Source: an uncultured Gammaproteobacteria bacterium (GTDB lineage: Bacteria; Pseudomonadota; Gammaproteobacteria; PS1; Pseudothioglobaceae). Taken from it: DNA of 64,000 nt. This document shows positions 1 to 64,000 of the stretch, piece by piece. The stretch lies in assembly GCA_913020715.1 (NCBI GenBank), contig CAJVZH010000001.1:62001-126000 (forward strand), read 5' to 3'. The stretch's first letter is position 1, and each line of letters starts with the position of its first letter. The notes beneath the pieces are model-generated. The model had not been told where the DNA came from. It ran no database searches and saw nothing but the letters and a program-made list of their open reading frames with translations. A program made the position numbers and the translations under genes.

Positions 1-885
1 AGAGAAAATGTTAAGCTTTCCTTCCCTGAAAACAAGTTTGACACCTTTTGTGCGCTCTTCAACAAAGATTGAAGCTTGTTGTAAACTGGATAAGAAGTCG
101 ACCCTGTTGATAATAACGGTATTGCTAAAGTCGGTTGGAATTACCTGCTTATAATTGGGGAAATTTCCATCAATTAAACGACTTATAATTTTTGTATTGG
201 TGTCTACCAGTGAAAAATAATTATCCGAAAGGTGGATTTCAGCGGTCTCTTGATTACTTTTATTAAGCAGTTTGGTTAATTCAATTACTGCTTTTCTAGG
301 GAGGATAACCGTTCTTTTTTCTTCGAGTTTGTTGCTTTGCTTAACTTCACCAATTGAAAGCCGGTGACCATCAGTTGCAACAACAGTTAAAGAATCTTTG
401 TTTAATTCAAAATAAAGGCCGTTTAAGTATGCACGAATATCTTGATTACCCATTGAAAAACTTGTGTTTTCAATCAAAGCTTTGAGGTCATCTTGCTTGA
501 CTTTAATGGTGCTTGTGTTTTGGGTTTTTGGCAGAGTAGGGAAATCTTGATGATCGAAGGTGTTTAACTCAAAGGTGTTGTTGTTAGCGTTGAGGTAAAT
601 CTTGGTTTCTTCAATTTTAAATTGAATCTTGGTTTTTTCTGGAAGTTTTCTTACAATATCAATTAAGTCTTTTGCGTAAATTGTAAAACCTACATCTGTA
701 TCGCTCTCTATTTTTCTTGAGGCGCTGATTTCTAACTCCATGTCAGTGGTGGTTAGTGTTAACAACCTATCTTTAAGTTGGATCAATACGTGGGACAAAA
801 TAGGCAGCGTTTGCTTTTTCTCAACAACGCCAATCACTGTTTGTAATGGATCTAGTAATTCTTCTACACTGAGTTCGGTGTTCAT
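1..885 (-). CDS. dnaN: DNA polymerase III beta sliding clamp, C-terminus cut by window edge
   Basis: The frame opens at ATG 885-883 and stays open to base 1, giving 295 residues; the family is about 366 long, so roughly the last 70 lie outside the window. The protein starts MNTELSVEELLDPLQTVIGV and contains ATDGHRLSIGEV, both typical of the clamp. The ring-shaped clamp tethers DNA polymerase III to template DNA. The gene lies downstream of dnaA on the same strand, the usual dnaA-dnaN order, with an unusual 201-base AT-rich spacer described separately. Identification rests on these motifs and the dnaA neighbour. Confidence 0.93.
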   Translation of the reverse strand, partial: MNTELSVEELLDPLQTVIGVVEKKQTLPILSHVLIQLKDRLLTLTTTDMELEISASRKIESDTDVGFTIYAKDLIDIVRKLPEKTKIQFKIEETKIYLNANNNTFELNTFDHQDFPTLPKTQNTSTIKVKQDDLKALIENTSFSMGNQDIRAYLNGLYFELNKDSLTVVATDGHRLSIGEVKQSNKLEEKRTVILPRKAVIELTKLLNKSNQETAEIHLSDNYFSLVDTNTKIISRLIDGNFPNYKQVIPTDFSNTVIINRVDFLSSLQQASIFVEERTKGVKLVFREGKLNIFS

Positions 886-1092
886 AAGCGGTCTAATTAA
901 AAAGTTATTATTATTATTAGGGGCCTTTTTTTCTGTTGATAAGTATTATTTTTATTTAAACAACAAACCCTTATCGTGTGTGTAACTTGTTGGTATTTTG
1001 CCCTGTAAATTTTTAACTTGTTGGTAAAGTCTGTTTATTATAAGTTGTTTTGTAAGTTATCAACAGAGCAGTTTGTTTTATCTTGTTTATAA
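886..1092. other. Candidate replication origin (oriC) between dnaA and dnaN
   Basis: The spacer is AT-rich and has an ATT/TTA trinucleotide run at 905-920. It holds 9-mers one mismatch from the DnaA box TTATNCACA: TTATCAACA at 1057-1065 (plus), the same 9-mer on the minus strand at 934-942, and TTATAAACA on the minus strand at 1084-1092, reaching into the dnaA stop. Clustered inverted DnaA boxes beside an AT-rich stretch are the standard layout of an origin. dnaN and dnaA run leftwards while yqhA, tpiA and secG run rightwards, which fits replication diverging near here. The boxes are imperfect, and an origin elsewhere remains possible. Confidence 0.45.
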
Positions 1093-2394
1093 GTTAGTAA
1101 GCTTCATTTTAAGGTTGTCAAAATCGTTTTTGATGTCGTCATTATCAGCCATCATTTTTTTTAATTTTTCGCAGGAGTACAGTACAGTGGAGTGGTCTCG
1201 GTTGCCGAAGTTATGGCCAATTTTTGCAAGTGACAGACTGGTTAGCTCGTGGCACATGCAGATAGCCATTTGTCTCGCTCTAACCAAGTGTTGTTTGCGT
1301 GAATTGGAGATTAAGTCCGACAGGGTAATACCGTAATATTTACTCACTGTTTTTTGTATTTCATTGATTTCAATGAGGCGCTTTTTTGGACTGATTAGGT
1401 CGCCCAAGGCGCTTTCTACAACCTCTTTGGAGATCATGGAGCGGTCAATTTTAGAAAAATCAACAAAGGCCTTGAGTTTTAACAGAGCACCCTCTAGGTC
1501 ACGAACGTTGGAGGTTACGTGGCCGGCGATAAACAGCGCCACATCTTCGCTAAGAGCTAGTGAAATTTGTGGATTTTGTGATTTTTTTAATAAAATGGCC
1601 GCGCGCATTTCTAGCTCGGGCGCCGCAAGCTGCAAATTTAGACCTTGAGAAAATCGAGTTTTAAGTCGGTTTTCAAGGTCTTTGATGCTTTTTGGGGGTT
1701 GGTCACAGGTGAAAATAATTTGCCTTTTGGTGCTAAAGAGAAAATTGAAAATATGAAAAAACTCTTCTTGAGATTTGTCTTTGCCAGCAATAAGGTGGAT
1801 GTCGTCAACCAGCAATAAGTCGGCAGACTGATAATACAACTTAACCTTTTCAATGGTGTTATGGCGTAGGCTGGTGGTGATATTCCTAACAAAATCCATG
1901 AGCGGTACGTAGATAATTTTGGCGCGTGGGTTTCTTTCAAGCGCCAAGTGGCCTGCAGCCTGCATTAGGTGTGTTTTTCCAAGCCCAGATTCGCCGTAAA
2001 TAATAAAGGGGTTGTAAGGTGAAGAGTTGATGTTTTCTGCAATTTGCCTGCAGGCGGCCGAAGCAACTTGGTTGGCGTTTCCCAGTACCAGGTTGTCAAA
2101 TGTGTACTCTGAGAAAAGGGGGGTTGTGTGTTGTTTGACTTGTTCAGCAGAGGTTTTGACGGCGTTTGAAAGTTGAATTTTTACATTCAACGAGCTGTCT
2201 TCCTCTTTAACCGTTTGCGCGATTTCCTTTTTTAAACGACTGTTGATTTGCTTGAGAACCGACGTATTGGGCGCAAGCAGCGTTAGCGTACTACCCTCTT
2301 CAATAGCACCAAGAGGTTGAATCCACAAGCTAAATACCTTGAGCGGCAGGGTCTTTTTAAGCGAGTTTAAGCAGCGAGCCCAAGTTTGAGACAT
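1087..2394 (-). CDS. dnaA: Chromosomal replication initiator DnaA
   Basis: DnaA binds origin boxes and opens DNA for replication start. The 435-residue protein begins MSQTWARCLNSLKK; a start 25 codons further upstream would add a non-homologous hydrophobic head, so ATG 2394 is chosen. Visible features are the Walker A motif GESGLGKT at 134-141, Walker B with aspartates at about 197-198, and the C-terminal DNA-binding signature ending NRDHSTVLYSC. The N-terminal 70 residues form the DnaB-interaction domain and residues 75-95 a short linker. It is transcribed towards dnaN. Its 5' end is only 64 bases from the divergent yqhA start. Confidence 0.97.
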   Translation of the reverse strand: MSQTWARCLNSLKKTLPLKVFSLWIQPLGAIEEGSTLTLLAPNTSVLKQINSRLKKEIAQTVKEEDSSLNVKIQLSNAVKTSAEQVKQHTTPLFSEYTFDNLVLGNANQVASAACRQIAENINSSPYNPFIIYGESGLGKTHLMQAAGHLALERNPRAKIIYVPLMDFVRNITTSLRHNTIEKVKLYYQSADLLLVDDIHLIAGKDKSQEEFFHIFNFLFSTKRQIIFTCDQPPKSIKDLENRLKTRFSQGLNLQLAAPELEMRAAILLKKSQNPQISLALSEDVALFIAGHVTSNVRDLEGALLKLKAFVDFSKIDRSMISKEVVESALGDLISPKKRLIEINEIQKTVSKYYGITLSDLISNSRKQHLVRARQMAICMCHELTSLSLAKIGHNFGNRDHSTVLYSCEKLKKMMADNDDIKNDFDNLKMKLTNL

Positions 2395-2458
2395 AAGGCG
2401 GTGAATCCAAAATGAAAATGATATACTAATGATACCTATTGTAATAAGGAGTTGATTG

Positions 2459-2977
2459 GTGCGTTTCATTGAAAAGTATTTTGAAGGTGTGTTGTGGCGG
2501 TCTCGCTATATGGTCTTGGGTGCCGTTGTGTCGTCTATGCTCCTGTCTGGCTTGTTGTTCTTAATTACTGTTGCCGATGTTGTTGGTTTGTTGGCGCATG
2601 CGCCGGACTATTTTGGTGTCTCTGGAGAGGCGCAAAAGGTTGCGCGCGCTGAGATTGTTGCCCACACTGTAGGCGCGATTGATGGTTTTCTGTTGGCCAC
2701 TATTTTGTTGATATTTGCCCTTGGACTATACGAGCTCTTTATTAGTGACATAGACGATGCGAAGAAAAGCGGCCAATCTTCCAAAGTACTAATAATCAAT
2801 AGTCTGGACGACCTTAAATCTAAATTAGCGAAAGTGATTTTGATGATTTTAGTGGTCACTTTCTTCGAGATTTCTTTGTCCATGAATTTTGACGGGCCAT
2901 TGGATTTGGTGTATTTTTCAGTGGGGATTTTATTGGTTTCTTTGGCGCTTTATTTTGGCTCCAAATCCTCCCACTAA
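2459..2977 (+). CDS. YqhA/UPF0114 family inner-membrane protein
   Basis: A 172-residue membrane protein of unknown function. Three to four hydrophobic segments are visible: about residues 18-45, 80-100, 125-145 and 150-168. The N-terminal FIEKYFEGVLWRSRYMVLGAV is typical of the UPF0114 (YqhA) family. The start is a GTG at 2459, seven bases behind AAGGAG (2446-2451); a TTG at 2456 is also possible but sits too close to that site. It is divergent from dnaA and 70 bases before tpiA. The family call is by sequence feel and size; no biochemical role is claimed. Confidence 0.75.
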   Translation: MRFIEKYFEGVLWRSRYMVLGAVVSSMLLSGLLFLITVADVVGLLAHAPDYFGVSGEAQKVARAEIVAHTVGAIDGFLLATILLIFALGLYELFISDIDDAKKSGQSSKVLIINSLDDLKSKLAKVILMILVVTFFEISLSMNFDGPLDLVYFSVGILLVSLALYFGSKSSH

Positions 2978-3047
2978 AACATCTCCAAAATTGCTTTTTC
3001 CACCATATTAGCGTAACATTGCGCTCTTTTATCTTCCACAAGAGGCT

Positions 3048-3794
3048 ATGCGAAAAACGATTGTAGCTGGCAACTGGAAAATGAACGCCAGCAAGGAAAC
3101 TGTTAATACTCTTATTATGGGTATTCTTGCGGGTATGGATGACGCTAAGTCAGAGGTGGTTGTTTGTGCGCCCTTCCCTTATCTTTCGCAAGTGGAGGCT
3201 TTAATTACACACAGTCAACTAAAGCTTGGCGCCCAATCTTTGAATGTCAATGCCGACGGAGCCTTCACCGGTGAAGTGAGTGCGGAGATGATCAAAGACT
3301 TTGGTGCACAATATGTGATTGTTGGCCATTCAGAGCGTAGAAGTCTTTATGGTGAAGACAGCAAACTTGTTGCTGAAAAAGTAAAAGCCGCGCTTGATAA
3401 CGACTTGACGCCGTTGTTTTGTGTTGGAGAAACATTAGAGCAAAGAGAGGCGGGCGCAACTGAGGATGTGGTTAGTGAGCAGGTTAACGCTGTTATTGAC
3501 TTGCTTGGCATCGACGCCTTTCTTGGAATTGTTGTTGCTTATGAGCCTGTTTGGGCGATTGGCACGGGTGTGACTGCAACACCAGAGCAAGCGCAAGCGG
3601 TACATGCTTTTATTCGTCAGCTATTGGCTGTACACGATGACGGTATTGCTGATATGACGGCAATTTTGTATGGCGGCAGCATGAATGCGGGCAACGCCAA
3701 TGAGTTGATTGCCTGTGAGGATATTGATGGCGGCCTTATTGGCGGCGCCTCTTTAAAAGCAGAAGATTTTTTACAAATATGTAGGGTAGGTTAA
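3048..3794 (+). CDS. tpiA: Triosephosphate isomerase
   Basis: Cytosolic glycolytic enzyme interconverting dihydroxyacetone phosphate and glyceraldehyde 3-phosphate. The 248-residue TIM barrel carries NWKMN with the catalytic lysine at position 11, VGHSERR with the catalytic histidine, AYEPVWAIGTG with the catalytic glutamate, and the phosphate-binding YGGSMNAGNA loop. GAGG lies just before the ATG. It is followed three bases later by secG and then tRNA-Leu, the same neighbourhood found around secG in many gammaproteobacteria. Nothing unusual is seen. Confidence 0.98.
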   Translation: MRKTIVAGNWKMNASKETVNTLIMGILAGMDDAKSEVVVCAPFPYLSQVEALITHSQLKLGAQSLNVNADGAFTGEVSAEMIKDFGAQYVIVGHSERRSLYGEDSKLVAEKVKAALDNDLTPLFCVGETLEQREAGATEDVVSEQVNAVIDLLGIDAFLGIVVAYEPVWAIGTGVTATPEQAQAVHAFIRQLLAVHDDGIADMTAILYGGSMNAGNANELIACEDIDGGLIGGASLKAEDFLQICRVG

Positions 3795-3797
3795 GTT

Positions 3798-4124
3798 ATG
3801 TCATTTCAAATTGTTTTAATTATTCATGTGATTTTGGCCTTGGGCCTTGTTAGTATTATTCTAATACAACACGGTAAAGGCGCAGATGCAGGAGCAGCTT
3901 TTGGTTCTGGCGCTGCGGGCGCAGTGTTTGGTGCAAGAGGTGCACACTCATTCTTATATAAGCTCACATCCGGTCTGGCAATTGGCTTTTTTATTACTAG
4001 TATTTTCCTTGCCTACTTGGCAACCAGCGAAACAGCGGTTTCGCCATCCAGTCAACAAAGCATCATGAGCGAAGCGACTACTATTGAGGCTGAGCTGCCA
4101 GTCAGTGACATTCCAAGCAACTAA
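3798..4124 (+). CDS. secG: Protein translocase subunit SecG
   Basis: Small membrane subunit of the SecYEG protein-export channel. At 108 residues it has the family layout: a first membrane helix at about 3-23, a glycine-rich loop (GKGADAGAAFGSGAAGAVFG), and a second helix at about 52-72, then an acidic/serine-rich tail. It starts three bases after the tpiA stop and is likely cotranscribed with it. The tRNA-Leu gene begins nine bases after its stop. Confidence 0.96.
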   Translation: MSFQIVLIIHVILALGLVSIILIQHGKGADAGAAFGSGAAGAVFGARGAHSFLYKLTSGLAIGFFITSIFLAYLATSETAVSPSSQQSIMSEATTIEAELPVSDIPSN

Positions 4125-4132
4125 TAATCCAA

Positions 4133-4217
4133 GCCCAAGTGGTGGAACTGGTAGACACGCAGCCTTGAGGGGGCTGTAGCGCGAGCTGTGAGAGTTCGAA
4201 TCTCTCCTTGGGCACCA
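4133..4217 (+). tRNA. tRNA-Leu (anticodon GAG)
   Basis: An 85-base tRNA with a perfect seven-pair acceptor stem (GCCCAAG with CTTGGGC), encoded CCA at 4215-4217, and a long variable arm as expected for leucine. The anticodon stem CAGCC/GGCTG closes a seven-base loop TTGAGGG with anticodon GAG, reading CUC and CUU. The T arm contains GTTCGAATC. The order secG then tRNA-Leu(GAG) matches the secG-leuU arrangement of Escherichia coli. The region behind this tRNA is a mosaic of accessory genes, and tRNA 3' ends are common integration sites. Confidence 0.97.
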
Positions 4218-4230
4218 TACTAAAATATTT

Positions 4231-4254
4231 AAGACGTCTCAGGACGTCTTTTTT
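4231..4254 (+). terminator. Rho-independent terminator after tRNA-Leu
   Basis: AAGACGTC (4231-4238) pairs with GACGTCTT (4243-4250) around a four-base loop and is followed by TTTT. It sits 13 bases after the tRNA and probably ends the tpiA-secG-tRNA transcript. Confidence 0.85.
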
Positions 4255-4310
4255 ATTGCCTGAAAACCCTTATATCATGGGGTTTGTAGTACTTTCACCT
4301 GTTTTAATAG

Positions 4311-4326
4311 TTGATATATATATCAA
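4311..4326. repeat. 16-bp perfect palindrome
   Basis: TTGATATATATATCAA reads the same on both strands. It lies in a gene-free stretch (4255-4393) between the tRNA terminator and the first gene remnant. It could be a protein-binding site or a chance alternation of TA; no neighbouring gene start explains it. Confidence 0.4.
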
Positions 4327-4393
4327 TAACTTATATGATTAGTGAAATTCCCACCTCCACCTCCACCACCAGTGGTTTTCCCTCTTCCTCTTC

Positions 4394-4502
4394 TCATTTA
4401 ATTGTCTCTTTTATCTGAGCTAAAATATCCACACCCTGTTGATTCCAGAAATGCAAAAAATCGATAAATATCCAATTTTCGGATAACTTGTCTCCTTCCC
4501 GT
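4394..4502 (-). pseudogene. C-terminal remnant of an NTF2/SnoaL-like gene (copy 1)
   Basis: Read on the minus strand, the repeat at 4401-4501 is an open frame encoding GDKLSENWIFIDFLHFWNQQ followed by GVDILAQIKETIK and a TGA at 4396-4394. The pattern of a charged turn followed by ENW and a hydrophobic helix resembles the C-terminus of NTF2/SnoaL-like proteins. Nothing upstream (above 4502) continues the frame; the kbl remnant begins there instead. It is therefore a 5'-truncated fragment. The matching copy at 8089-8241 extends about 12 residues further upstream in the frame. Confidence 0.6.
4401..4501. repeat. 101-bp direct repeat, left copy
   Basis: This copy aligns without gaps to 8108-8208 (offset 3707) with two mismatches, at 4415 and 4498. 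Similarity stops abruptly at both ends. The repeated DNA is coding on the minus strand (end of an NTF2-like gene), so it is a duplicated gene piece rather than a transposon end. The two copies flank kbl remnant, dimethylglycine dehydrogenase and thrC remnant. Confidence 0.95.
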
Positions 4503-4504
4503 CG

Positions 4505-4687
4505 ATAATGAGTCAGAAACTACTGGGGCGAGGGATTTTTGCAATTGGCTTTTTCTTTCCTGTGGTTGCACAAGGAAAGGCGCGAATTCGCACCCAAATC
4601 TCTGCCGCTCATAGCAAGGGTGATTTAGATAAAGCTATTGCCGTATTCAGCGAGGCTTATAAAGAGTTAAATTTTTTCAACACTTAA
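4505..4687 (+). pseudogene. kbl: C-terminal remnant of 2-amino-3-ketobutyrate CoA ligase (glycine C-acetyltransferase)
   Basis: The frame ending at TAA 4685-4687 encodes about 60 residues including GRGIFAIGFFFPVVAQGKAR and IRTQISAAHSKGDLDKAI. This matches the extreme C-terminus of Kbl, a PLP enzyme of about 400 residues that splits 2-amino-3-ketobutyrate from threonine breakdown into glycine and acetyl-CoA. The PLP lysine and most of the fold are absent, so it cannot be functional. Homology begins only a few bases after the direct repeat ends, which marks a recombination junction. The ATG at 4508 is probably an internal methionine. Confidence 0.75.
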
Positions 4688-4739
4688 AGACTAATTTTTT
4701 CACTTGAGTTTAGCTGTTTTTTAATTAACATTTAATTTT

Positions 4740-4745
4740 TATAAT
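4740..4745 (+). promoter_or_regulatory. -10 element for dimethylglycine dehydrogenase
   Basis: A perfect TATAAT ends 11 bases before the ATG at 4757, so the transcript would have a leader of only about five bases. No convincing -35 hexamer or Shine-Dalgarno sequence is seen. It lies after the kbl remnant, so the gene probably has its own promoter. Confidence 0.4.
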
Positions 4746-4756
4746 ATGGATTTACT

Positions 4757-7171
4757 ATGAAAGATCAAGCAAGGGTTGTTGTTATTGGTGGCGGTGTTGT
4801 CGGTTGTTCGATTTTGTTTCATTTGGCAAAAATGGGGTGGAAAGATGTTGTATTGCTGGAGCGGAATGAACTTACCTCCGGCTCTAGTTGGCATGCGGCG
4901 GGCCAAATTCATACCATCAGCTCAGATCCAAATATTTCTCGCTTACAGGATTACACTATTAGTCTTTATAAAGAGATTGAGGAAACCTCGGGCCACTCTG
5001 TTGGCATGCACAGTACAGGTGGTTATTACTTGGCGTCAACACCCGCTTGGCACGATTATTTAAAACGCGAGCGATCAAAAGCTCGTTCAATGGGTTTAGA
5101 GCAAGAGTTTGTTGACCTTGATGAGGTGGTTGAAAAGCACCCTCTGATCAACCCGGAGCACTATGTTGCGGCCCTATGGGATCCGTTAGATGGTGATATT
5201 GATCCGTCGGGAGTAACTTATGCTTATGCAAAATCTGCTCGCGTACATGGAGCGGAGTTCTACACTCACACGCCAGTGCTGGAAACCAATCAGCGTGCCG
5301 ATGGTTCGTGGGACGTCGTTACCGAAAAAGGAAATATTCACGCAGAATATATTGTTAATGCCGGCGGCCTCTGGGCGCGAGAATTGGGACGGATGTCGGG
5401 CGTGCACATGCCAGTTGTGCCGATGGAGCATCATTATCTGATTACCGATGAGATTGACTTAATTGCCAATTTGCCAAAGGGGCAGCGCTTGCCTGCGTGT
5501 ATCGATTACGAGGCCAATATCTACTTCCGTCAGGAGCGATCTGGCCTACTTTTGGGTACCTACGAGCCACATTCGACACCTTGGTCGCTTGATGGCACAC
5601 CTAATAATTTTGGCCATGATTTATTGGATCCTGATCTCGATCGCATTGCTGATCGACTTGAGTTGGCATTTGAGCGCATTCCAGCAGTGGGCACAGCTGG
5701 AATTAAGAATATGATCAATGGACCGTTTACATTCTCTCCTGATGGCAACCCAATGATTGGACCGGTGCCCGGAAAGAAAAACTACTGGGCAGCTGTTGGC
5801 GTTATGGCAGGCTTTTGCCAGGCAGGTGGCGTTGGTCGCACCATTGCCGAATGGATGATCGAAGGCGAGCCTTCTATCGATGTTTGGGCAATGGATATTG
5901 CACGATTTGGTGAATTTGCAACACCGCACTGGGGGGTTGTGAAATCCAGTGAAAACTATGAGCGTCGCTTTGTGATGACATTCCCGAATGAAACTCTTCC
6001 AAAGGGCCGCAAGCAAAAAACCACCGCTATCTATGACCGTTTAACGCAGAAAGGCGCGATGTGGCAACAGTCATTCGGCCTGGAGAATGCAATGTGGTTT
6101 GCAGATTCACAAGAGGATGCTCACGAGGAGCCAACCTTTCATCGTTCAAGAGCGCATGACTATGTTGGCGCGGAAGTGATGGCCGTGCGTGAAAAAGTTG
6201 GCGCCACTGAAATTGCCAGCTTTGCCAATCACCGTTTCACAGGAGAAGGAGCGCGAGCATTTTTAGAGCACGTGCTTGCGGGTGTTATTCCTAAGCCGGG
6301 ACGTGTTGTATTAAACCCTATGTTGCGCGATAGCGGCAAGCTTTATGGCGACTTCACAGTGGCTTGTATCGACGAAGAGACGTTTTATTTGCTGGGCTCT
6401 AGTGTAGCGCAAGAGATGCACCGTCGTTGGTTTGATGAGAAGCTTGTTGGCTTTGATGATGTCAGTTATAAAAACATGACGGATGACTTCCATGGCATCG
6501 CAATTGCCGGACCCAATTCTCGAGAGTTGTTGTCTCGCTTGACGAGAGAAGATGTCAGTGCTGAAGCGTTCAAGTTCCGCGATGTGAGAGATACCTTTAT
6601 CGCAGGTGTTCCAGCGATTTGTACACGACTATCGTTCACGGGTGAGCTGGGATACGAGATTTATGTAGCGCCGCAATTCCAGCTAAGGTTGCTCGAGGCT
6701 ATTGAAGAGGCTGGTGAAGATTTAGGTCTTAAGCTTTTTGGTGGACGCGCCTTACTGTCAATGCGTCTTGAAAAAAATTGGGGCGTCTGGACTACAGACT
6801 TCCGTCCTGACTTTACACTCGGTGAGTCAGGTCTAGATTTCTTTGTTAAATGGGACAAGGACTTTATTGGTAAAGCGGCAGCTGTCAAAGAAAGAGGGGC
6901 AGGTGTTAGCAAGAAACTAACTGTGCTGAGCATTGAGACTGAGATAGATGTTAGTGGCGATGAAGCGGTGATGCATAATGGTGAATGCGTCAGTTATATT
7001 ACTTCAGGCGCATATGGACACTACGTGAAACAATCGCTGGCTATGACTTACCTTCCTGTTGAATTGTTGGAGACTAATCCTAAACTTGAGGTGGAGATTT
7101 TAGGTGAGTTCTATAAGGCGAGCATTGTTCCTGAACCGCTTTACGACCCAAGCGGATCAAAAATGAGATAA
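4757..7171 (+). CDS. Dimethylglycine/sarcosine dehydrogenase family (FAD oxidase plus GcvT domains)
   Basis: An 804-residue two-part enzyme that oxidatively removes N-methyl groups and passes the C1 unit to tetrahydrofolate. Residues about 6-370 are the FAD-binding half, with GGGVVG at 11-16, the FAD-ribose glutamate at 35 and SSWHAAGQ, whose His46 aligns with the histidine carrying covalent FAD in dimethylglycine dehydrogenases. A short FAO_M-type linker follows, then a GcvT folate-binding domain at about 430-700 and a C-terminal barrel. With the MttB-like gene nearby, a path glycine betaine to dimethylglycine to sarcosine is plausible. Sarcosine cannot be excluded as the substrate. The stop at 7171 abuts a truncated thrC. 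Confidence 0.88.
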   Translation: MKDQARVVVIGGGVVGCSILFHLAKMGWKDVVLLERNELTSGSSWHAAGQIHTISSDPNISRLQDYTISLYKEIEETSGHSVGMHSTGGYYLASTPAWHDYLKRERSKARSMGLEQEFVDLDEVVEKHPLINPEHYVAALWDPLDGDIDPSGVTYAYAKSARVHGAEFYTHTPVLETNQRADGSWDVVTEKGNIHAEYIVNAGGLWARELGRMSGVHMPVVPMEHHYLITDEIDLIANLPKGQRLPACIDYEANIYFRQERSGLLLGTYEPHSTPWSLDGTPNNFGHDLLDPDLDRIADRLELAFERIPAVGTAGIKNMINGPFTFSPDGNPMIGPVPGKKNYWAAVGVMAGFCQAGGVGRTIAEWMIEGEPSIDVWAMDIARFGEFATPHWGVVKSSENYERRFVMTFPNETLPKGRKQKTTAIYDRLTQKGAMWQQSFGLENAMWFADSQEDAHEEPTFHRSRAHDYVGAEVMAVREKVGATEIASFANHRFTGEGARAFLEHVLAGVIPKPGRVVLNPMLRDSGKLYGDFTVACIDEETFYLLGSSVAQEMHRRWFDEKLVGFDDVSYKNMTDDFHGIAIAGPNSRELLSRLTREDVSAEAFKFRDVRDTFIAGVPAICTRLSFTGELGYEIYVAPQFQLRLLEAIEEAGEDLGLKLFGGRALLSMRLEKNWGVWTTDFRPDFTLGESGLDFFVKWDKDFIGKAAAVKERGAGVSKKLTVLSIETEIDVSGDEAVMHNGECVSYITSGAYGHYVKQSLAMTYLPVELLETNPKLEVEILGEFYKASIVPEPLYDPSGSKMR

Positions 7172-7173
7172 GA

Positions 7174-8019
7174 CATGCAGGCGCCAAAGCCATTATTTGC
7201 GCCTCAACAGGAAACACTTCTGCCGCTGCAGCAGCTTATGCTGCTCGCGCTGGGATAAAAGCCTTTGTGATTATCCCTGAAGGAAAAATTGCGCTTGGGA
7301 AATTAGCACAAGCAATGATTCACGGCTCAACAATTATCCAAATCAAGGGAAATTTTGACGACGGTATGGAAATTGTTAAAGAAATTGCCGATCACGCTCC
7401 GGTTGCCATTGTCAATTCAATTAACCCATACCGCTTACAAGGTCAAAAAACAGCTGCCTTTGAAATTATCGACGAGCTTGGTGATGCGCCAGACTACCAT
7501 TGTCTACCAGTGGGTAACGCTGGCAATATTACTGCACACTGGATGGGTTATACCGAATACAATGATGCAGGCAATGCAAGCAAAACACCTGTAATGGTGG
7601 GCTATCAAGCAGAAGGTGCGGCGCCATTCATTAAGGGATCAAGAGTTGAAAATCCTGAAACCGTTGCGACTGCAATTAGAATTGGTAACCCACAAAGTTG
7701 GGATCAAGCAGTTAAACTCAGCAAAGAATCTAATGGCTGGTTTACCGCCCATTCAGATGAAATCATCTTAGCTGCACAAAAAATGCTGACAGAAAAAGAG
7801 GGGATCTTCTGCGAGCCCGCTTCTGCAATCTCGGTTGCAGGCGCCATGATTGATATCCAATCTGGCAAAATTTCTGAGGGCTCAACCGTGGTTTGCACTC
7901 TAACGGGTCATGGATTAAAAGACCCCGACACCGCAATTTCTCAGTGCGACCAAGGTGCAATGATCAATGTTAACCCAACCTTGGAAGAGGTTAAGAAAGC
8001 CATCCTGGATAATATGTAA
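7174..8019 (+). pseudogene. thrC: Threonine synthase remnant lacking the N-terminal third
   Basis: The plus frame from about 7174 encodes AKAIICASTGNTSAAAAYAA and continues to the natural end LEEVKKAILDNM. This is a good match to threonine synthase (about 350 residues) from residue about 85 onward. The missing part includes the SFKDRG motif with the PLP-binding lysine, so the product cannot make threonine from phosphohomoserine. Homology starts within a few bases of the dimethylglycine dehydrogenase stop, with no start codon or ribosome site; a GTG at 7267 lies inside the homologous region and is not a real start. The frame is otherwise intact, so the truncation looks recent. Confidence 0.85.
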
Positions 8020-8088
8020 CTCTTGTGCGCTCGAAGCAAACAAACTGCCAAATATAAGCAACCATTGAATGAGTAAGTCTAACAACCA

Positions 8089-8241
8089 CTAAAACGACAC
8101 TGTAGCTATTGTCTCTTTTATTTGAGCTAAAATATCCACACCCTGTTGATTCCAGAAATGCAAAAAATCGATAAATATCCAATTTTCGGATAACTTGTCT
8201 CCTTTCCGGTGCCATGCCACAATCCAATAAATCTTGTACAA
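8089..8241 (-). pseudogene. C-terminal remnant of an NTF2/SnoaL-like gene (copy 2)
   Basis: The minus frame encodes LYKIYWIVAWHRKGDKLSEN, then the same WIFIDFLHFWNQQ core as copy 1, and ends with a different tail at TAG 8091-8089. IVAWHRKGDKL is what precedes ENW in NTF2/SnoaL-like proteins, so this copy keeps about 12 more upstream residues. An in-frame TGA at 8244-8242 and the start of the EamA gene cut it off. It could also be a tiny expressed ORF from TTG 8241, but a remnant is more likely. Confidence 0.6.
8108..8208. repeat. 101-bp direct repeat, right copy
   Basis: Same orientation as 4401-4501 and 99 of 101 bases identical. One difference (8122) is silent in the minus-strand frame. 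The second mismatch is near the outer edge at 8205. Near identity, including at third codon positions, argues for a recent duplication. Recombination between the copies would delete 3.7 kb carrying the dimethylglycine dehydrogenase. Confidence 0.95.
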
Positions 8242-8269
8242 TCACACTGTTAGATTTTGGGTGGGCAGG

Positions 8270-9175
8270 GTGGATAATAACAACAAGAAATTACTACAAG
8301 GTATTGGACTTATGCTGGCTGCAATGTCTGTGGTGCCAATGCTGGATGTACTGGCAAAATTACTCAGTGAAAGTTATTCCAGTATTCAAATCTCTTGGGC
8401 GAGATTTGTGTTTAATGCCTTGTGGTTACTGCCAATTCTTCATTTTCGTGGTTTGAAGTGGTGGACCCTGCCGCCACAACCATTGACACACGTCTTGAGA
8501 AGCTTAATGTTGACAGGTGCCACGGTGTTGTTTTTTATTGCTATAAAAACCAACCCTATCCCTAATGCGCTGACATTATTGTTTGTCTCCCCCTTGGTTG
8601 TTGCCATGTTGGCGCCGACCCTTCTGGGTGAAAAGTTTGATCTCTACATTGGCGTCGGTGTGGTGGTGGGTTTTGCTGGGGTTGTTGTCGTGCTACAACC
8701 GGATACGGAGCAATTTCAGCCTAGCCTTTTGTACGCGTTAGGCTCTGGCTTTTGTTATGCGCTTTATATTATAGCTACCAGAAAATTAAGCCATAGTGGC
8801 CCACCACTACTAACCTTGTTTTACACCGCACTTGGCGGTGCTTTTGTGTTGAGCTTTATGGTGGCGCCCAGTTGGGCAACACCGAGCCATGATGCGCTGA
8901 TAATGATGGCGGCAATGGGCTTGGTTGCGGCTTTGGCACATTTTTTACTGATTAAGGCCTTTGAGCACGCTAGTGCTTCTGAATTGAGCCCATTTAACTA
9001 CTTTGAAATTGTTGTCGCCATATTGTTGAGTTATATTGTTTTTGATTTTCTACCAACCATTGAGGCGGTGATGGGCCTTGCTGTTATTGCGTCAAGCGGT
9101 TTATTTGTTTCTTGGCGCGCAATGAAAAACAGCAACAAAGCGCAACTGAGAGAGGTTGATGTTGAGCGACTTTAG
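8270..9175 (+). CDS. EamA-family (drug/metabolite superfamily) transporter
   Basis: A polytopic inner-membrane carrier of about 301 residues with ten predicted helices in two EamA repeats; the repeats join near residue 145. FISPLVV-like and PFNYFEIVVAILLSYIVF segments are characteristic. EamA proteins export or import amino acids, nucleosides or other metabolites; the substrate is not predictable. The start is uncertain: GTG 8270 follows GGCAGG and is preferred, GTG 8261 is in frame, and a TTG at 8234 would overlap the NTF2 remnant. It converges on dddP with only six bases between the stops. Confidence 0.85.
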   Translation: MDNNNKKLLQGIGLMLAAMSVVPMLDVLAKLLSESYSSIQISWARFVFNALWLLPILHFRGLKWWTLPPQPLTHVLRSLMLTGATVLFFIAIKTNPIPNALTLLFVSPLVVAMLAPTLLGEKFDLYIGVGVVVGFAGVVVVLQPDTEQFQPSLLYALGSGFCYALYIIATRKLSHSGPPLLTLFYTALGGAFVLSFMVAPSWATPSHDALIMMAAMGLVAALAHFLLIKAFEHASASELSPFNYFEIVVAILLSYIVFDFLPTIEAVMGLAVIASSGLFVSWRAMKNSNKAQLREVDVERL

Positions 9176-9181
9176 ATAGCA

Positions 9182-10522
9182 CTATAGAAAGTTTAGTTCA
9201 AACGGGTAGTTTGTTAGGTTTTCAAAGCCATCTTCTGTCACCAAAAGCTGATCCTCTAGTTTCACACCTTCTTTACCGCCAACAGCGCCAACATAGGCCT
9301 CAACACAAAGCATCATCCCGGGCTCTAGCACACCGTCGTAACCATACGAGTCAATGTCCTCTGGATAACGAATACTAGGGTATTCATCACACAGGCCAAC
9401 ACCATGAAATATCACACCATAGCGTTGTGATCGATATTGCTTTGGTAGACGGTGGCTGTCTCTCGATAGTGTTAAAAAATCAACGCCCGGCTTAACCAGT
9501 TCTGCGTTTGTCATAATGTGCTCGTAGGCCACTTGATAGAGGTTTTTCTGTTCTTTGGTTGGCGGCTCATCACCACATTTCCACGTACGCGAGATATCGA
9601 CACACATTCCATAAGTGCCAATTAGGTCGGTGTCAAAAGCCAACAATTCGCCGTTTTGGACAATCCTAGGTCCTGATTCTTGAAACCAGGGGTTGGTGCG
9701 TGGTCCCGAGCTTAGTATTCGGGTTTCAATCCATTCACCGCCGCGGCGTATGTTTTCAGCATGGAGTGCCGCCCAAATGTCGTTTTCAGTTTGCCCAGCG
9801 TAAAAGGCTGTGCGCATTGCATCAATCGACGCTTCACAGGCGTGTATAGCACACCTCATGGCGTTTATTTCATCGGCACCCTTAATAGCCCGAGCGAGCT
9901 CGCAAACCTCTTGACCATCATGGAGTTTAATACCGAGTTTTTCTAGGGCGCGCGCTCCCGGTAGTTCAATTTTATCTACCGCTAGTCGCCGATTGGATCC
10001 AGAGTGTTCCCGCATTAACCCGTCAACAGTTATAGCAAATTTTCTTGCATGCTCATCCACTCGATTGCCAGATTCAAAGTAAAAGAATGAGGCGCCCGTG
10101 CGCAACTCTTTCACTAGGGGAAGATGGGCTGTCAAGTGCTCACAACCATGAAAATCCCAGAGCACCACATAGCCGGTAGCAGAAACAAAACAAGCTCTTG
10201 CGGCGTTGTGAGTGGTCCATAATTGCATATTGGTGCTGTCAGTTGCATAACGAATGTTTAATGGGTCAAATAACAAAACGCCCGCTAGGTCGCGTTTAAT
10301 CAGTTCACTGACTAGCCGTTTTAGACGATATTCACGCATGGTCGGAAGGTGGGGCGTTGTGAGTCCTGCAGCAGACCATTCGTCAAAAGCAAGCGCTGTT
10401 GGGCCAATTTCAACTCGATCATTGTCATCTGCTGACCCGTCTGGTTTGGTGGCACTGAGTGTTGGAATAGGGTTTATTTTTCTATTTTCAGGCGTAATTG
10501 AAAACGGGGAGTTGTTCATCAT
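9182..10522 (-). CDS. dddP: DMSP lyase DddP (M24-fold)
   Basis: Cleaves dimethylsulfoniopropionate to dimethyl sulfide and acrylate. At 446 residues it has the DddP length and not that of ordinary Xaa-Pro peptidases. The N-terminal half contains DNDRVEIGPT, AFDEWSAAGL and NIRYATDSTNMQLW, typical of DddP. The metal ligands of the characterised Ruegeria enzyme are all present, shifted by two: Asp297, Asp299, Asp309, His373, Glu408, Glu423. Two adjacent ATGs exist; the second (10519) is better spaced from AAGGA. It lies 123 bases downstream of the mttB-like gene on the same strand, with a divergent LysR gene beyond. No acrylate-processing gene is adjacent. Confidence 0.93.
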   Translation of the reverse strand: MMNNSPFSITPENRKINPIPTLSATKPDGSADDNDRVEIGPTALAFDEWSAAGLTTPHLPTMREYRLKRLVSELIKRDLAGVLLFDPLNIRYATDSTNMQLWTTHNAARACFVSATGYVVLWDFHGCEHLTAHLPLVKELRTGASFFYFESGNRVDEHARKFAITVDGLMREHSGSNRRLAVDKIELPGARALEKLGIKLHDGQEVCELARAIKGADEINAMRCAIHACEASIDAMRTAFYAGQTENDIWAALHAENIRRGGEWIETRILSSGPRTNPWFQESGPRIVQNGELLAFDTDLIGTYGMCVDISRTWKCGDEPPTKEQKNLYQVAYEHIMTNAELVKPGVDFLTLSRDSHRLPKQYRSQRYGVIFHGVGLCDEYPSIRYPEDIDSYGYDGVLEPGMMLCVEAYVGAVGGKEGVKLEDQLLVTEDGFENLTNYPFELNFL

Positions 10523-10541
10523 ATAATCCTTGATTTAGTAG

Positions 10542-10607
10542 TTAATAAAGCCAAACGATTGTGGTCATTATTAGCAGTAGTGAGGCCATTGTGATTTCAG
10601 ATTTCAT
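10542..10607 (-). CDS. Possible 21-residue membrane peptide between mttB-like gene and dddP
   Basis: ATG 10607 to TAA 10544-10542 encodes MKSEITMASLLLIMTTIVWL plus a final tyrosine: a short polar head and one hydrophobic stretch long enough to reach a membrane. It fills most of the gap between the two genes and lies on the same strand. The preceding bases contain GGGAG about 11 bases before the ATG, a weak ribosome site. It may be a real small protein, a remnant of a membrane-protein gene, or chance. Confidence 0.25.
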   Translation of the reverse strand: MKSEITMASLLLIMTTIVWLY

Positions 10608-10645
10608 CTCAAATAAGACTCCCGTATTGTGAAAATATGTAAGTA

Positions 10646-12166
10646 TTACAGAGGGGCGGCTCCACCTTCTGATATCCTTTTATCAACAAAGGCGCTTAGT
10701 TCGCTTTCAATAGAGACCTCAAGTTTTGGCTCTTCATAATCGATGAGCATTTGTTTCCAAATTTTGTTGGCACGCTGGCTGGCGGTTTTTGAGCCTGCAT
10801 CTTGCCAAGATTCAAAATTACGCCAATCCGATAGTAGTGGACTATAAAAAGCACTTTCATAGTTTTCCAGTGTTTGGGTTGCGCCAAAAAAGTGATTGGC
10901 GGGGCCCACTTCGGCAATTGTTTCGACTCCAAGTGTGGATTTATTGACTTTGGCGGGCTGCATAAAGGCCATCATCATTTGTATCATTTCTGCATCTAGA
11001 ATAACCTTTTCATAAGAGGCACAAAGGCCGCCCTCTATCCAGCCCAAGCCGTGCTTAATCCAGTTTACTTGACCCAATAGGCAGGCCCATAAGGACATTT
11101 GTGATTCATAGATTGCTTGCTCGTCGGGCGCATTCGAGGCGTTTGCGTTTGAGGCCCTTAAAGGCACTTTGTATTTTCTTGCTAGCTGGCCCGAGGCAAT
11201 GGTGGCCTGGGTGTATTCTGGTGTGCCAAAGGCCGGCGCTCCAGATTTCATGTCAACATTGGAAGTAAAACTACCGTAGATTGCAGGTGCTCCTGGGTTG
11301 ACGCACTGATGAAAGGCCAGCCCCGCTAATGCTTCTGCATTTTGTTGAACAAGCGCCCCCGCAACAGTGATTGGTGCCATTGCTCCAGCCAAAGTAAAGG
11401 GCGTATAGATTACGGGTTGGTTCCTTAGTGCCATTTCTATCGCGCCCTCTAATAGGGCCCTGTCGTACACTAGGGGTGAATTGGCGTTAACCACCGTGGT
11501 CAATGAGGGCTCTTTTAAGAGTGTTTCCTCATCAATGCCCCTGGAAATACGTATCATTTCAATTGCATCGAGCATACGCTCACTGCCAAGCGCATAGCCG
11601 TGCAAGGGTTTGGTGCTTAATCTGGCCATCGCAGAAACCGCCTTAAGGTGGCGAATACTGACATCAATATCGCAAGGCTCAACCGGGTAACCGCCTTGGG
11701 CGTGCACAGTGTTGAGGTGTTCCCCAAGCTTTATTAGGTTGCAATAGTCTTTAAAGTTACCAGGTATTCTGCCCCTGTCTAGATCGGAAACATTAGGCGT
11801 GCTTGAGACGATAGAGTAAACCACGCTACGACCACCAACATGAACGTGCCGCCCTGAGTGCCGGCCATGAAGAGTAAATTCACTCGGTGTTGTTGAGATC
11901 TTTTCCATTATGAAATCGGGATCAAAACGCACTCGCTGACCATCGGGGTCCACGTTTGCGCCGGCGGACCTTAGTATTTCGACTGCACGCGGGGACTGGA
12001 TGTCCATGCCAGTGTCTTGTAACACCTTCAGAGAGGCCTGATGAATAGATTCAATTTCGTCTTCAGAAAAGATCGACATCGGTTGATAGGGGTTTTGCGG
12101 CTGAAAATAGGGCGCCTGATGAAAGCTCTCCACCTTTCTTTTTTCCTTTGATCGCCCCCGTCTCAT
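10646..12166 (-). CDS. MttB-family (trimethylamine/glycine betaine) methyltransferase, non-pyrrolysine type
   Basis: A 506-residue TIM-barrel methyltransferase. The MRRGR start, SIVSSTPNVSDLDRG, the TPFTLAGAMAPITVAGAL segment and GLGWIEGGLCASYEKVILD fit the MttB superfamily. No in-frame amber codon is present, so it belongs to the non-pyrrolysine group; a characterised member (MtgB of Desulfitobacterium) demethylates glycine betaine onto a corrinoid protein. No corrinoid-protein gene is seen here, so methyl acceptor and substrate are open. The ATG overlaps the TGA of a truncated SDR frame by four bases (ATGA), suggesting translational coupling. It is divergent from a LysR gene and upstream of dddP. 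Confidence 0.85.
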   Translation of the reverse strand: MRRGRSKEKRKVESFHQAPYFQPQNPYQPMSIFSEDEIESIHQASLKVLQDTGMDIQSPRAVEILRSAGANVDPDGQRVRFDPDFIMEKISTTPSEFTLHGRHSGRHVHVGGRSVVYSIVSSTPNVSDLDRGRIPGNFKDYCNLIKLGEHLNTVHAQGGYPVEPCDIDVSIRHLKAVSAMARLSTKPLHGYALGSERMLDAIEMIRISRGIDEETLLKEPSLTTVVNANSPLVYDRALLEGAIEMALRNQPVIYTPFTLAGAMAPITVAGALVQQNAEALAGLAFHQCVNPGAPAIYGSFTSNVDMKSGAPAFGTPEYTQATIASGQLARKYKVPLRASNANASNAPDEQAIYESQMSLWACLLGQVNWIKHGLGWIEGGLCASYEKVILDAEMIQMMMAFMQPAKVNKSTLGVETIAEVGPANHFFGATQTLENYESAFYSPLLSDWRNFESWQDAGSKTASQRANKIWKQMLIDYEEPKLEVSIESELSAFVDKRISEGGAAPL

Positions 12167-12330
12167 GCGTATACCCTTTGTGAGGCAAATTTGTGCACGG
12201 CTGCTCGACCAATTCCGTCACAAGCGCCGGTGACCAGTGCAACCTTTTTTTTGTTTTGACCCATCTCCCTCCTTAATGCCATTAAAGTTTCGTGACCTCG
12301 ACTCTCTGGTGAAATATATTTTGGTTGCAC
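12163..12330 (-). pseudogene. N-terminal remnant of a short-chain dehydrogenase (SDR) gene
   Basis: From GTG 12330 (behind AGGAGT) a 55-residue frame runs to TGA 12165-12163. It contains KKKVALVTGACDGIGRAAVH, with the TGxxxGIG nucleotide-binding motif of SDR enzymes. Everything after the first strand-helix unit is missing and the mttB-like gene begins at the break. An internal ATG at 12264 has its own strong GGAGGGAG site. It is either a decayed gene or a leader peptide now driving translation of mttB. Confidence 0.65.
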
Positions 12331-12399
12331 GCCTACTCCTCAATATCAGTTATTAAGGATCTTATTATAGGGCGGCACAACATATATGTATAATTAATA

Positions 12400-12424
12400 A
12401 TATTTTACTTTAATATAAAAATAT
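12400..12424. promoter_or_regulatory. Dyad upstream of the LysR gene
   Basis: ATATTTT (12400-12406) and AAAATAT (12418-12424) form an inverted repeat with an 11-base gap, seven bases before the lysR-type start and in the divergent spacer towards mttB. LysR regulators often bind such T-N11-A dyads. The surrounding sequence is very AT-rich, so chance is possible. Confidence 0.3.
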
Positions 12425-12431
12425 TTAATAT

Positions 12432-13337
12432 ATGCTCCGACTCCAATTGAGCCATTACCGCATGATTCTTGCGATACGCACGCACGGTAGCGTGTCAGCT
12501 GCAGCAATATCAATGAACTTGACGCAACCCGCACTGAGCCATCAGGCTGCCGAAGCAGAGCGTCGTTTGGGGCGTAAATTATTCACCAGGTCGGGCCGCA
12601 AACTGAGTTTAACCGCAGCAGGAGAGTTTCTTGCAGATACCGCGGAAACAATTCTCAAGGACGCCAGTCTTGTGGAAACAACCTTGCTCAATCGAGATGA
12701 GTCGGAGCCCATGGAAATTCTTCGTATCGGCACCTACGCATATAGCTGCTATCGATGGTTGCCAGGAATTCTTAAAAATCTACAACAGAAAAAAACAAAA
12801 CTTCATTTTGAATTTGTTGTAGACACTGCAAAAACACCAATACGAAGCGTGATCGATGGTGATGTTGATTTGGGCATTTCTGCGGGCACGGCCAACTCTA
12901 AGTCTTTAGATATCCACCCTTTATTTGTTGATGAATTGGTGGCTATTTGTCCCGCAGACCACCATTTAGCCCGACGTGAATATTTAGAGGCGACAGATTT
13001 TTTAGCTGATCCATTTATTACTTACTCTGTTATTGCGGAAACAGGGTTTGAGCAAGAGCTTCTATGGCGCCCAGCGGGGTGCCGCCCCTCAAAATACATT
13101 CGTGCGGGCTTGACTGACGCGGTGATCGAGTTGGTGCGGGCTGGAATGGGTTTGAGCATACTCAGTCGTTGGGCAGTACAACCATATTTAGCAAGCGGGG
13201 AGCTGGTTTGTGTGCCGCTAACCAAGCCAGGCCTAACGTTACAGTGGAACGTAATTGTGGGCCGTGGAAAACAAAAGTCCGAGAACTTGATTGAGACTTG
13301 TGCAGGGATACAAGATTGGTGTAAAAATAATTTTTAA
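12432..13337 (+). CDS. LysR-family transcriptional regulator, MetR-like
   Basis: A 301-residue regulator with an N-terminal winged helix-turn-helix (residues about 1-65; HGSVSAAAISMNLTQPALSH is the recognition helix region) and a periplasmic-binding-like effector domain (about 90-295). The spacing and the TQPALSHQAAEAERRLG segment resemble MetR, the methionine-pathway activator that senses homocysteine, but the assignment within LysR is tentative. It is divergent from the SDR remnant/mttB/dddP strand, the usual arrangement of a LysR regulator and its target. Control of mttB and dddP is an inference. Confidence 0.85.
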   Translation: MLRLQLSHYRMILAIRTHGSVSAAAISMNLTQPALSHQAAEAERRLGRKLFTRSGRKLSLTAAGEFLADTAETILKDASLVETTLLNRDESEPMEILRIGTYAYSCYRWLPGILKNLQQKKTKLHFEFVVDTAKTPIRSVIDGDVDLGISAGTANSKSLDIHPLFVDELVAICPADHHLARREYLEATDFLADPFITYSVIAETGFEQELLWRPAGCRPSKYIRAGLTDAVIELVRAGMGLSILSRWAVQPYLASGELVCVPLTKPGLTLQWNVIVGRGKQKSENLIETCAGIQDWCKNNF

Positions 13338-13415
13338 TATTTCACGACTGAAGAATTCGGCAAGCCTTCTGCGTATAATTCCAAAAAATAGCACAATAAG
13401 CCCAATCGAAAAGCA

Positions 13416-15857
13416 ATGAACTGGCGATTATCAACAGAGAAAAAACTAGAAACTTTTTCTGACTGGATCTTTGAAAACTCCAAAAAAACACTACTTTTAA
13501 CCCTTGTTGGTGTTGTGGCGCTTGGATCGCAGTTGCCAAGCCTGACTATGGATACCTCAACAGAGGGTTTTCTGCATAAGTCCGATCAAATGCGTATTGA
13601 TTATGATACCTTTCGTGATCAGTTTGGCCGAGATGAAAAAATTATGTTGGCGGTTAAAACAAACAATATTTTTAATATTGATTTTTTAACCAAACTTGAC
13701 GCCCTGCACAAGGCACTTGAACAACAGCTGCCGCACATTGAGGATGTTAACTCCCTCATTAACGCTAGAAACACCTATGGCAGCGATGGCTCTTTAGTTG
13801 TAGGGCGGATGATTGAGTTGTTGCCCAGCAATCAGCGGGAGTTAAGCGAGCTAAAAGAAAAGGCAATGCAAAACAGTCTTTTTGACAACCTGCTTTATAG
13901 TGAAGATCACACCATCACAGTGATCACTGTTGACACCAAAACTTATTCGCGCGAACAGGGCGAGGCGATAGCCGATGATCTTGATTTTGACACGGGCTTT
14001 AGTGATGATTTTGATTTTGAGATCGACACAGAAACAGAAACTCAAGACACACAAAAGACCTATCTGAGTGATGCTGAAAACGACGAAATAATTATCAAGG
14101 CTCAGCAAGTAATCAGCGCTTTTGAAGCCGATAATTTCAACATACATTTAACAGGGTCTGCGGCAATAGCGGGTATTTTTAAGCAGGCTCTGACTAAGGA
14201 CTCGCAGATTTTTATCAGCCTAATGATTGTGATGATCGTGATAGTTCTGTTTGCTCTGTTTAGACGAATTTCAGGCGTCCTGTTGCCACTTATCTGTGTG
14301 GTCTTGACGCTGACAACGACCTTGTCTTTAATGGCCGCTCTTGCTGTTCCCTTCACGATGGCAACGCAGATTATGCCAACCTTCCTGTTGGCGGTGGTCA
14401 CGGGTGCATCGATTCACTTGTTGGCTGTTTTCTATAAAGACTATGCTAAATCTGAGGACAAAAAAACATCGCTTAGGTATGCAATGGGGCACTCTGGTCT
14501 AGCGATAGTGATGACATCGATAACAACAGCGGTTGGTCTTTGGTCCTTTTCTTTTTCAGAGGTTGCGCCGGTGGCTGATTTGGGGCGCTTTGCCAGTGCT
14601 GGAGTGATGGTCGGCTTGTTTTTCACGCTCGTTCTTTTGCCGGCACTGATTGCTTTCATTGGAATTAAATGCAAAAAAACGACAACAGAAGCGGGCGAAA
14701 ATGGCCTGATGGACAGGGGCTTACTGGCTATTAGTAGGGTTGCGACAAGCAAGGCCAAAGGCATTGTTATTATCAGCGCGGTGCTGATTGTTATCGCTGT
14801 GTTTTTTGCTGCACAGCTGCGTTTTTCCCATCACCCGCTCAACTGGCTGCCAGACGATAATTTTGCCCGCATTGCGACTGAGACTGTTGATGAATCCCTA
14901 AACGGCTCTTTGACACTTGAAGTTGTCATAGACACCGAAGTGACTAACGGCCTTTATAGCCCAGAAGTGTTAAATACAATTGATCGAGTTTCTAACAATA
15001 TCAACGTTATTTCAACTGGCAATATGTTCGTTGGCAAGGTAATTAGCGTGGTGGATGTTGTTAAAGAAATTAACAAGGCGCTTAATAACAATCTGGCTGA
15101 GCATTATGCCATTCCAAACAGTAGCGCTCTGATTGCACAGGAGTTTGTACTGTTTGGCAGTAGCGGCAGCAACGACCTAGAGGCACTTGTTGATAGCGAT
15201 TACTCTAAAGCTAGACTCACCCTAAAGGTTCCTTGGCTCGACTCACTTGAGGCAAGAGAATTTATAAAAGACGCCCAAATTTACCTTGATGCAGAATTTG
15301 ACGGGCTTGCAACAGTGACTTTTACAGGTGTTGGCACGCTGATGACGGTGACCTTCGTGCAGGCAATATACAGTAGTGCGTTTAGTTATTTACTGGCCTT
15401 TGGTTTTATTGCGGTGTTGATGGTGTTACTGGTTGGCAATCTCAAAATTGGATTGATTAGTATGTTGCCCAATGTCTTGCCTATTCTTGTTATAGCGATG
15501 ATCATGAGTATTTTTGATATGCCGCTGGACATGTTTACCCTTTTAATTGGCGCTATAGCTCTTGGTTTGGCTGTGGATGATACGGTGCATTTTATGCATA
15601 ATTTTCGACGTTATGAGATGCAATATAACGATGTCGATAAAGCGGTAGAGCTTACATTAATGGGCACCGGAAGGGCTATTACACTAACCTCTATCGTATT
15701 GGCGCTGGGTTTCATGGTGTTGACGTTTTCCAGTATGAATCACATGTTTAATTTTGGCATTTTGACGGCGAGTGCGATATTGACAGCGCTGTTGGCTGAC
15801 TTCTTCTTAATGCCGGCCATTATGAAGTTGATTGTCAAAAGCAAGAAAGACTTATAG
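13416..15857 (+). CDS. RND-superfamily exporter, MMPL/HAE3 type
   Basis: An 813-residue inner-membrane transporter. It shows the duplicated RND plan: a helix near residues 25-45, a large periplasmic loop (about 50-265), five helices (about 270-430), a second lone helix (about 450-470), a second loop, and helices from about 640 to 805. Conserved ALGLAVDDTVHFMHNFRRYE lies in the second transmembrane block and carries the acidic residues expected for proton coupling. HAE3/MMPL members move hydrophobic compounds or lipids; no partner subunits are adjacent. A TATAAT at 13374-13379 may be its promoter. It ends at a bidirectional terminator shared with tsf. Confidence 0.88.
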   Translation: MNWRLSTEKKLETFSDWIFENSKKTLLLTLVGVVALGSQLPSLTMDTSTEGFLHKSDQMRIDYDTFRDQFGRDEKIMLAVKTNNIFNIDFLTKLDALHKALEQQLPHIEDVNSLINARNTYGSDGSLVVGRMIELLPSNQRELSELKEKAMQNSLFDNLLYSEDHTITVITVDTKTYSREQGEAIADDLDFDTGFSDDFDFEIDTETETQDTQKTYLSDAENDEIIIKAQQVISAFEADNFNIHLTGSAAIAGIFKQALTKDSQIFISLMIVMIVIVLFALFRRISGVLLPLICVVLTLTTTLSLMAALAVPFTMATQIMPTFLLAVVTGASIHLLAVFYKDYAKSEDKKTSLRYAMGHSGLAIVMTSITTAVGLWSFSFSEVAPVADLGRFASAGVMVGLFFTLVLLPALIAFIGIKCKKTTTEAGENGLMDRGLLAISRVATSKAKGIVIISAVLIVIAVFFAAQLRFSHHPLNWLPDDNFARIATETVDESLNGSLTLEVVIDTEVTNGLYSPEVLNTIDRVSNNINVISTGNMFVGKVISVVDVVKEINKALNNNLAEHYAIPNSSALIAQEFVLFGSSGSNDLEALVDSDYSKARLTLKVPWLDSLEAREFIKDAQIYLDAEFDGLATVTFTGVGTLMTVTFVQAIYSSAFSYLLAFGFIAVLMVLLVGNLKIGLISMLPNVLPILVIAMIMSIFDMPLDMFTLLIGAIALGLAVDDTVHFMHNFRRYEMQYNDVDKAVELTLMGTGRAITLTSIVLALGFMVLTFSSMNHMFNFGILTASAILTALLADFFLMPAIMKLIVKSKKDL

Positions 15858-15878
15858 CGCCCCTTTGAAACAAAAAAA

Positions 15879-15898
15879 GGCGCCAACGGCGCCCTTTT
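15879..15898. terminator. Bidirectional terminator between RND exporter and tsf
   Basis: GGCGCC (15879-15884), loop AAC, GGCGCC (15888-15893), then CTTTT on the plus side and a seven-A run on the left that becomes T on the minus side. It ends both the exporter transcript and the convergent rpsB-tsf transcript. Confidence 0.88.
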
Positions 15899-15918
15899 CA
15901 GTACTTGCAGCGAAAGAG

Positions 15919-16797
15919 TTAAACTTGCGCTTGCGCCATTACTTCTTCAACAAAGTTGTCGACTTTCTTTTCGATGCCCTCACCTACCTCAAAACGAACA
16001 AAAGACTCAACCGCGGCGTTGTTTGCTTTTACAAGCGCACCAACCGTCGTGTCTGGGTCTTTAACGAAAGATTGACCGTACAGAGTCACCTCACCAACAA
16101 ACTTTTTCATTCTGCCAACAATCATTTTTTCAATGATGTTGTCGGGCTTGCCACTTTCTTTGGCTTGCTCGATAAAGATTGCCTTTTCTCTCTCAAGAAG
16201 GTCGTCTGAAAGCTGGTCTTCGCTAATGCATTCTGGCTTAGAGGCGGCAATGTGCATTGCAACGTCTTTGGCTAGGTCTGCGTCATTGCCCGAAAGCACG
16301 CTCACCACAGCAATTCGCTCACCGTGCTTGTATGCACCGATAACGCCATCGCTTGTTTTGATTGTTTGAACACGCCTAACAGAAACATTTTCACCAACTT
16401 TGGCGATAATGTCTTCTCTTGCTTTTTCAACTGTTTCGCCAGACTCCAGTGTTTGAGTCAAAAATGTTTCAATATCTGCCGGCTGATTTTTAAGCGCCAA
16501 AGCACCTAAAGTGCTAACAAAACCAACGAAGGCATCGCCTTTGGTTACAAAGTCAGTTTCAGAGTTAACCTCTAAAATAATGGCGGTCTTTTTATCGTCA
16601 CTCAAAGTAACGTTAACTAGGCCTTCAGATGCGATACGACCCGCCTTTTTAGCGGCTTTTGCGGCACCTGAAGCGCGCATTAGGTCGATTGCCTCTTCCA
16701 TATTTCCATCGGTCTCCATCAGGGCTTTTTTGCAGTCCATCATGCCTGAACCTGTTCTTTCTCTTAGTTCTTTAACTAAAGCGGCTGTAATTGCCAT
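15919..16797 (-). CDS. tsf: Translation elongation factor Ts
   Basis: Nucleotide exchange factor that recharges EF-Tu with GTP. The 292-residue protein starts MAITAALVKELRERTGSGMM, the family signature, at ATG 16797; an upstream in-frame ATG would add 22 unrelated residues. DCKKALMETDGN and EVNSETDFV are conserved. It follows rpsB by 16 bases, the standard rpsB-tsf operon. Nothing unusual. Confidence 0.97.
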   Translation of the reverse strand: MAITAALVKELRERTGSGMMDCKKALMETDGNMEEAIDLMRASGAAKAAKKAGRIASEGLVNVTLSDDKKTAIILEVNSETDFVTKGDAFVGFVSTLGALALKNQPADIETFLTQTLESGETVEKAREDIIAKVGENVSVRRVQTIKTSDGVIGAYKHGERIAVVSVLSGNDADLAKDVAMHIAASKPECISEDQLSDDLLEREKAIFIEQAKESGKPDNIIEKMIVGRMKKFVGEVTLYGQSFVKDPDTTVGALVKANNAAVESFVRFEVGEGIEKKVDNFVEEVMAQAQV

Positions 16798-16813
16798 ATT
16801 TTGTCTCCTGTTA

Positions 16814-17656
16814 TTACGCTTCTTTGCTTTCAGTAGTTTTTTCGTCTGTTGGTGCAGCAACAACTTCGGCTGCTACAGGCTCGCTAGCAGGAGCTGCAGC
16901 CTCAGGGGCTTTTGCTTTGTCTGCTGCTGGCTTTTTTGCTTTGTCTGCTGCTGGCTTTTTTGCTTTGGCCGTGGCAAGAGAGGCTTTTGCCTCTAGCACC
17001 GCATTTGCAATTTCTCTTGCATAATAGCCAATCGCTCTAATAGAGTCGTCATTGCCAGCAATAACGTAGTCAATACCGTCAGGACTATGGTTTGTGTCAA
17101 CAACACCAATGATTGGTAGGTGCAGTGTGCGCGCTTCGCGAACAGCGTTTTTCTCGTGACCGATATCGATAACAAAAACAACATCAGGAATGCCACCCAA
17201 ATCTTTGATACCACCCAAGCTACGCTCAAGTTTTTCCATTTCTCTGGACATCATCAAAGCTTCTTTTTTATTGAACTGGGTAAAGTTTTCTTCAGCTAGG
17301 AATTCAAGGTCTTTAAGGCGCTTAATTGAGGCCTTAATTGTTTTGTAGTTAGTCATCATTCCACCCAACCAACGATGGTTGACGTAAGGCATGCCACAAC
17401 GGATAGCCTCTTCTTTAATGATGTCACTTGCCGCTCTTTTTGTGCCAACAAAAAGAATAGAGCCGCCTGCAGCTGCAGTCTTGCTCGCAAAATTCAATAC
17501 GTCATTGAACTGTGGCAGTGTTTTTTCTAAATTGATAATATGAACACCGTTACGTGTTCCGTAGATGAAAGGTTCCATTTTTGGGTGCCAAAAACGGCTG
17601 CGGTGACCAAAGTGTACACCGGCCTCTAACATTTTCTTCATTGATGCTTTCGCCAT
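16814..17656 (-). CDS. rpsB: 30S ribosomal protein S2 with Ala/Lys-rich C-terminal extension
   Basis: Small-subunit protein S2, starting [20 protein letters not shown] at ATG 17656. The S2 core ends at about residue 230 ([10 protein letters not shown]). The remaining 50 residues are a low-complexity tail containing AKKPAADK twice in tandem and then an alanine/proline/glutamate-rich stretch. Many S2 proteins end shortly after the core, so 280 residues is long. The tail is encoded by a 24-bp tandem repeat described separately. It heads the rpsB-tsf operon. Confidence 0.97.
16914..16961. repeat. 24-bp tandem repeat inside rpsB
   Basis: Two identical 24-base units (16914-16937 and 16938-16961), then a partial third. 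In the minus frame each unit encodes AKKPAADK. The repeat length is a multiple of three, so copy changes would lengthen or shorten the S2 tail without breaking the frame. Confidence 0.9.
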
Positions 17657-17689
17657 GTTTTCTCCTGGGTTAAGACTTCCACGTCGCCT

Positions 17690-17725
17690 AACAATCAACC
17701 CCGATTAAAGGGCACCCTGATTGTT
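17690..17725 (-). promoter_or_regulatory. Possible structured leader of rpsB
   Basis: An eight-base perfect inverted repeat (17690-17697 with 17718-17725) lies 34 bases upstream of the rpsB start, with inner CCCC/GGG pairing. In gammaproteobacteria the rpsB leader is a known target of S2 feedback. Position and strand fit such an element, but I cannot match the fold to the known family. Confidence 0.35.
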
Positions 17726-17921
17726 ATTGGGGCTCTGTGTGATACATTAAATAATCAAGCACTAACAAACGTTAAATACTTGCCTTGTTTTTTAGCAAAA
17801 AAACATAGTTGTTATCGCTAAAAGCCAAGTATTATCCCATACTTTTGTTGTTATGACAAAGAGTTGGCTGGCGGCTGTTTTTGATACAGCAAGCTTCTTG
17901 CGTTCGAGTATTAATGGGAGG

Positions 17922-18557
17922 TTATTTTTTCAACCCCGCCTCAAAATCATCCTTGAACACATCTATAGGACCGGGCTCACACTCCAGTTTGGCTCTTAAA
18001 ATTGCCCCCTCCCAGCCAATCCAAAACAGTTTGGCTTTTACTGCACAATTGATGTTTGGTGATATTTCGCCATTTGTTTGAGCCTTAAGTAAACAAACCT
18101 CTGTTTTTTTCTGCCACTTGCAAAGCACATCTACGATTTTTTGTCTAAATATAGTCGGAAGAACAGTAATTTCTTGGCCCAAGTTGCCAATCAAGCAGCC
18201 ACGATCAAAATTATGTCGTACCATATTAGTGCGCGCCTCCATAATAAAATCGTTAATACGCTCCAAAGGTGTGCGGGCTTCGTTTAAGTATGACCTATCT
18301 AGCATTTTGGCAAAAAAGTCGTCGTAAGCGTCAATCAAGGCCAGACCAAATAATTCCTTACTGTCATAGTAAGCATAAAAAGAGCCTTTGGGTAGTCCTG
18401 CTTTTTTTGTAACTTCATCTAACCCTGTTGCCTCAAAACCCTTCTGAGTTAAAAGAGAAACGCCGGAGAATATTAGTGATAGGCGATTTTTTTCAGTTTC
18501 TTCGAGGTTTTTTTTGGGCCTGCCACGCTGTTGCTTTGTAATAATCTCCTTATTCAT
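17922..18557 (-). CDS. acuR: TetR-family repressor, AcuR-like
   Basis: A 211-residue TetR regulator. After a basic GRPKK head, residues about 25-72 form the helix-turn-helix (GFEATGLDEVTKKAGLPKGS then FYAYYDSKELFG). The ligand domain contains RGCLIGNLGQEI and FWIGWEGAILRAKLE, segments that closely resemble AcuR, the acrylate-responsive repressor of DMSP-lyase/acrylate genes in Rhodobacter. It is the last gene behind dmdC, 92 bases away, on the same strand. It probably controls this DMSP operon and perhaps dddP; its inducer here (acrylate or a CoA intermediate) is unknown. NemR-like sensing of other electrophiles is the alternative. Confidence 0.75.
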   Translation of the reverse strand: MNKEIITKQQRGRPKKNLEETEKNRLSLIFSGVSLLTQKGFEATGLDEVTKKAGLPKGSFYAYYDSKELFGLALIDAYDDFFAKMLDRSYLNEARTPLERINDFIMEARTNMVRHNFDRGCLIGNLGQEITVLPTIFRQKIVDVLCKWQKKTEVCLLKAQTNGEISPNINCAVKAKLFWIGWEGAILRAKLECEPGPIDVFKDDFEAGLKK

Positions 18558-18649
18558 GAGTTTTGATGTGTGGAGCCTCTTGCTTGGTAAGTAGTTTGTT
18601 GGTGTTTAGTGTTTTAGTAGTATTAAGCATAATTTTGTCTAGTCATAAA

Positions 18650-20377
18650 TTAATCAAGAGACCCGTTTAAAAGGTGTTGAATTATTGAATGGTGTGCTAG
18701 GTGGCGCGGAAGCACGGTATCTATAAAAGCACCTGCATTCGAGAGGCGAGTATGCACAAACTCTTTGAGATACGTGCCGTTAATTTCGCTCTTACTAGCC
18801 GCGGCGGCACTTTCAATTAGTCGCCAAGCCGTAGCAATTACGCTGGTCATCATTAAAAAATCAAAAGCAATACCGCCTAGCAGTTTTTTGTTGCTCTTGT
18901 TATTTAGTATAAGGCTTGCGGTATCTTCTAATACTTTGACGGCCTGGCCGTAGCTTTCTATCTGCATTTTAGTGAGAAAAGTGGTGCCGCTGGTGCAGGT
19001 TAAATTCATTTCTTGAATGAGCTCATTAAGCGCACACGCTTCATCGCTTACCACCTTTCGAAAGATAAAGTCCATCGCCTGAATGCCATTCGTGCCCTCA
19101 TATATAGGCAAAATCCGGGCATCACGAAACAATTGACCAACGCCTGTTTCTTCAATATAGCCAGCACCGCCGTGGCACTGGATGCCGAGATTCACAACCT
19201 CTTGTGCAATTTCAGTGCACCAACACTTTACCAAGGGCGTCAGCAGGCCGACTCGGCGTTTATGAAGCCCAGCCTTTGTGGGTGTGATTATTGCTTTGGA
19301 TTGGTCGACCTCGGCACAAGCGTAATATGCCAGAGACCGTGCGCCATCAGTAAGAACTTGCATCAGGGTGAGCATGCGTTTTACGTCTGCGTGTCTAATA
19401 ATTGGGCCAGGCTCACTAAAGCCAATCGCAACACCTTGTATCCGTTCATTGCAATACGAAACAGCCTGTTGGCATGCTCTATCTGCCACCGAAACACCTT
19501 GAAGGCCAACCGTAAGCCGAGCGTTGTTCATCATTGCAAACATGCACTCTAAGCCCTTGTTTTCTTCTCCAACCAAATAACCTATCGCGCCAGAGTTGTC
19601 GCCGTAGCTCATCACGCAGGTTGGGCTGCCGTGCAAGCCAATTTTCTTTTCAAGTGAAATTGCTCTGCAGTCATTCTTTTGACCCAACTCACCTTTTGAA
19701 TCTGTCAGCATTTTTGGAACCAAGAAAAGAGAGATCCCCTTAACCCCATCTGGAGCATTAGGCAGTCTGGCAAGGACAAGGTGTGCAATGTTTTCGGCCA
19801 TGTCGTGATCACCCCACGTGATAAAGATCTTTTGCCCTTTGATAAGGTAATGACCACCCTCTTGCCAAGCTTTGGTTTTTATTGCGCCCACATCCGAGCC
19901 AGCGCCGGGCTCTGTGAGGTTCATTGTGCCGGTCCAAACGCCACTAACAAGCTTTGGTAGATAGATATTCTTTAGCCTTTCTGTTGCCCCATAGCTAACT
20001 GCCTCAACAGTGCCCTGGGTAAGCAGCGGGCATATACCCCAGGACATGTTTGCAGCATGCCACATCTCTTGGATGCTGGCTGCAAGTACAAACGGCAAGC
20101 CTTGGCCACCGTACTTGGGGTCGAACTGCAAAGAGCCCCAGCCGCCATTAACGAACTCTTGATAAGCCTCCTTAAAGCCATCTGGGGTGCTAACAACGCC
20201 GTCATGGGTAATTGAAACGCCTTGCTCGTCACCACTTTTATTGAGCGGTGCAAGCTTGTCCCTCGCCAGCCTATTGGCAGCCTCTAAAAGCGTGGGAACA
20301 ATCTCAGTAACATCGTTATTATTCAACAGCACTTCATTTAAAAGAAATTGCATTTCACTCACTGGTGCTGTATACAT
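18650..20377 (-). CDS. dmdC: Acyl-CoA dehydrogenase, likely methylmercaptopropionyl-CoA dehydrogenase DmdC
   Basis: A 575-residue long-type acyl-CoA dehydrogenase. The N-terminus YTAPVSEMQFLLNEVL, the central GTMNLTEPGAGSDVGAIKTK and the C-terminal PIYEGTNGIQAMDF (with the catalytic glutamate) match the DmdC group, which oxidises methylmercaptopropionyl-CoA to methylthioacryloyl-CoA with FAD. The same family includes ordinary fatty acyl-CoA dehydrogenases, so the name leans on context: dmdB is nine bases upstream and dmdA heads the divergent strand. ATG 20377 is chosen because the family homology starts there, although no ribosome site is obvious. Confidence 0.8.
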   Translation of the reverse strand: MYTAPVSEMQFLLNEVLLNNNDVTEIVPTLLEAANRLARDKLAPLNKSGDEQGVSITHDGVVSTPDGFKEAYQEFVNGGWGSLQFDPKYGGQGLPFVLAASIQEMWHAANMSWGICPLLTQGTVEAVSYGATERLKNIYLPKLVSGVWTGTMNLTEPGAGSDVGAIKTKAWQEGGHYLIKGQKIFITWGDHDMAENIAHLVLARLPNAPDGVKGISLFLVPKMLTDSKGELGQKNDCRAISLEKKIGLHGSPTCVMSYGDNSGAIGYLVGEENKGLECMFAMMNNARLTVGLQGVSVADRACQQAVSYCNERIQGVAIGFSEPGPIIRHADVKRMLTLMQVLTDGARSLAYYACAEVDQSKAIITPTKAGLHKRRVGLLTPLVKCWCTEIAQEVVNLGIQCHGGAGYIEETGVGQLFRDARILPIYEGTNGIQAMDFIFRKVVSDEACALNELIQEMNLTCTSGTTFLTKMQIESYGQAVKVLEDTASLILNNKSNKKLLGGIAFDFLMMTSVIATAWRLIESAAAASKSEINGTYLKEFVHTRLSNAGAFIDTVLPRHLAHHSIIQHLLNGSLD

Positions 20378-20386
20378 AAGTTTAAT

Positions 20387-21991
20387 TTATTGGTTTGAGA
20401 ATGTTTTACGCAAAGCGTGTTTTTGAACCTTCCCTGTTGCTGTTTTGGGTAACGGGCCAAAGATAATTTTTTTTGGACTTTTAAATTTGGCCATATTTTC
20501 TTTACAAAATTGAATCAGGGCGCGCTCAGTAGTAGTCGAGCCGGGTTTAATCTCAACAAAAGCACAAGGCACCTCTCCCCAAAGCTCATCGGGCATGGCA
20601 ACCACGGCCGCTTCGCCGACATCAGGATGTTTGTACAATACATTTTCAATCTCAATGGAGGAGATATTTTCACCACCAGAAATAATAATATCTTTTGAGC
20701 GGTCTTTAATTTGTATATAGCCGTCACTATGCACAACAGCCAAATCACCGCTGTGAAACCAGCCTCCTGCAAAAGCCTCATCGGTTGCTTCAGGGTTGTT
20801 TAAGTAGCCCATCATACAGGTGTTACCACGAATGACAATTTCACCGATAGTTTCACCGTCAAAAGGCACTAGCTTGCCACTATTTTGGTCAATTACACCA
20901 ACACCTTCTGCCATCGGAAAGCGCACACCCTGCCTTGATCTTAGCTGGGCCTGCTCATCACTTGACTTTGACTGCCACTCTGCCTGGGGTGCAGCTTGAA
21001 GTATGTGGCCGTAAGTTTCGGTAAGGCCATAAACGTGCATAACGTCAAAACCCAGTGCCATCATGTTTTCTAGCGTCTTGACTGGTGGCGGCGCACCTGC
21101 AGTCATGACGTGAACCGTGTGGTTAAAAGACTTTTTGATGCCGTCAGGCGCATTGGCCAGCATGTTGAGCATAATAGGCGCGCCGCCAAAGTGTGTAACC
21201 CCATGCTCTTCGATTTTACCGAACACCACCTCAGGTATAAAAGTGCGGAGACAGACAACCGTTCCCGCAACAGCGGCCATGGTCCAAGCGTGACCCCAGC
21301 CATTGCAGTGAAACATAGGCACGGTGTATAAATACCTTGGATGGTTTGGTAGTTGCCATCCAATGACGGTTCCCATGCTCATCAGATACGAGCCTCGGTG
21401 GTGGTAAACGACACCTTTTGGTTTCCCGGTTGTGCCTGATGTATAGTTGAGCGAGAGAGGGCTCCATTCGTCTTCAGGGCGCACCCACTCGAAGTCGGCA
21501 CTGCCTGTGGATAAAACACTTTCGTAGTCCGGCGCAGTTATATTGCTTGTTGGTTTTGAATTAGCGTGCGGGTCATTTATTAAAATTACCCGAGGTTTAT
21601 TTGCGGACTTTACTAAAGCGGCTTCCGCTACTTCGGCCAGCTCGGCATCAACAATCAATACTTTTGCGTTGCCGTCTTCCAAAATATAGGCAATAGTTTG
21701 TGCATCCAAGCGGGTATTAATGGTATTTAATACTGCGCCAGCCATCGGCACTGAAAAATGCGATTCAAACATTTCCGGCGTATTAAAAGCAAGGACAGCT
21801 ACAGTATCACCTTCAGCAATACCCAGGCCCACAAAGGCGTCGGCCATTTTGACACAGCGCTCTCTCAAAGCCCCCCATGTAAGTTCTTTATCCTCATAAA
21901 TGAGCGCGACTCTGTGACTGAACACATCTGCAGAGCGATGCAGAAAAGAAATAGGGGTGAGGGGCACGAAATTTGCTAAGGTTTTTTTCAC
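20387..21991 (-). CDS. dmdB: Acyl-CoA synthetase, likely methylmercaptopropionate-CoA ligase DmdB
   Basis: A 534-residue AMP-forming ligase. YTSGTTGKPKGVVYHHRG is the ATP-binding loop, VYGLTETYGH the adenylation motif, GWFHSGDLAVVHSDGYI the hinge region and PKTATGKVQKHALR carries the catalytic lysine. DmdB activates 3-methylmercaptopropionate, the product of DmdA, with CoA. It lies between the FadN-like gene and dmdC, spaced 4 and 9 bases. The GTG at 21991, behind TAGGAATT, is preferred; an upstream in-frame ATG (22024) would overlap the previous gene by 29 bases. Medium-chain fatty acid activation is the alternative role. Confidence 0.8.
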   Translation of the reverse strand: MKKTLANFVPLTPISFLHRSADVFSHRVALIYEDKELTWGALRERCVKMADAFVGLGIAEGDTVAVLAFNTPEMFESHFSVPMAGAVLNTINTRLDAQTIAYILEDGNAKVLIVDAELAEVAEAALVKSANKPRVILINDPHANSKPTSNITAPDYESVLSTGSADFEWVRPEDEWSPLSLNYTSGTTGKPKGVVYHHRGSYLMSMGTVIGWQLPNHPRYLYTVPMFHCNGWGHAWTMAAVAGTVVCLRTFIPEVVFGKIEEHGVTHFGGAPIMLNMLANAPDGIKKSFNHTVHVMTAGAPPPVKTLENMMALGFDVMHVYGLTETYGHILQAAPQAEWQSKSSDEQAQLRSRQGVRFPMAEGVGVIDQNSGKLVPFDGETIGEIVIRGNTCMMGYLNNPEATDEAFAGGWFHSGDLAVVHSDGYIQIKDRSKDIIISGGENISSIEIENVLYKHPDVGEAAVVAMPDELWGEVPCAFVEIKPGSTTTERALIQFCKENMAKFKSPKKIIFGPLPKTATGKVQKHALRKTFSNQ

Positions 21992-21995
21992 GAAG

Positions 21996-24293
21996 TTAAT
22001 TCCTAAGGGTTTGACCTGTATCAAGCATACTGACGATGCGTGCCTGAGTTTCCGGTGACTTAGCTAAACTTAAAAACGAAGCTCGTTCTGCATTGAAAAG
22101 GCCTTGTTCGGTCACTAAAGTGCCTTCAACACAATCTCCTCCAGTAACTATCCTTGCAATTTCCACGCCAACTGTTTGGTCGTGAGGTGTTAAGAAGCCC
22201 TTCTCAAGGTTTTTTGATAGCCATAATTTCATTTCCTCAAAATGTGTTTTTCCAGTTAGCCTTAGCGGTTCTCTTGGTGGCGTTTTTTTCACCTCGTCAA
22301 GGGCTGAAAGGGCTATGCCTAACATGTGGTCTCGGTTTACGTGGAAACTATCTCCCAGCCTAGTAAAAGCAAGTTTTTCAGCGTCTAAAGGAGAGCTTGC
22401 AAGCTTACCAAGACCAATATTCATAAAGGCATTCCATGTGGCTTGTCGAGAATCTCCAAGTTTTTCATTCCATCGATATAGGGCTTCTTTACAGCCGCCA
22501 CCAGACGGTATCAGGCCTACGGAAGATTCGACAAGCCCCATCACGGAGTTGGTGTTGGCTATTACTTGGTCGGTGTGCAGTACGACCTCAAAACCACCGC
22601 CTATAGACATGCCAACAGGCGCCGATATTACGGCTAGGCTACTGTCCCGCATTTGGAGCATTGTATTTTGGAAGTGCTTGAGAAAGTTGTCAAGTTTCTG
22701 ATAATCGTTCATTTCAAAGCATTCACGAACACTCCAAAGACTAACACCGCATGAGAAATGCTGAGAATCGTTGTGTACAATAACCCCCCTCAACCCTCTT
22801 TTTTCGGCCTCATAGACAGCATCCGACAAAACGTCTAAAGAGTCGCTATCCAGCGCGTTGGCTTTAGAGTGAAACTCCACCACAGCAGCCTCTTTATACT
22901 CATACCAACTGGCAGCAGCGTTGCTATTTTCTGCCCTTAATGTTTGTTTGAGCTCTGAAAACCTGAGCACCCCACTTGAGCGCACTATTGGAGCGTAGAT
23001 ACCAGTTTCTTGAAGGGCCTGCAAGCCTTCGGCTGACACATTGTAAAAGTTATTTTCAGCATTTTTTAGCAAAAAGGCTGGGACAGGCCTTTCTTCTTCC
23101 GCAAGCCTCTGAATAAAATATTCGTGACCGATACTGTCAAGAAGTTCAAACGGACCCTTGATCCAGTTGTAGCCTAGTTTCATAGCATCATCAATATCTG
23201 CGGGGTTGCTGGTTACATCTGGTAGCAGCGATGCGGCATAACACAGCACTTCTGACAATACTTTCCAAGCAAATTCGCCATGTAGCCCACGGTCTTGAAG
23301 CAACACTTTAACGCCTTCTTTTTCGCTCTTTTCTAGCAAGTCCGATTTGATCCTGGCAAAGGAAGTGTACTCGCCACTGTTAAAATCGATAGCTTTTCTG
23401 TCGATGCCAAGGCCTTGATAAAATCCTTGATTGTTCTTGTTGCCAGTTTGTCCATTGGCAACCATATTGGCAACAAATTTATTTGTTTTGGCGTACTTGT
23501 GAAAGGGGTCGTTGTCAGGCAGGATATTAACCAAGCTTTGCGCAACATCCACCATTAGGTCGATACCAATTAGGTCGTAAAGGCCAAAAACCCCAGTTTT
23601 TGGAAAACCAAACGGTCTGCCAAATATTGCATCGGCCTCGGCTGGAGACAAACCCATCTCAAAAGCAAGGTTGAGTGCACATTGGATTGCAAATACCCCA
23701 ACCCTATTTGCTAAAAAACCTGGCTTGTCTTCACAAAGGATAACGCCTTTTCCAAGCTGTCTTTCACTAAACTTATTAAGGATGCTAACAACCTCGTCAG
23801 TTGTTTGCTCGCCTCGAACAAGCTCAAGCAAGCGCATAAATCTAACAGGGTTAAAAAAGTGAGTAATAGCAAAGTGTTGACAAAATGAGTCTGGCATTCC
23901 TTTCGTCAAAATAGCAATTGGGATTGTGGAGGTATTTGAGGTGATGATGGTGTCAGCGCTACAACAGTCAATTAAATTCCTATATAGCTGTTGTTTCAGG
24001 TTGAGTCTCTCAACAATAGCTTCCGCCACCCAGTCACAATCGGCAAGTTTGTCAAAGTCGTCTCTAGTGTTGCCAATATAAATGAGTGCCTCGGCTTCCT
24101 CGCTGATAAGCCCCGGCATTTCAGGATTTTTAAGGCGCTCCAGTCCTTTACGAGCAAGAGCATTAACATCTTCCCCTTCAGTTGGAAGATCAAGTAGTAT
24201 TACCTCAATTCCGGCATTAGCCACTTGGCCTGCGATGCCAGCCCCCATTGTTCCCGCACCAATAACCCCTACTTTTTTTATAGATTTTTTCAT
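21996..24293 (-). CDS. FadN-like 3-hydroxyacyl-CoA dehydrogenase/enoyl-CoA hydratase fusion
   Basis: A 765-residue bifunctional enzyme with the dehydrogenase first (about 1-440) and a crotonase domain last (about 450-690), the order of FadN and opposite to FadB/FadJ. GVIGAGTMGAGIAGQVANAG binds NAD, and HFFNPVRFMRLLELVRG contains the catalytic histidine region. In the crotonase part, IGGGFE supplies Glu569 and GLVESSVGLIP Glu589, 20 residues apart as in active hydratases and in DmdD. In this operon it could hydrate methylthioacryloyl-CoA in place of DmdD, or serve general beta-oxidation. It is 13 bases after the hydrolase and 4 before dmdB. No thiolase partner is adjacent. Confidence 0.85.
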   Translation of the reverse strand: MKKSIKKVGVIGAGTMGAGIAGQVANAGIEVILLDLPTEGEDVNALARKGLERLKNPEMPGLISEEAEALIYIGNTRDDFDKLADCDWVAEAIVERLNLKQQLYRNLIDCCSADTIITSNTSTIPIAILTKGMPDSFCQHFAITHFFNPVRFMRLLELVRGEQTTDEVVSILNKFSERQLGKGVILCEDKPGFLANRVGVFAIQCALNLAFEMGLSPAEADAIFGRPFGFPKTGVFGLYDLIGIDLMVDVAQSLVNILPDNDPFHKYAKTNKFVANMVANGQTGNKNNQGFYQGLGIDRKAIDFNSGEYTSFARIKSDLLEKSEKEGVKVLLQDRGLHGEFAWKVLSEVLCYAASLLPDVTSNPADIDDAMKLGYNWIKGPFELLDSIGHEYFIQRLAEEERPVPAFLLKNAENNFYNVSAEGLQALQETGIYAPIVRSSGVLRFSELKQTLRAENSNAAASWYEYKEAAVVEFHSKANALDSDSLDVLSDAVYEAEKRGLRGVIVHNDSQHFSCGVSLWSVRECFEMNDYQKLDNFLKHFQNTMLQMRDSSLAVISAPVGMSIGGGFEVVLHTDQVIANTNSVMGLVESSVGLIPSGGGCKEALYRWNEKLGDSRQATWNAFMNIGLGKLASSPLDAEKLAFTRLGDSFHVNRDHMLGIALSALDEVKKTPPREPLRLTGKTHFEEMKLWLSKNLEKGFLTPHDQTVGVEIARIVTGGDCVEGTLVTEQGLFNAERASFLSLAKSPETQARIVSMLDTGQTLRN

Positions 24294-24306
24294 TTGTTAA
24301 TACTTT

Positions 24307-25098
24307 TTAGTTGGTGTGTTTTCCGATAAAAGATTTGGCTGCATCCAGTGTCTTTTTTGGTGACTCAAGTGGCAGCATATGTCCACTATTGTCAATTTGA
24401 GACACCTTGGCTTTTAGGTGATCGGCCAACTCTAGACCAAACTTACAGGGCGTCATTCTGTCTTCAGTAGCCAGAATTACGTGAGAGGGACAGCGAATAT
24501 TTTGTACCATGTCACCACCCCTGGTGTAAGCTTGGCACGCCTTAAGATCAATTGCTAGAGGGTTGTCTGACATTACTTGCCTGCCAATGGCAATGGGCTG
24601 CATTCCAGGGACCGCACTAACACCCAACTGCGCGGTTGAACCAAACCCCCACTTGAGCATAAGGTCCGCAGCGGCAGCGGCAGAGGACTTCGCTGTAGTG
24701 ACCAAGTCCTCATTAACGGGTATGGATTCTGCACTTGCAATTGCGGTTAGTGTTTTTAAGCGGCCCTCCAGAAGGTTTGCAGCCTCAAGCGCAATTAAAA
24801 AGCCCATGGAGTGGCCAACCAAATGAATGGAGGTGGCACCAGCAGAATCGAGTGCGTCAACTAGCCATTTTCCCATGGCCTCTATTGAGCCCAGGGGCTT
24901 GCCTTCAGAGAGGCTGTGACCGGGAAGGTCTGGGGCAAAAACAGAGTATCCGTGAAAGGCGAACCATCTTGCTTGTAGTGCCCAGCACCTGTGATCAAGG
25001 CCACTACCATGCACCAAAACAACGGTTGGCTTGCTGTTGTCAAAAACCTGGCCACCTGTAGCGACGAATATTTTTTCTTTATTTATTGTTACAATCAT
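24307..25098 (-). CDS. Alpha/beta hydrolase of the DMSP operon
   Basis: A 263-residue alpha/beta-fold hydrolase. VLVHGSGLDHRCW forms the oxyanion loop, VGHSMGFLIALEAA carries the nucleophilic serine, and NSGHMLPLESP the catalytic histidine. Its ATG overlaps the metY stop by four bases (ATGA), so the two are translationally coupled. The substrate is unknown. Inference: release of an acid from a CoA or thio ester in the methylmercaptopropionate branch, or of O-acyl groups connected with the MetY substrate. General esterases share all these motifs. Confidence 0.8.
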   Translation of the reverse strand: MIVTINKEKIFVATGGQVFDNSKPTVVLVHGSGLDHRCWALQARWFAFHGYSVFAPDLPGHSLSEGKPLGSIEAMGKWLVDALDSAGATSIHLVGHSMGFLIALEAANLLEGRLKTLTAIASAESIPVNEDLVTTAKSSAAAAADLMLKWGFGSTAQLGVSAVPGMQPIAIGRQVMSDNPLAIDLKACQAYTRGGDMVQNIRCPSHVILATEDRMTPCKFGLELADHLKAKVSQIDNSGHMLPLESPKKTLDAAKSFIGKHTN

Positions 25099-26396
25099 TT
25101 CAACAGCCTCTGAACAGATTTTAAGCCGCTCTTGAAGTCGCTTATAATGTCAGAAATATTTTCAATACCGACTGAAACCCGAATCAGGTCTGGGCTAATT
25201 CCGGCCGCCTTCATCGCATCATCATTTAGTCGCGAGTGAGTTGTGCTGGCTGGGTGTAGTACCAGTGTTCTTGAATCGCCTACATTGGCGAGATTGGAAG
25301 ATAAGGTAAGAGCATCCATGAATGCGCTGCCACCTTCACGACCACCTTTTACGCCAAAACACAACATTGAGCCCGCGCCTTCTGGGAATAATTTAGCTGC
25401 GATGTCACTAGTAGGGTTGTCAGGCAAGTCAGGGTGATTAACCCAGGCCACCAGCTCTTGGTTTGACAACCACTGGGTTAATTGCTTGGCGTTGTTTACG
25501 TGTTGTTTCATTCTTAAACTTAAAGTTTCTATTCCTTGTAGCAATAAAAACGCTGTGTGAGGGCTCATTGATGGGCCGAGATCTCTCATCGATTCTGATC
25601 GAATTTTCATTACAAGCGCTGAGGGCCCGTACTCTTCCCAAAAACTAATTCCGTGAAAAGGCTCGTAAGGCTCAGTGAGCGTTGGATGTTTTCCGTATGC
25701 ACCCCAGTCAAAACCACCGCCGTCAACTATTACACCGCCAACAGCCACTCCATGCCCGCCCATCCATTTGGTTACTGAGTGAACAACAATGTCTGCACCG
25801 TGATCGAGCGGACGACAGAGTGAAGGCGTTGCAAAAGTTGCATCGACAACAACAGGTAGACCGTGCTCGTGAGCAATTTTAGATATGTTGGGTAAATCAG
25901 AGACTTCAAGTCCAGGATTTCCTATCGATTCACAAAACACAAGCTTCGTATTTTTTTGAATGGCTCCGCTAAGAGCCTCAGGGTCGTTTATCGTAACAAA
26001 AGTACAATCAATGTTAAAACGTTTTAGGGTGTGTCTGAGCAATGTTGCGGTCGAGCCATAAATTTGCGCTGCGCTAACAATGTGATCGCCAGCAGAACAC
26101 AGGGTGATAAAAGCAACAAATAGCGCGCTCATGCCTGATGCCGTGCAGATGGCCCCAGTTCCACCTTCCAGGGCGGCAATTCGTTGTTCAAGCACTGCAA
26201 CAGTTGGGTTGGTCATGCGGCTGTATATGTGGCCGCCTTTTTCTATGTTAAATAGGGACGCGCCCTCATCCACACTTTCAAACACGTAGGAAGTTGTTTG
26301 ATAGATAGGTACAGCACGAGAGCCATAAGAAGGGTCAGGTTGGTAGCCCGTATGAAGCGCAATTGTTTCCGCGCCCAGAAAAGATGATTTGCCCAT
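25095..26396 (-). CDS. metY: O-acetylhomoserine (thiol)-lyase
   Basis: PLP enzyme joining O-acetylhomoserine to sulfide (homocysteine) or methanethiol (methionine). The 433-residue length is that of MetY rather than the shorter MetB/MetC. IYSRMTNPTVAVLEQRIAAL is the family signature and HSVTKWMGGHG places the PLP lysine at 210. ATG 26396 follows GGGG and starts at the conserved ETIALHTGYQPD region. It is the first gene of the operon that ends with dmdC and acuR, and is divergent from dmdA, so methanethiol from DMSP is its likely thiol donor (inference). Confidence 0.93.
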   Translation of the reverse strand: MGKSSFLGAETIALHTGYQPDPSYGSRAVPIYQTTSYVFESVDEGASLFNIEKGGHIYSRMTNPTVAVLEQRIAALEGGTGAICTASGMSALFVAFITLCSAGDHIVSAAQIYGSTATLLRHTLKRFNIDCTFVTINDPEALSGAIQKNTKLVFCESIGNPGLEVSDLPNISKIAHEHGLPVVVDATFATPSLCRPLDHGADIVVHSVTKWMGGHGVAVGGVIVDGGGFDWGAYGKHPTLTEPYEPFHGISFWEEYGPSALVMKIRSESMRDLGPSMSPHTAFLLLQGIETLSLRMKQHVNNAKQLTQWLSNQELVAWVNHPDLPDNPTSDIAAKLFPEGAGSMLCFGVKGGREGGSAFMDALTLSSNLANVGDSRTLVLHPASTTHSRLNDDAMKAAGISPDLIRVSVGIENISDIISDFKSGLKSVQRLLK

Positions 26397-26429
26397 GCAG
26401 ACCCCAGAATTATTATGTTTAAAACTTGC

Positions 26430-26435
26430 ATTATA
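26430..26435 (-). promoter_or_regulatory. -10 element of the metY operon
   Basis: A perfect TATAAT on the minus strand, 33 bases upstream of the metY ATG. A TTACAA 15 bases further upstream could be the -35; it overlaps the dyad at 26446-26461. Confidence 0.5.
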
Positions 26436-26445
26436 CATGCATCTT

Positions 26446-26461
26446 AATAATTGTAATTATT
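26446..26461. promoter_or_regulatory. Operator-like dyad between metY and dmdA
   Basis: AATAATT GT AATTATT is a 7+7 inverted repeat with a two-base centre. It covers the expected -35 region of metY and lies 21 bases upstream of the dmdA -35. A regulator bound here could control both divergent transcripts. The AcuR-like protein of the same operon is a candidate, though its site is not known. Confidence 0.4.
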
Positions 26462-26482
26462 TATTAGACAGTCGTATATTAA

Positions 26483-26512
26483 TTGTTATTATTGTTTGCA
26501 ATGCGATATAAT
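26483..26512 (+). promoter_or_regulatory. Promoter of dmdA
   Basis: TTGTTA (26483-26488), an 18-base spacer and a perfect TATAAT (26507-26512), 33 bases before the dmdA ATG. A clear sigma-70-type promoter. Confidence 0.65.
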
Positions 26513-26545
26513 GAGTAGCTTCAAGCTTACTTCTAAGGGCTAAAA

Positions 26546-27661
26546 ATGAATCAAAATATACAGCTAACAATATCAGGCCGTCTTCGTAAATCACCCTATT
26601 TTGAGGGAACGCTTAGTTCGGGAGCCAGCACCTTTACACTATATAACCATATGCTTATGCCAACCGCATATGAGAGCCCTGAAAAGGATTACTGGCACTT
26701 AATCAACAATGTTACTATTTGGGACGTAGCCGCTGAGCGTCAGGTTGAGATTACCGGAAGTGATGCTTATCGATTTGTTGAATACATTACTCCAAGAGAT
26801 CTTTCAAGCTTACAAATTGGTCAAGGTAAATATGCGTTTATTGCCGATGAAAATGGCGGCATTATCAATGACCCCATAATATTAAGACTTGAAGAACAGC
26901 GCTTTTGGCTCTCTATTGCAGACAGTGACGTGTTGCTCTGGACTAGGGGGCTTGCATGTGGTTTGGGCTGGGATGTACAAATTCATGAGCCCGACGTGTC
27001 ACCGCTTGCAATTCAAGGGCCAAATAACCTGCCTTTAATGAACGACTTATTTGGGGGTTGGGTTAACGACCTCAAATATTTCTTTTTTAAGGAAACCAAA
27101 TTAGAGGGCATTCCTTTAATTGTACAGCGCTCAGGCTGGAGCAAGCAGGGTGGTTTTGAGCTGTATTTAATGGACGGCACACAAGGTGAGAAATTATGGG
27201 AAGTGGTCATGAGCGCCGGCAAGAAGTATGATATTAAGCCCGCCACACCAAATAACATTGAGCGCATTGAGTCGGGGCTTTTTTCTTGGGGCAACGACAT
27301 GGGGCTTGAGAACAATCCTTTAGAGCTGCCTCTTGGGAGATTTTGCCAACTTGATAAAAGCGCTGAATATTTAAGCAGGAAAGCCTTGCAAAGAATTAAT
27401 TTAGAAGGGGTGAAAAACAAAGTTGTCGGTTTAGTGCTGGAAGGCGAAGCACTTATTGGCGGCTGTGAAAGCGCATGGCAAATATTCTCAGATAACAAAT
27501 GGTGTGGAAAGCTCACCAGTGTGGCACACTCACCACGGCTTAATTCAAATATAGCTTTTGCAACGGTTAGTAGTCAGCTGAGCGAAATTGGTACAAAGCT
27601 AACGGTTGCAACGCCTTGGGGGTCTCGAAATGCAACAGTGTCTGACATTCCATTTATTTGA
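26546..27661 (+). CDS. dmdA: DMSP demethylase DmdA
   Basis: Tetrahydrofolate-dependent enzyme removing one S-methyl group from DMSP to give 3-methylmercaptopropionate. The 371-residue GcvT-fold protein has the DmdA signatures RRLR-like SGRLRKSPYFEG, TLYNHMLMPTAYES and VTIWDVAAERQVEITG, which separate DmdA from aminomethyltransferases. Residues about 1-280 form the folate-binding domain and the rest the C-terminal barrel. AGGGCTAAAA precedes the ATG. It is divergent from the metY-dmdB-dmdC operon and followed by malonyl-CoA decarboxylase, so all steps from DMSP to methylthioacryloyl-CoA are encoded within 9 kb. Confidence 0.92.
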   Translation: MNQNIQLTISGRLRKSPYFEGTLSSGASTFTLYNHMLMPTAYESPEKDYWHLINNVTIWDVAAERQVEITGSDAYRFVEYITPRDLSSLQIGQGKYAFIADENGGIINDPIILRLEEQRFWLSIADSDVLLWTRGLACGLGWDVQIHEPDVSPLAIQGPNNLPLMNDLFGGWVNDLKYFFFKETKLEGIPLIVQRSGWSKQGGFELYLMDGTQGEKLWEVVMSAGKKYDIKPATPNNIERIESGLFSWGNDMGLENNPLELPLGRFCQLDKSAEYLSRKALQRINLEGVKNKVVGLVLEGEALIGGCESAWQIFSDNKWCGKLTSVAHSPRLNSNIAFATVSSQLSEIGTKLTVATPWGSRNATVSDIPFI

Positions 27662-27667
27662 CAATGG

Positions 27668-27695
27668 TTGTGAGCTAGGGTCTGCAAAGTATTAT
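27668..27695 (+). promoter_or_regulatory. Possible promoter of malonyl-CoA decarboxylase
   Basis: TTGTGA (27668-27673), 16 bases, TATTAT (27690-27695), about 78 bases before the ATG at 27774. Read-through from dmdA is equally possible because no terminator is seen between them. Confidence 0.3.
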
Positions 27696-27773
27696 GATTG
27701 TACTAACGTCATGGGGTTTATTTAGGGTTCGGCTGGCCAATGGCTAATTTGCAATCCTCTAAAGGAAAAACTT

Positions 27774-29099
27774 ATGAAAAGCACCGTTAATAGGCTTCGA
27801 AATTTTTGGCAAAAAATCTCTTTTTCTAGTGAGAAAAATACAGCGTTTAATCCAGATTTAGATGAAGAGAGTTTGGCCCAAATAAAAGCAGATGTTGATT
27901 ATTGCGTCCATTCAAATGCAGGCGAAATGTCCTTGCGCACACGTGCTTGTAAAATTGCCAGAGACTATCAGTCGTTGAGTGAGATCGGTAGAGAAAAGTT
28001 TTTTACGTTATTGGTTGGTCACTACCACTTTGATCAAGAGAGTGCGGATACTATTATCCGTAAATGGAAAAATAACAAGGATGACGTTTGGCGTTTACGC
28101 GCCGCCTTAGAACCACCCAGCCTAAAATTATTTAAGCTTTTTAACGGGCTTAATGAGGGGGTTAAATTTTTGGTGGATATGCGTGCAGATATGCTTAATG
28201 CGCAAAAAAATAATGCAGCTTTCAAGTCGCTTCAAAACGAACTCAAATATTTACTTAAAGAATGGTTTGATTTAGGGTTCCTAGAGCTTAAAGAAGTTAG
28301 TTGGAATTCACCCACGTCGCTTTTGGAAAAATTGATCGAATATGAGGCGGTCCATGCAATAAGAGATTGGGGGGATTTGAAAAACAGACTGGACTCGGAT
28401 CGTTATTGTTATGCGTTTTTTCACCCACAAATGGAAAGTGAGCCATTGATTTTTATTGAGGTGGCACTTACAAACGGCGTAGTTGGCAATATTGATCGGT
28501 TGTTAGATGAAGATGCGCCTACTGTAGATCCGGTGAGCGCCGATAGCGCAATGTTTTATTCCATTTCCAACACTCAAGGCGGACTTACAGGCATTAGTTT
28601 TGGTAACTTTTTAATTAAAAGTGTGGTGAAAGAATTACAAAAAAATCACCCTAATTTAACTAATTTTGCCACTCTCTCGCCTATCCCTGGCTTTAATCAC
28701 TGGCTTAATCAAAACGTTTCGATCGTCAATGAGGTGCTCAGTCAAGATGATAAGGATGCGCTTATCTCTGTATATCAGTCGGCTGCCATTGAAGATGTGT
28801 TTAAGGCGCCTTTTTATGAAAAAGAGAGCGTTAAGACACCTCTTGAAAAGCCTTTAATAAAGCTGGTCTCGCACTATCTTAGCAAGGAAAAATCAGGCAA
28901 TAATAGAGCGAAAGACCCAGTTGCTCATTTTCACTTAAGCAATGGTGCGTCTATTGGAAAAATCCACGCGCTTGCCAACACCTCGAGCCGCGGTATGAAA
29001 GAGTCTTCTGGCATGATGCTGAATTATCTTTACATGCTCGATAAGATTGAAAATAACGGCATCCAGTACGTTGAAAACGGCATAATTTCCACCGATTAA
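27774..29099 (+). CDS. Malonyl-CoA decarboxylase
   Basis: Converts malonyl-CoA to acetyl-CoA and CO2. The 441-residue protein has the helical N-terminal domain (about 1-170) and the acetyltransferase-fold catalytic domain. ATLSPIPGFNHWL holds Ser302 and DPVAHFHLSNGA His387, the expected catalytic pair. AAGGAAAAA precedes the ATG. It follows dmdA on the same strand by 112 bases. A link to DMSP use through C3 acids (acrylate, 3-hydroxypropionate or malonate) is possible but unproven; malonate catabolism or control of fatty-acid synthesis are alternatives. Confidence 0.88.
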   Translation: MKSTVNRLRNFWQKISFSSEKNTAFNPDLDEESLAQIKADVDYCVHSNAGEMSLRTRACKIARDYQSLSEIGREKFFTLLVGHYHFDQESADTIIRKWKNNKDDVWRLRAALEPPSLKLFKLFNGLNEGVKFLVDMRADMLNAQKNNAAFKSLQNELKYLLKEWFDLGFLELKEVSWNSPTSLLEKLIEYEAVHAIRDWGDLKNRLDSDRYCYAFFHPQMESEPLIFIEVALTNGVVGNIDRLLDEDAPTVDPVSADSAMFYSISNTQGGLTGISFGNFLIKSVVKELQKNHPNLTNFATLSPIPGFNHWLNQNVSIVNEVLSQDDKDALISVYQSAAIEDVFKAPFYEKESVKTPLEKPLIKLVSHYLSKEKSGNNRAKDPVAHFHLSNGASIGKIHALANTSSRGMKESSGMMLNYLYMLDKIENNGIQYVENGIISTD

Positions 29100-29130
29100 G
29101 TTAAAAAAAGGAAGTGAAGGTGGCTTTTGC

Positions 29131-29811
29131 TTACACTTTGTCTGCTTGCGCCAATTCAGAGCGCATTGCGTCAATCGTCGTCTTGTAGTCGTCGGTGTTA
29201 AAGATCGCCGAACCGGCCACAAACGTATCTGCGCCAGCGGCGGCAATCTGCCTGATGTTGTCGACTTTAACGCCGCCATCAATTTCTAACCTGATGTCTA
29301 GGCCTCGATCGTCGATCATTTTTCGAACAATCTTCAACTTGTCTAGCGAGGAAGGGATAAACGATTGGCCGCCAAAGCCCGGGTTAACCGACATTAGTAA
29401 AATCATGTCGAGATGGTCCAGGACGTGTTCAAGGTAGCTCAGGGATGTGGCCGGGTTGAAAACTAGGCCCGCTTTACAGCCTTGTTCTTTAATCAATCCA
29501 ATGGTGCGATCAATGTGCTCGGAAGCTTCGGGGTGAAACGTAATGTAGCTCGCGCCTGCTTTAGCAAAATCCGGAATGATTCGGTCAACAGGCTTGACCA
29601 TGAGGTGCACATCAATCGGCGCTGTTACACCATGACTTCTGAGTGCGTCACAAACCAATGGCCCTATCGTTAAGTTGGGTACATAGTGATTGTCCATTAC
29701 GTCAAAGTGAACAATATCTGCACCGGAAGCGAGCACTGTGTCAACTTCATCACCAAGCTTGGCAAAATCAGCGGCCAAGATAGAAGGGGCAATATAGTTT
29801 GATTGTTTCAT
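29131..29811 (-). CDS. rpe: Ribulose-phosphate 3-epimerase
   Basis: Interconverts ribulose 5-phosphate and xylulose 5-phosphate in the pentose phosphate pathway. The 226-residue TIM barrel starts [17 protein letters not shown] and contains the metal-binding [17 protein letters not shown] and [14 protein letters not shown]. Last gene of the minus-strand run rplY-pth-ychF-gpmI-rpe; 17 bases separate it from gpmI. It converges on the malonyl-CoA decarboxylase gene. Confidence 0.97.
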
Positions 29812-29828
29812 ATTAACTTTGTTGGTTA

Positions 29829-31358
29829 TTAATCAATCGTTAGTAAGCATTGGCCTGTCATTTCCTCAGGGCTCTCTACACCCATCAGTCTAAGCAAGCT
29901 TGGTGCCAAACCGGCTAGAGAGCCTACATCGGGCTCGAGCAAGGTTATTTTGCGCTCACCGACAAAAATAAGAGGCACTGGATTGTTGGTGTGAGCGGTG
30001 TGACTTTTGTTGGTTTTTGGATTGACCATTTGTTCGGCGTTGCCGTGATCTGCCGTGATGAGCATTTCTGCGCCAGTATTTTGGCAAGCTTTGTGAATTT
30101 TACCCAGGCAGGAATCAACAGCCTCAACCGCGCTAATAGCGGCAGAAAGTTTGCCGCTGTGTCCAACCATGTCAGTATTGGCATAATTACAAATAATCAA
30201 GTCGTATTTGCCTGACTCAATTGAAGCAACAAGGGCGTCGGTTAATTCGGGCGCGCTCATTTCAGGCTGGAGGTCGTAAGTGGCCACATCGGGTGACTGA
30301 ATAAGTGTTCTGTCTTCGCCCGCTAAAGGATCTTCAACGCCGCCATTAAAGAAGAAAGTAACGTGCGCGTATTTTTCAGTTTCCGCTATTCGCAGCTGAC
30401 TCATGCCCAAATCTGAGACGTAGGCACCCAGTGTGTTGTTGATCGTTTGCGGAGGGTATGCGCAAGGCAGGTTAAACGCCTCTTTGTATTCAGTTAAGCA
30501 AACAAAGTGGATCGGCGCAAATGTTTCACGTGAAAACTCTGAAAAACTAGCATCTGTCATCGCCTGAGTTAATTCACGCGCACGATCGGCGCGAAAATTC
30601 ATAAAGATAACCGCATCACCCTCGTTGATTGTTACGGTTTCGCCAACGGTAGTGGGCTTGATAAACTCGTCGTTTTCACCGCGCTCATAGGCCGCCTCGA
30701 CAGCTTCGGTTGCAGTGGCCGCACTGTATTCGCTTTTGCCATTGACAAGAAGGTTGTAGGCTTTTTCAACTCTATTCCAACGGTTGTCCCTGTCCATTGC
30801 ATAAAAACGGCCAATAACAGAGGCGATTCGACCTTTGCCGAGCTCGGCTATTTTGCCCTCTAAGTCAGAAAGGTATTCGTTAGCGCTGTTTGGCGGAGTG
30901 TCTCTACCATCGGTGAAGAGGTGAAGGAAAATCTCCGAGCAACCTTTTTGACTGGCCATGTCAAGCATTGCAAGAATTTGGCCGTGATGCGAATGTACGC
31001 CTCCATCAGATAACTGACCCATAATGTGGACGGTTTTGCCATTATCGTTGGCCGCATTTAATGCTGAGCACAAGGTTTTGTTGTCAACAAAAGCACCCGA
31101 ATCGATATCGTTTTGAATAAGCGTGTAGTTTTGTTCAATGATTCTGCCCGAACCAATGGTTAGGTGGCCCACTTCGGAATTGCCCATTTGCCCGTTAGGT
31201 AGACCAACGCTTGCGCCAGAAGTGCCAATTAATGTGTTTGGGTGTTGACTTATAAGAGAGTCCCAAACCGGTGTGTTGGCGAGCGCTATGGCGTTGTTTT
31301 CACTGTTTTCTGAGTGGCCCCAGCCATCTAAAATGACGAGTAATTTTGTTTGTTTCAT
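29829..31358 (-). CDS. gpmI: 2,3-bisphosphoglycerate-independent phosphoglycerate mutase
   Basis: Manganese-dependent glycolytic mutase of the alkaline phosphatase superfamily. The 509-residue length is standard. [11 protein letters not shown] starts the metal site, [18 protein letters not shown] carries the serine that takes the phosphate, [12 protein letters not shown] and [12 protein letters not shown] complete the site. It lies between ychF and rpe. Nothing unusual. Confidence 0.97.
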
Positions 31359-31379
31359 TGTCTGTGTATGGTTTTTTAT

Positions 31380-32471
31380 TTAAACGTTAAATAGGAAGTG
31401 AACAACGTCTCCGTCTTTAACAATGTATTCTTTGCCTTCCGATCGCAATTTGCCTGCGTCTTTAGCGCCTTTCTCGCCCCCACACTCAAGAAAGTCATCA
31501 AAGGCTACCGTTTCTGCTCGAATAAAGCCTTTTTCAAAGTCACCATGAATTTTACCAGCCGCAACAGGGGCGCTGTCACCAATGTTAATCGTCCATGCGC
31601 GAACCTCTTTAACGCCAGCAGTAAAATATGTCTGTAGGCCAAGCAATTTATAGCCCGCATGAATTAAACGGTCTAAGCCGGATTCTGTTTGTCCCATCTC
31701 GTCTAAAAAGCTTTGCTTGTCCTCGTCATCTAGCTCGGCAATTTCAGATTCAATATCGGCACAAATGCTCACAACTTGTGAATGCTCTTGGGCAGCAAAA
31801 CCCTCGACTGCGCTTAGGTGTGAGTTGTCTGAAAAGCCATTTTCACTAACATTGGTAACGTATAGCACCGGTTTTGAGGTTAGGAGTTGCAAGCCCTTAA
31901 GAAGCTTAGCCTCTTCTTCGTTAAACTCAAGCAACCTAACCGGCAGGCCCTCTTCTAGTGCCGGCATGATTTTCTCAAGCAGTGCTTTAAGGGGCAATCC
32001 CTCTTTCTGGCCAGATTTGGTGTTTTTCAGCGCCTTTTGGTAGAGCTTTTCTACGGCCAGCATATCCGCCAGTGCTAATTCTGTATTAATGATTTCAATG
32101 TCATCGAGTGGCGACACTTTGCCAGCGACATGAATAACATCCTCGTTTTCAAAGCAGCGCACAACATGCAGGATTGCATCGGTTTCACGAATATTGGATA
32201 AAAATTGGTTGCCAAGCCCTTCGCCTTTTGAGGCGCCCTCTACTAAGCCAGCAATGTCAACAAACTCCATTGTTGTTGGTAGAATTTTTTCAGGCGAAAC
32301 AATGGCCGCCAATTGGTTTAGACGGATATCGTTGATAGGCACAATGCCCACGTTCGGCTCAATGGTGCAAAAAGGGTAGTTGGCAGCATCAATGCCAGCT
32401 TTGGTAAGTGCGTTAAAAAGGGTTGATTTGCCGACATTTGGCAGGCCTACAATACCACATTTAAATCCCAT
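31380..32471 (-). CDS. ychF: Redox/ribosome-associated ATPase YchF (OLA1 family)
   Basis: Obg-family P-loop protein of 363 residues that hydrolyses ATP and associates with ribosomes. [18 protein letters not shown] is the P-loop, [20 protein letters not shown] the switch II region, and the usual NKxD is replaced by TNVSENG as expected for YchF. A C-terminal TGS domain ends with [13 protein letters not shown]. Its start overlaps the end of pth by 11 bases, conserved pairing in gammaproteobacteria. Confidence 0.97.
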
Positions 32472-33054
32472 TTTTCTCTCCTTGTGCTGTATGCAGCTGC
32501 TTCATTGCCTCTTCAAATTTGCCCTCGACAATTTGGCTTATGACGTTTATAGCGTCGCCTATGCTGTCTTCGATCAGGGTTAGTTCTTTTGTGCTTGGTT
32601 GGTTTAGAACAAAGTTGACCACTTCGTTTTTATTGCCCGGATGGCCAACGCCGATTCTCAGGCGGTAAAACTCTTTATTGTCAAGAGCCTTGATTGTATC
32701 TCTGAGGCCGTTATGGCCGCCATGGCCGCCGCCTTTTTTTAATTTTGTTGTGCCTGGATTGAGATCCAGCTCGTCGTGTACAACGAGTATTTCCTCGACC
32801 TCAATATTGAAATAGTTGGCCAGCGCTTGAATGGCTTGGCCCGAACAATTCATGAAAGTTTGGGGCTTTAAAAAACGCACCCTTGTATTGGCCAGCAAGG
32901 CTTCGCTTGTTTCGCCAAAAAACTTAGATTGTTTGTTGAAGCTGGCGCCCAATTGGCGCGCCAATGCCTCAACAAACCAGAAGCCAGCATTGTGACGGTG
33001 TGCCTGATAGTCTTTGCCTGGGTTGCCCAGACCAACAATCAACTTAATGGCCAC
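32461..33054 (-). CDS. pth: Peptidyl-tRNA hydrolase
   Basis: Frees tRNA from prematurely released peptidyl-tRNA. The 197-residue protein starts with [20 protein letters not shown], containing the catalytic histidine, and has [12 protein letters not shown] and the HDELDL motif. It sits between rplY (41 bases) and ychF (overlap), the classical order. Confidence 0.97.
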
Positions 33055-33095
33055 AATGCTTTGATGTGTTTATTGAGTCAAAAAGACCGATCACA

Positions 33096-33773
33096 TTAGG
33101 CTTCGTTGTCTCCATCTTCAGAGGCAGCGTCATCGCCTTCGTCGCTTTCAGGAGCGACTGGCGCTTCTGAGAAGTCTTCCTCTTCCTCGGTGATAACTTT
33201 AGCTTCAGAAACTGAAACAACGGTTTGGTCGTGTGCTTCGACATCATCGTGCTGAAGGGCTGTAATAGTAACGCCTTTAGGCAATACTAGGCCAGTAAGA
33301 CTGATGTGGTCGCCAATCGCTAGGCCACTAATATCTACATCAATACCGTGAGGCATGTCTTTAGGTAGACACGAAATTTCAACCGCCACGACGAACTGGT
33401 TCAAAAGAGCGCCAAGGCGTAACGCCTCGTTCTCTTCTTCGCCAATAAAGTGAAGTGGTGATGTTGTGACAAGCGCATGCTTCGCATCAACACGCAAAAA
33501 GTCAATATGACTGATGGTGTTTTTCGAAGGGTGGCGTTGCAAGTCTTTAATAATAACCGACTCTTTGTTTTTGCCAACAACTAGATCCAGCACCGAAGTA
33601 AAAGAATCTTCGTTTTCTAGTAAGTGGGTAATTTCATGAAAGTCAACAGTGACCATTGATGGGGCGTTTTTGCCACCATAAACAACACCTGGTACTTTTT
33701 CTTCTTTACGCAGGCGGCGGCTCGCACCTTTCCCCTGGTCTTCACGCGCAACGGCGTTTACGGTAATACTCAT
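33096..33773 (-). CDS. rplY: 50S ribosomal protein L25, CTC long form
   Basis: 5S rRNA-binding protein. The 225-residue form has the L25 beta-barrel (about 1-92), the TL5/CTC C-terminal domain (about 100-185), and an acidic tail rich in Glu, Asp and Ala. E. coli L25 lacks the second domain. Starts MSITVNAVAREDQGKGASRR. It heads the rplY-pth-ychF-gpmI-rpe run. Its leader contains a terminator-like hairpin 20 bases upstream of the start, described separately. Confidence 0.96.
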   Translation of the reverse strand: MSITVNAVAREDQGKGASRRLRKEEKVPGVVYGGKNAPSMVTVDFHEITHLLENEDSFTSVLDLVVGKNKESVIIKDLQRHPSKNTISHIDFLRVDAKHALVTTSPLHFIGEEENEALRLGALLNQFVVAVEISCLPKDMPHGIDVDISGLAIGDHISLTGLVLPKGVTITALQHDDVEAHDQTVVSVSEAKVITEEEEDFSEAPVAPESDEGDDAASEDGDNEA

Positions 33774-33793
33774 TTTTGGTTCTCCATTAAATG

Positions 33794-33816
33794 AAAAAAC
33801 ATCACAAACGTGATGT
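33794..33816 (-). terminator. Terminator or attenuator in front of rplY
   Basis: On the minus strand ACATCAC GTTT GTGATGT is followed by six T, a textbook intrinsic terminator. It stands downstream of ubiB and only 20 bases upstream of the rplY ATG. Since a promoter-like pair lies further upstream (33857-33884), rplY transcripts would have to read through it, which makes it a candidate attenuator. A second hairpin (33827-33832 with 33840-33845) precedes it. Confidence 0.75.
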
Positions 33817-33856
33817 CGCTTTTATGCTGCTTTGCGACCAAGCAGACTGGAGGGTA

Positions 33857-33884
33857 ATTTTACCCGAAAATAAAAGCCTTGCAA
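33857..33884 (-). promoter_or_regulatory. Promoter-like pair for rplY with dyad over -10
   Basis: On the minus strand TTGCAA (33879-33884), a 16-base spacer and TAAAAT (33857-33862). The -10 sits inside an inverted repeat GGGTAA..TTACCC (33852-33865), which may be an operator. Predicted start near 33850 gives a leader of about 75 bases containing the hairpin at 33794-33816. Confidence 0.45.
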
Positions 33885-33894
33885 CGCAATTACA

Positions 33895-35499
33895 TTACCG
33901 TGATTTGAGCCAAAACAAAACAGCGAGCGTACTGCTCACGCTGGCATAGAGCCAAAGAGATTGGGTGGTGAGAATGCCCGAAAGAATAACCAGTGCACCG
34001 GTAAAAATAACAGCACTTTGTTTGGCGGCATTTTCTTTTAATTGCTTAACAATGATATCTGTTTGTCGTTTAGCAATTTTTTGTCCTTCTGCGCCCTTTT
34101 CAAGCTGCTTCAGCGCCTTAATGGCAAGCATAGGCAGCTGAGGTAGTTCGGCCAGTAGTTCGGGCAGTTGCTCGGTTATCTGTTTGACCGAGTTTTTAAA
34201 GCTGTACTTTTCTTTGACCAAATTTTCCAGGAACGGTTTGGCGGTTGCCCACAGGTCTAAGTCAGGATAAAGTGACCGACCTAGGCCTTCAATATTTAGC
34301 AAAGTTTTGTCCAAAAGTAACAACTGTGGCTGAATGGAGATGTTAAATCGCCTCGCTTCTTTAAACAGACTCAGAAGCACCAAGCCAAAGGATATTTCGC
34401 TAAGTGGCTTTTGAAAAATTGGCTCACAAACGCTGCGAATGGCGTTTTCAAATTCCAAGATATTGGTGCCTTCTGGCACCCAGCCAGACTCAAGATGCAC
34501 CTGAGCTACGCGTTTGTAATCTTGGTTAAAAAAGGCTAGAAAGTTTTGTGCTAAGTAATATTGATCCTCGTCACTCAGGCTACCCATTATGCCAAAATCA
34601 ATGCCTATGTATTGCTCCCCTTCACCAACAAAAATGTTGCCAGGATGCATGTCTGCGTGGAAGAAATTGTGCTCAAACACTTGGGTGAAAAAGATAACAA
34701 CACCATTCTCAGCAAGTGCCTTTAAATCAACATTGTTTTCTTTAAGGGTTTCGATTTTGCTTATGGGGGTGCCATAAATGCGCTCAGTTACCAGCACATT
34801 TGGACGACACAAGTCCCAGTGCACCTTCGGCACATACAAGAGATCCGAGCCCTCGAAGTTCTTTCTAAGCAAGGAGGCGTTTGCAGCCTCTGTCATCATA
34901 TTGAGTTCGTTGTAAATAATGCCTTCAAATTCAGCTACAGCCTCAACAGGACACAGTCTTTTGCCGTCTGGGTGTTTTTCCGCCAACGCCGCAAAAGCGT
35001 AAAGCAATCTGAGATCGCGCTTTATTTTCTTTTTAATGTCGGGACGAACAACCTTGATAATGATTTCTTCGCCATCAAGGTTCACGGCGCTATGAACCTG
35101 AGCAATAGATGCGGAAGCCAGCGGCACATCATCAAACGAAGAGAAAAGCTCGGCGACACTAGCGTCCAGTGCTTTTTCAATAATAGCCTTGGACTCTGAC
35201 GCTGGAAACGGCGGGCACTTGTCTTGCAATTTGGCAAGTTCATCGCCAATATCGTCTGGTAATAAATCTCGACGAGTGGACAAGGTTTGGCCAAACTTAA
35301 TAAAAATTGGCCCTAACTCTTCTAGTGCTCGGCGGACTCTCTCTCCCCTAGAGAGTTTGCTAGAAGGAAAGTAGTGCCATGGCGTTAGATATATCAACGG
35401 CTTAAAACTTTTTAGTAGGGGTGTTGAGAGAATGAGATTGTCAAGTCGGTAACGGACAAGCACTCGAGAAATGCGAATAAAGCGCAACAAGCTTCTCAT
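33895..35499 (-). CDS. ubiB: UbiB, ubiquinone biosynthesis atypical kinase/ATPase
   Basis: A 534-residue ABC1/ADCK-family membrane protein needed for ubiquinone synthesis. KFGQTLSTRRDLLPDDIGDE contains the KxGQ motif that replaces the normal kinase P-loop, SIAQVHSA the alanine-rich loop, DMHPGNIFV the catalytic loop and GIDFGIMGS the DFG-like metal site. Two hydrophobic helices at the C-terminus (about 490-532) anchor it. Last gene of the aroQ-to-ubiB run, starting directly after the ubiJ stop. Confidence 0.95.
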   Translation of the reverse strand: MRSLLRFIRISRVLVRYRLDNLILSTPLLKSFKPLIYLTPWHYFPSSKLSRGERVRRALEELGPIFIKFGQTLSTRRDLLPDDIGDELAKLQDKCPPFPASESKAIIEKALDASVAELFSSFDDVPLASASIAQVHSAVNLDGEEIIIKVVRPDIKKKIKRDLRLLYAFAALAEKHPDGKRLCPVEAVAEFEGIIYNELNMMTEAANASLLRKNFEGSDLLYVPKVHWDLCRPNVLVTERIYGTPISKIETLKENNVDLKALAENGVVIFFTQVFEHNFFHADMHPGNIFVGEGEQYIGIDFGIMGSLSDEDQYYLAQNFLAFFNQDYKRVAQVHLESGWVPEGTNILEFENAIRSVCEPIFQKPLSEISFGLVLLSLFKEARRFNISIQPQLLLLDKTLLNIEGLGRSLYPDLDLWATAKPFLENLVKEKYSFKNSVKQITEQLPELLAELPQLPMLAIKALKQLEKGAEGQKIAKRQTDIIVKQLKENAAKQSAVIFTGALVILSGILTTQSLWLYASVSSTLAVLFWLKSR

Positions 35500-36015
35500 T
35501 TACTTTACTCCGCCATTAAAAAAACGTGAACGAGAGGGGGCGACCAGTAAAGTGGCGAGGTCGTCTTTCAATGTTTCAACAATATCATTTAAGCTGTCGT
35601 CGGGTCTTTTTTTGGCAAAACGAATTACCTTGCCTAACTGGTGGGCCACAATATCACCCGTGTATTGTGAGACGAGCTCTTCAATATCAATTGCAGCTTC
35701 TGCAAATAAATCAGAGAGAGCTTGTGCAACTTTGACGTTACCACTAATGACAACCTCGTCGTTGGCGAGTAGCTCTTTGAGGTCTTTGCCTTTAAACAAT
35801 GACAAAAAGGCCGACCGGTTAAGTGTAATGTCAACGTCTGAGCCTTGTTGTTGCGCTTCGAACACATAAATGCGCGAGTTGATGCAAACAAAGTACAGGC
35901 TCAAGCCAAGCTCCGGTACATGTAGGGCGATGCTGTGATCTTCAAGTTTCCCAAGCCTTACCGAGCCGTTGGCGATTAGTAAGTTCAGGGTTTTTTCAAG
36001 GGCAAGGCGAAGCAT
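35500..36015 (-). CDS. ubiJ: UbiJ, ubiquinone biosynthesis accessory factor
   Basis: A 171-residue protein with an SCP2-like lipid-binding domain (about 10-105) and a helical tail. UbiJ organises the soluble Ubi complex and binds lipid intermediates. Sequence is weakly conserved in the family; the call leans on size, the ISGNVKVAQALSDLF segment typical of UbiJ, and its position between ubiE and ubiB with six and zero bases spacing. Confidence 0.9.
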   Translation of the reverse strand: MLRLALEKTLNLLIANGSVRLGKLEDHSIALHVPELGLSLYFVCINSRIYVFEAQQQGSDVDITLNRSAFLSLFKGKDLKELLANDEVVISGNVKVAQALSDLFAEAAIDIEELVSQYTGDIVAHQLGKVIRFAKKRPDDSLNDIVETLKDDLATLLVAPSRSRFFNGGVK

Positions 36016-36021
36016 GTTGGT

Positions 36022-36762
36022 CTAAGCCTTGACGGCCTTGTGAAGCGCAACAATGCCGCCAGAAAGGTTGTGGTATTCACAGAAAGCAAAGCCAGCATCA
36101 AGCGCCATTTGCTTTAATGTTTCCTGGTCTGGGTGTTTGCGAATAGATTCTGCAAGGTATTGGTAGCTCTCTTCGTCGTTGGCAATGAGTCCGCCAAGCT
36201 TTGGCATCACACTGAAAGAGTAATAATCGTAGAATTTTTCTAAAAAGGCATTGTCAACTTTTGAAAATTCCAGCACTAATAAGCAGCCGCCTTTTTTTAG
36301 TACGCGGTGCATTTGCTTAAGCGCAGCATCTTTATCGGTGACATTTCTTAGGCCAAAAGCAATACTGACACAATCAAAAGTATTGTCTTCGAAAGGCAGG
36401 GATTCGGCGTTGGCCTGGACAAACTCAACATCCACCAAGCCGCGATCAATGAGGTTTTTTCTGCCTTCTTCAAGCATGGCACCGTTGATGTCCGACAAAA
36501 TTACTTGTCCGGTTGCGCCAACTTTTTCTCTAAATTTAATCGCCAAATCGCCCGTACCACCGGCAATATCCAGCACTTTGTCGCCTTTATTGACATTGCT
36601 AAGGCCAATCGCGTAACGCTTCCACAGGCGATGAGCGCCCATAGAAAGAACGTCGTTCATTAGGTCGTAGTTACCCGCTACTGAGTCGAAGACGCCTTTG
36701 ACCAAGCCCTGCTTGTCAGCGACGTCTACTTGTTGATAGCCAAAGTGCGTGGCCTTATCCAT
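36022..36762 (-). CDS. ubiE: Ubiquinone/menaquinone biosynthesis C-methyltransferase
   Basis: SAM-dependent enzyme methylating the quinone ring. The 246-residue protein begins with THFGYQQV and has [19 protein letters not shown], the SAM motif [12 protein letters not shown], and [20 protein letters not shown]. Two bases after gltA and six before ubiJ, in the common ubiE-ubiJ-ubiB order. Confidence 0.97.
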
Positions 36763-36764
36763 GG

Positions 36765-37901
36765 CTAGCTTGTTGGGTAATCCCTAAAGTCATGGCCAGT
36801 GTAGATTTGCGTTGGTCTAAAGATGCGGTTATTTGACACTTGTTCGTGCCAGTGAGCAGCCCAGCCAGCAGAGCGCGACATGGCAAAAATTGGCGTGAAG
36901 TGTTCTGGCGTAAACTTAAATACTTCAGAATATAGCACACCAGAATAGAAGTCGACATTCGGGTAAACGCCCTTATGACTAAGTAGTTCTTCACAGATAG
37001 ACTCAACCTCTAAAGCTGTCTCGAAGCGGTTCGATAGTGTGATTCCAGTCTTTGCAACGTAGTCTTTAATCATTTTTTCTAAAATGGTTGCTCTTGGGTC
37101 TTTGGTTCTGTATTCACGATGTCCCATGCCCCAAATTACTTGCTTGTTCTTAAGGCGACCTTCAATCCAGGCTCTTGCATTTTCTGGTGAGCCAATTTCG
37201 TCTAGCATTTTTAAAACACTTTCATTCGCGCCGCCGTGTAGTGGGCCCGCTAAGGTTCCTACTCCAGCTGAAATCGAAGAGAATGGGTTGGCCAAGCTAG
37301 AGGCAGTTACCATTGTTGAGAAAGTTGAGGCGTTAATAGTGTGCTCTGCATGGAGAATTAAACACACATCAAAAAGCTTAACAAGGTCAGCATCGACCTG
37401 TTCGCCAAAGCACATATACATAAAATTTTCTGCGTAGCCGAGGTTGCTTGCTGGCTTAATAGGGTCGTAACCACGAGAAATACGCGTCCACATTGCCACT
37501 AGAGTGCTCATGCTTGAGATGATTTTCACTAGGGCGTTTTGTGTGTAGGCAGAATCCGGTTGGCTTGCGCCTGCATCCGGGTAGAAAGTCGCCATGGCTG
37601 CGATTGCTGTTTGCAATACGTCCATCGGGTGGCCACTTGCAGGCAGTGACCAAAGAAGCGCTCGAATGTTGCGCTTTACTTCGTATTTTTTGTGAAGTAA
37701 GTCTTTGAACTCTTCCAGCTCTTTAGTGTTGGGAAGTTCGCCATTTTGCAGTAGTAGTGCAGTTTCTTCAAAAGAAGAGTGCTCACATAAGTCTTGAATT
37801 GAGTAGCCTCGATAAGCTAGAATGCCGTTTGGACCATCAATAGATGAAATGGATGATTCGGTTGCCGGCACATTGGCCAGTCCTGGGATGTAGTCTATCA
37901 T
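36765..37901 (-). CDS. Citrate synthase family protein, short form
   Basis: Condenses oxaloacetate with acetyl-CoA (or propionyl-CoA if a methylcitrate synthase). ATG 37901 follows AAAAGGAG and gives 378 residues, the short dimeric class rather than the longer NADH-regulated form of E. coli (about 427). [12 protein letters not shown] and [15 protein letters not shown] supply the catalytic histidines, and [13 protein letters not shown] the substrate arginine region. It sits inside a biosynthetic operon between erpA and ubiE. Citrate and methylcitrate synthases of this class cannot be separated by eye. Confidence 0.9.
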
Positions 37902-37912
37902 TATTACTCCTT

Positions 37913-38266
37913 TTAAATAGAAAACGAAGATCCGCAGCCGCAAGTCGTTTTGGCATTTGGATTGCTCACAACGAAGCGCGCGCCTTGCAAATCTTCTAAA
38001 TAGTTAACAGTTGAGCCAGCAAGGTACTGGTAGCTCATTGGATCAATAACCAGCTGAACGCCTTGATTGTTGACACCACTGTCACCCTCTTTGATGCTCT
38101 CATCAAAGGTAAATCCGTAAGAAAATCCCGAGCAGCCGCCGCCAGTGATATACACTCGCAGTTTTAAGTTTGGATTTTTCTCTTCTTTGATGAGCTGAGA
38201 GACGCGATTGGCAGCACTGTCGCTAAAAGTGATTTCGGCTTCATCAATAATTTCTGTAGCATTCAT
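37913..38266 (-). CDS. erpA: Iron-sulfur cluster insertion protein ErpA
   Basis: A-type carrier delivering Fe-S clusters to apo-proteins, including isoprenoid enzymes. The 117-residue protein has the three conserved cysteines in [11 protein letters not shown] and CGCGSSF. The long N-terminus and [15 protein letters not shown] end match ErpA better than IscA. It lies six bases after argC and 11 before the citrate synthase. Confidence 0.92.
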
Positions 38267-38272
38267 TTTACA

Positions 38273-39307
38273 TTATGGTAATAAGCCAACTTGCAATAAG
38301 CCAGCGTTTTCTTCAATTCCAAACATTAAATTCATATTGTGAATCGCCTGTCCAGCTGCGCCCTTTACTAAATTGTCGATAACAGATAGGATGACCAGCT
38401 TGTTACTGTGCTTCACATACTGTATGCCAATCTGACAATAGTTGGTCGATTTAACCGAGCGTGTTTCAGGGTAAACCCCTTCATCTAGTATTTTAACAAA
38501 TTCTTCATTTGCATAGGCTTTTTCAAAATACGGCCTTACATCGACACTGGTATCGAGCAGGTCCACATAAACGGTTGCCTCAATGCCACGAATCATTGGC
38601 AGCAAATGCGGCACAAAAGTTAGCCCAACTGGCCCGCCCGCCATTAACGACAGCTCTTGTTTTATTTCTGGCAAGTGGCGGTGACCGCTGACACCGTACG
38701 CTTTGAATGATTCAGTTACTTCGCAGAACAAAGTTGCCTGGTTTGCAGCACGCCCAGCACCACTTGTGCCCGATTTACAATCGGCAATTATGTCGGAACA
38801 GTCAATAAGGTTGTTTTCCAATAATGGCTTTAATGCCAATAAGACGGCAGTTGGATAGCAACCAGGATTGGCAACAAGCCTTGCTGCACTGACAGCTTCC
38901 CTGCGAACTTCGGGCAAGCCATAGACAGCCTCTGCAAGAAGTTCGGGCTGGGTATGCTCCATGCCGTACCAGTCAGACCAGTTCTCAGCATCGTCGATGC
39001 GGAAATCGGCGCCGAGATCGACCACCTTAATGCCCTTGTCTATAAACGCACCCGCACCCTCCATGGCGACACCGTGTGGTGTGGCAAAGAAAATAATATC
39101 GCATTCGTTCAAAACGTTATCGGTCGGCAGAGAAAAAACCAGGTCTGAGACGCCAATTAAACTTGGAAACACCTCGCCCACTTTTTTACCATTGAGTCCT
39201 CTAGAGCTGATGGCAATTACCTCGGCCTCTGGGTGGGAGTGAAGTAGCCGTATAAGCTCAACACCGGTATAGCCAGAGCCACCAATAATGCCAGCTTTAA
39301 TTGTCAT
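38273..39307 (-). CDS. argC: N-acetyl-gamma-glutamyl-phosphate reductase
   Basis: NADPH-dependent third step of arginine synthesis. The 344-residue protein has GIIGGSGYTGVELIRLLHSH as the nucleotide-binding start and the catalytic cysteine in VANPGCYPTAVLLAL. GVSGHRHLPEI is conserved. Its ATG shares one base with the accC stop (TAATG). Pairing with accB-accC is unusual in content but the spacing shows a single operon. Confidence 0.97.
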   Translation of the reverse strand: MTIKAGIIGGSGYTGVELIRLLHSHPEAEVIAISSRGLNGKKVGEVFPSLIGVSDLVFSLPTDNVLNECDIIFFATPHGVAMEGAGAFIDKGIKVVDLGADFRIDDAENWSDWYGMEHTQPELLAEAVYGLPEVRREAVSAARLVANPGCYPTAVLLALKPLLENNLIDCSDIIADCKSGTSGAGRAANQATLFCEVTESFKAYGVSGHRHLPEIKQELSLMAGGPVGLTFVPHLLPMIRGIEATVYVDLLDTSVDVRPYFEKAYANEEFVKILDEGVYPETRSVKSTNYCQIGIQYVKHSNKLVILSVIDNLVKGAAGQAIHNMNLMFGIEENAGLLQVGLLP

Positions 39308-40659
39308 TAATGAAACTCCCCGAGTTTTTTCTCTAGATAGTGGATATTCATGCCGCCCTTGCAGAAGACTTCATCTTGCATGATTTTTCTTTGCAGTGGA
39401 ATGTTGGTCTTAATGCCATCAATCACCATCTCATCAAGCGCGTTTCTCATCTTCATGATAGCTTCGTCTCGAGAGTCAGCAAAAGTGATTAGTTTGCCGA
39501 TCATCGAATCATAATGCGGCGGCACTCTGTAGCCGTTATAAATATGAGAATCAACCCTTACACCGAGTCCACCGGCGGTGTGATATTGGGTGATGGTGCC
39601 AGGCGAAGGCATAAAGTTGTTAGGGTCTTCGGCATTAATGCGACACTCTATTGAATGACCCTTAATTTGCACGTCTTTTTGCTCAACTGAAAGTTTGTCG
39701 CCACCTGCAATCAATATTTGTTCACGAACAATATCCACGCCGGTAATCATTTCGGTAACCGGGTGCTCAACCTGAATACGGGTATTCATTTCAATAAAGT
39801 AAAACTCGTCGTTTTCGAATAAAAACTCAAAAGTGCCAGCGCCGCGATAATTAATCACCTTGCAAGCATCGGCACAAACACTGCCAATTTTGTTTCGTAA
39901 TTTTTCGGTAATACCTGGGGCGGGCGCCTCTTCAACAACTTTTTGATGGCGACGCTGCATTGAACAGTCCCTCTCCCCCAAGTGAACGGCGTTGCCGTGC
40001 TGATCAGCAAGTATTTGTATTTCAATGTGTCTAGGCGTGGTTAGAAACTTCTCCATATAGACTTCACCGTTGCCAAAAAAGCTCAAGGCTTCTGTTTTTG
40101 TTAGTTCAATCGAGCCAATCAAGTCTTCTTCACGCTCAACAACACGCATGCCGCGGCCACCGCCACCGCCAGAAGCTTTAATAATGATTGGAAAGCCAAT
40201 TTTATGAGCCAGACGAATGTTTTCTGCATCGTCCTCGCCTAGGCCGCCGTCAGAGCCTGGAACACAAGGAACGCCAGACTTTTGCATTGCCTCAATAGCG
40301 GCAACTTTATCGCCCATGACGCGAATATTGTCAGGCCTTGGGCCGATGAATATAAAACCCGTTTCTTCAACTTGTTCAGCAAAGTCCGCACTTTCGGAAA
40401 GAAAGCCATAGCCCGGATGGATGGCGTCTGCATGCGTCACTTCGGCAGCGCTGAGAATGGCTGGAATATTTAAATAACTCTGAGCTGAAGGATGTGGGCC
40501 GATGCATACGGCTTCGTCAGCGAGGCGCACATGCTTTAAGTCCTTATCTGCAGTAGAATAAACCGCCACTGTCTGGATGCCCAGCTCTTTACAGGCGCGC
40601 AAAATTCTTAGTGCAATTTCTCCGCGATTGGCAATTAATACTTTCTTTATCGAACTCAT
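39307..40659 (-). CDS. accC: Biotin carboxylase subunit of acetyl-CoA carboxylase
   Basis: ATP-grasp enzyme carboxylating biotin on AccB for malonyl-CoA formation. The 450-residue length is normal. [20 protein letters not shown] opens the protein, [14 protein letters not shown] is the glycine-rich ATP loop, and [15 protein letters not shown] the catalytic region. Its ATG overlaps the accB stop by four bases. Confidence 0.98.
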
Positions 40660-41102
40660 TTGATTACAACAAGCGTTTGACCAAACTCAACGGCATCGCC
40701 ATCATTAACTAAAATTTCAACCACGGTGCCAGACTGGTCAGCCTCAATTTGGTTCATGATTTTCATCGCTTCAATGATGCAAACGGTATCCCCTTGGTTA
40801 ACGTGTTGACCCACACTAACAAACGCTTTTGCGCTTGGTGACGGGGCAGAATAGAATGTGCCTACCATTGGTGAGGCGATAGGATGGCCATCAATGACTG
40901 GCTCTGACGTTTCGACAGCCAGACTTGCTGCAGCAGTTGGTGCAGCTACAGGTGCCGCCATCATTTGTGGTTGTGCCATCATTTGCGGTGCATCGCCATA
41001 GCGAGAAATTCGAACCGACTCTTCGCCTTCTTTAATCTCGATTTCTGCCATGCCAGACTGCTCTAGCAGTTCCATGAGTTTTTTTACTTTTCTAATGTCC
41101 AT
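40656..41102 (-). CDS. accB: Biotin carboxyl carrier protein
   Basis: A 148-residue carrier. An N-terminal helical segment is followed by a methionine/alanine/proline-rich linker (about 35-65) and the biotinyl domain, with the biotin lysine in [12 protein letters not shown]. It precedes accC with a four-base overlap and follows aroQ by 37 bases; aroQ-accB-accC is a common gammaproteobacterial order. Confidence 0.97.
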
Positions 41103-41139
41103 TAGTTTGTTTCCCCTTGTTTTTAAAATTCAATAGTAT

Positions 41140-41583
41140 TCAGTTTGATTTGATGTGTTTAATTGCCGCACTCAGTGCGAACTCGTAACCCTGTGCACCC
41201 AGGCCCGAAATGACGCCAACGGCAACATCCGAAAAATAAGATTTTTTGCGGAACTCTTCTCTCTTGTAAACGTTAGAAAGGTGAACTTCGCAAAAAGGTA
41301 TGTCAACCGCCAAAAGTGCATCTCTCAAAGCAACCGAAGTGTGTGTGAAGGCGGCGGGATTGATAATGATGTAGCGAGTTTGATCCTTGTGTGCTTGATG
41401 GATTCTTTCAATAAGGCCAAGTTCACCGTTGTTTTGATGGTGATCAAAGCTCAGGTTGGCAACGGCACACAGCCCTGCAAGCCTTTCAACGATATCGTCC
41501 AACGTGTCAGCACCGTAATGACCGGGCTCTCTTACGCCTAATAAGTTTAGGTTTGGACCGTTAAGTAAGAGGACGTCGGACAT
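41140..41583 (-). CDS. aroQ: 3-dehydroquinate dehydratase, type II
   Basis: Shikimate-pathway enzyme. The 147-residue type II form starts [20 protein letters not shown] with the catalytic tyrosine, and has [16 protein letters not shown] and [20 protein letters not shown] 41583 (MSDVLL) is preferred over an ATG six codons upstream. First gene of the nine-gene run to ubiB. Confidence 0.97.
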
Positions 41584-41678
41584 GGAGTAAGCCTTCAACA
41601 AATAAAATGAATTTTAACATCTATTTAGCTAAAGTTAGCGTACATTTCCAGAATTTTCAGAGCAAATAGCCCCTAAAC

Positions 41679-43913
41679 CTATATACTGTTAAGGCGTTTT
41701 AAGAAGTTTTTTGCGCTGATTTCGCCAATGATTCGTTGTGATCTGACCTCTTTGCCGTTTTTAAAGAAGAGGATGGCTGGCGGTCCGGCAATATCAAACC
41801 TTGCAAGTAAAGATTTGTTGGACTCGGTATTATCCGTGACGTCCGCTGTTAAGGCAAGGGCATTGTCTAAACTATTAATAACTTCACGGTCGGAGAAAAC
41901 CTTTCTTTCTAGTGTTTTGCATGAGACGCACCAGTCGGCATAAAACTTCAGCACAATTAGGTTGTCACTGCCTCGGGTGTTGGCAATCAAGCTGTCTAGT
42001 TGCTCTTCAGATTGCAACAACTCAAACTCAACGCTTTGCACGGTTTGGTTGTTGGCGTTATAGTCCCAGTCTGCAAGGGGCTGATACATGTCGCCACCCC
42101 CTCGAGCAACAAGCAGCCATAACAGGATGCCGTAACCCAAGACAATTAAGTTTACCGCTTTGAAGATGCGTCGCCACGAGCTGCTTTGTTTGTCTAGCGG
42201 GTTGATTGCTCCCAGAGCAATTGGTGCTATTGTTAATAAGCTCGCCCAAAGCGCTAGTGAGGCAAACGGCGAAATGATGCGATCAAGCAGGTAAAGTGCA
42301 ACGGCCAACATGAGCACACCAAACACATGTTTGACGGTCTCCATCCAACGTCCGGACTTTGGAAGGGCATTGATGCCCCAGCCACAAATAATGATGAGAG
42401 GCACGCCCATGCCCAGCCCCATCGCAAATAGGCCGACTGCGCCTTTTGTGGCGCCACCGTCGGCAATGACGTAGCTAAGTGCTGTGGCCAGGAATGGCGT
42501 TACACAAGGGCCGATGATGAGGGCAGATAGAAAGCCCATAACGGCGACACCAATAAAGCTGCCACCGTTTTGTTTGTTGCTGATTTGGGTGATTTTACTT
42601 TGCAGTTTTTTAGGCAGCTGAATGTCGTAATAGCCGAACATTGAAAAGGCCAAAAAGACAAAGATAAGGCCAAAGAGCACAAGGATCCACGGCGTTTGCA
42701 ATATTGCTTGAATGTTAACACCAGCACCAAAATACCCCGCAGTGGCACCGATCAGTCCGTAAGCAATCGACATCGACAGCACAAAAACCAACGACATTAA
42801 AACAGCCTTAAACGTGCTGGGCGAGTCTTTTTGGCCAATAATGATGCCCGAAAGAATTGGCACCATCGGATAAATACACGGCGTATACGATAGTGCAAGA
42901 CCGGCAAGAAAAGCGCCGATAAACAAGGCCAAACCCCCTTTTTGGAACAATTCTTGAGCCGTTAACTCTTCGTTGTTCATTTGTTCAAAGGCGGCAGGCA
43001 GAGACTCTGTAGGCGTCTCTATATTGTCAGCAGAGTCATTAGTAATGCTGTTTGCTTTGCTGCCTGGCAGGTTAATACTGTAATTGGCTTGTTGTGGTGG
43101 ATAGCAAACCCCGCCTTTCCAGCAGCCTTGATATTCTATGCTCAACTTTACTTCGCCACTGCTGATGTCCGTAAGCGAAAGCAAAACCTCAATTGGCCGG
43201 TCATAGATGCTAACATGACCAAAGAACTCGTCGTTTTTTAAGGTTGCATCTGGGTAGAGTATATTGGCAATGCTGGCGCCTTCAACATCAATCGATATTT
43301 TGTCTTTGTAAAGATAGTAATCTTTATGGACCAGCCATCTGACGGTGAGCGCTTTCTCATCAACCGCAAGAATGTCTAGATTAAAGGCCTCATCGGCAGG
43401 TAAAGGGCCGCTTGATTGCAACAAGCTGACTTGTGTTGACGGTTCGGTGGCAGTGATAGAGTTAAGCGCGGGAGCTTCGGAGCCAGCCGGCACTTGCTCT
43501 TTAGCAGGGGTAGAAAGGGCAATATTCTTTGTAATTGGTGGATAACAAATACCGAGATCAGCGCAACCATCAAAAACAACAGTAAGCGCTATGTCGGATG
43601 TATTTTCGCTAGATATTGGCAGTACAACACTTTGTTCGCCACGGTAGATATTGATATTGCCCAAGAAGGCGTCAGCCGTAGGCGTTGCCTGCGGGAAAAT
43701 GGCGGTGCCAAGTTGGTTTGGTGCTGCGGTAGAAATCTCAACACTATCTTTGACGATAAAATAGCCGTCAGAAATTGACCATGTCAACTCAACATTGTTC
43801 TCAGCAACGTGAGCGTTGAGCTGGAATGCTTCGTTTGCCGGCAATAAAGAGGCGTTGGCCTGCGAAAAAGGCCCCAAAAGCAGCAGTAATAAAAACGACA
43901 AAAGACGTTTCAT
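41679..43913 (-). CDS. dsbD: Thiol:disulfide interchange protein DsbD with duplicated periplasmic alpha domain
   Basis: Membrane protein carrying electrons from cytosolic thioredoxin to the periplasm. After a signal peptide (about 1-21) come two related nDsbD-like domains: residues about 25-135 with CADLGICYPP, and about 165-285 with CWKGGVCYPP. Then the eight-helix core (about 330-600) with YTPCIYP and GPCVTP, and a C-terminal thioredoxin domain with WCVSC at 661-665. At 744 residues it is about 150 longer than E. coli DsbD, owing to the extra alpha domain. It is upstream of aroQ by 95 bases. Confidence 0.95.
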   Translation of the reverse strand: MKRLLSFLLLLLLGPFSQANASLLPANEAFQLNAHVAENNVELTWSISDGYFIVKDSVEISTAAPNQLGTAIFPQATPTADAFLGNINIYRGEQSVVLPISSENTSDIALTVVFDGCADLGICYPPITKNIALSTPAKEQVPAGSEAPALNSITATEPSTQVSLLQSSGPLPADEAFNLDILAVDEKALTVRWLVHKDYYLYKDKISIDVEGASIANILYPDATLKNDEFFGHVSIYDRPIEVLLSLTDISSGEVKLSIEYQGCWKGGVCYPPQQANYSINLPGSKANSITNDSADNIETPTESLPAAFEQMNNEELTAQELFQKGGLALFIGAFLAGLALSYTPCIYPMVPILSGIIIGQKDSPSTFKAVLMSLVFVLSMSIAYGLIGATAGYFGAGVNIQAILQTPWILVLFGLIFVFLAFSMFGYYDIQLPKKLQSKITQISNKQNGGSFIGVAVMGFLSALIIGPCVTPFLATALSYVIADGGATKGAVGLFAMGLGMGVPLIIICGWGINALPKSGRWMETVKHVFGVLMLAVALYLLDRIISPFASLALWASLLTIAPIALGAINPLDKQSSSWRRIFKAVNLIVLGYGILLWLLVARGGGDMYQPLADWDYNANNQTVQSVEFELLQSEEQLDSLIANTRGSDNLIVLKFYADWCVSCKTLERKVFSDREVINSLDNALALTADVTDNTESNKSLLARFDIAGPPAILFFKNGKEVRSQRIIGEISAKNFLKRLNSI

Positions 43914-44025
43914 ATGAGTTCCTTGATCATGGTTCGGCTAATTATATCAACTGTCCAAGTTGATTCATGAGGATTTGATGAAGATTCGATAACCGGTTGT
44001 GTCTTTGAACTACAGTATTATTGCA

Positions 44026-44055
44026 TTGCGCAACGCGTGTTTTGTTATATATAAT
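44026..44055 (+). promoter_or_regulatory. Orphan plus-strand promoter
   Basis: TTGCGC (44026-44031), an 18-base spacer and TATAAT (44050-44055). It points into a stretch with no plus-strand gene except a 23-codon frame at 44110, and towards the 3' end of a minus-strand gene. This gene-free interval (43914-44216) otherwise shows nothing recognisable. Confidence 0.5.
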
Positions 44056-44109
44056 TCGCCCTATTGTCCAGGCCTGTCTTCATTTTTCTGTGTAGGGGTG
44101 AGTTAAATT

Positions 44110-44181
44110 ATGACAACTTCAAGCCTTAGTTCCCGTCTCACCCCCCTGACTGTTTGTTTGGATTTGGAGTACCGGCTATAA
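44110..44181 (+). CDS. Possible 23-residue peptide downstream of the orphan promoter
   Basis: ATG to TAA encodes MTTSSLSSRLTPLTVCLDLE and three more residues. AGGGGTGAG lies nine bases before the ATG, a fair ribosome site, and the promoter at 44026-44055 would drive it. I do not recognise the product. It may be a small protein, a truncated gene head, or a chance frame within an RNA gene. Confidence 0.25.
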   Translation: MTTSSLSSRLTPLTVCLDLEYRL

Positions 44182-44216
44182 AAACCCCTGAAAGCAATGA
44201 TAGATCAAGGTTGCGC

Positions 44217-44597
44217 CTATATCTCGCCTGCCTCTTCAAGCACCTCTCTTGCAATTCTAAAACATTCAACACCCTGTGGCACACCACAATAGATGGCAAT
44301 GGCATGAATAATAGCTTTCAACTCTTCTTTCGTTACGCCATTTGTTAGTGCCCCTTTGCAGTGAATTTCCCACTCGTGCATTTTTCCAAGTGCGGCGATC
44401 ATCGTAAGATTCATCATTGATCGTGTTTTTTCGTCAATCGTCTCATCGCCCCAGCCAAATCCCCAGCACCACTGAGTCATTTGCTCCTGAAACGGACGGT
44501 TGAAATCATCAGCTGCTGCTAGGTTTTTATTGACGTAGTCTTCACCGAGTGTTGCTTTTCTTTTTTCTAGTCCAAGTTCAAATAGCTCTTTGTCCAT
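44217..44597 (-). CDS. Carboxymuconolactone decarboxylase-like protein
   Basis: A 126-residue protein of the CMD/AhpD fold. RSMMNLTMIAALGKMHEWEI and HIAIYCGVPQ-like HAIAIYCGVPQGVECFRIA match the PcaC branch; the CxxC of AhpD peroxidases is absent, so a decarboxylase or isomerase role is more likely. Last gene of the five-gene minus-strand operon starting with the hydrolase at 48938; 32 bases after the aldehyde dehydrogenase. Substrate unknown. Confidence 0.85.
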   Translation of the reverse strand: MDKELFELGLEKRKATLGEDYVNKNLAAADDFNRPFQEQMTQWCWGFGWGDETIDEKTRSMMNLTMIAALGKMHEWEIHCKGALTNGVTKEELKAIIHAIAIYCGVPQGVECFRIAREVLEEAGEI

Positions 44598-44629
44598 TTT
44601 GATTTCTCCAGTTAATTGCTTGTCTTTTA

Positions 44630-46099
44630 TTATCGCATGACAAAAGGGTTTTGCATTGGCTCGCTCGAGGTGTTAATCCAAGTCGTCTTTGTCCTAGTGT
44701 ATTCATGTATAGCATCAATACCGGCTTCACGACTGCCGCCACTGTTTTTAAAGCCGCCAAATGGCGCTATCGGCGAAATAGCTCGGTAGGTGTTTACCCA
44801 GACAATACCAGATCGAATTTTTTGTGATACTCGGTGGGCTCTTGCAATATTTTGTGTGAATACGCCCGCCCCAAGGCCAAACTCTGAGTCGTTCGCCATG
44901 TTAATTGCCTCTTCTTCAGACTCAAAAGTGATGATGCTCATTACTGGTGCAAACAATTCCGTGCGGGTGCTGTCGATAGATTGGTTGGGGCAATCCAGTA
45001 ACGTTGGCTCAAGATAGTTGCCTATTTTTAAGTGTTCGGGCCTCTTGCCGCCGAAAACCAGCTTGGCGCCTTGTTTAACAGACTCAGTAATTACATTGTA
45101 TGCACGGTCAACTTGGTGCGCTGTGGCCAGTGGTCCAACCTGCGTTTTGTCGTCAAGAGGGTCACCAACAACAATTTCTTTTGCTCGCTCTGCTACTCGA
45201 GAAACAAGCTCTTTGTGAATTGACTTTTGCACAAAGACACGAGACCCAGCAACACAACTTTGGCCTGAAGCACCAAAGTTTCCAGCGATAACGCCGTTGA
45301 CAGCGCCTTCAATGTCACAATCATCAAAAATTAACATGGGTGATTTGCCGCCAAGTTCAAGGCTGACATGGGCAAAGTTTTCAGCGGTATTTCGAATAAT
45401 GTGTTGCGCCACTTCACAGCCGCCGGTAAAGGCCACTTTTGAAACTTTTGGGTGTGAGCTGATTACCCGACCACAAGGTTCGCCAAAGCCTGTAATAACA
45501 TTTACTACGCCAGGGGGAAAGCCGGCTTTATCTACCAGTTCGGCAAATTTAAATAAGGCTGCCGGCGCTTGTTCAGACGCCTTAACAACAATGGTATTGC
45601 CGGCTGCAAGCGCAGGCGCAATTTTGGTTGCTGATAAAAACAATTGTGCGTTCCACGGCACAATCGCCACCACCACACCAATAGGCTCACGTGTCGTAAA
45701 AACACACATGTCAGGCTTATCTATTGGCAGAACTTCCCCTTGAATTTTGTCTGCCAGACCCGCGTAGTAGTGATAGTAATCAGCCACATATTTTGATTGG
45801 TTTTTGGTTTCTACGGCGAGCTTGCCACTGTCTGTTGTTTCTAGCTGGCCCAAAGCGTCGGCGTTTTGGGCAATTAAATCACCGAGTTTATATAGTAACC
45901 TGCCACGCTCGGTGGCGTTTAGCTTCGACCAAGGCCCCTCAAATAATGCCTCATGGGCAGATTCAATGGCGAAACTGGATTCTTCTTCGCTGGCGGCGGG
46001 AAACGTTGCCCATGATTTGCCATTGGCTGGGTTTGTGCTTTCGAAATGATTCGCACCAGTCGAAAATTCACCATTAATGTAGTGCTTAAAGTGTTTCAT
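44630..46099 (-). CDS. NAD(P)-dependent aldehyde dehydrogenase
   Basis: A 489-residue ALDH. VVAIVPWNAQLF and NTIVVKASEQAP form the cofactor-binding region, LELGGKSP carries the general base Glu248 and GQSCVAGSR the nucleophile Cys282. The family resembles betaine-aldehyde or semialdehyde dehydrogenases, but the substrate is not predictable. It follows the LLM monooxygenase by 18 bases, so it may oxidise an aldehyde released by that enzyme. Confidence 0.9.
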   Translation of the reverse strand: MKHFKHYINGEFSTGANHFESTNPANGKSWATFPAASEEESSFAIESAHEALFEGPWSKLNATERGRLLYKLGDLIAQNADALGQLETTDSGKLAVETKNQSKYVADYYHYYAGLADKIQGEVLPIDKPDMCVFTTREPIGVVVAIVPWNAQLFLSATKIAPALAAGNTIVVKASEQAPAALFKFAELVDKAGFPPGVVNVITGFGEPCGRVISSHPKVSKVAFTGGCEVAQHIIRNTAENFAHVSLELGGKSPMLIFDDCDIEGAVNGVIAGNFGASGQSCVAGSRVFVQKSIHKELVSRVAERAKEIVVGDPLDDKTQVGPLATAHQVDRAYNVITESVKQGAKLVFGGKRPEHLKIGNYLEPTLLDCPNQSIDSTRTELFAPVMSIITFESEEEAINMANDSEFGLGAGVFTQNIARAHRVSQKIRSGIVWVNTYRAISPIAPFGGFKNSGGSREAGIDAIHEYTRTKTTWINTSSEPMQNPFVMR

Positions 46100-46117
46100 T
46101 GCTTTCCTTTGTTGTCT

Positions 46118-47155
46118 TTATTTAAATGCCGGCATGACTTTGTTAATAAAGAGCTCTAACGAGCGTTTTTTCTTATCAAAACTCATGCTGTTGTCTGTCC
46201 AAAAACTGTATTCATCATAACCCAGTTCTTCACAAAGCTTGATCCTTTGGATAACGTTTTCAGGGCTTCCGATAATGCTGTTTTTGCGCATGTTTTCAGG
46301 CGAGTACATCTCAATTTTTGCCATTTCATCTTCACTTAGTGGCTTTATTAGGCCTTGGTCAATCGGTCGTTCGTTCTTAAACCATGCGCCGAAATAGCAA
46401 TAAAAGCGTGAAATGTCTTTTGCACCCTGCGCCACCTCTTCTTCAGTTTCTGCGACGAAGGTGTGTCGAAGGAGCATTATCTTAGGTCTTGGCTTTTCGC
46501 TGTGCTTCTCGCAGGCATTGTTAAATTTTTCCATTAACGAGATCACTTCATCGTCACCCAGCCATAGTGGCGTCACTTGAACATTGCAATCGTTCTCTAA
46601 GGCGAAATCATGAGAGCTTTGATCTCTCGCGGCAATCCAAATTGGCGGACCTTTGTCTTGAAAGGGTTTGGGCGAGCTGGTTGTCTTTGGGAAGGACCAC
46701 TTGTCGCCATCGTGCGCGTAATTTCCTTGCCAAAGTTTTTGTACAGCCGGCACCATTTCACGAAGAGCGCCACTGGCACCATAAGCGTCAATACCGCAAC
46801 CAACACGCTCGTACTCAAATGAATAAGCGCCCCTGGCAATGCCAAGTTGCAAGCGACCTTGGGTAATGAGATCGGCCATAGCAGCTTCGCCCGCTAGTTT
46901 AATGGGGTGCCAAAAAGGGGCAACAATTGTTGCTGTACCAAGCTTTATGTTTTTTGTGCGGTGCGACAGGTCTACTAAACTGGTAAATGGATTGGGGGCA
47001 ATGGTAAAGTTCATCCCATGGTGCTCTCCTGTCCAGATCGTGGTAAAACCACCTTTCTCGGCAATAAGACACAGCTCAAGATATTCGTCGTAGAGTTGCC
47101 TTTGGCATTGGTTTTTTTCAATGCGCTCCATGTGTGCAAAAAAAGAAAAATCCAT
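46118..47155 (-). CDS. Luciferase-like (LLM) flavin-dependent monooxygenase
   Basis: A 345-residue FMN-dependent TIM-barrel oxygenase of the bacterial luciferase family. WTGEHHGMNFTIAPNP and KLGTATIVAPFWHPIKLAGE are family landmarks. Such enzymes need FMNH2 from a separate reductase, encoded nine bases upstream. Known relatives attack alkanals, sulfonates, dimethyl sulfide or terpenoid ketones; the residues seen do not decide among them. The pairing with reductase, aldehyde dehydrogenase and hydrolase points to a catabolic oxidation. Confidence 0.88.
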   Translation of the reverse strand: MDFSFFAHMERIEKNQCQRQLYDEYLELCLIAEKGGFTTIWTGEHHGMNFTIAPNPFTSLVDLSHRTKNIKLGTATIVAPFWHPIKLAGEAAMADLITQGRLQLGIARGAYSFEYERVGCGIDAYGASGALREMVPAVQKLWQGNYAHDGDKWSFPKTTSSPKPFQDKGPPIWIAARDQSSHDFALENDCNVQVTPLWLGDDEVISLMEKFNNACEKHSEKPRPKIMLLRHTFVAETEEEVAQGAKDISRFYCYFGAWFKNERPIDQGLIKPLSEDEMAKIEMYSPENMRKNSIIGSPENVIQRIKLCEELGYDEYSFWTDNSMSFDKKKRSLELFINKVMPAFK

Positions 47156-47164
47156 AATTAATTC

Positions 47165-48109
47165 CTATAAATAGTCTCCGGGCTTGGCAATGGCCTCAAC
47201 CTTGCCGCCTGTCTCTTTGCCGACATAAATACCAAAGGCGTTAAGCGCCCTTTCGGCAATGTAGCGGCGTAGCATTGTTCGGCTCCATTCGTCGCGAATG
47301 CGTTGAAATGGCGCTTCATCAAAGGCGTAGAACCTCCCCTCCGACGTCTTTGTCGTGTTTTCAACTTGCGCACGATAGTAGATCAAACTGCTTTTGTCGT
47401 CATCGCTTTCAAACACTGAAAAAAGATAGTGCTCGGATGCGTCAATACCAGCCGAATGCAGTTTTCCGAGTAGGCTGTCGCCGTCATCAGGCGAGCCAAG
47501 GCTGCTTGCCGTTGGGAAATCTAAATAACCATCGGGCTTTTCGATGAGGAAAATTTGACTTTGACATTCAATGAGCGCACCAACCAGCACCTTGGTATTG
47601 TCATCTTCCAATGCACGGAGCATTTTCTGTTCAAGGGCTAGATTGACATAGTTGCCTCGTAAAAACACTAATGGAGTGATGATGGTGCTATCAAACTCCA
47701 CAACCTCACCCAAAAGAATGTAGTGGTCGCCAGCATCAAAACAATTATTTTTAACACAATCGAACCAGGCTACGGTGTCGGCAATGATTGGACAACCTGT
47801 TGTTTTTGGCATCCAGCTCACATCAGCAAACCTGTCATCAACAGGGCTGGCAAAAGTGGTTGATATTTGCTGCTGTTTTTCTGACAGAATGTTGACAGCG
47901 AAATGTGCACTTTCTGTAAACGCTTCAAGATTAATCGAGGCTTTATCAATGCAAATAAGAATCAGCTTGGGGTCTAGCGACACTGAACTAAATGAGTTAG
48001 CGGTAAAGCCAATGGGCTGACCATCATTGTCAATGGTGGTGACCACGGTGACACCTGTTGGAAAAGCACCCAGGGCGTGCCGAAACTTTCTGGATTCTTC
48101 ACTAATCAT
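47165..48109 (-). CDS. Flavin reductase domain protein with C-terminal Nudix-like extension
   Basis: A 314-residue protein. Residues about 5-165 are a flavin reductase-like domain (FRHALGAFPTGVTVVTTIDN, GFTANSFSSVSLDP) that would supply reduced flavin to the LLM enzyme. Residues about 170-310 are an extra domain; FLIEKPDGYLDFPTASSLG and the strand-helix pattern recall a Nudix fold but lack a clear Nudix box. Stand-alone reductases of this type are about 160-190 residues, so this is a fusion. Its start overlaps the hydrolase stop by eight bases. Confidence 0.8.
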   Translation of the reverse strand: MISEESRKFRHALGAFPTGVTVVTTIDNDGQPIGFTANSFSSVSLDPKLILICIDKASINLEAFTESAHFAVNILSEKQQQISTTFASPVDDRFADVSWMPKTTGCPIIADTVAWFDCVKNNCFDAGDHYILLGEVVEFDSTIITPLVFLRGNYVNLALEQKMLRALEDDNTKVLVGALIECQSQIFLIEKPDGYLDFPTASSLGSPDDGDSLLGKLHSAGIDASEHYLFSVFESDDDKSSLIYYRAQVENTTKTSEGRFYAFDEAPFQRIRDEWSRTMLRRYIAERALNAFGIYVGKETGGKVEAIAKPGDYL

Positions 48110-48938
48110 GCTTTTGTAATGCCTCGGCTAGAAAGGTTGCGATGCGGGCGTTGATTTTTTTTGGAGCAATATAGGCCATCATATGCGCTTCACCAGTAAA
48201 GGAGAAAAACTCCCCATTAGGTGTTAGTTCCGCCATTTGTTCTGACATGCCAGGCGTTGAGTTTAGATCGTCATCGCCTGTTAAGTATAGAACAGGGGGG
48301 GTTAAAAGCGGGAGTTGATTAACGAATGCTTTGTCGGAAAGCGCAAATAAACGATAAGCACGGCCGTAGCCATAGGGTGAAGCATTCGCTAACCACTGCT
48401 TAATTTTTGTTATTTTTGTTAACTCTTGGGCGCTATTTTTTCCCGCAAACCAGCGTTTTAGGGTTTGATCGGTATTGCCAATTTCTCCAGACTTAATGAT
48501 TTGTTCTGCTCTTTGTAAGACACGGCCTTGTTCTGATTGAGTTCGATTAAAAACAATATTTATGGGTATTAGGCTTTGCACTTTATTCGGGTATTTCAGT
48601 GCAAAGGCAACACTAAGCAATGCGCCCATCGAATGGCCCACCAAAGAAAAGGATGACAGGCCAACATGTTCAACGAGACGATTAAGTTGCTCCACATAGT
48701 CGTCCAGTGTGGGGTTGTCGTTTGGCATGGGGCTCTCGCCATGACCCAGAAAGTCGTAGGTGATAACTTGATAAGAGCCGCTGAAGTGCTCTACCTGCGA
48801 TTGCCATACATCGGCATTCATGCCAACACCATGGATAAATACAAGCGCCGGTAAAGATGCGCCAGATACAGTATATGCCGAGCCATCGGCGGCAAACTTT
48901 CTAGAGAGTGGAGTGAGGTCGGTGCCCAAGTCAATCAT
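48102..48938 (-). CDS. Alpha/beta hydrolase heading the monooxygenase operon
   Basis: A 278-residue hydrolase. FIHGVGMNADVW is the oxyanion loop, SLVGHSMGALLSVAFA the nucleophile elbow, and FTGEAHMMAYIAP contains the likely catalytic histidine. ATG 48938 follows AAGGA by six bases; a longer frame upstream is possible. The fold covers esterases, lactonases and C-C bond hydrolases. As first gene of the operon it may open a ring or ester in the same pathway (inference). Confidence 0.82.
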   Translation of the reverse strand: MIDLGTDLTPLSRKFAADGSAYTVSGASLPALVFIHGVGMNADVWQSQVEHFSGSYQVITYDFLGHGESPMPNDNPTLDDYVEQLNRLVEHVGLSSFSLVGHSMGALLSVAFALKYPNKVQSLIPINIVFNRTQSEQGRVLQRAEQIIKSGEIGNTDQTLKRWFAGKNSAQELTKITKIKQWLANASPYGYGRAYRLFALSDKAFVNQLPLLTPPVLYLTGDDDLNSTPGMSEQMAELTPNGEFFSFTGEAHMMAYIAPKKINARIATFLAEALQKHD

Positions 48939-49066
48939 TGCAATCCTTACAACGCATTTAAAGTCATCAATGGCACACACCGTTTTCACTCACTGCCTGC
49001 CGACTTGAGACTGCTAAATATAACGCATCGTTCTGTGCCTGTCAAGCAGCCACCTCTAAAACACAC

Positions 49067-49072
49067 TATAAT
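49067..49072 (+). promoter_or_regulatory. -10 element giving a leaderless thiolase transcript
   Basis: A perfect TATAAT ends eight bases before the thiolase ATG at 49080, so transcription would begin at or next to the start codon. No Shine-Dalgarno sequence is present. No good -35 is visible. Confidence 0.4.
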
Positions 49073-49079
49073 TGTTTTT

Positions 49080-50258
49080 ATGAGTCAAGAAATCTATATT
49101 ATTTCCGGTAGCCGAACCCCAATGGGTGGCCTAGATGGCAGTTTAGGCAGCCAAAAAGCAGCCCAATTGGGCTCAGTTGCTATGACAGGTGCGCTTAAGC
49201 GTGGGGGTGTCAACGTCGAGCAAATTGATGAAGTTTACATGGGCTGTGTATTGGCTGCAGGCCAAGGCCAGGCGCCAGCGCGTCAAGCGGCTTTAGGTGC
49301 TGGCTTGCCAACAAGTGTTCCTTGTACCACGGTCAACAAAATGTGTGGCTCGGGCATGCAAGCCGCTATTATGGGATTTAATGCCATTAAAGCCGGCTCG
49401 GCCAATGTGGTGTTGTGTGGTGGAATGGAAAGTATGAGCAATGCACCCTATCTATTGCCCAAGGTTCGCCAAGGAATGCGCATGGGACACGGGCAAATGC
49501 TTGACCACATGTTTTTTGACGGCTTAGAGGACGCCTACGAAGGCGGCTTGATGGGTGTTTTTGCCCAAGCTACAGCTGACGAGTATGGCATCAGCCGTGA
49601 AGCCATGGATGAGTTTGCCATAGACTCTTTATCTAAGGCGAATGCCGCGATTAACAATGGTGACGTTGAGAATGAAATAGAGCCCGTCGTTATCATCAAC
49701 CGCAAGGGCTCGGTGACGGTCAGGGTGGATGAGCAACCCGGGCAGGCAAGGCTCGACAAAATACCTCAATTACGCCCCGCGTTCAAAAAAGATGGCACCA
49801 TAACTGCCGCCAACGCCAGCTCTATTTCTGATGGCGCTTCGGCTTTGGTATTGGCTGACAGTGATACGGTTGCAGATGCTGGCTGGAAGCCGGCGGCACG
49901 GATTCTTGCTGTGAATAGTTTCGCTCGTGCGCCGGGCGAGTTTACGATAGCACCGATTGGCGCCGTGCAAGGCTTGTTAGAGAAAATGAATTGGACAGTG
50001 GCCGACGTGGATTTGTTTGAAATAAATGAAGCCTTTGCCATGGTAACTATGTTGGCCATCCAAGAGCTAAATTTAGACGCAAGCAAGGTCAACGTGTATG
50101 GCGGAGCTTGCGCTCAAGGTCACCCGATTGGCTCTACCGGCTCGCGTATTATTCTAACCCTAATAACGGCCCTTAAAAATAAAGACCTCAAACGCGGTAT
50201 AGCCAGTTTGTGTATTGGTGGTGGCGAAGCCACAGCCATCGCTGTGGAGCTGGTATAA
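49080..50258 (+). CDS. Acetyl-CoA C-acetyltransferase (thiolase)
   Basis: Biosynthetic or degradative thiolase of 392 residues. NKMCGSGMQAA contains the acyl-accepting Cys89, EINEAFAM and GGACAQGHPIGSTGSRI the catalytic histidines, and CIGGGEATAIAVE the second cysteine. ATG 49080 is preferred because family homology (YIISGSRTPMG) begins there; the frame is open 25 codons upstream. It is divergent from the monooxygenase operon. It could serve beta-oxidation with the FadN-like enzyme, which has no thiolase next to it, or acetoacetyl-CoA formation. Confidence 0.93.
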   Translation: MSQEIYIISGSRTPMGGLDGSLGSQKAAQLGSVAMTGALKRGGVNVEQIDEVYMGCVLAAGQGQAPARQAALGAGLPTSVPCTTVNKMCGSGMQAAIMGFNAIKAGSANVVLCGGMESMSNAPYLLPKVRQGMRMGHGQMLDHMFFDGLEDAYEGGLMGVFAQATADEYGISREAMDEFAIDSLSKANAAINNGDVENEIEPVVIINRKGSVTVRVDEQPGQARLDKIPQLRPAFKKDGTITAANASSISDGASALVLADSDTVADAGWKPAARILAVNSFARAPGEFTIAPIGAVQGLLEKMNWTVADVDLFEINEAFAMVTMLAIQELNLDASKVNVYGGACAQGHPIGSTGSRIILTLITALKNKDLKRGIASLCIGGGEATAIAVELV

Positions 50259-50306
50259 ATAAGCCAGAAAGACCCAATTTTGTATAATTACCAGAGGAAA
50301 AATATT

Positions 50307-50639
50307 ATGTCAGTATACGAAAAAATGCAAAAAGCCAGCAAAGAGCGTGATACAGAGGCTTTTATGAGCCTGATGCACAAGGATTTCGTGATGGTCAGTC
50401 ACCAAGACGGCAGCACAAACAACAAAGACGACCTTGGCGAAATGGTCAATTATATGTTTTCCAGTGATGATTTTATGGAAAGAGAGCATCGTTGTCTTTT
50501 TGAGAACGACGAAGCAATGGTAACTCACAGCTTTATGGACTTTCCAGACGGCACAATCGAGGCGGTTCTTACATTCAACGCCCTTAAAGATGGCCAAGTT
50601 ATTCGTATGGAAACTGGCGCAACCTTGCTAGAAAAATAG
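50307..50639 (+). CDS. Small NTF2/SnoaL-like protein
   Basis: A 110-residue protein with the NTF2-like pattern: an N-terminal helix, MSLMHKDFVMVSHQDGSTNN as the conserved strand-loop, and a final strand pair (EAVLTFNALKDGQVIRMETG). ATG 50307 follows AGAGGAAA. The fold is used by enzymes and ligand-binding proteins alike, so no role is assigned. It follows the thiolase by 48 bases and is probably cotranscribed; a strong terminator follows. Confidence 0.65.
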   Translation: MSVYEKMQKASKERDTEAFMSLMHKDFVMVSHQDGSTNNKDDLGEMVNYMFSSDDFMEREHRCLFENDEAMVTHSFMDFPDGTIEAVLTFNALKDGQVIRMETGATLLEK

Positions 50640-50647
50640 AAAAACAA

Positions 50648-50672
50648 AAAAGGCGCTATAAAAGCGCCTTTT
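50648..50672. terminator. Bidirectional terminator between NTF2-like gene and serA
   Basis: AAAAGGCGCT (50648-50657), loop ATAAA, AGCGCCTTTT (50663-50672): ten paired bases, with T runs on both strands. It ends the thiolase transcript and the convergent serine operon. Confidence 0.9.
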
Positions 50673-50694
50673 GACTAACTTGCATTGTAAGCGA

Positions 50695-51633
50695 TTAATT
50701 CACAACGTGGATCTCAACGTTGTTTTGCAATACGTCAGCCACTTGGTTGGCCGCCATTTCAGCAACTACAATAGAAGCCTCAGCAGTTGAAGCGCCAAGG
50801 TGTGGGGTCAAAATTGCTTTAGGGTTGTTGAATAAAACGTTTTCTTTGGCCGGCTCTGTTGAAAACACATCGATAGCAGCGCCCGCAATTAGGCCTTCGT
50901 TAAGCGCATCATTAAGATCGCTCTCGTCAACCATGTTGCCACGAGCGGCATTGATGATGATTGCTGAAGACTTCATTTTTGCTAAGTGTTCTTTGTTAAC
51001 AAGTGGCTTGCCGTCAGCTGCCGCTTTGCCATGAAAACTGATAATATCACTCTGTGCCAGTAGTTCGTCAAAGCTCACGTTAGTTACGTGTGGGAACTCT
51101 GCTTGACGAGATTCTAAAGACTTAGAGCAAACAAGCACGTTAACGTCAAAACCACTAACCAGGTGACTAAGTCTTGCGCCAATATTACCAAAACCAACGA
51201 TGCCTAGCGTTTTCTTTGAAAGCTCAACGCCTTTGATGGCTTTTTTCTGCCACTCGCCTTTGTGTGTTGTTTCGTCTGCAAAAGGAATTTTTCTGAGTGC
51301 AGCCATGATAAGTGCAAAAGCGTGCTCAGCAGTGGCATTGGTGTTTCCACCCGGTGTGTTCATAACAACCACGCCATTTTCTCTTGCCCTCGCGCAGTCG
51401 ATATTATCAACGCCCGCACCAGCTCTAGCAATCGCTTTAAGCTTAGTCGCCGCAGCTAAGATGTCTGCTGTGACCGTTGTTGCTGATCTAACCAATAGCC
51501 CGTCGTACTCAGGGATGATGTTAATCAGCTCCTGCTCAGACAGCCCTGTGATTACGTCTACTTCAATACCTTTGTCGTTGAAGATTTGATCCGCAACGTT
51601 GCTCATTGCGTCTGAAATTAATACTTTATACAT
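50695..51633 (-). CDS. serA: D-3-phosphoglycerate dehydrogenase, short form without ACT domain
   Basis: First committed step of serine synthesis. The 312-residue protein has a substrate domain with LLVRSATTVTADIL, the NAD-binding LGIVGFGNIGARLS, INAARGNMVDESDLNDAL, and the catalytic histidine in LTPHLGASTAEA. E. coli SerA (410) carries a C-terminal ACT domain for serine feedback; this protein ends right after the catalytic domain, so feedback would differ. Its ATG shares one base with the serC stop. Confidence 0.9.
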   Translation of the reverse strand: MYKVLISDAMSNVADQIFNDKGIEVDVITGLSEQELINIIPEYDGLLVRSATTVTADILAAATKLKAIARAGAGVDNIDCARARENGVVVMNTPGGNTNATAEHAFALIMAALRKIPFADETTHKGEWQKKAIKGVELSKKTLGIVGFGNIGARLSHLVSGFDVNVLVCSKSLESRQAEFPHVTNVSFDELLAQSDIISFHGKAAADGKPLVNKEHLAKMKSSAIIINAARGNMVDESDLNDALNEGLIAGAAIDVFSTEPAKENVLFNNPKAILTPHLGASTAEASIVVAEMAANQVADVLQNNVEIHVVN

Positions 51634-52781
51634 TACTTTACCTCTTGATAAGCCCATTCAATCCATGGCAATACTGCCCTCATGTCGTCGTTTTGCACTG
51701 TTGGTCCGCCCCATAGTCTTAAGCTTGCTGGCGCTTTAGGGTAGCCACCGATATCGAAAGCCACGCCTTCGTCGTCGAGCAGTGTTACGATTTTTTTCAC
51801 AAGCGCTCTTTGATCGTCTTCATTCATATTAGTGAACGACTCATCTTTAATTGCTACTGTGATACTTGTTGAGGATCTTGCGCTTGCGTCATCACATAAA
51901 AACTTAAATGAGTCGCTGCCATCAATCCAGTTAGAGACAATATTAAGGTTTTCATCTGAGTGCTTAATTAACGCTTCAGCACCGCCCACAGATTCTACCC
52001 AGTTTAGTGAGTCGATAACGTCTTCAACACAAATCATTGATGGTGTGTTGATTGTCGCGCCTGCAAAAATACCTTTAGAGATTTTTTGCTTGCTAGCCAT
52101 TCTGTAAATTTTAGGCATTGGCCATGTAGGTGTGTGCGTTTCAAGTCTTTCTAGTGCACGAGGCGACAATGCGATCATGCCGTGAGCGCCTTCACCGCCC
52201 AAAACTTTTTGCCAAGACCAAGTAACAACATCAAGCTTGCTAAAATCCATGTCCATAGCAAACACCGCAGAAGTGGCGTCACAAATTGTTAGGCCAGCTC
52301 TGTCGTCTGGAATCCAGTCTGCGTTAGGAACACGAACACCGGCTGTTGTGCCGTTCCACGTGAAAATTACGTCGTTATCAAAATTGGCTTTGCTTAAATC
52401 AGGGAGTTCGCCGTACTCAGCTACATGAGAGTTGACATTTTCAAGTTTTAGCTCGTTCAATACATCGTTGACCCAGTCTCTGCCAAAGTTTTCCCACGCA
52501 AGAACGTCCACACCTCGTGCACCTAAAAGAGACCATAGGGCCGCTTCTAATGCGCCAGTGTTGGATCCAGCCATAATAGCTAGAGTGTAGTCTTCTGGCA
52601 AGCCAAGAATGCTGCTTGATTTGACAATAACATCATTTAGTTTTGCTTTACAGTGTTTCGCTCTGTGCGATCTGCCTGTGTCAGCGTTTTGTAGGGCACT
52701 GATATCCCAGCCTGGTCTCTTAGAGCAAGGGCCGCTAGAGAAGTTCGGGTTTGACGGTTTAATTGTTGGCTTAGTTATCAT
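51633..52781 (-). CDS. serC: Phosphoserine aminotransferase, archaeal/alphaproteobacterial type
   Basis: PLP enzyme making 3-phosphoserine. The 382-residue protein begins [14 protein letters not shown], with [12 protein letters not shown] and [20 protein letters not shown], where the lysine binds PLP. These segments fit the second SerC subfamily (as in Methanosarcina and alphaproteobacteria) rather than the E. coli form. It lies five bases after the DUF1015 gene and overlaps serA by one base. Confidence 0.9.
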
Positions 52782-52786
52782 AATTG

Positions 52787-54019
52787 TTAGTCCTCGAAGT
52801 CGTATGCTACCAAGCCATCTAATGGTTTTGGATCAAACCATGTCGATTTTGGTGGCATTGTTAAGTTTTTGTCAGCAAAGTTTATTACGTGTTCCATTGG
52901 TGTTGGGAAAAAAGAAAAACCAACTTCGACTTCGCCTGAGTCGACCTTTTTTTCGATTGCTTCTAGGCCGTGGAAACCGGCAATAAAACCAATCCTTGTG
53001 TCGCGTCTTGGATCGCCAATGTCTAGAATTGGATCCAGCAGATAGTGATGCAATATATTAATATCTAAGTTCATTAGTCCTGAAAGCGCCGCTTCGGGCT
53101 TGTCTTTTAGGGTAACTGAATACCATGTGTTGTCCAAGTACATGCCGAACGACCCTAATGCAGTTGGCTTGAAAGGCGCGTTTTGCTTTTCAACAATAAA
53201 GTGTTCTTCAATTTTCTCAATAAAGTCACTGGCAGAATAACCAAATAAGTCTTTTACCAGCCTGTTGTAGTCGAGTATGCGCGCTTGGCTTTCTGGAAAC
53301 AGAGCCATCATGAAAAAATTATACGGCTCTTCACCCGTGTGGTCATGATTTTGGTGTTTTCTGTATTCTGCGAATCGTGATAGTGCAGCAATTCGGTGAT
53401 GTCCATCGGCAACGTATGTGCGCTTAATTGCGTTAAATAATTCTCTGATTTGTACTACAGTCTCTTCATTGTCTATGACCCAGAGCTCGTGCTGGCAGCC
53501 GTCTATAGCGTCAAAAGAATAAGTTGGTTTAACAGTGATTCGCTCTTCTAATAAGCTGGCCAATTTAGCTTCGTCGGGGTAGACCACGTAAATAGGGCCG
53601 ATTTGAGCGTTTAGGTTTTTAATTTGTTCAAATCTTTTTTGAGAATTCTCAACATAAATTTTCTCATGTCCACGAATGTTTAGGTCGTCATAGTCGGATA
53701 TTTTTGCCGTAGCAATCATTCCAACTTGAGAGTGATCTTCTGTCGATATTTTGTAAATGTAAAAAGAGTTGGCGCTGTCTTTTGCAATTGCCGAATTACT
53801 TTTCATCGCTGCAAATTTCTCTCTTGCCTCGGCCTCCAGCTCGCCGTCTGTTTTTGAACAGACGTCTTCGGGGCTAAAAATATTCAGATAACTCCAGGGA
53901 TTTTTGCCCTTGTAGGCCTTAATCATTTCTTCAGACAGGTGGTCTGTACTAGGAAGAGAAACAGACGAAGCTTCTGCGCCTTCAGGTCTTAATCCTTTGA
54001 ATGGGTTGGCTAAATACAT
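52787..54019 (-). CDS. DUF1015 family protein of the serine operon
   Basis: A 410-residue protein beginning [10 protein letters not shown] and containing [20 protein letters not shown]. The ADGHHR motif recalls the ParB/sulfiredoxin fold used by the free-serine kinases SerK and SbnI (family knowledge). It is first in an operon with serC and serA, spaced five bases from serC, behind its own regulated promoter. Inference: it works on serine or phosphoserine, as kinase, phosphatase or sensor. No phosphoserine phosphatase gene is seen in the window. The biochemical role of DUF1015 proteins is not established to my knowledge. Confidence 0.85.
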
Positions 54020-54091
54020 AATATGCTAAGGTTAAATAATTTGACTTTACTATCTTTGGCGGTGATCTTAGAACGTTAATCACAGCGGAAC

Positions 54092-54117
54092 ATTATAAAC
54101 ACTTTGACTACTCAAAG
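54092..54117 (-). promoter_or_regulatory. Promoter and dyad of the DUF1015-serC-serA operon
   Basis: On the minus strand a perfect TATAAT (54092-54097) is preceded, within the spacer towards the -35, by CTTTGA GTAG TCAAAG (54102-54117), a 6+6 inverted repeat. A protein bound there would block the promoter. The leader to the DUF1015 ATG is about 65 bases. A good -35 is not seen, so activation may be needed. Confidence 0.45.
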
Positions 54118-54120
54118 AGC

Positions 54121-54160
54121 AGTTTTTTCCTAATAAGAACAGTTTTTTCCTAATAAGAAC
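54121..54160. repeat. 20-bp tandem direct repeat upstream of the serine operon promoter
   Basis: AGTTTTTTCCTAATAAGAAC occurs twice in a row, followed by a third partial copy (AGTTC). It starts three bases upstream of the dyad at 54102-54117. Phased 20-bp repeats (about two helical turns) upstream of a promoter suggest activator sites. The interval 54161-54323 shows nothing else recognisable. Confidence 0.9.
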
Positions 54161-54323
54161 AGTTCGTTAACACTCAATAAACTCCAAGAAATTTTATAGA
54201 GTTAATGGTTGAGCTAAACGAAAAATATTAATCAAAAGGATAAATTATTTCGTTTTTTCATTATCCGTTGGCGAGCTGTTGAAATCCTTTACGAAAAACC
54301 AAGGGTTGGCGAGAGAGCAATAA

Positions 54324-54347
54324 AAAAGGCGCTAAATAGTGCCTTTT
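54324..54347 (-). terminator. Terminator of grpE
   Basis: AAAAGGCGCT and AGTGCCTTTT pair around AAAT (one G-T pair). On the minus strand a T run follows. It stands about 70 bases downstream of the grpE stop. Confidence 0.8.
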
Positions 54348-54416
54348 GTGTGAAAAATGATCAATTATTGGTAAAAAACGTGTGTTTTGGTTTACAAAAT
54401 TTGATAAATTTTCAGT

Positions 54417-54962
54417 TTACTGAACAACCACTACCATCGCAGGGCGAACAAGGCGGCCATTTAAGGTAAAGCCGACTTGGACAACATCAAGCACTGAGTT
54501 TGACTCTTTGTCTGGCATCGGAATCATGGTTACTGCCTCTTGTAGTTCGGGATTGAATTTCTCACCAACAGGGTTAAGCGTTTCAACCCCAAATTTTTCC
54601 AGCGTTGAAGTGAAAACTTTGTCTGTCATTTCAAGACCTTCAACAATGTGTTTGACTGTTGCGCCCTCTTCGGTGGCCGACTTTAAACCCATAGACAAGG
54701 AGTCTTTAACCTCAAGTAAGGCCTTAACAAAGCCGTCTAAGGCATATTTGTGTGCGTTTTCTAGATCTCTGGCTGAGCGGCGTTTGAGGTTTTCCATTTC
54801 GGCTTGGGCGCGCAAAACTTTATCCCAATTGTCTTTTGCGGATTGCTGTGCTTCGGCAAGCTGTGCTTCAATGTCGAGAACCTCTTCGGTCTCGGTTGTC
54901 TCAACTGTTTGATCTTCAGAGGCTTGCTCTTTCTCGATGTCTTGCTCTTTCTTTTTTGTCAT
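54417..54962 (-). CDS. grpE: Nucleotide exchange factor GrpE
   Basis: Exchanges nucleotide on the chaperone DnaK. The 181-residue protein has a long acidic/glutamine-rich helix (about 1-60), then [20 protein letters not shown] and the signature [13 protein letters not shown] with a C-terminal beta domain ending [14 protein letters not shown] 54962 gives MTKKKEQ; a TTG four codons upstream is less likely. dnaK and dnaJ are not adjacent in the window. Divergent from nadK. Confidence 0.96.
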
Positions 54963-55053
54963 TTTATTGTCCAACTAATGTATATTTACAGGGAACCATT
55001 GTTCGTGTTGATTTCATTGATATGTGGTCACTTTTTATAATATTTCAAGGCCT

Positions 55054-55872
55054 ATGTTTAATACAATTGGCATTATTACCAAACCAAAAGATTTTACCAG
55101 CGAACAGACTGGTAACAGGCTAAGTGTGTTTCTTGAAAAGCAGGGCATCGTTCTCGTTGAGGGCGCCGCTGCAATAAAAGAAAGTGCAGACCTTATCATT
55201 GTGGTGGGTGGTGATGGCACAATTCTTAATACAGCCCGTACTTTTGTTGATAACAACATCCCAATTCTTGGCATCAATTTAGGCCATCTTGGTTTTTTGG
55301 TAGACCTGGCGGTGGAGCGCATGACTGAGGCGGTTGCTGAAATATTAGAGGGTAAGTACATAAAAGAAAGGCGCGCATTATTGTCTTGTCAAGTTGAGCG
55401 AGAAGACAAGGTCCTGTCATGCCATCTGGCCTTTAATGAGGTGGTTATCCACCGTAACCACACCCCAAGAATGCTTGATTTCGATTTGTATGTTGACGGT
55501 GGTTTTGTTAATAATCAGCGCGCGGATGGCATCATTATTGCCACACCAACAGGCTCAACGGCTTATTCATTGTCAAGTGGCGGTCCGATTGTGCACCCTG
55601 GTGTCAATGCAATTACCTTGGTATCCATTTGCCCACACACCATGAGCCATCGCCCTATTGTTTTGCACGGCGAGAGTGAGGTGTTAATACATGTGCTGGA
55701 TTCAGTCGAGCGTGCAACCGTCAGCTTTGATGGCCAGTCATCGATGCCGAATCAGTTGGGCGACAAACTGCGGGTTAAGCAACATGAAAATTTTGTCCAT
55801 TTGATACACCCTAAGCGCTATGATTATTTCAAAATTATTCGCTCTAAATTGCATTGGGGTAGAAAGGTATAG
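55054..55872 (+). CDS. nadK: NAD kinase
   Basis: ATP-dependent NAD phosphorylation to NADP. The 272-residue protein has the GGDGT motif at 52-56, NLGHLGFLVDL, and the NAD-binding TPTGSTAYSLSSGGPIVHP. ATG 55054 lies 12 bases after a TATAAT (55036-55041), with AAGG just before the ATG, so the leader is very short. Divergent from grpE and followed by recN, the usual grpE/nadK/recN neighbourhood. Confidence 0.96.
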   Translation: MFNTIGIITKPKDFTSEQTGNRLSVFLEKQGIVLVEGAAAIKESADLIIVVGGDGTILNTARTFVDNNIPILGINLGHLGFLVDLAVERMTEAVAEILEGKYIKERRALLSCQVEREDKVLSCHLAFNEVVIHRNHTPRMLDFDLYVDGGFVNNQRADGIIIATPTGSTAYSLSSGGPIVHPGVNAITLVSICPHTMSHRPIVLHGESEVLIHVLDSVERATVSFDGQSSMPNQLGDKLRVKQHENFVHLIHPKRYDYFKIIRSKLHWGRKV

Positions 55873-55916
55873 CTGGGTAGCCTAACCTTAACATGTATGA
55901 TAATTTCTGATAAAAA

Positions 55917-57578
55917 ATGTTAGAGCAGCTTTCCATTAAAAATTTGGCTGTTGTTGAGAGCCTCAGTGTTGATTTTCAAGGTGGAATGACAGTTGTGACC
56001 GGTGAAACCGGTGCGGGCAAGTCAATTATGGTGCAAGCACTGCATCTTGTGACTGGCGGTCGTTCGGACGCCTCTCTTGTGCGTCAAGACAAAAACAAAG
56101 CCGAAATTATTGCAACTTTTGCGCTGGATAAAAACACCCAGCTTAAAGAATTCCTAGAAGAGCAAGATTTGGATGATGAGGGCGAGTGTATTTTGCGCCG
56201 GGTTGTTGGCAGTGATGGACGCTCACGTGCTTACGTCAACGGCACACCGGTAACTTTGTCCATTCTGAGAAATGTAGGTGGCCAGCTGATTGATATGCAC
56301 GGCCAAAACGAGCATCAGCTTCTACTGCGCACGCAACAGCACCGAATATTATTGGACGATTTTGGGGAGGTGCGGGCTCAAGTGAGGGCGCTTAATAGTG
56401 TTGTGCGTGAATACCAACAAATAAGCAGCGAAATTGAACGCATTCAAAATGGTGGCGAATTGCTTGCTGCACAGCAAGAATTATTGGCCCACCAACTAAG
56501 CGAGCTGGTCGAGGCGCAACTTGAACAGGGCGAACTTGACAGCATTGAAGAGCAGTACAAAATTAGCAGTAACGCCAATCTATTGATTGAAAAAATATCC
56601 GCTATTTTGGGGGTGCTTGACCACGACGCCGGCATTAACGCACAGCTTGTTGATGTGGATGGACAAATTAGCCATGCGCGGCAAGTGGACGAAAGTTTAG
56701 AGTCTGTTGAGGCGCTACTCTCGAGTGCGCAAGTGCAAGTGCAAGAAAGCATTTATGAGTTGACCGATTACTTAAGTAAGGTGGGCGGTGATGAAGAAAG
56801 TGCAGCGGAATTAGAGGCGCGTATTAACGAACTGCATGATCTTGGCAGAAAGCACCATTGTCAAATACCTGAATTGCGGAATAAGCAAAACACCATTCAA
56901 GAGTCTCTAGAGGGTATGGATGTGTCTAGTGGCAAAATACAAGCCTTGCTGGAAAGGCAGAGTGAATTAAAGACCGTATATAACAGTGAAGCTAGGGTGC
57001 TATCAAAACAACGCCAAAACGCCAGCAGCAAGCTCTCAAAATTGGTGAGTGAAGTGATGCAGGAGCTCGGCATGCCGGGCAGTGAGATTCAGTTTGTGCT
57101 CAATTCGCTTGCCGACAAGGTGCAGTTGAACGGCAATGAAGAGATTGTTATTCAGGTGAAAACCAATATGGGCCAAGCCTTTAAGGCGCTTAATAAGGTG
57201 GCTTCCGGTGGCGAGTTGTCGCGTATTTCGTTGGCGCTTTCGGTGGTTACCAGTAAGTCGGAGTTGTCACCAAGTATTGTCTTTGATGAAGTTGATGTGG
57301 GCATCAGTGGTGCTGTTGCCGAAGTGGTTGGGCGCTTATTGCGAGGGCTTTCATCGCGCTATCAAGTGATGTGCGTTACCCACCTTGCACAGGTGGCTGT
57401 ACAAGGGCACACGCATATGAGGGTGGTTAAGAGCGAGCAAGACGGTGAAACCTTCACCGAAGTGCATGCATTGGACAACAAAGAGCGTACAGACGAGGTG
57501 GCGCGCATTCTAGGCGGAATTAAGATTAGCGAGAAGACTCGTATAGCCGCCGCAGAAATGATTAAGACTGTCGCATAG
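55917..57578 (+). CDS. recN: DNA repair protein RecN
   Basis: SMC-like ATPase acting in double-strand break repair. The 553-residue protein has the Walker A motif GETGAGKS at 29-36, a central coiled coil (about 150-370) and the C-terminal ASGGELSRISLAL signature and FDEVDVGISG Walker B. A TATGAT about 15 bases before the ATG may be its own promoter; there is no LexA-like box that I can see. It converges on the glutamate dehydrogenase gene. Confidence 0.95.
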   Translation: MLEQLSIKNLAVVESLSVDFQGGMTVVTGETGAGKSIMVQALHLVTGGRSDASLVRQDKNKAEIIATFALDKNTQLKEFLEEQDLDDEGECILRRVVGSDGRSRAYVNGTPVTLSILRNVGGQLIDMHGQNEHQLLLRTQQHRILLDDFGEVRAQVRALNSVVREYQQISSEIERIQNGGELLAAQQELLAHQLSELVEAQLEQGELDSIEEQYKISSNANLLIEKISAILGVLDHDAGINAQLVDVDGQISHARQVDESLESVEALLSSAQVQVQESIYELTDYLSKVGGDEESAAELEARINELHDLGRKHHCQIPELRNKQNTIQESLEGMDVSSGKIQALLERQSELKTVYNSEARVLSKQRQNASSKLSKLVSEVMQELGMPGSEIQFVLNSLADKVQLNGNEEIVIQVKTNMGQAFKALNKVASGGELSRISLALSVVTSKSELSPSIVFDEVDVGISGAVAEVVGRLLRGLSSRYQVMCVTHLAQVAVQGHTHMRVVKSEQDGETFTEVHALDNKERTDEVARILGGIKISEKTRIAAAEMIKTVA

Positions 57579-57608
57579 AGCCTAAAGAGACCATTGCATA
57601 AAGGCCTC

Positions 57609-60600
57609 TTATAAAATCCCTTCTAACTCGCCAACAATGACGTGAAGTGTCGTAAAGTCCATTTGCTCCTCGTCTTTGATGGATTGAGTCATTAGCCGCA
57701 ACCGTTCAATCTTAGCCGTGTAGGCCTGGTGAAATTGTGCCGAGGAACCCAGGCCAATCGCCGTTTCAGTAATGTGAGTATGAACACCCCTCAGCTGGTT
57801 TTGCAGCTTAAATTTTGCACTTGCATGCCAAGCATTAGTCACCTCTAGGGCGTTAATTTTTAAGCTGAGCCAGCGAATGTCCAGGTCTTGAGAAATGCTG
57901 AAATAGGCAGACAGCGTATCGTCCATGGTGCTTTGGCATTTTTCAGCGATGGCAATCACGTCTAGGGCGTGATACAAATTGGTGGCAAGTGAGATGTTCT
58001 CAGCAAGCTCACGGGGAAGGTCTTGTTCAATAAGGTCATCAACTTTGAGGCTTAAATGCTCTTTACTGAGTTTCAGGACACTTTCTTTGACGTCGTTATA
58101 TTTGGCTTGGTAGTCGTCTAGAGTCGAACTAACATCCAATTCACTTTTGTTGTTTAAGAGCCAGACAACGTTAGCGCGAACAACTTTTGTCAACGACCTA
58201 ATGGCGTCATACTGGGCACGACTTGCAATTTTGTTATCCAACCCATGAATAGCTTTTAGCAAGTCACTCACTCCTAAAAGCTCAGCGCTAATAAGATAGG
58301 CTCTGGCTATTTGTGCGTAACTGGCGCCTGTTAGGTTGTGCATGCGGATGTGAAAAACCGGACCCATGGTATTTATGATTTTATTAACAACTACCGTTAA
58401 AATAATTTCATTTTTTAACCTGTGGTCATCAAGTAAGCCTGTGTATTCGTCCGTTACAAGCTGAGGAAAGTAGCTAAGCAGGTGAGGGTAAAGCCCTTTC
58501 CCGACGGCTAAATTCGTGTCTAAAAGATTTTCATAAAAATCCATTTTGCTATAAGCAAGCAATACGCCAAGCTCGGGCTTGGTTAAGCATTTGCTGCTCA
58601 GTAGACGACTCTTGAGTTCTTTTTTGCTTGGTAAAAATTCAAGTTCACGATCCAACAGCCCGACTTTTTCCAGGTAGCTTATCGCCTCTGCTTGGCCGGC
58701 TAAGTTTTCGAGGTTGGGTTGGGTGTGAATGCTGATAACGGCCGATTGTTCGTAGTTGTTTTGTAAGCATAAAGTGGCCACCTCAGATTCCATTGAACTA
58801 AGGGCTTTGTTGCGTTTTGAGGTCTCAAGAGTGCTCAGTAGAATTTTTAAGTTGACCTCGTGGTCAGAGCTGTCCACACCGGCCGAATTGTCAATGGCGT
58901 CAGAGTAACAGCGCCCTCCCAATAGGTCGAATTCAATGCGGGAGTTCTGTGTCATTCCCAGATTGCCGCCCTCGCCAATCACTTGACAGCGAAGTTCACT
59001 CGCCTTAACACGCGTTGAATCGTTGGCCTTATCCTGAGCGTCAAGGTGAGATTCGTCACTGGCAATAACGTAGGTGCCAATACCGCCATTCCAAAACAGG
59101 TCTACCGGCGCCTTCAATAGTGTATTTATTAGCGCGTCGGGGCTAAGTTTATTTTGTGTTGTGCCAAGTGCTTTCATTGCTTCTGGCGACAATTCAATAG
59201 ACTTTGCGCTGCGCTCAAAAACACCACCGCCCTTTGATATGAGTTTTTTGTCGTAATCTTGCCAAGTGGTATTTTCAGTGGTGAAAAGTCGCTGTCTTTC
59301 GACAAAACTAACGCTTTCATCTGGGTTCGGGTCGATAAAGATATGAAGGTGGTTAAAGGTTGCAAGTAGGCGAATATGTTTCGAAAGCAACATACCGTTG
59401 CCGAAGACATCGCCACCCATGTCGCCAACACCAATAACACTAAAGGCTTCAGATTGAATGTCTTTGCCCGTTTCACGGAAGTGGCGTTTGACAGATTCCC
59501 AGGCGCCTCGTGCGGTAATGCCCATTTTCTTATGATCGTATCCAACTGAGCCACCGGAAGCGAACGCATCACCAAGCCAGAAATTATGATTTGTAGAAAT
59601 TTCATTGGCAATATCAGAAAAACTGGCGGTTCCTTTGTCGGCGGCAACCACCAGGTAGGGGTCGTCGTCGTCATGACGCACAACATTTTTTGGTGGAACA
59701 ATAACACCATCGACAATATTGTCGGTTAGATCGAGTAGTGATTGAATAAACAACTTATAACAGGCAACACCTTCGGCGAGCATTTTGTCTCGCTCGGCTG
59801 GCAAACTTCTTGGCACAAAACCACCTTTGGAGCCGACCGGCACAATGACCGTATTTTTAACCTGCTGTGCTTTGACTAAGCCTAGGACTTCGGTTCTAAA
59901 GTCTTCAGAGCGATCCGACCAACGCAACCCACCGCGGGCAATTTTTCCGCCGCGTAAATGAACCCCTTGAACGCGTGCGGAATACATGAATATTTCGTAT
60001 AAAGGCGCGGGCTTTGGCAGGAAAGAAATTTTCTTGGATTGGATTTTAAAGCACAGGTAATCTTCATTATCTTGGTAGTAATTGGTTCGAACCATTGCTT
60101 CAATGACTTCTAAATAGCCGCTTATTACTCTGTCCTCATCCAGCGATGAGACCGCCTCGAGCCGCTCTATAATGCTATTTTTTATAGATTTTTGCGCGTT
60201 AACATGCTCTTTGTTGCTGATATCGAACTTTGCTTCAAACAAGGCAAATAACGCGCGACTCAACTCAATGTGGCTGGTCAAAGTGTTGGTAATAAAGTTT
60301 TGGCTGTAACCAAAGTTTATTTGCTTTAGGTAAACGTAAATGGCGCGAAATAGATTGGCTTGCCTAACATCGAGACCGGCACAAAGGACAAGTTGATTAA
60401 AGCCATCATTTTCAATTGCACCTATGCAAATCTGCTCAAACGCCCGGAGAAATCGGGCTTTATCCACCGCCAAGTCAAAATCTTTCTGGTCTTTTCGTAA
60501 TAATTCGATATTGCGAATGGTGATTCGATGACTGCCGCCGGTATTGATTTTGTAGGGGTGCTCGGAAACCACATTGACACCCAAGTTTTCAAAGACGGGA

Positions 60601-62228
60601 ACAATATCGGACAGGGTGAGCGAATGATCTTTGCTGTAAATCCTAAAGTTAACACTGTCGGTAAAGCGCTTAGAGCCAACAAACAAGTCACTGACAAAAT
60701 TGTTTGGCGATAAAGATTCGAGTTTGAGAATGTCTTCAAAGCCACGATCAACGCCGTAGTCGTTCGTGTAGGTCCGTGGAAATGCGTTCTGATAATCATT
60801 AAATAAGGACGGTTCGGCGCTACCCATTTGCATCACGTGGCGCAGCTCTGCGTACCAATCATAAGCAATCGACTTAATCTCTGTAGTAAGCTCTTCTTCG
60901 CTTATTTCAGCGTTTGATTGGGTAAAGATATTAAACTCAATGCGACATAAGACGGAATCGAAAAAACGCACATCGAATAAAACAAAATTCGCCTCAAACA
61001 TGGCGTGCAGTCGTTGTTGGATTCGTTGGCGCAGCTCGGAGTCGAAAATATCACGAGGCAAATACACCAGGCTTGTATAAAAATGACCACAACGGTCTTT
61101 GGTCAGGTACACGTGTGTTTTGCGTCGCTCTTGATGGCTTAAGACACTGCCACCAATTTCCAATAACCGCTCTGTTTTGATTTGAAATAAAAGCGCACGT
61201 GGAAAGCTTTCTAGCAGATTCTGCATTGCCTTATGATTGCAACTGGTTGAGCGCAGTCCGGAGCGCTCTAGAACACGCTCAGCCTTTTCTTTGATCAGAG
61301 GCACCTGAAACACACTTTGGTTGAAAGACGTGCCAGACAAAAAGCCAACAAAGCAATAATAGCGCCCGTCAACATGGATCGCAATAACGTCCATTTGTCG
61401 CGTACGGTGAATCTTAGAGGCAACCGATAGTTTGGTTACAATGAGTGATGAAGGGCCAAATGAAAGATTGGGGATAAATGGTGTGACATCTTGGTCGTTC
61501 TCCAGCAAGTAGCGAAATAGGCCGCTGGCGCTTTCGCTGACAATCGGCTTCAGTGCTGTGTTTTGTGCAATTTCTGCACTGCCAAGAACGGCAAAGTGAT
61601 GATTTTCTATCCAGCGAATAAAATCGCTGCTGGACGTGGGTGCTTTTTCAGAACTGAGGAGGTCGGCAATTTTCAGCAAACGATTGCGTGCGATGGGCCA
61701 GTCACTAACCACATAGTGAATTGCATCAATTCGTCTGCGCATTTTTTCCTTGAGCGCGTCGACACTCTCGGGCGACATAAACTCAAGGTGGAACTGCATA
61801 AAAGACTCAATTTCGTCTTCTTGGCCCTCGCCTTTTTTGTAGGGAGAAAGGTGGCGAATACTGCCTTTTTTGTCACGCCCAACCTCAAGTAAGGAGGCGT
61901 GTGTAAAGATAATGTTTGCACCAAAGACATTGATGCACATAATAAGAGTGTCCCGAATAAAGGGCTTGTCTTTAGTAATAACGCTGATAACGGTATTAAT
62001 TGCCGTTGAATTTGGACTGGCGATGTTAGAGCTTTCAATAAGTGTCTCATCGCCTTGTTTTGAGGCGCCAAGCGCTAAGTGGATGTTTGCGCATTGCAGC
62101 AGATAACCTGCTTCAGAATCGTTGTAGTCTGAGGGGTGTAGGCCGTGATAATAATGGGTCAGATTTTGCTTGTTTTGCTCATTGAGTTCAACACCTTGCT
62201 TTGCAAGATCTTCAATAATCGCTATCAT
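57609..62228 (-). CDS. gdhB: Large NAD-specific glutamate dehydrogenase (GDH-180 class)
   Basis: Oxidises glutamate to 2-oxoglutarate and ammonia. At 1539 residues it belongs to the giant class first described in Streptomyces and Pseudomonas. The N-terminal 650 residues are the regulatory part with ACT-like segments. The catalytic core starts near 720 with RGGKIARGGLRWSDRSEDFR, then VKNTVIVPVGSKGGFVP, and VIGVGDMGGDVFGNGMLLS for the nucleotide site. The C-terminal 400 residues are helical. It suits growth on amino acids. A minus-strand TATAAT at 62271-62276 could be its promoter. Confidence 0.96.
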   Translation of the reverse strand: MIAIIEDLAKQGVELNEQNKQNLTHYYHGLHPSDYNDSEAGYLLQCANIHLALGASKQGDETLIESSNIASPNSTAINTVISVITKDKPFIRDTLIMCINVFGANIIFTHASLLEVGRDKKGSIRHLSPYKKGEGQEDEIESFMQFHLEFMSPESVDALKEKMRRRIDAIHYVVSDWPIARNRLLKIADLLSSEKAPTSSSDFIRWIENHHFAVLGSAEIAQNTALKPIVSESASGLFRYLLENDQDVTPFIPNLSFGPSSLIVTKLSVASKIHRTRQMDVIAIHVDGRYYCFVGFLSGTSFNQSVFQVPLIKEKAERVLERSGLRSTSCNHKAMQNLLESFPRALLFQIKTERLLEIGGSVLSHQERRKTHVYLTKDRCGHFYTSLVYLPRDIFDSELRQRIQQRLHAMFEANFVLFDVRFFDSVLCRIEFNIFTQSNAEISEEELTTEIKSIAYDWYAELRHVMQMGSAEPSLFNDYQNAFPRTYTNDYGVDRGFEDILKLESLSPNNFVSDLFVGSKRFTDSVNFRIYSKDHSLTLSDIVPVFENLGVNVVSEHPYKINTGGSHRITIRNIELLRKDQKDFDLAVDKARFLRAFEQICIGAIENDGFNQLVLCAGLDVRQANLFRAIYVYLKQINFGYSQNFITNTLTSHIELSRALFALFEAKFDISNKEHVNAQKSIKNSIIERLEAVSSLDEDRVISGYLEVIEAMVRTNYYQDNEDYLCFKIQSKKISFLPKPAPLYEIFMYSARVQGVHLRGGKIARGGLRWSDRSEDFRTEVLGLVKAQQVKNTVIVPVGSKGGFVPRSLPAERDKMLAEGVACYKLFIQSLLDLTDNIVDGVIVPPKNVVRHDDDDPYLVVAADKGTASFSDIANEISTNHNFWLGDAFASGGSVGYDHKKMGITARGAWESVKRHFRETGKDIQSEAFSVIGVGDMGGDVFGNGMLLSKHIRLLATFNHLHIFIDPNPDESVSFVERQRLFTTENTTWQDYDKKLISKGGGVFERSAKSIELSPEAMKALGTTQNKLSPDALINTLLKAPVDLFWNGGIGTYVIASDESHLDAQDKANDSTRVKASELRCQVIGEGGNLGMTQNSRIEFDLLGGRCYSDAIDNSAGVDSSDHEVNLKILLSTLETSKRNKALSSMESEVATLCLQNNYEQSAVISIHTQPNLENLAGQAEAISYLEKVGLLDRELEFLPSKKELKSRLLSSKCLTKPELGVLLAYSKMDFYENLLDTNLAVGKGLYPHLLSYFPQLVTDEYTGLLDDHRLKNEIILTVVVNKIINTMGPVFHIRMHNLTGASYAQIARAYLISAELLGVSDLLKAIHGLDNKIASRAQYDAIRSLTKVVRANVVWLLNNKSELDVSSTLDDYQAKYNDVKESVLKLSKEHLSLKVDDLIEQDLPRELAENISLATNLYHALDVIAIAEKCQSTMDDTLSAYFSISQDLDIRWLSLKINALEVTNAWHASAKFKLQNQLRGVHTHITETAIGLGSSAQFHQAYTAKIERLRLMTQSIKDEEQMDFTTLHVIVGELEGIL

Positions 62229-62538
62229 TTCAATTGATGTGCTTAATTATAAAGGGCGGGATGATAGACTATTATAAAAGGCTTTTTAGGGTTTTTTTTC
62301 CAATAAACAGCTACAAGAGAAAAATAAAGGTAAATACAAAGGTTTTTCCATTAAATTCCGTAAGTTCTACTGGAATCACTTGGGCCCAGTAAGCAAGATT
62401 TAAGGACTTGCAAAGAGCGGGAGGCTGGTTTGGTGAGGGCAGCTAATATTATCTGTTTGGCGAGGCATTGCGAGCGTTCCACTTGAGGGTTTTTCATTCC
62501 AACTTGAGAATAACAACAAAAAATCATACACCTGTGAC
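62229..62538. other. Gene-free spacer between gdhB and the ATP synthase operon
   Basis: About 310 bases carrying the divergent promoters at its two ends. Two minus-strand TATAAT-like hexamers lie at 62246-62251 and 62271-62276. In the middle I see no open frame, tRNA or clear hairpin. A small RNA cannot be excluded by eye. Confidence 0.5.
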
Positions 62539-62566
62539 TTGATTAAAATCACTAAAACGGTATAAT
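62539..62566 (+). promoter_or_regulatory. Promoter of the ATP synthase operon
   Basis: TTGATT (62539-62544), a 16-base spacer and a perfect TATAAT (62561-62566), about 38 bases before the atpI start. Confidence 0.65.
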
Positions 62567-62604
62567 GTTGCGTTTGTGTATGGCCAGGGTGGTTGTCAAT
62601 TGGG

Positions 62605-63770
<1,166 letters not shown>

Positions 63771-63800
63771 TTTTTTAATAATTTTTACAAGTAGGAGTAA

Positions 63801-64000
<200 letters not shown>

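Follow-up and report, generated by a model that had tools for sequence, protein, structure and literature searches.

The operon and its host genome

Three genes lie in the order DUF1015-serC-serA on the minus strand of the window, the whole stretch of 64 000 nucleotides analysed here. The DUF1015 gene (52787-54019) encodes a protein of 410 residues that matches PF06245 with 267 bits in a Pfam search (cut-off 25.8), covering profile positions 2-323 of 325. A gap of 5 bp separates it from serC (51633-52781), which encodes a phosphoserine aminotransferase of the serC_2 type (TIGR01365, 549 bits; NF002841, 607 bits; both above the cut-off). The third gene, serA (50695-51633), encodes a short 3-phosphoglycerate dehydrogenase (PF02826/PF00389) of 312 residues counted from Met9 of its open reading frame, a start that overlaps the serC stop codon by 1 bp (TAATG); an alternative longer ATG start would give an overlap of 25 bp. 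The gap and the 1 bp overlap are those described in the original prediction for this locus. SerA scores 342 bits with TIGR01327, compared with 130 bits for the runner-up match in the genome, and is clearly the top one of four matches to the phosphoglycerate dehydrogenase model at E ≤ 1e-20 in the host. An intrinsic terminator with a 10-pair stem and a T tail follows serA (50648-50672, minus strand), and the neighbours of DUF1015 in the window are serC, serA and a GrpE-like gene.

Upstream of the operon, two exact copies of an 18 bp repeat, TGTTCTTATTAGGAAAAA, lie 20 bp apart on the minus strand (54124-54141 and 54144-54161, together spanning 54124-54161), followed by a TATAAT-like -10 box (54092-54097, minus strand). 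The repeat is present in every operon copy of the window's subgroup and absent elsewhere in the window; both elements are kept in the window, in genome G030 and in the two operons of genome G015, which suggests a putative activator-type site. The regulated promoter that had been proposed for the operon is thus upheld in part: the repeats and the -10-like box are conserved, but no -35 hexamer was seen upstream, and eight of 100 shuffled sequences also contained two matches to the repeat at three or fewer mismatches. A promoter scan found no canonical sigma-70 promoter in this region and did not list the TATAAT-like box. Riboswitch control is not indicated, as Rfam gave no match close to the operon, either in the window or in eight relatives. 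Two SAR11 genomes have the SAR11_0636 sRNA (RF01827) on the downstream side of their serine operon (L081:13113-13203 and L091:13944-14034).

Named relatives of the operon identify the host as a Candidatus Thioglobus species of the SUP05 type within the Gammaproteobacteria. This abundant marine sulfur bacterium is represented by an assembly of 1.55 Mb at 94.7% completeness. The window contains no SerB, as originally noted, and a SerB model search of the whole host genome gave a single weak match (25 bits, cut-off 144); the same model found matches in all 14 control genomes. This weakly matching HAD protein was rejected as SerB, being a histidinol-phosphatase (NF052360, 298 bits, cut-off 280), and the outcome of looking for serB elsewhere in the genome thus favours the earlier reading. 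HAD-IB matches akin to this histidinol-phosphatase occur across the order in genomes both with and without SerB. Proteins known or predicted to replace SerB without being its orthologues include iPSP/SerB2, of the histidine-phosphatase family, and other displaced SerBs (PMC9026213); DUF1015 is none of the displaced SerBs listed there. An iPSP-type replacement was ruled out in the host: the histidine-phosphatase family PF00300 has no members in it or in three related Thioglobus genomes, and the PF00300 model found matches in 13 of the 14 control genomes.

Predicted fold of the DUF1015 protein

The DUF1015 protein has no match to the SerB model TIGR00338 or to any other NCBIfam model. Its ADGHHR motif (residues 204-209; 53393-53410, minus strand) does not vary among 53 close relatives or among 21 diverse ones, and the segment GHHRIAA at residues 206-212 conforms to the Box II pattern of ParB, GxxRxxA, with GHHR invariant and Ala212 nearly so. 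The available text of a survey of the ParB-CTPase fold describes GxxR as the P-motif of ParB-fold proteins and includes a DUF1015 fusion (printed 'DU1015') among its ParB-fold candidates; in that text no function is given for DUF1015 and the family is not named among the nucleotide binders (PMC12704722). Neither a ParB helix-turn-helix domain nor a ParB dimerization domain was detected in the protein by Pfam, and there is no neighbouring parA gene. The second DUF1015 protein of G015 (L043:2093-3226, contig 34) has 377 residues and an altered, shortened C-terminus that lacks the MPPKSTWF block.

An AlphaFold2 model built from 53 aligned homologues (pLDDT 86.5, pTM 0.85) was compared with the PDB using Foldseek. 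Nine matches were obtained at a probability of 1.00 (E values 1e-7 to 2e-5), all of them to SerK, SbnI or the SerK homologue 1vk1 from Pyrococcus, and two of the nine structures have phosphoserine and AMP bound; no further PDB match exceeds a probability of 0.06. The top structural match is SerK, the ADP-dependent free-serine kinase of Thermococcus (5x0b/5x0e/5x0j; about 300 aligned columns), with roughly 10% identity and no profile-level similarity, and with 241 residues compared with 410 in the DUF1015 protein. The free-serine kinase SbnI of Staphylococcus (5uje, 6nr6) is matched with a TM-score of at most 0.60 on the target. The TM-score on the query is only 0.33-0.38, indicating that the relationship to SerK and SbnI is distant, and neither phmmer nor a profile hmmsearch of PDB chains detected sequence homology to either protein. 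The kinship originally guessed from the motif is nevertheless borne out in the model, whose predicted fold matches SerK and SbnI and essentially no others, and DUF1015 is therefore predicted to be a distant relative of these ParB-fold free-serine kinases. Asp26, His118-Glu119, Asp205, Arg209 and a C-terminal MPPK-TWF block, all of which are invariant, are candidate active-site residues; that Asp26 might be the counterpart of the catalytic Glu30 of SerK is a guess.

The known roles of the two kinases differ from the genomic setting of DUF1015. By phosphorylating serine, SerK supports the synthesis of cysteine and the assimilation of serine, and SbnI is reported to serve staphyloferrin B synthesis; DUF1015 instead occupies the place of SerB beside serC and serA. 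The main rival to a phosphoserine phosphatase is nonetheless a SerK-like free-serine kinase, with SerC and SerA running backwards from serine to 3-phosphoglycerate or with phosphoserine feeding cysteine or tryptophan synthesis. The sole structural relatives of the model are serine kinases, and the serK gene of Desulfurococcales is found next to serA and an aminotransferase gene, for which a backward route has been proposed (PMC5120207). In the operon described here, however, phosphoserine is already made by SerC and SerA, and together with the genome comparisons below this makes a kinase an unlikely, although serious, alternative.

Distribution of DUF1015, SerB and the serine cassettes

In a sample of 397 Pseudomonadota genomes with completeness of at least 90%, DUF1015 exceeded the cut-off in 42. 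SerB, called at E ≤ 1e-15, was present in eight of these 42 genomes compared with 322 of the 355 that lack DUF1015 (Fisher p = 4e-23). When the contrast was collapsed by family in the worst case, with each unlisted SerB-less genome scored against the hypothesis, p was 1e-6. Among 50 SAR11 and marine alphaproteobacterial genomes that carry DUF1015, not one has a SerB above the cut-off. Many of the 50 are incomplete assemblies from single cells, but absence in 50 of 50 far exceeds the effect of incompleteness. The control genome of Thermotoga maritima likewise carries DUF1015 and has no SerB at 1e-15. DUF1015 and SerB thus tend to exclude each other, while some lineages carry both.

Seven of the eight Pseudomonadota genomes with both proteins belong to one family, and four genomes of this family were examined, in three of which the two genes are near each other. 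This family, which is possibly zetaproteobacterial, is the main exception to the mutual exclusion; its SerB is genuine but has an unusual N-terminal region, and the gene adjoins DUF1015 or lies within a few kilobases of it (L179:7874-10207, L180:8924-11799 and L178:7102-12108). SerB and DUF1015 also occur together in genomes G006, G018 and G336, as well as in two of the controls, Bacteroides ihuae and Methanosarcina acetivorans.

Such coexistence would suit a pathway sensor or regulator, a serine- or nucleotide-binding ParB-like switch, with a promiscuous HAD protein carrying out the phosphatase step; the histidinol-phosphatase HAD of the host could do so, and ParB-fold proteins are often switches according to the fold survey (PMC12704722). 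The HAD-IB proteins do not track the loss of SerB, however, since they occur across the order regardless of it; no DNA-binding domain was seen in the DUF1015 protein by Pfam, and a regulator would leave the mutual exclusion with SerB across many families unexplained. A purely regulatory role accordingly appears improbable. Under the kinase reading, loss of SerB would spare the cell a futile cycle of kinase and phosphatase and would also yield an anticorrelation. This reading would, on the other hand, leave genomes with SerA, SerC and DUF1015 without a route from 3-phosphoglycerate to serine, and a clear SerA is kept in 28 of the 34 Pseudomonadota genomes that carry DUF1015 and lack SerB.

The linkage seen in the window recurs outside the genus. 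DUF1015, serC and serA are on one strand in 74 of 80 named loci, the remainder being convergent (two), cut by the contig end (two) or without these neighbours (two). The order is serC-serA-DUF1015 in Listeria, Enterococcus and Bacteroides, where serC and serA are of other types; the same order is indicated by similarity in Prevotella, with a wider gap between serC and serA. SerC and SerA of Listeria share 54% and 49% identity with the Thioglobus pair that accompanies serB, so that these two enzymes partner SerB in one organism and DUF1015 in another. No SerB above the cut-off was found in the 2.9 Mb L. monocytogenes record NZ_CP030101.1 (L198), which looks like a whole chromosome although PLSDB lists it among plasmids. 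The serC gene of this organism has been reported to be important for intracellular growth (PMC3091722). In the more distant Pseudomonadota examined, DUF1015 lies mostly away from serA and serC, and the anticorrelation with SerB there does not therefore arise from linkage. In two SAR11 genomes DUF1015 has neither serC nor serA next to it; its neighbour is a PEP carboxylase gene (NF000584) in L065 and a long gene of similar kind in L067.

The gene before DUF1015 is of the TrpB2 type (NF009057/TIGR01415) in 62 of 80 SAR11 and marine alphaproteobacterial loci (L062:6614-7975, L093:6575-7939 and 60 more of L059-L138), giving the order trpB2-DUF1015-serC-serA. TrpB2 proteins have been reported to use O-phosphoserine, and the arrangement suggests that phosphoserine may be a branch point to tryptophan in these loci. 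The adjoining TrpB2 gene is also compatible with the kinase reading. It further hints at a phosphoserine node at which DUF1015 might act elsewhere in phosphoserine metabolism, transferring phosphate to another metabolite or repairing or removing a by-product. Two papers cite a precedent for the former in Pseudomonas ThrH, which catalyses phosphoserine:homoserine phosphotransfer (PMC5764234, PMC2700814). The neighbourhood suggests no acceptor, and only serC and serA are conserved beside DUF1015 in Listeria, Enterococcus and Bacteroides; a role of this kind is the least probable of those considered.

Within Thioglobus, two alternative cassettes are found. Some species have a divergent serB and serC_1-serA (SerA of 390 residues), and others have DUF1015-serC_2-serA (SerA of 312 residues). 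The DUF1015 operon occurs without SerB and without the serA of the native cluster in G000, G010, G015, G021, G023 and G030, and G015, which is 99% complete, has two DUF1015 operons and neither the native serA nor serB. Both cassettes are present in G006 and G018, as expected if replacement is in progress. In G000 and G015 serC_1 is retained in a separate conserved cluster that resembles by eye the usual pheA/hisC/tyrA/aroA group. SerC has an established role in vitamin B6 synthesis in gammaproteobacteria, and the retained serC_1 may serve this pathway. Replacement of an entire biosynthetic cassette by the DUF1015 operon is a further argument against a kinase. In trees, the DUF1015 and SerC proteins of the window group with SAR11, and the corresponding pair of the other Thioglobus operon groups with other marine alphaproteobacteria, whereas the SerA proteins of the two operons group together (window 50695-54019 versus L046-L049). 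These placements indicate that DUF1015 and serC moved as a unit and that the operon is a mosaic. The contrast between DUF1015 and SerB is not significant inside the genus alone (p about 0.1), because genomes are few and many are incomplete.

Proposed function, mechanism and significance

Three independent lines support a role in phosphoserine or serine metabolism: the predicted fold, the exclusion of SerB and the recurring linkage to serC and serA. The original suggestion that DUF1015 handles phosphoserine or serine and possibly replaces SerB is supported by the modelled fold, the missing SerB and the anticorrelation, and a SerK-like protein in an operon with SerA and SerC most likely acts on one of these two compounds. 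DUF1015 and SerB (a HAD phosphoserine phosphatase, TIGR00338) share the proposed step and the place beside serC-serA; they are unrelated in fold and sequence and largely mutually exclusive. The preferred reading, to which we assign a probability of about 0.6, is that DUF1015-serC-serA is a complete operon for the synthesis of serine from 3-phosphoglycerate in which DUF1015, with its SerK-like fold, replaces SerB.

Sequence analysis and structure prediction give the operon, the absence of SerB, the fold, the anticorrelation and the linkage across phyla; from these we infer the substrate of DUF1015, the direction of the reaction and the catalytic residues. SerA would make phosphohydroxypyruvate, which SerC would aminate to O-phosphoserine, and DUF1015 would then remove the phosphate in a SerK-like pocket to give serine. 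The DGHHR (Box II) loop would hold the phosphate, which would pass to water or to an acceptor. Plain reversal of a kinase is thermodynamically poor, making hydrolysis or transfer to another acceptor the more likely course. Removal of phosphate by DUF1015 would complete the biosynthesis and explain why SerB was lost, why the cassettes were swapped and why SerA was kept. We know of no phosphatase with the ParB fold, and both SerK and SbnI are kinases, which counts against a phosphatase. The absent profile-level link to SerK also counts against a phosphatase of this fold, as the coexistence of SerB and DUF1015 in some lineages does against replacement.

The missing phosphoserine phosphatase is a recorded open problem. 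SerB is missing from 450 human gut genomes that have both SerA and SerC (PMC9026213), several GapMind gaps fall at this step (PMC7311316), two candidates failed in Desulfovibrio (PMC5764234), and for Geobacter the enzyme has been noted as an 'unidentified phosphoserine phosphatase' (PMC2700814). Besides its inclusion in the ParB-fold survey, DUF1015 is mentioned only twice and incidentally in the literature searched, and a function may have been published in subscription journals. DUF1015 is the best candidate for a long-missing last step of serine synthesis, and what would be new is most likely a SerK-fold protein standing in for SerB. At somewhat better than even odds, the family as a whole is a widespread, unrecognized phosphoserine phosphatase (or phosphotransferase) on the ParB-CTPase/SerK fold and the missing SerB of SAR11, SUP05/Thioglobus, Listeria and others. 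Should DUF1015 prove to be the enzyme, a kinase fold would have been turned to dephosphorylation, a chemistry new to the ParB fold, and serine/glycine auxotrophy would have been mis-predicted for SAR11, SUP05 members and other carriers.
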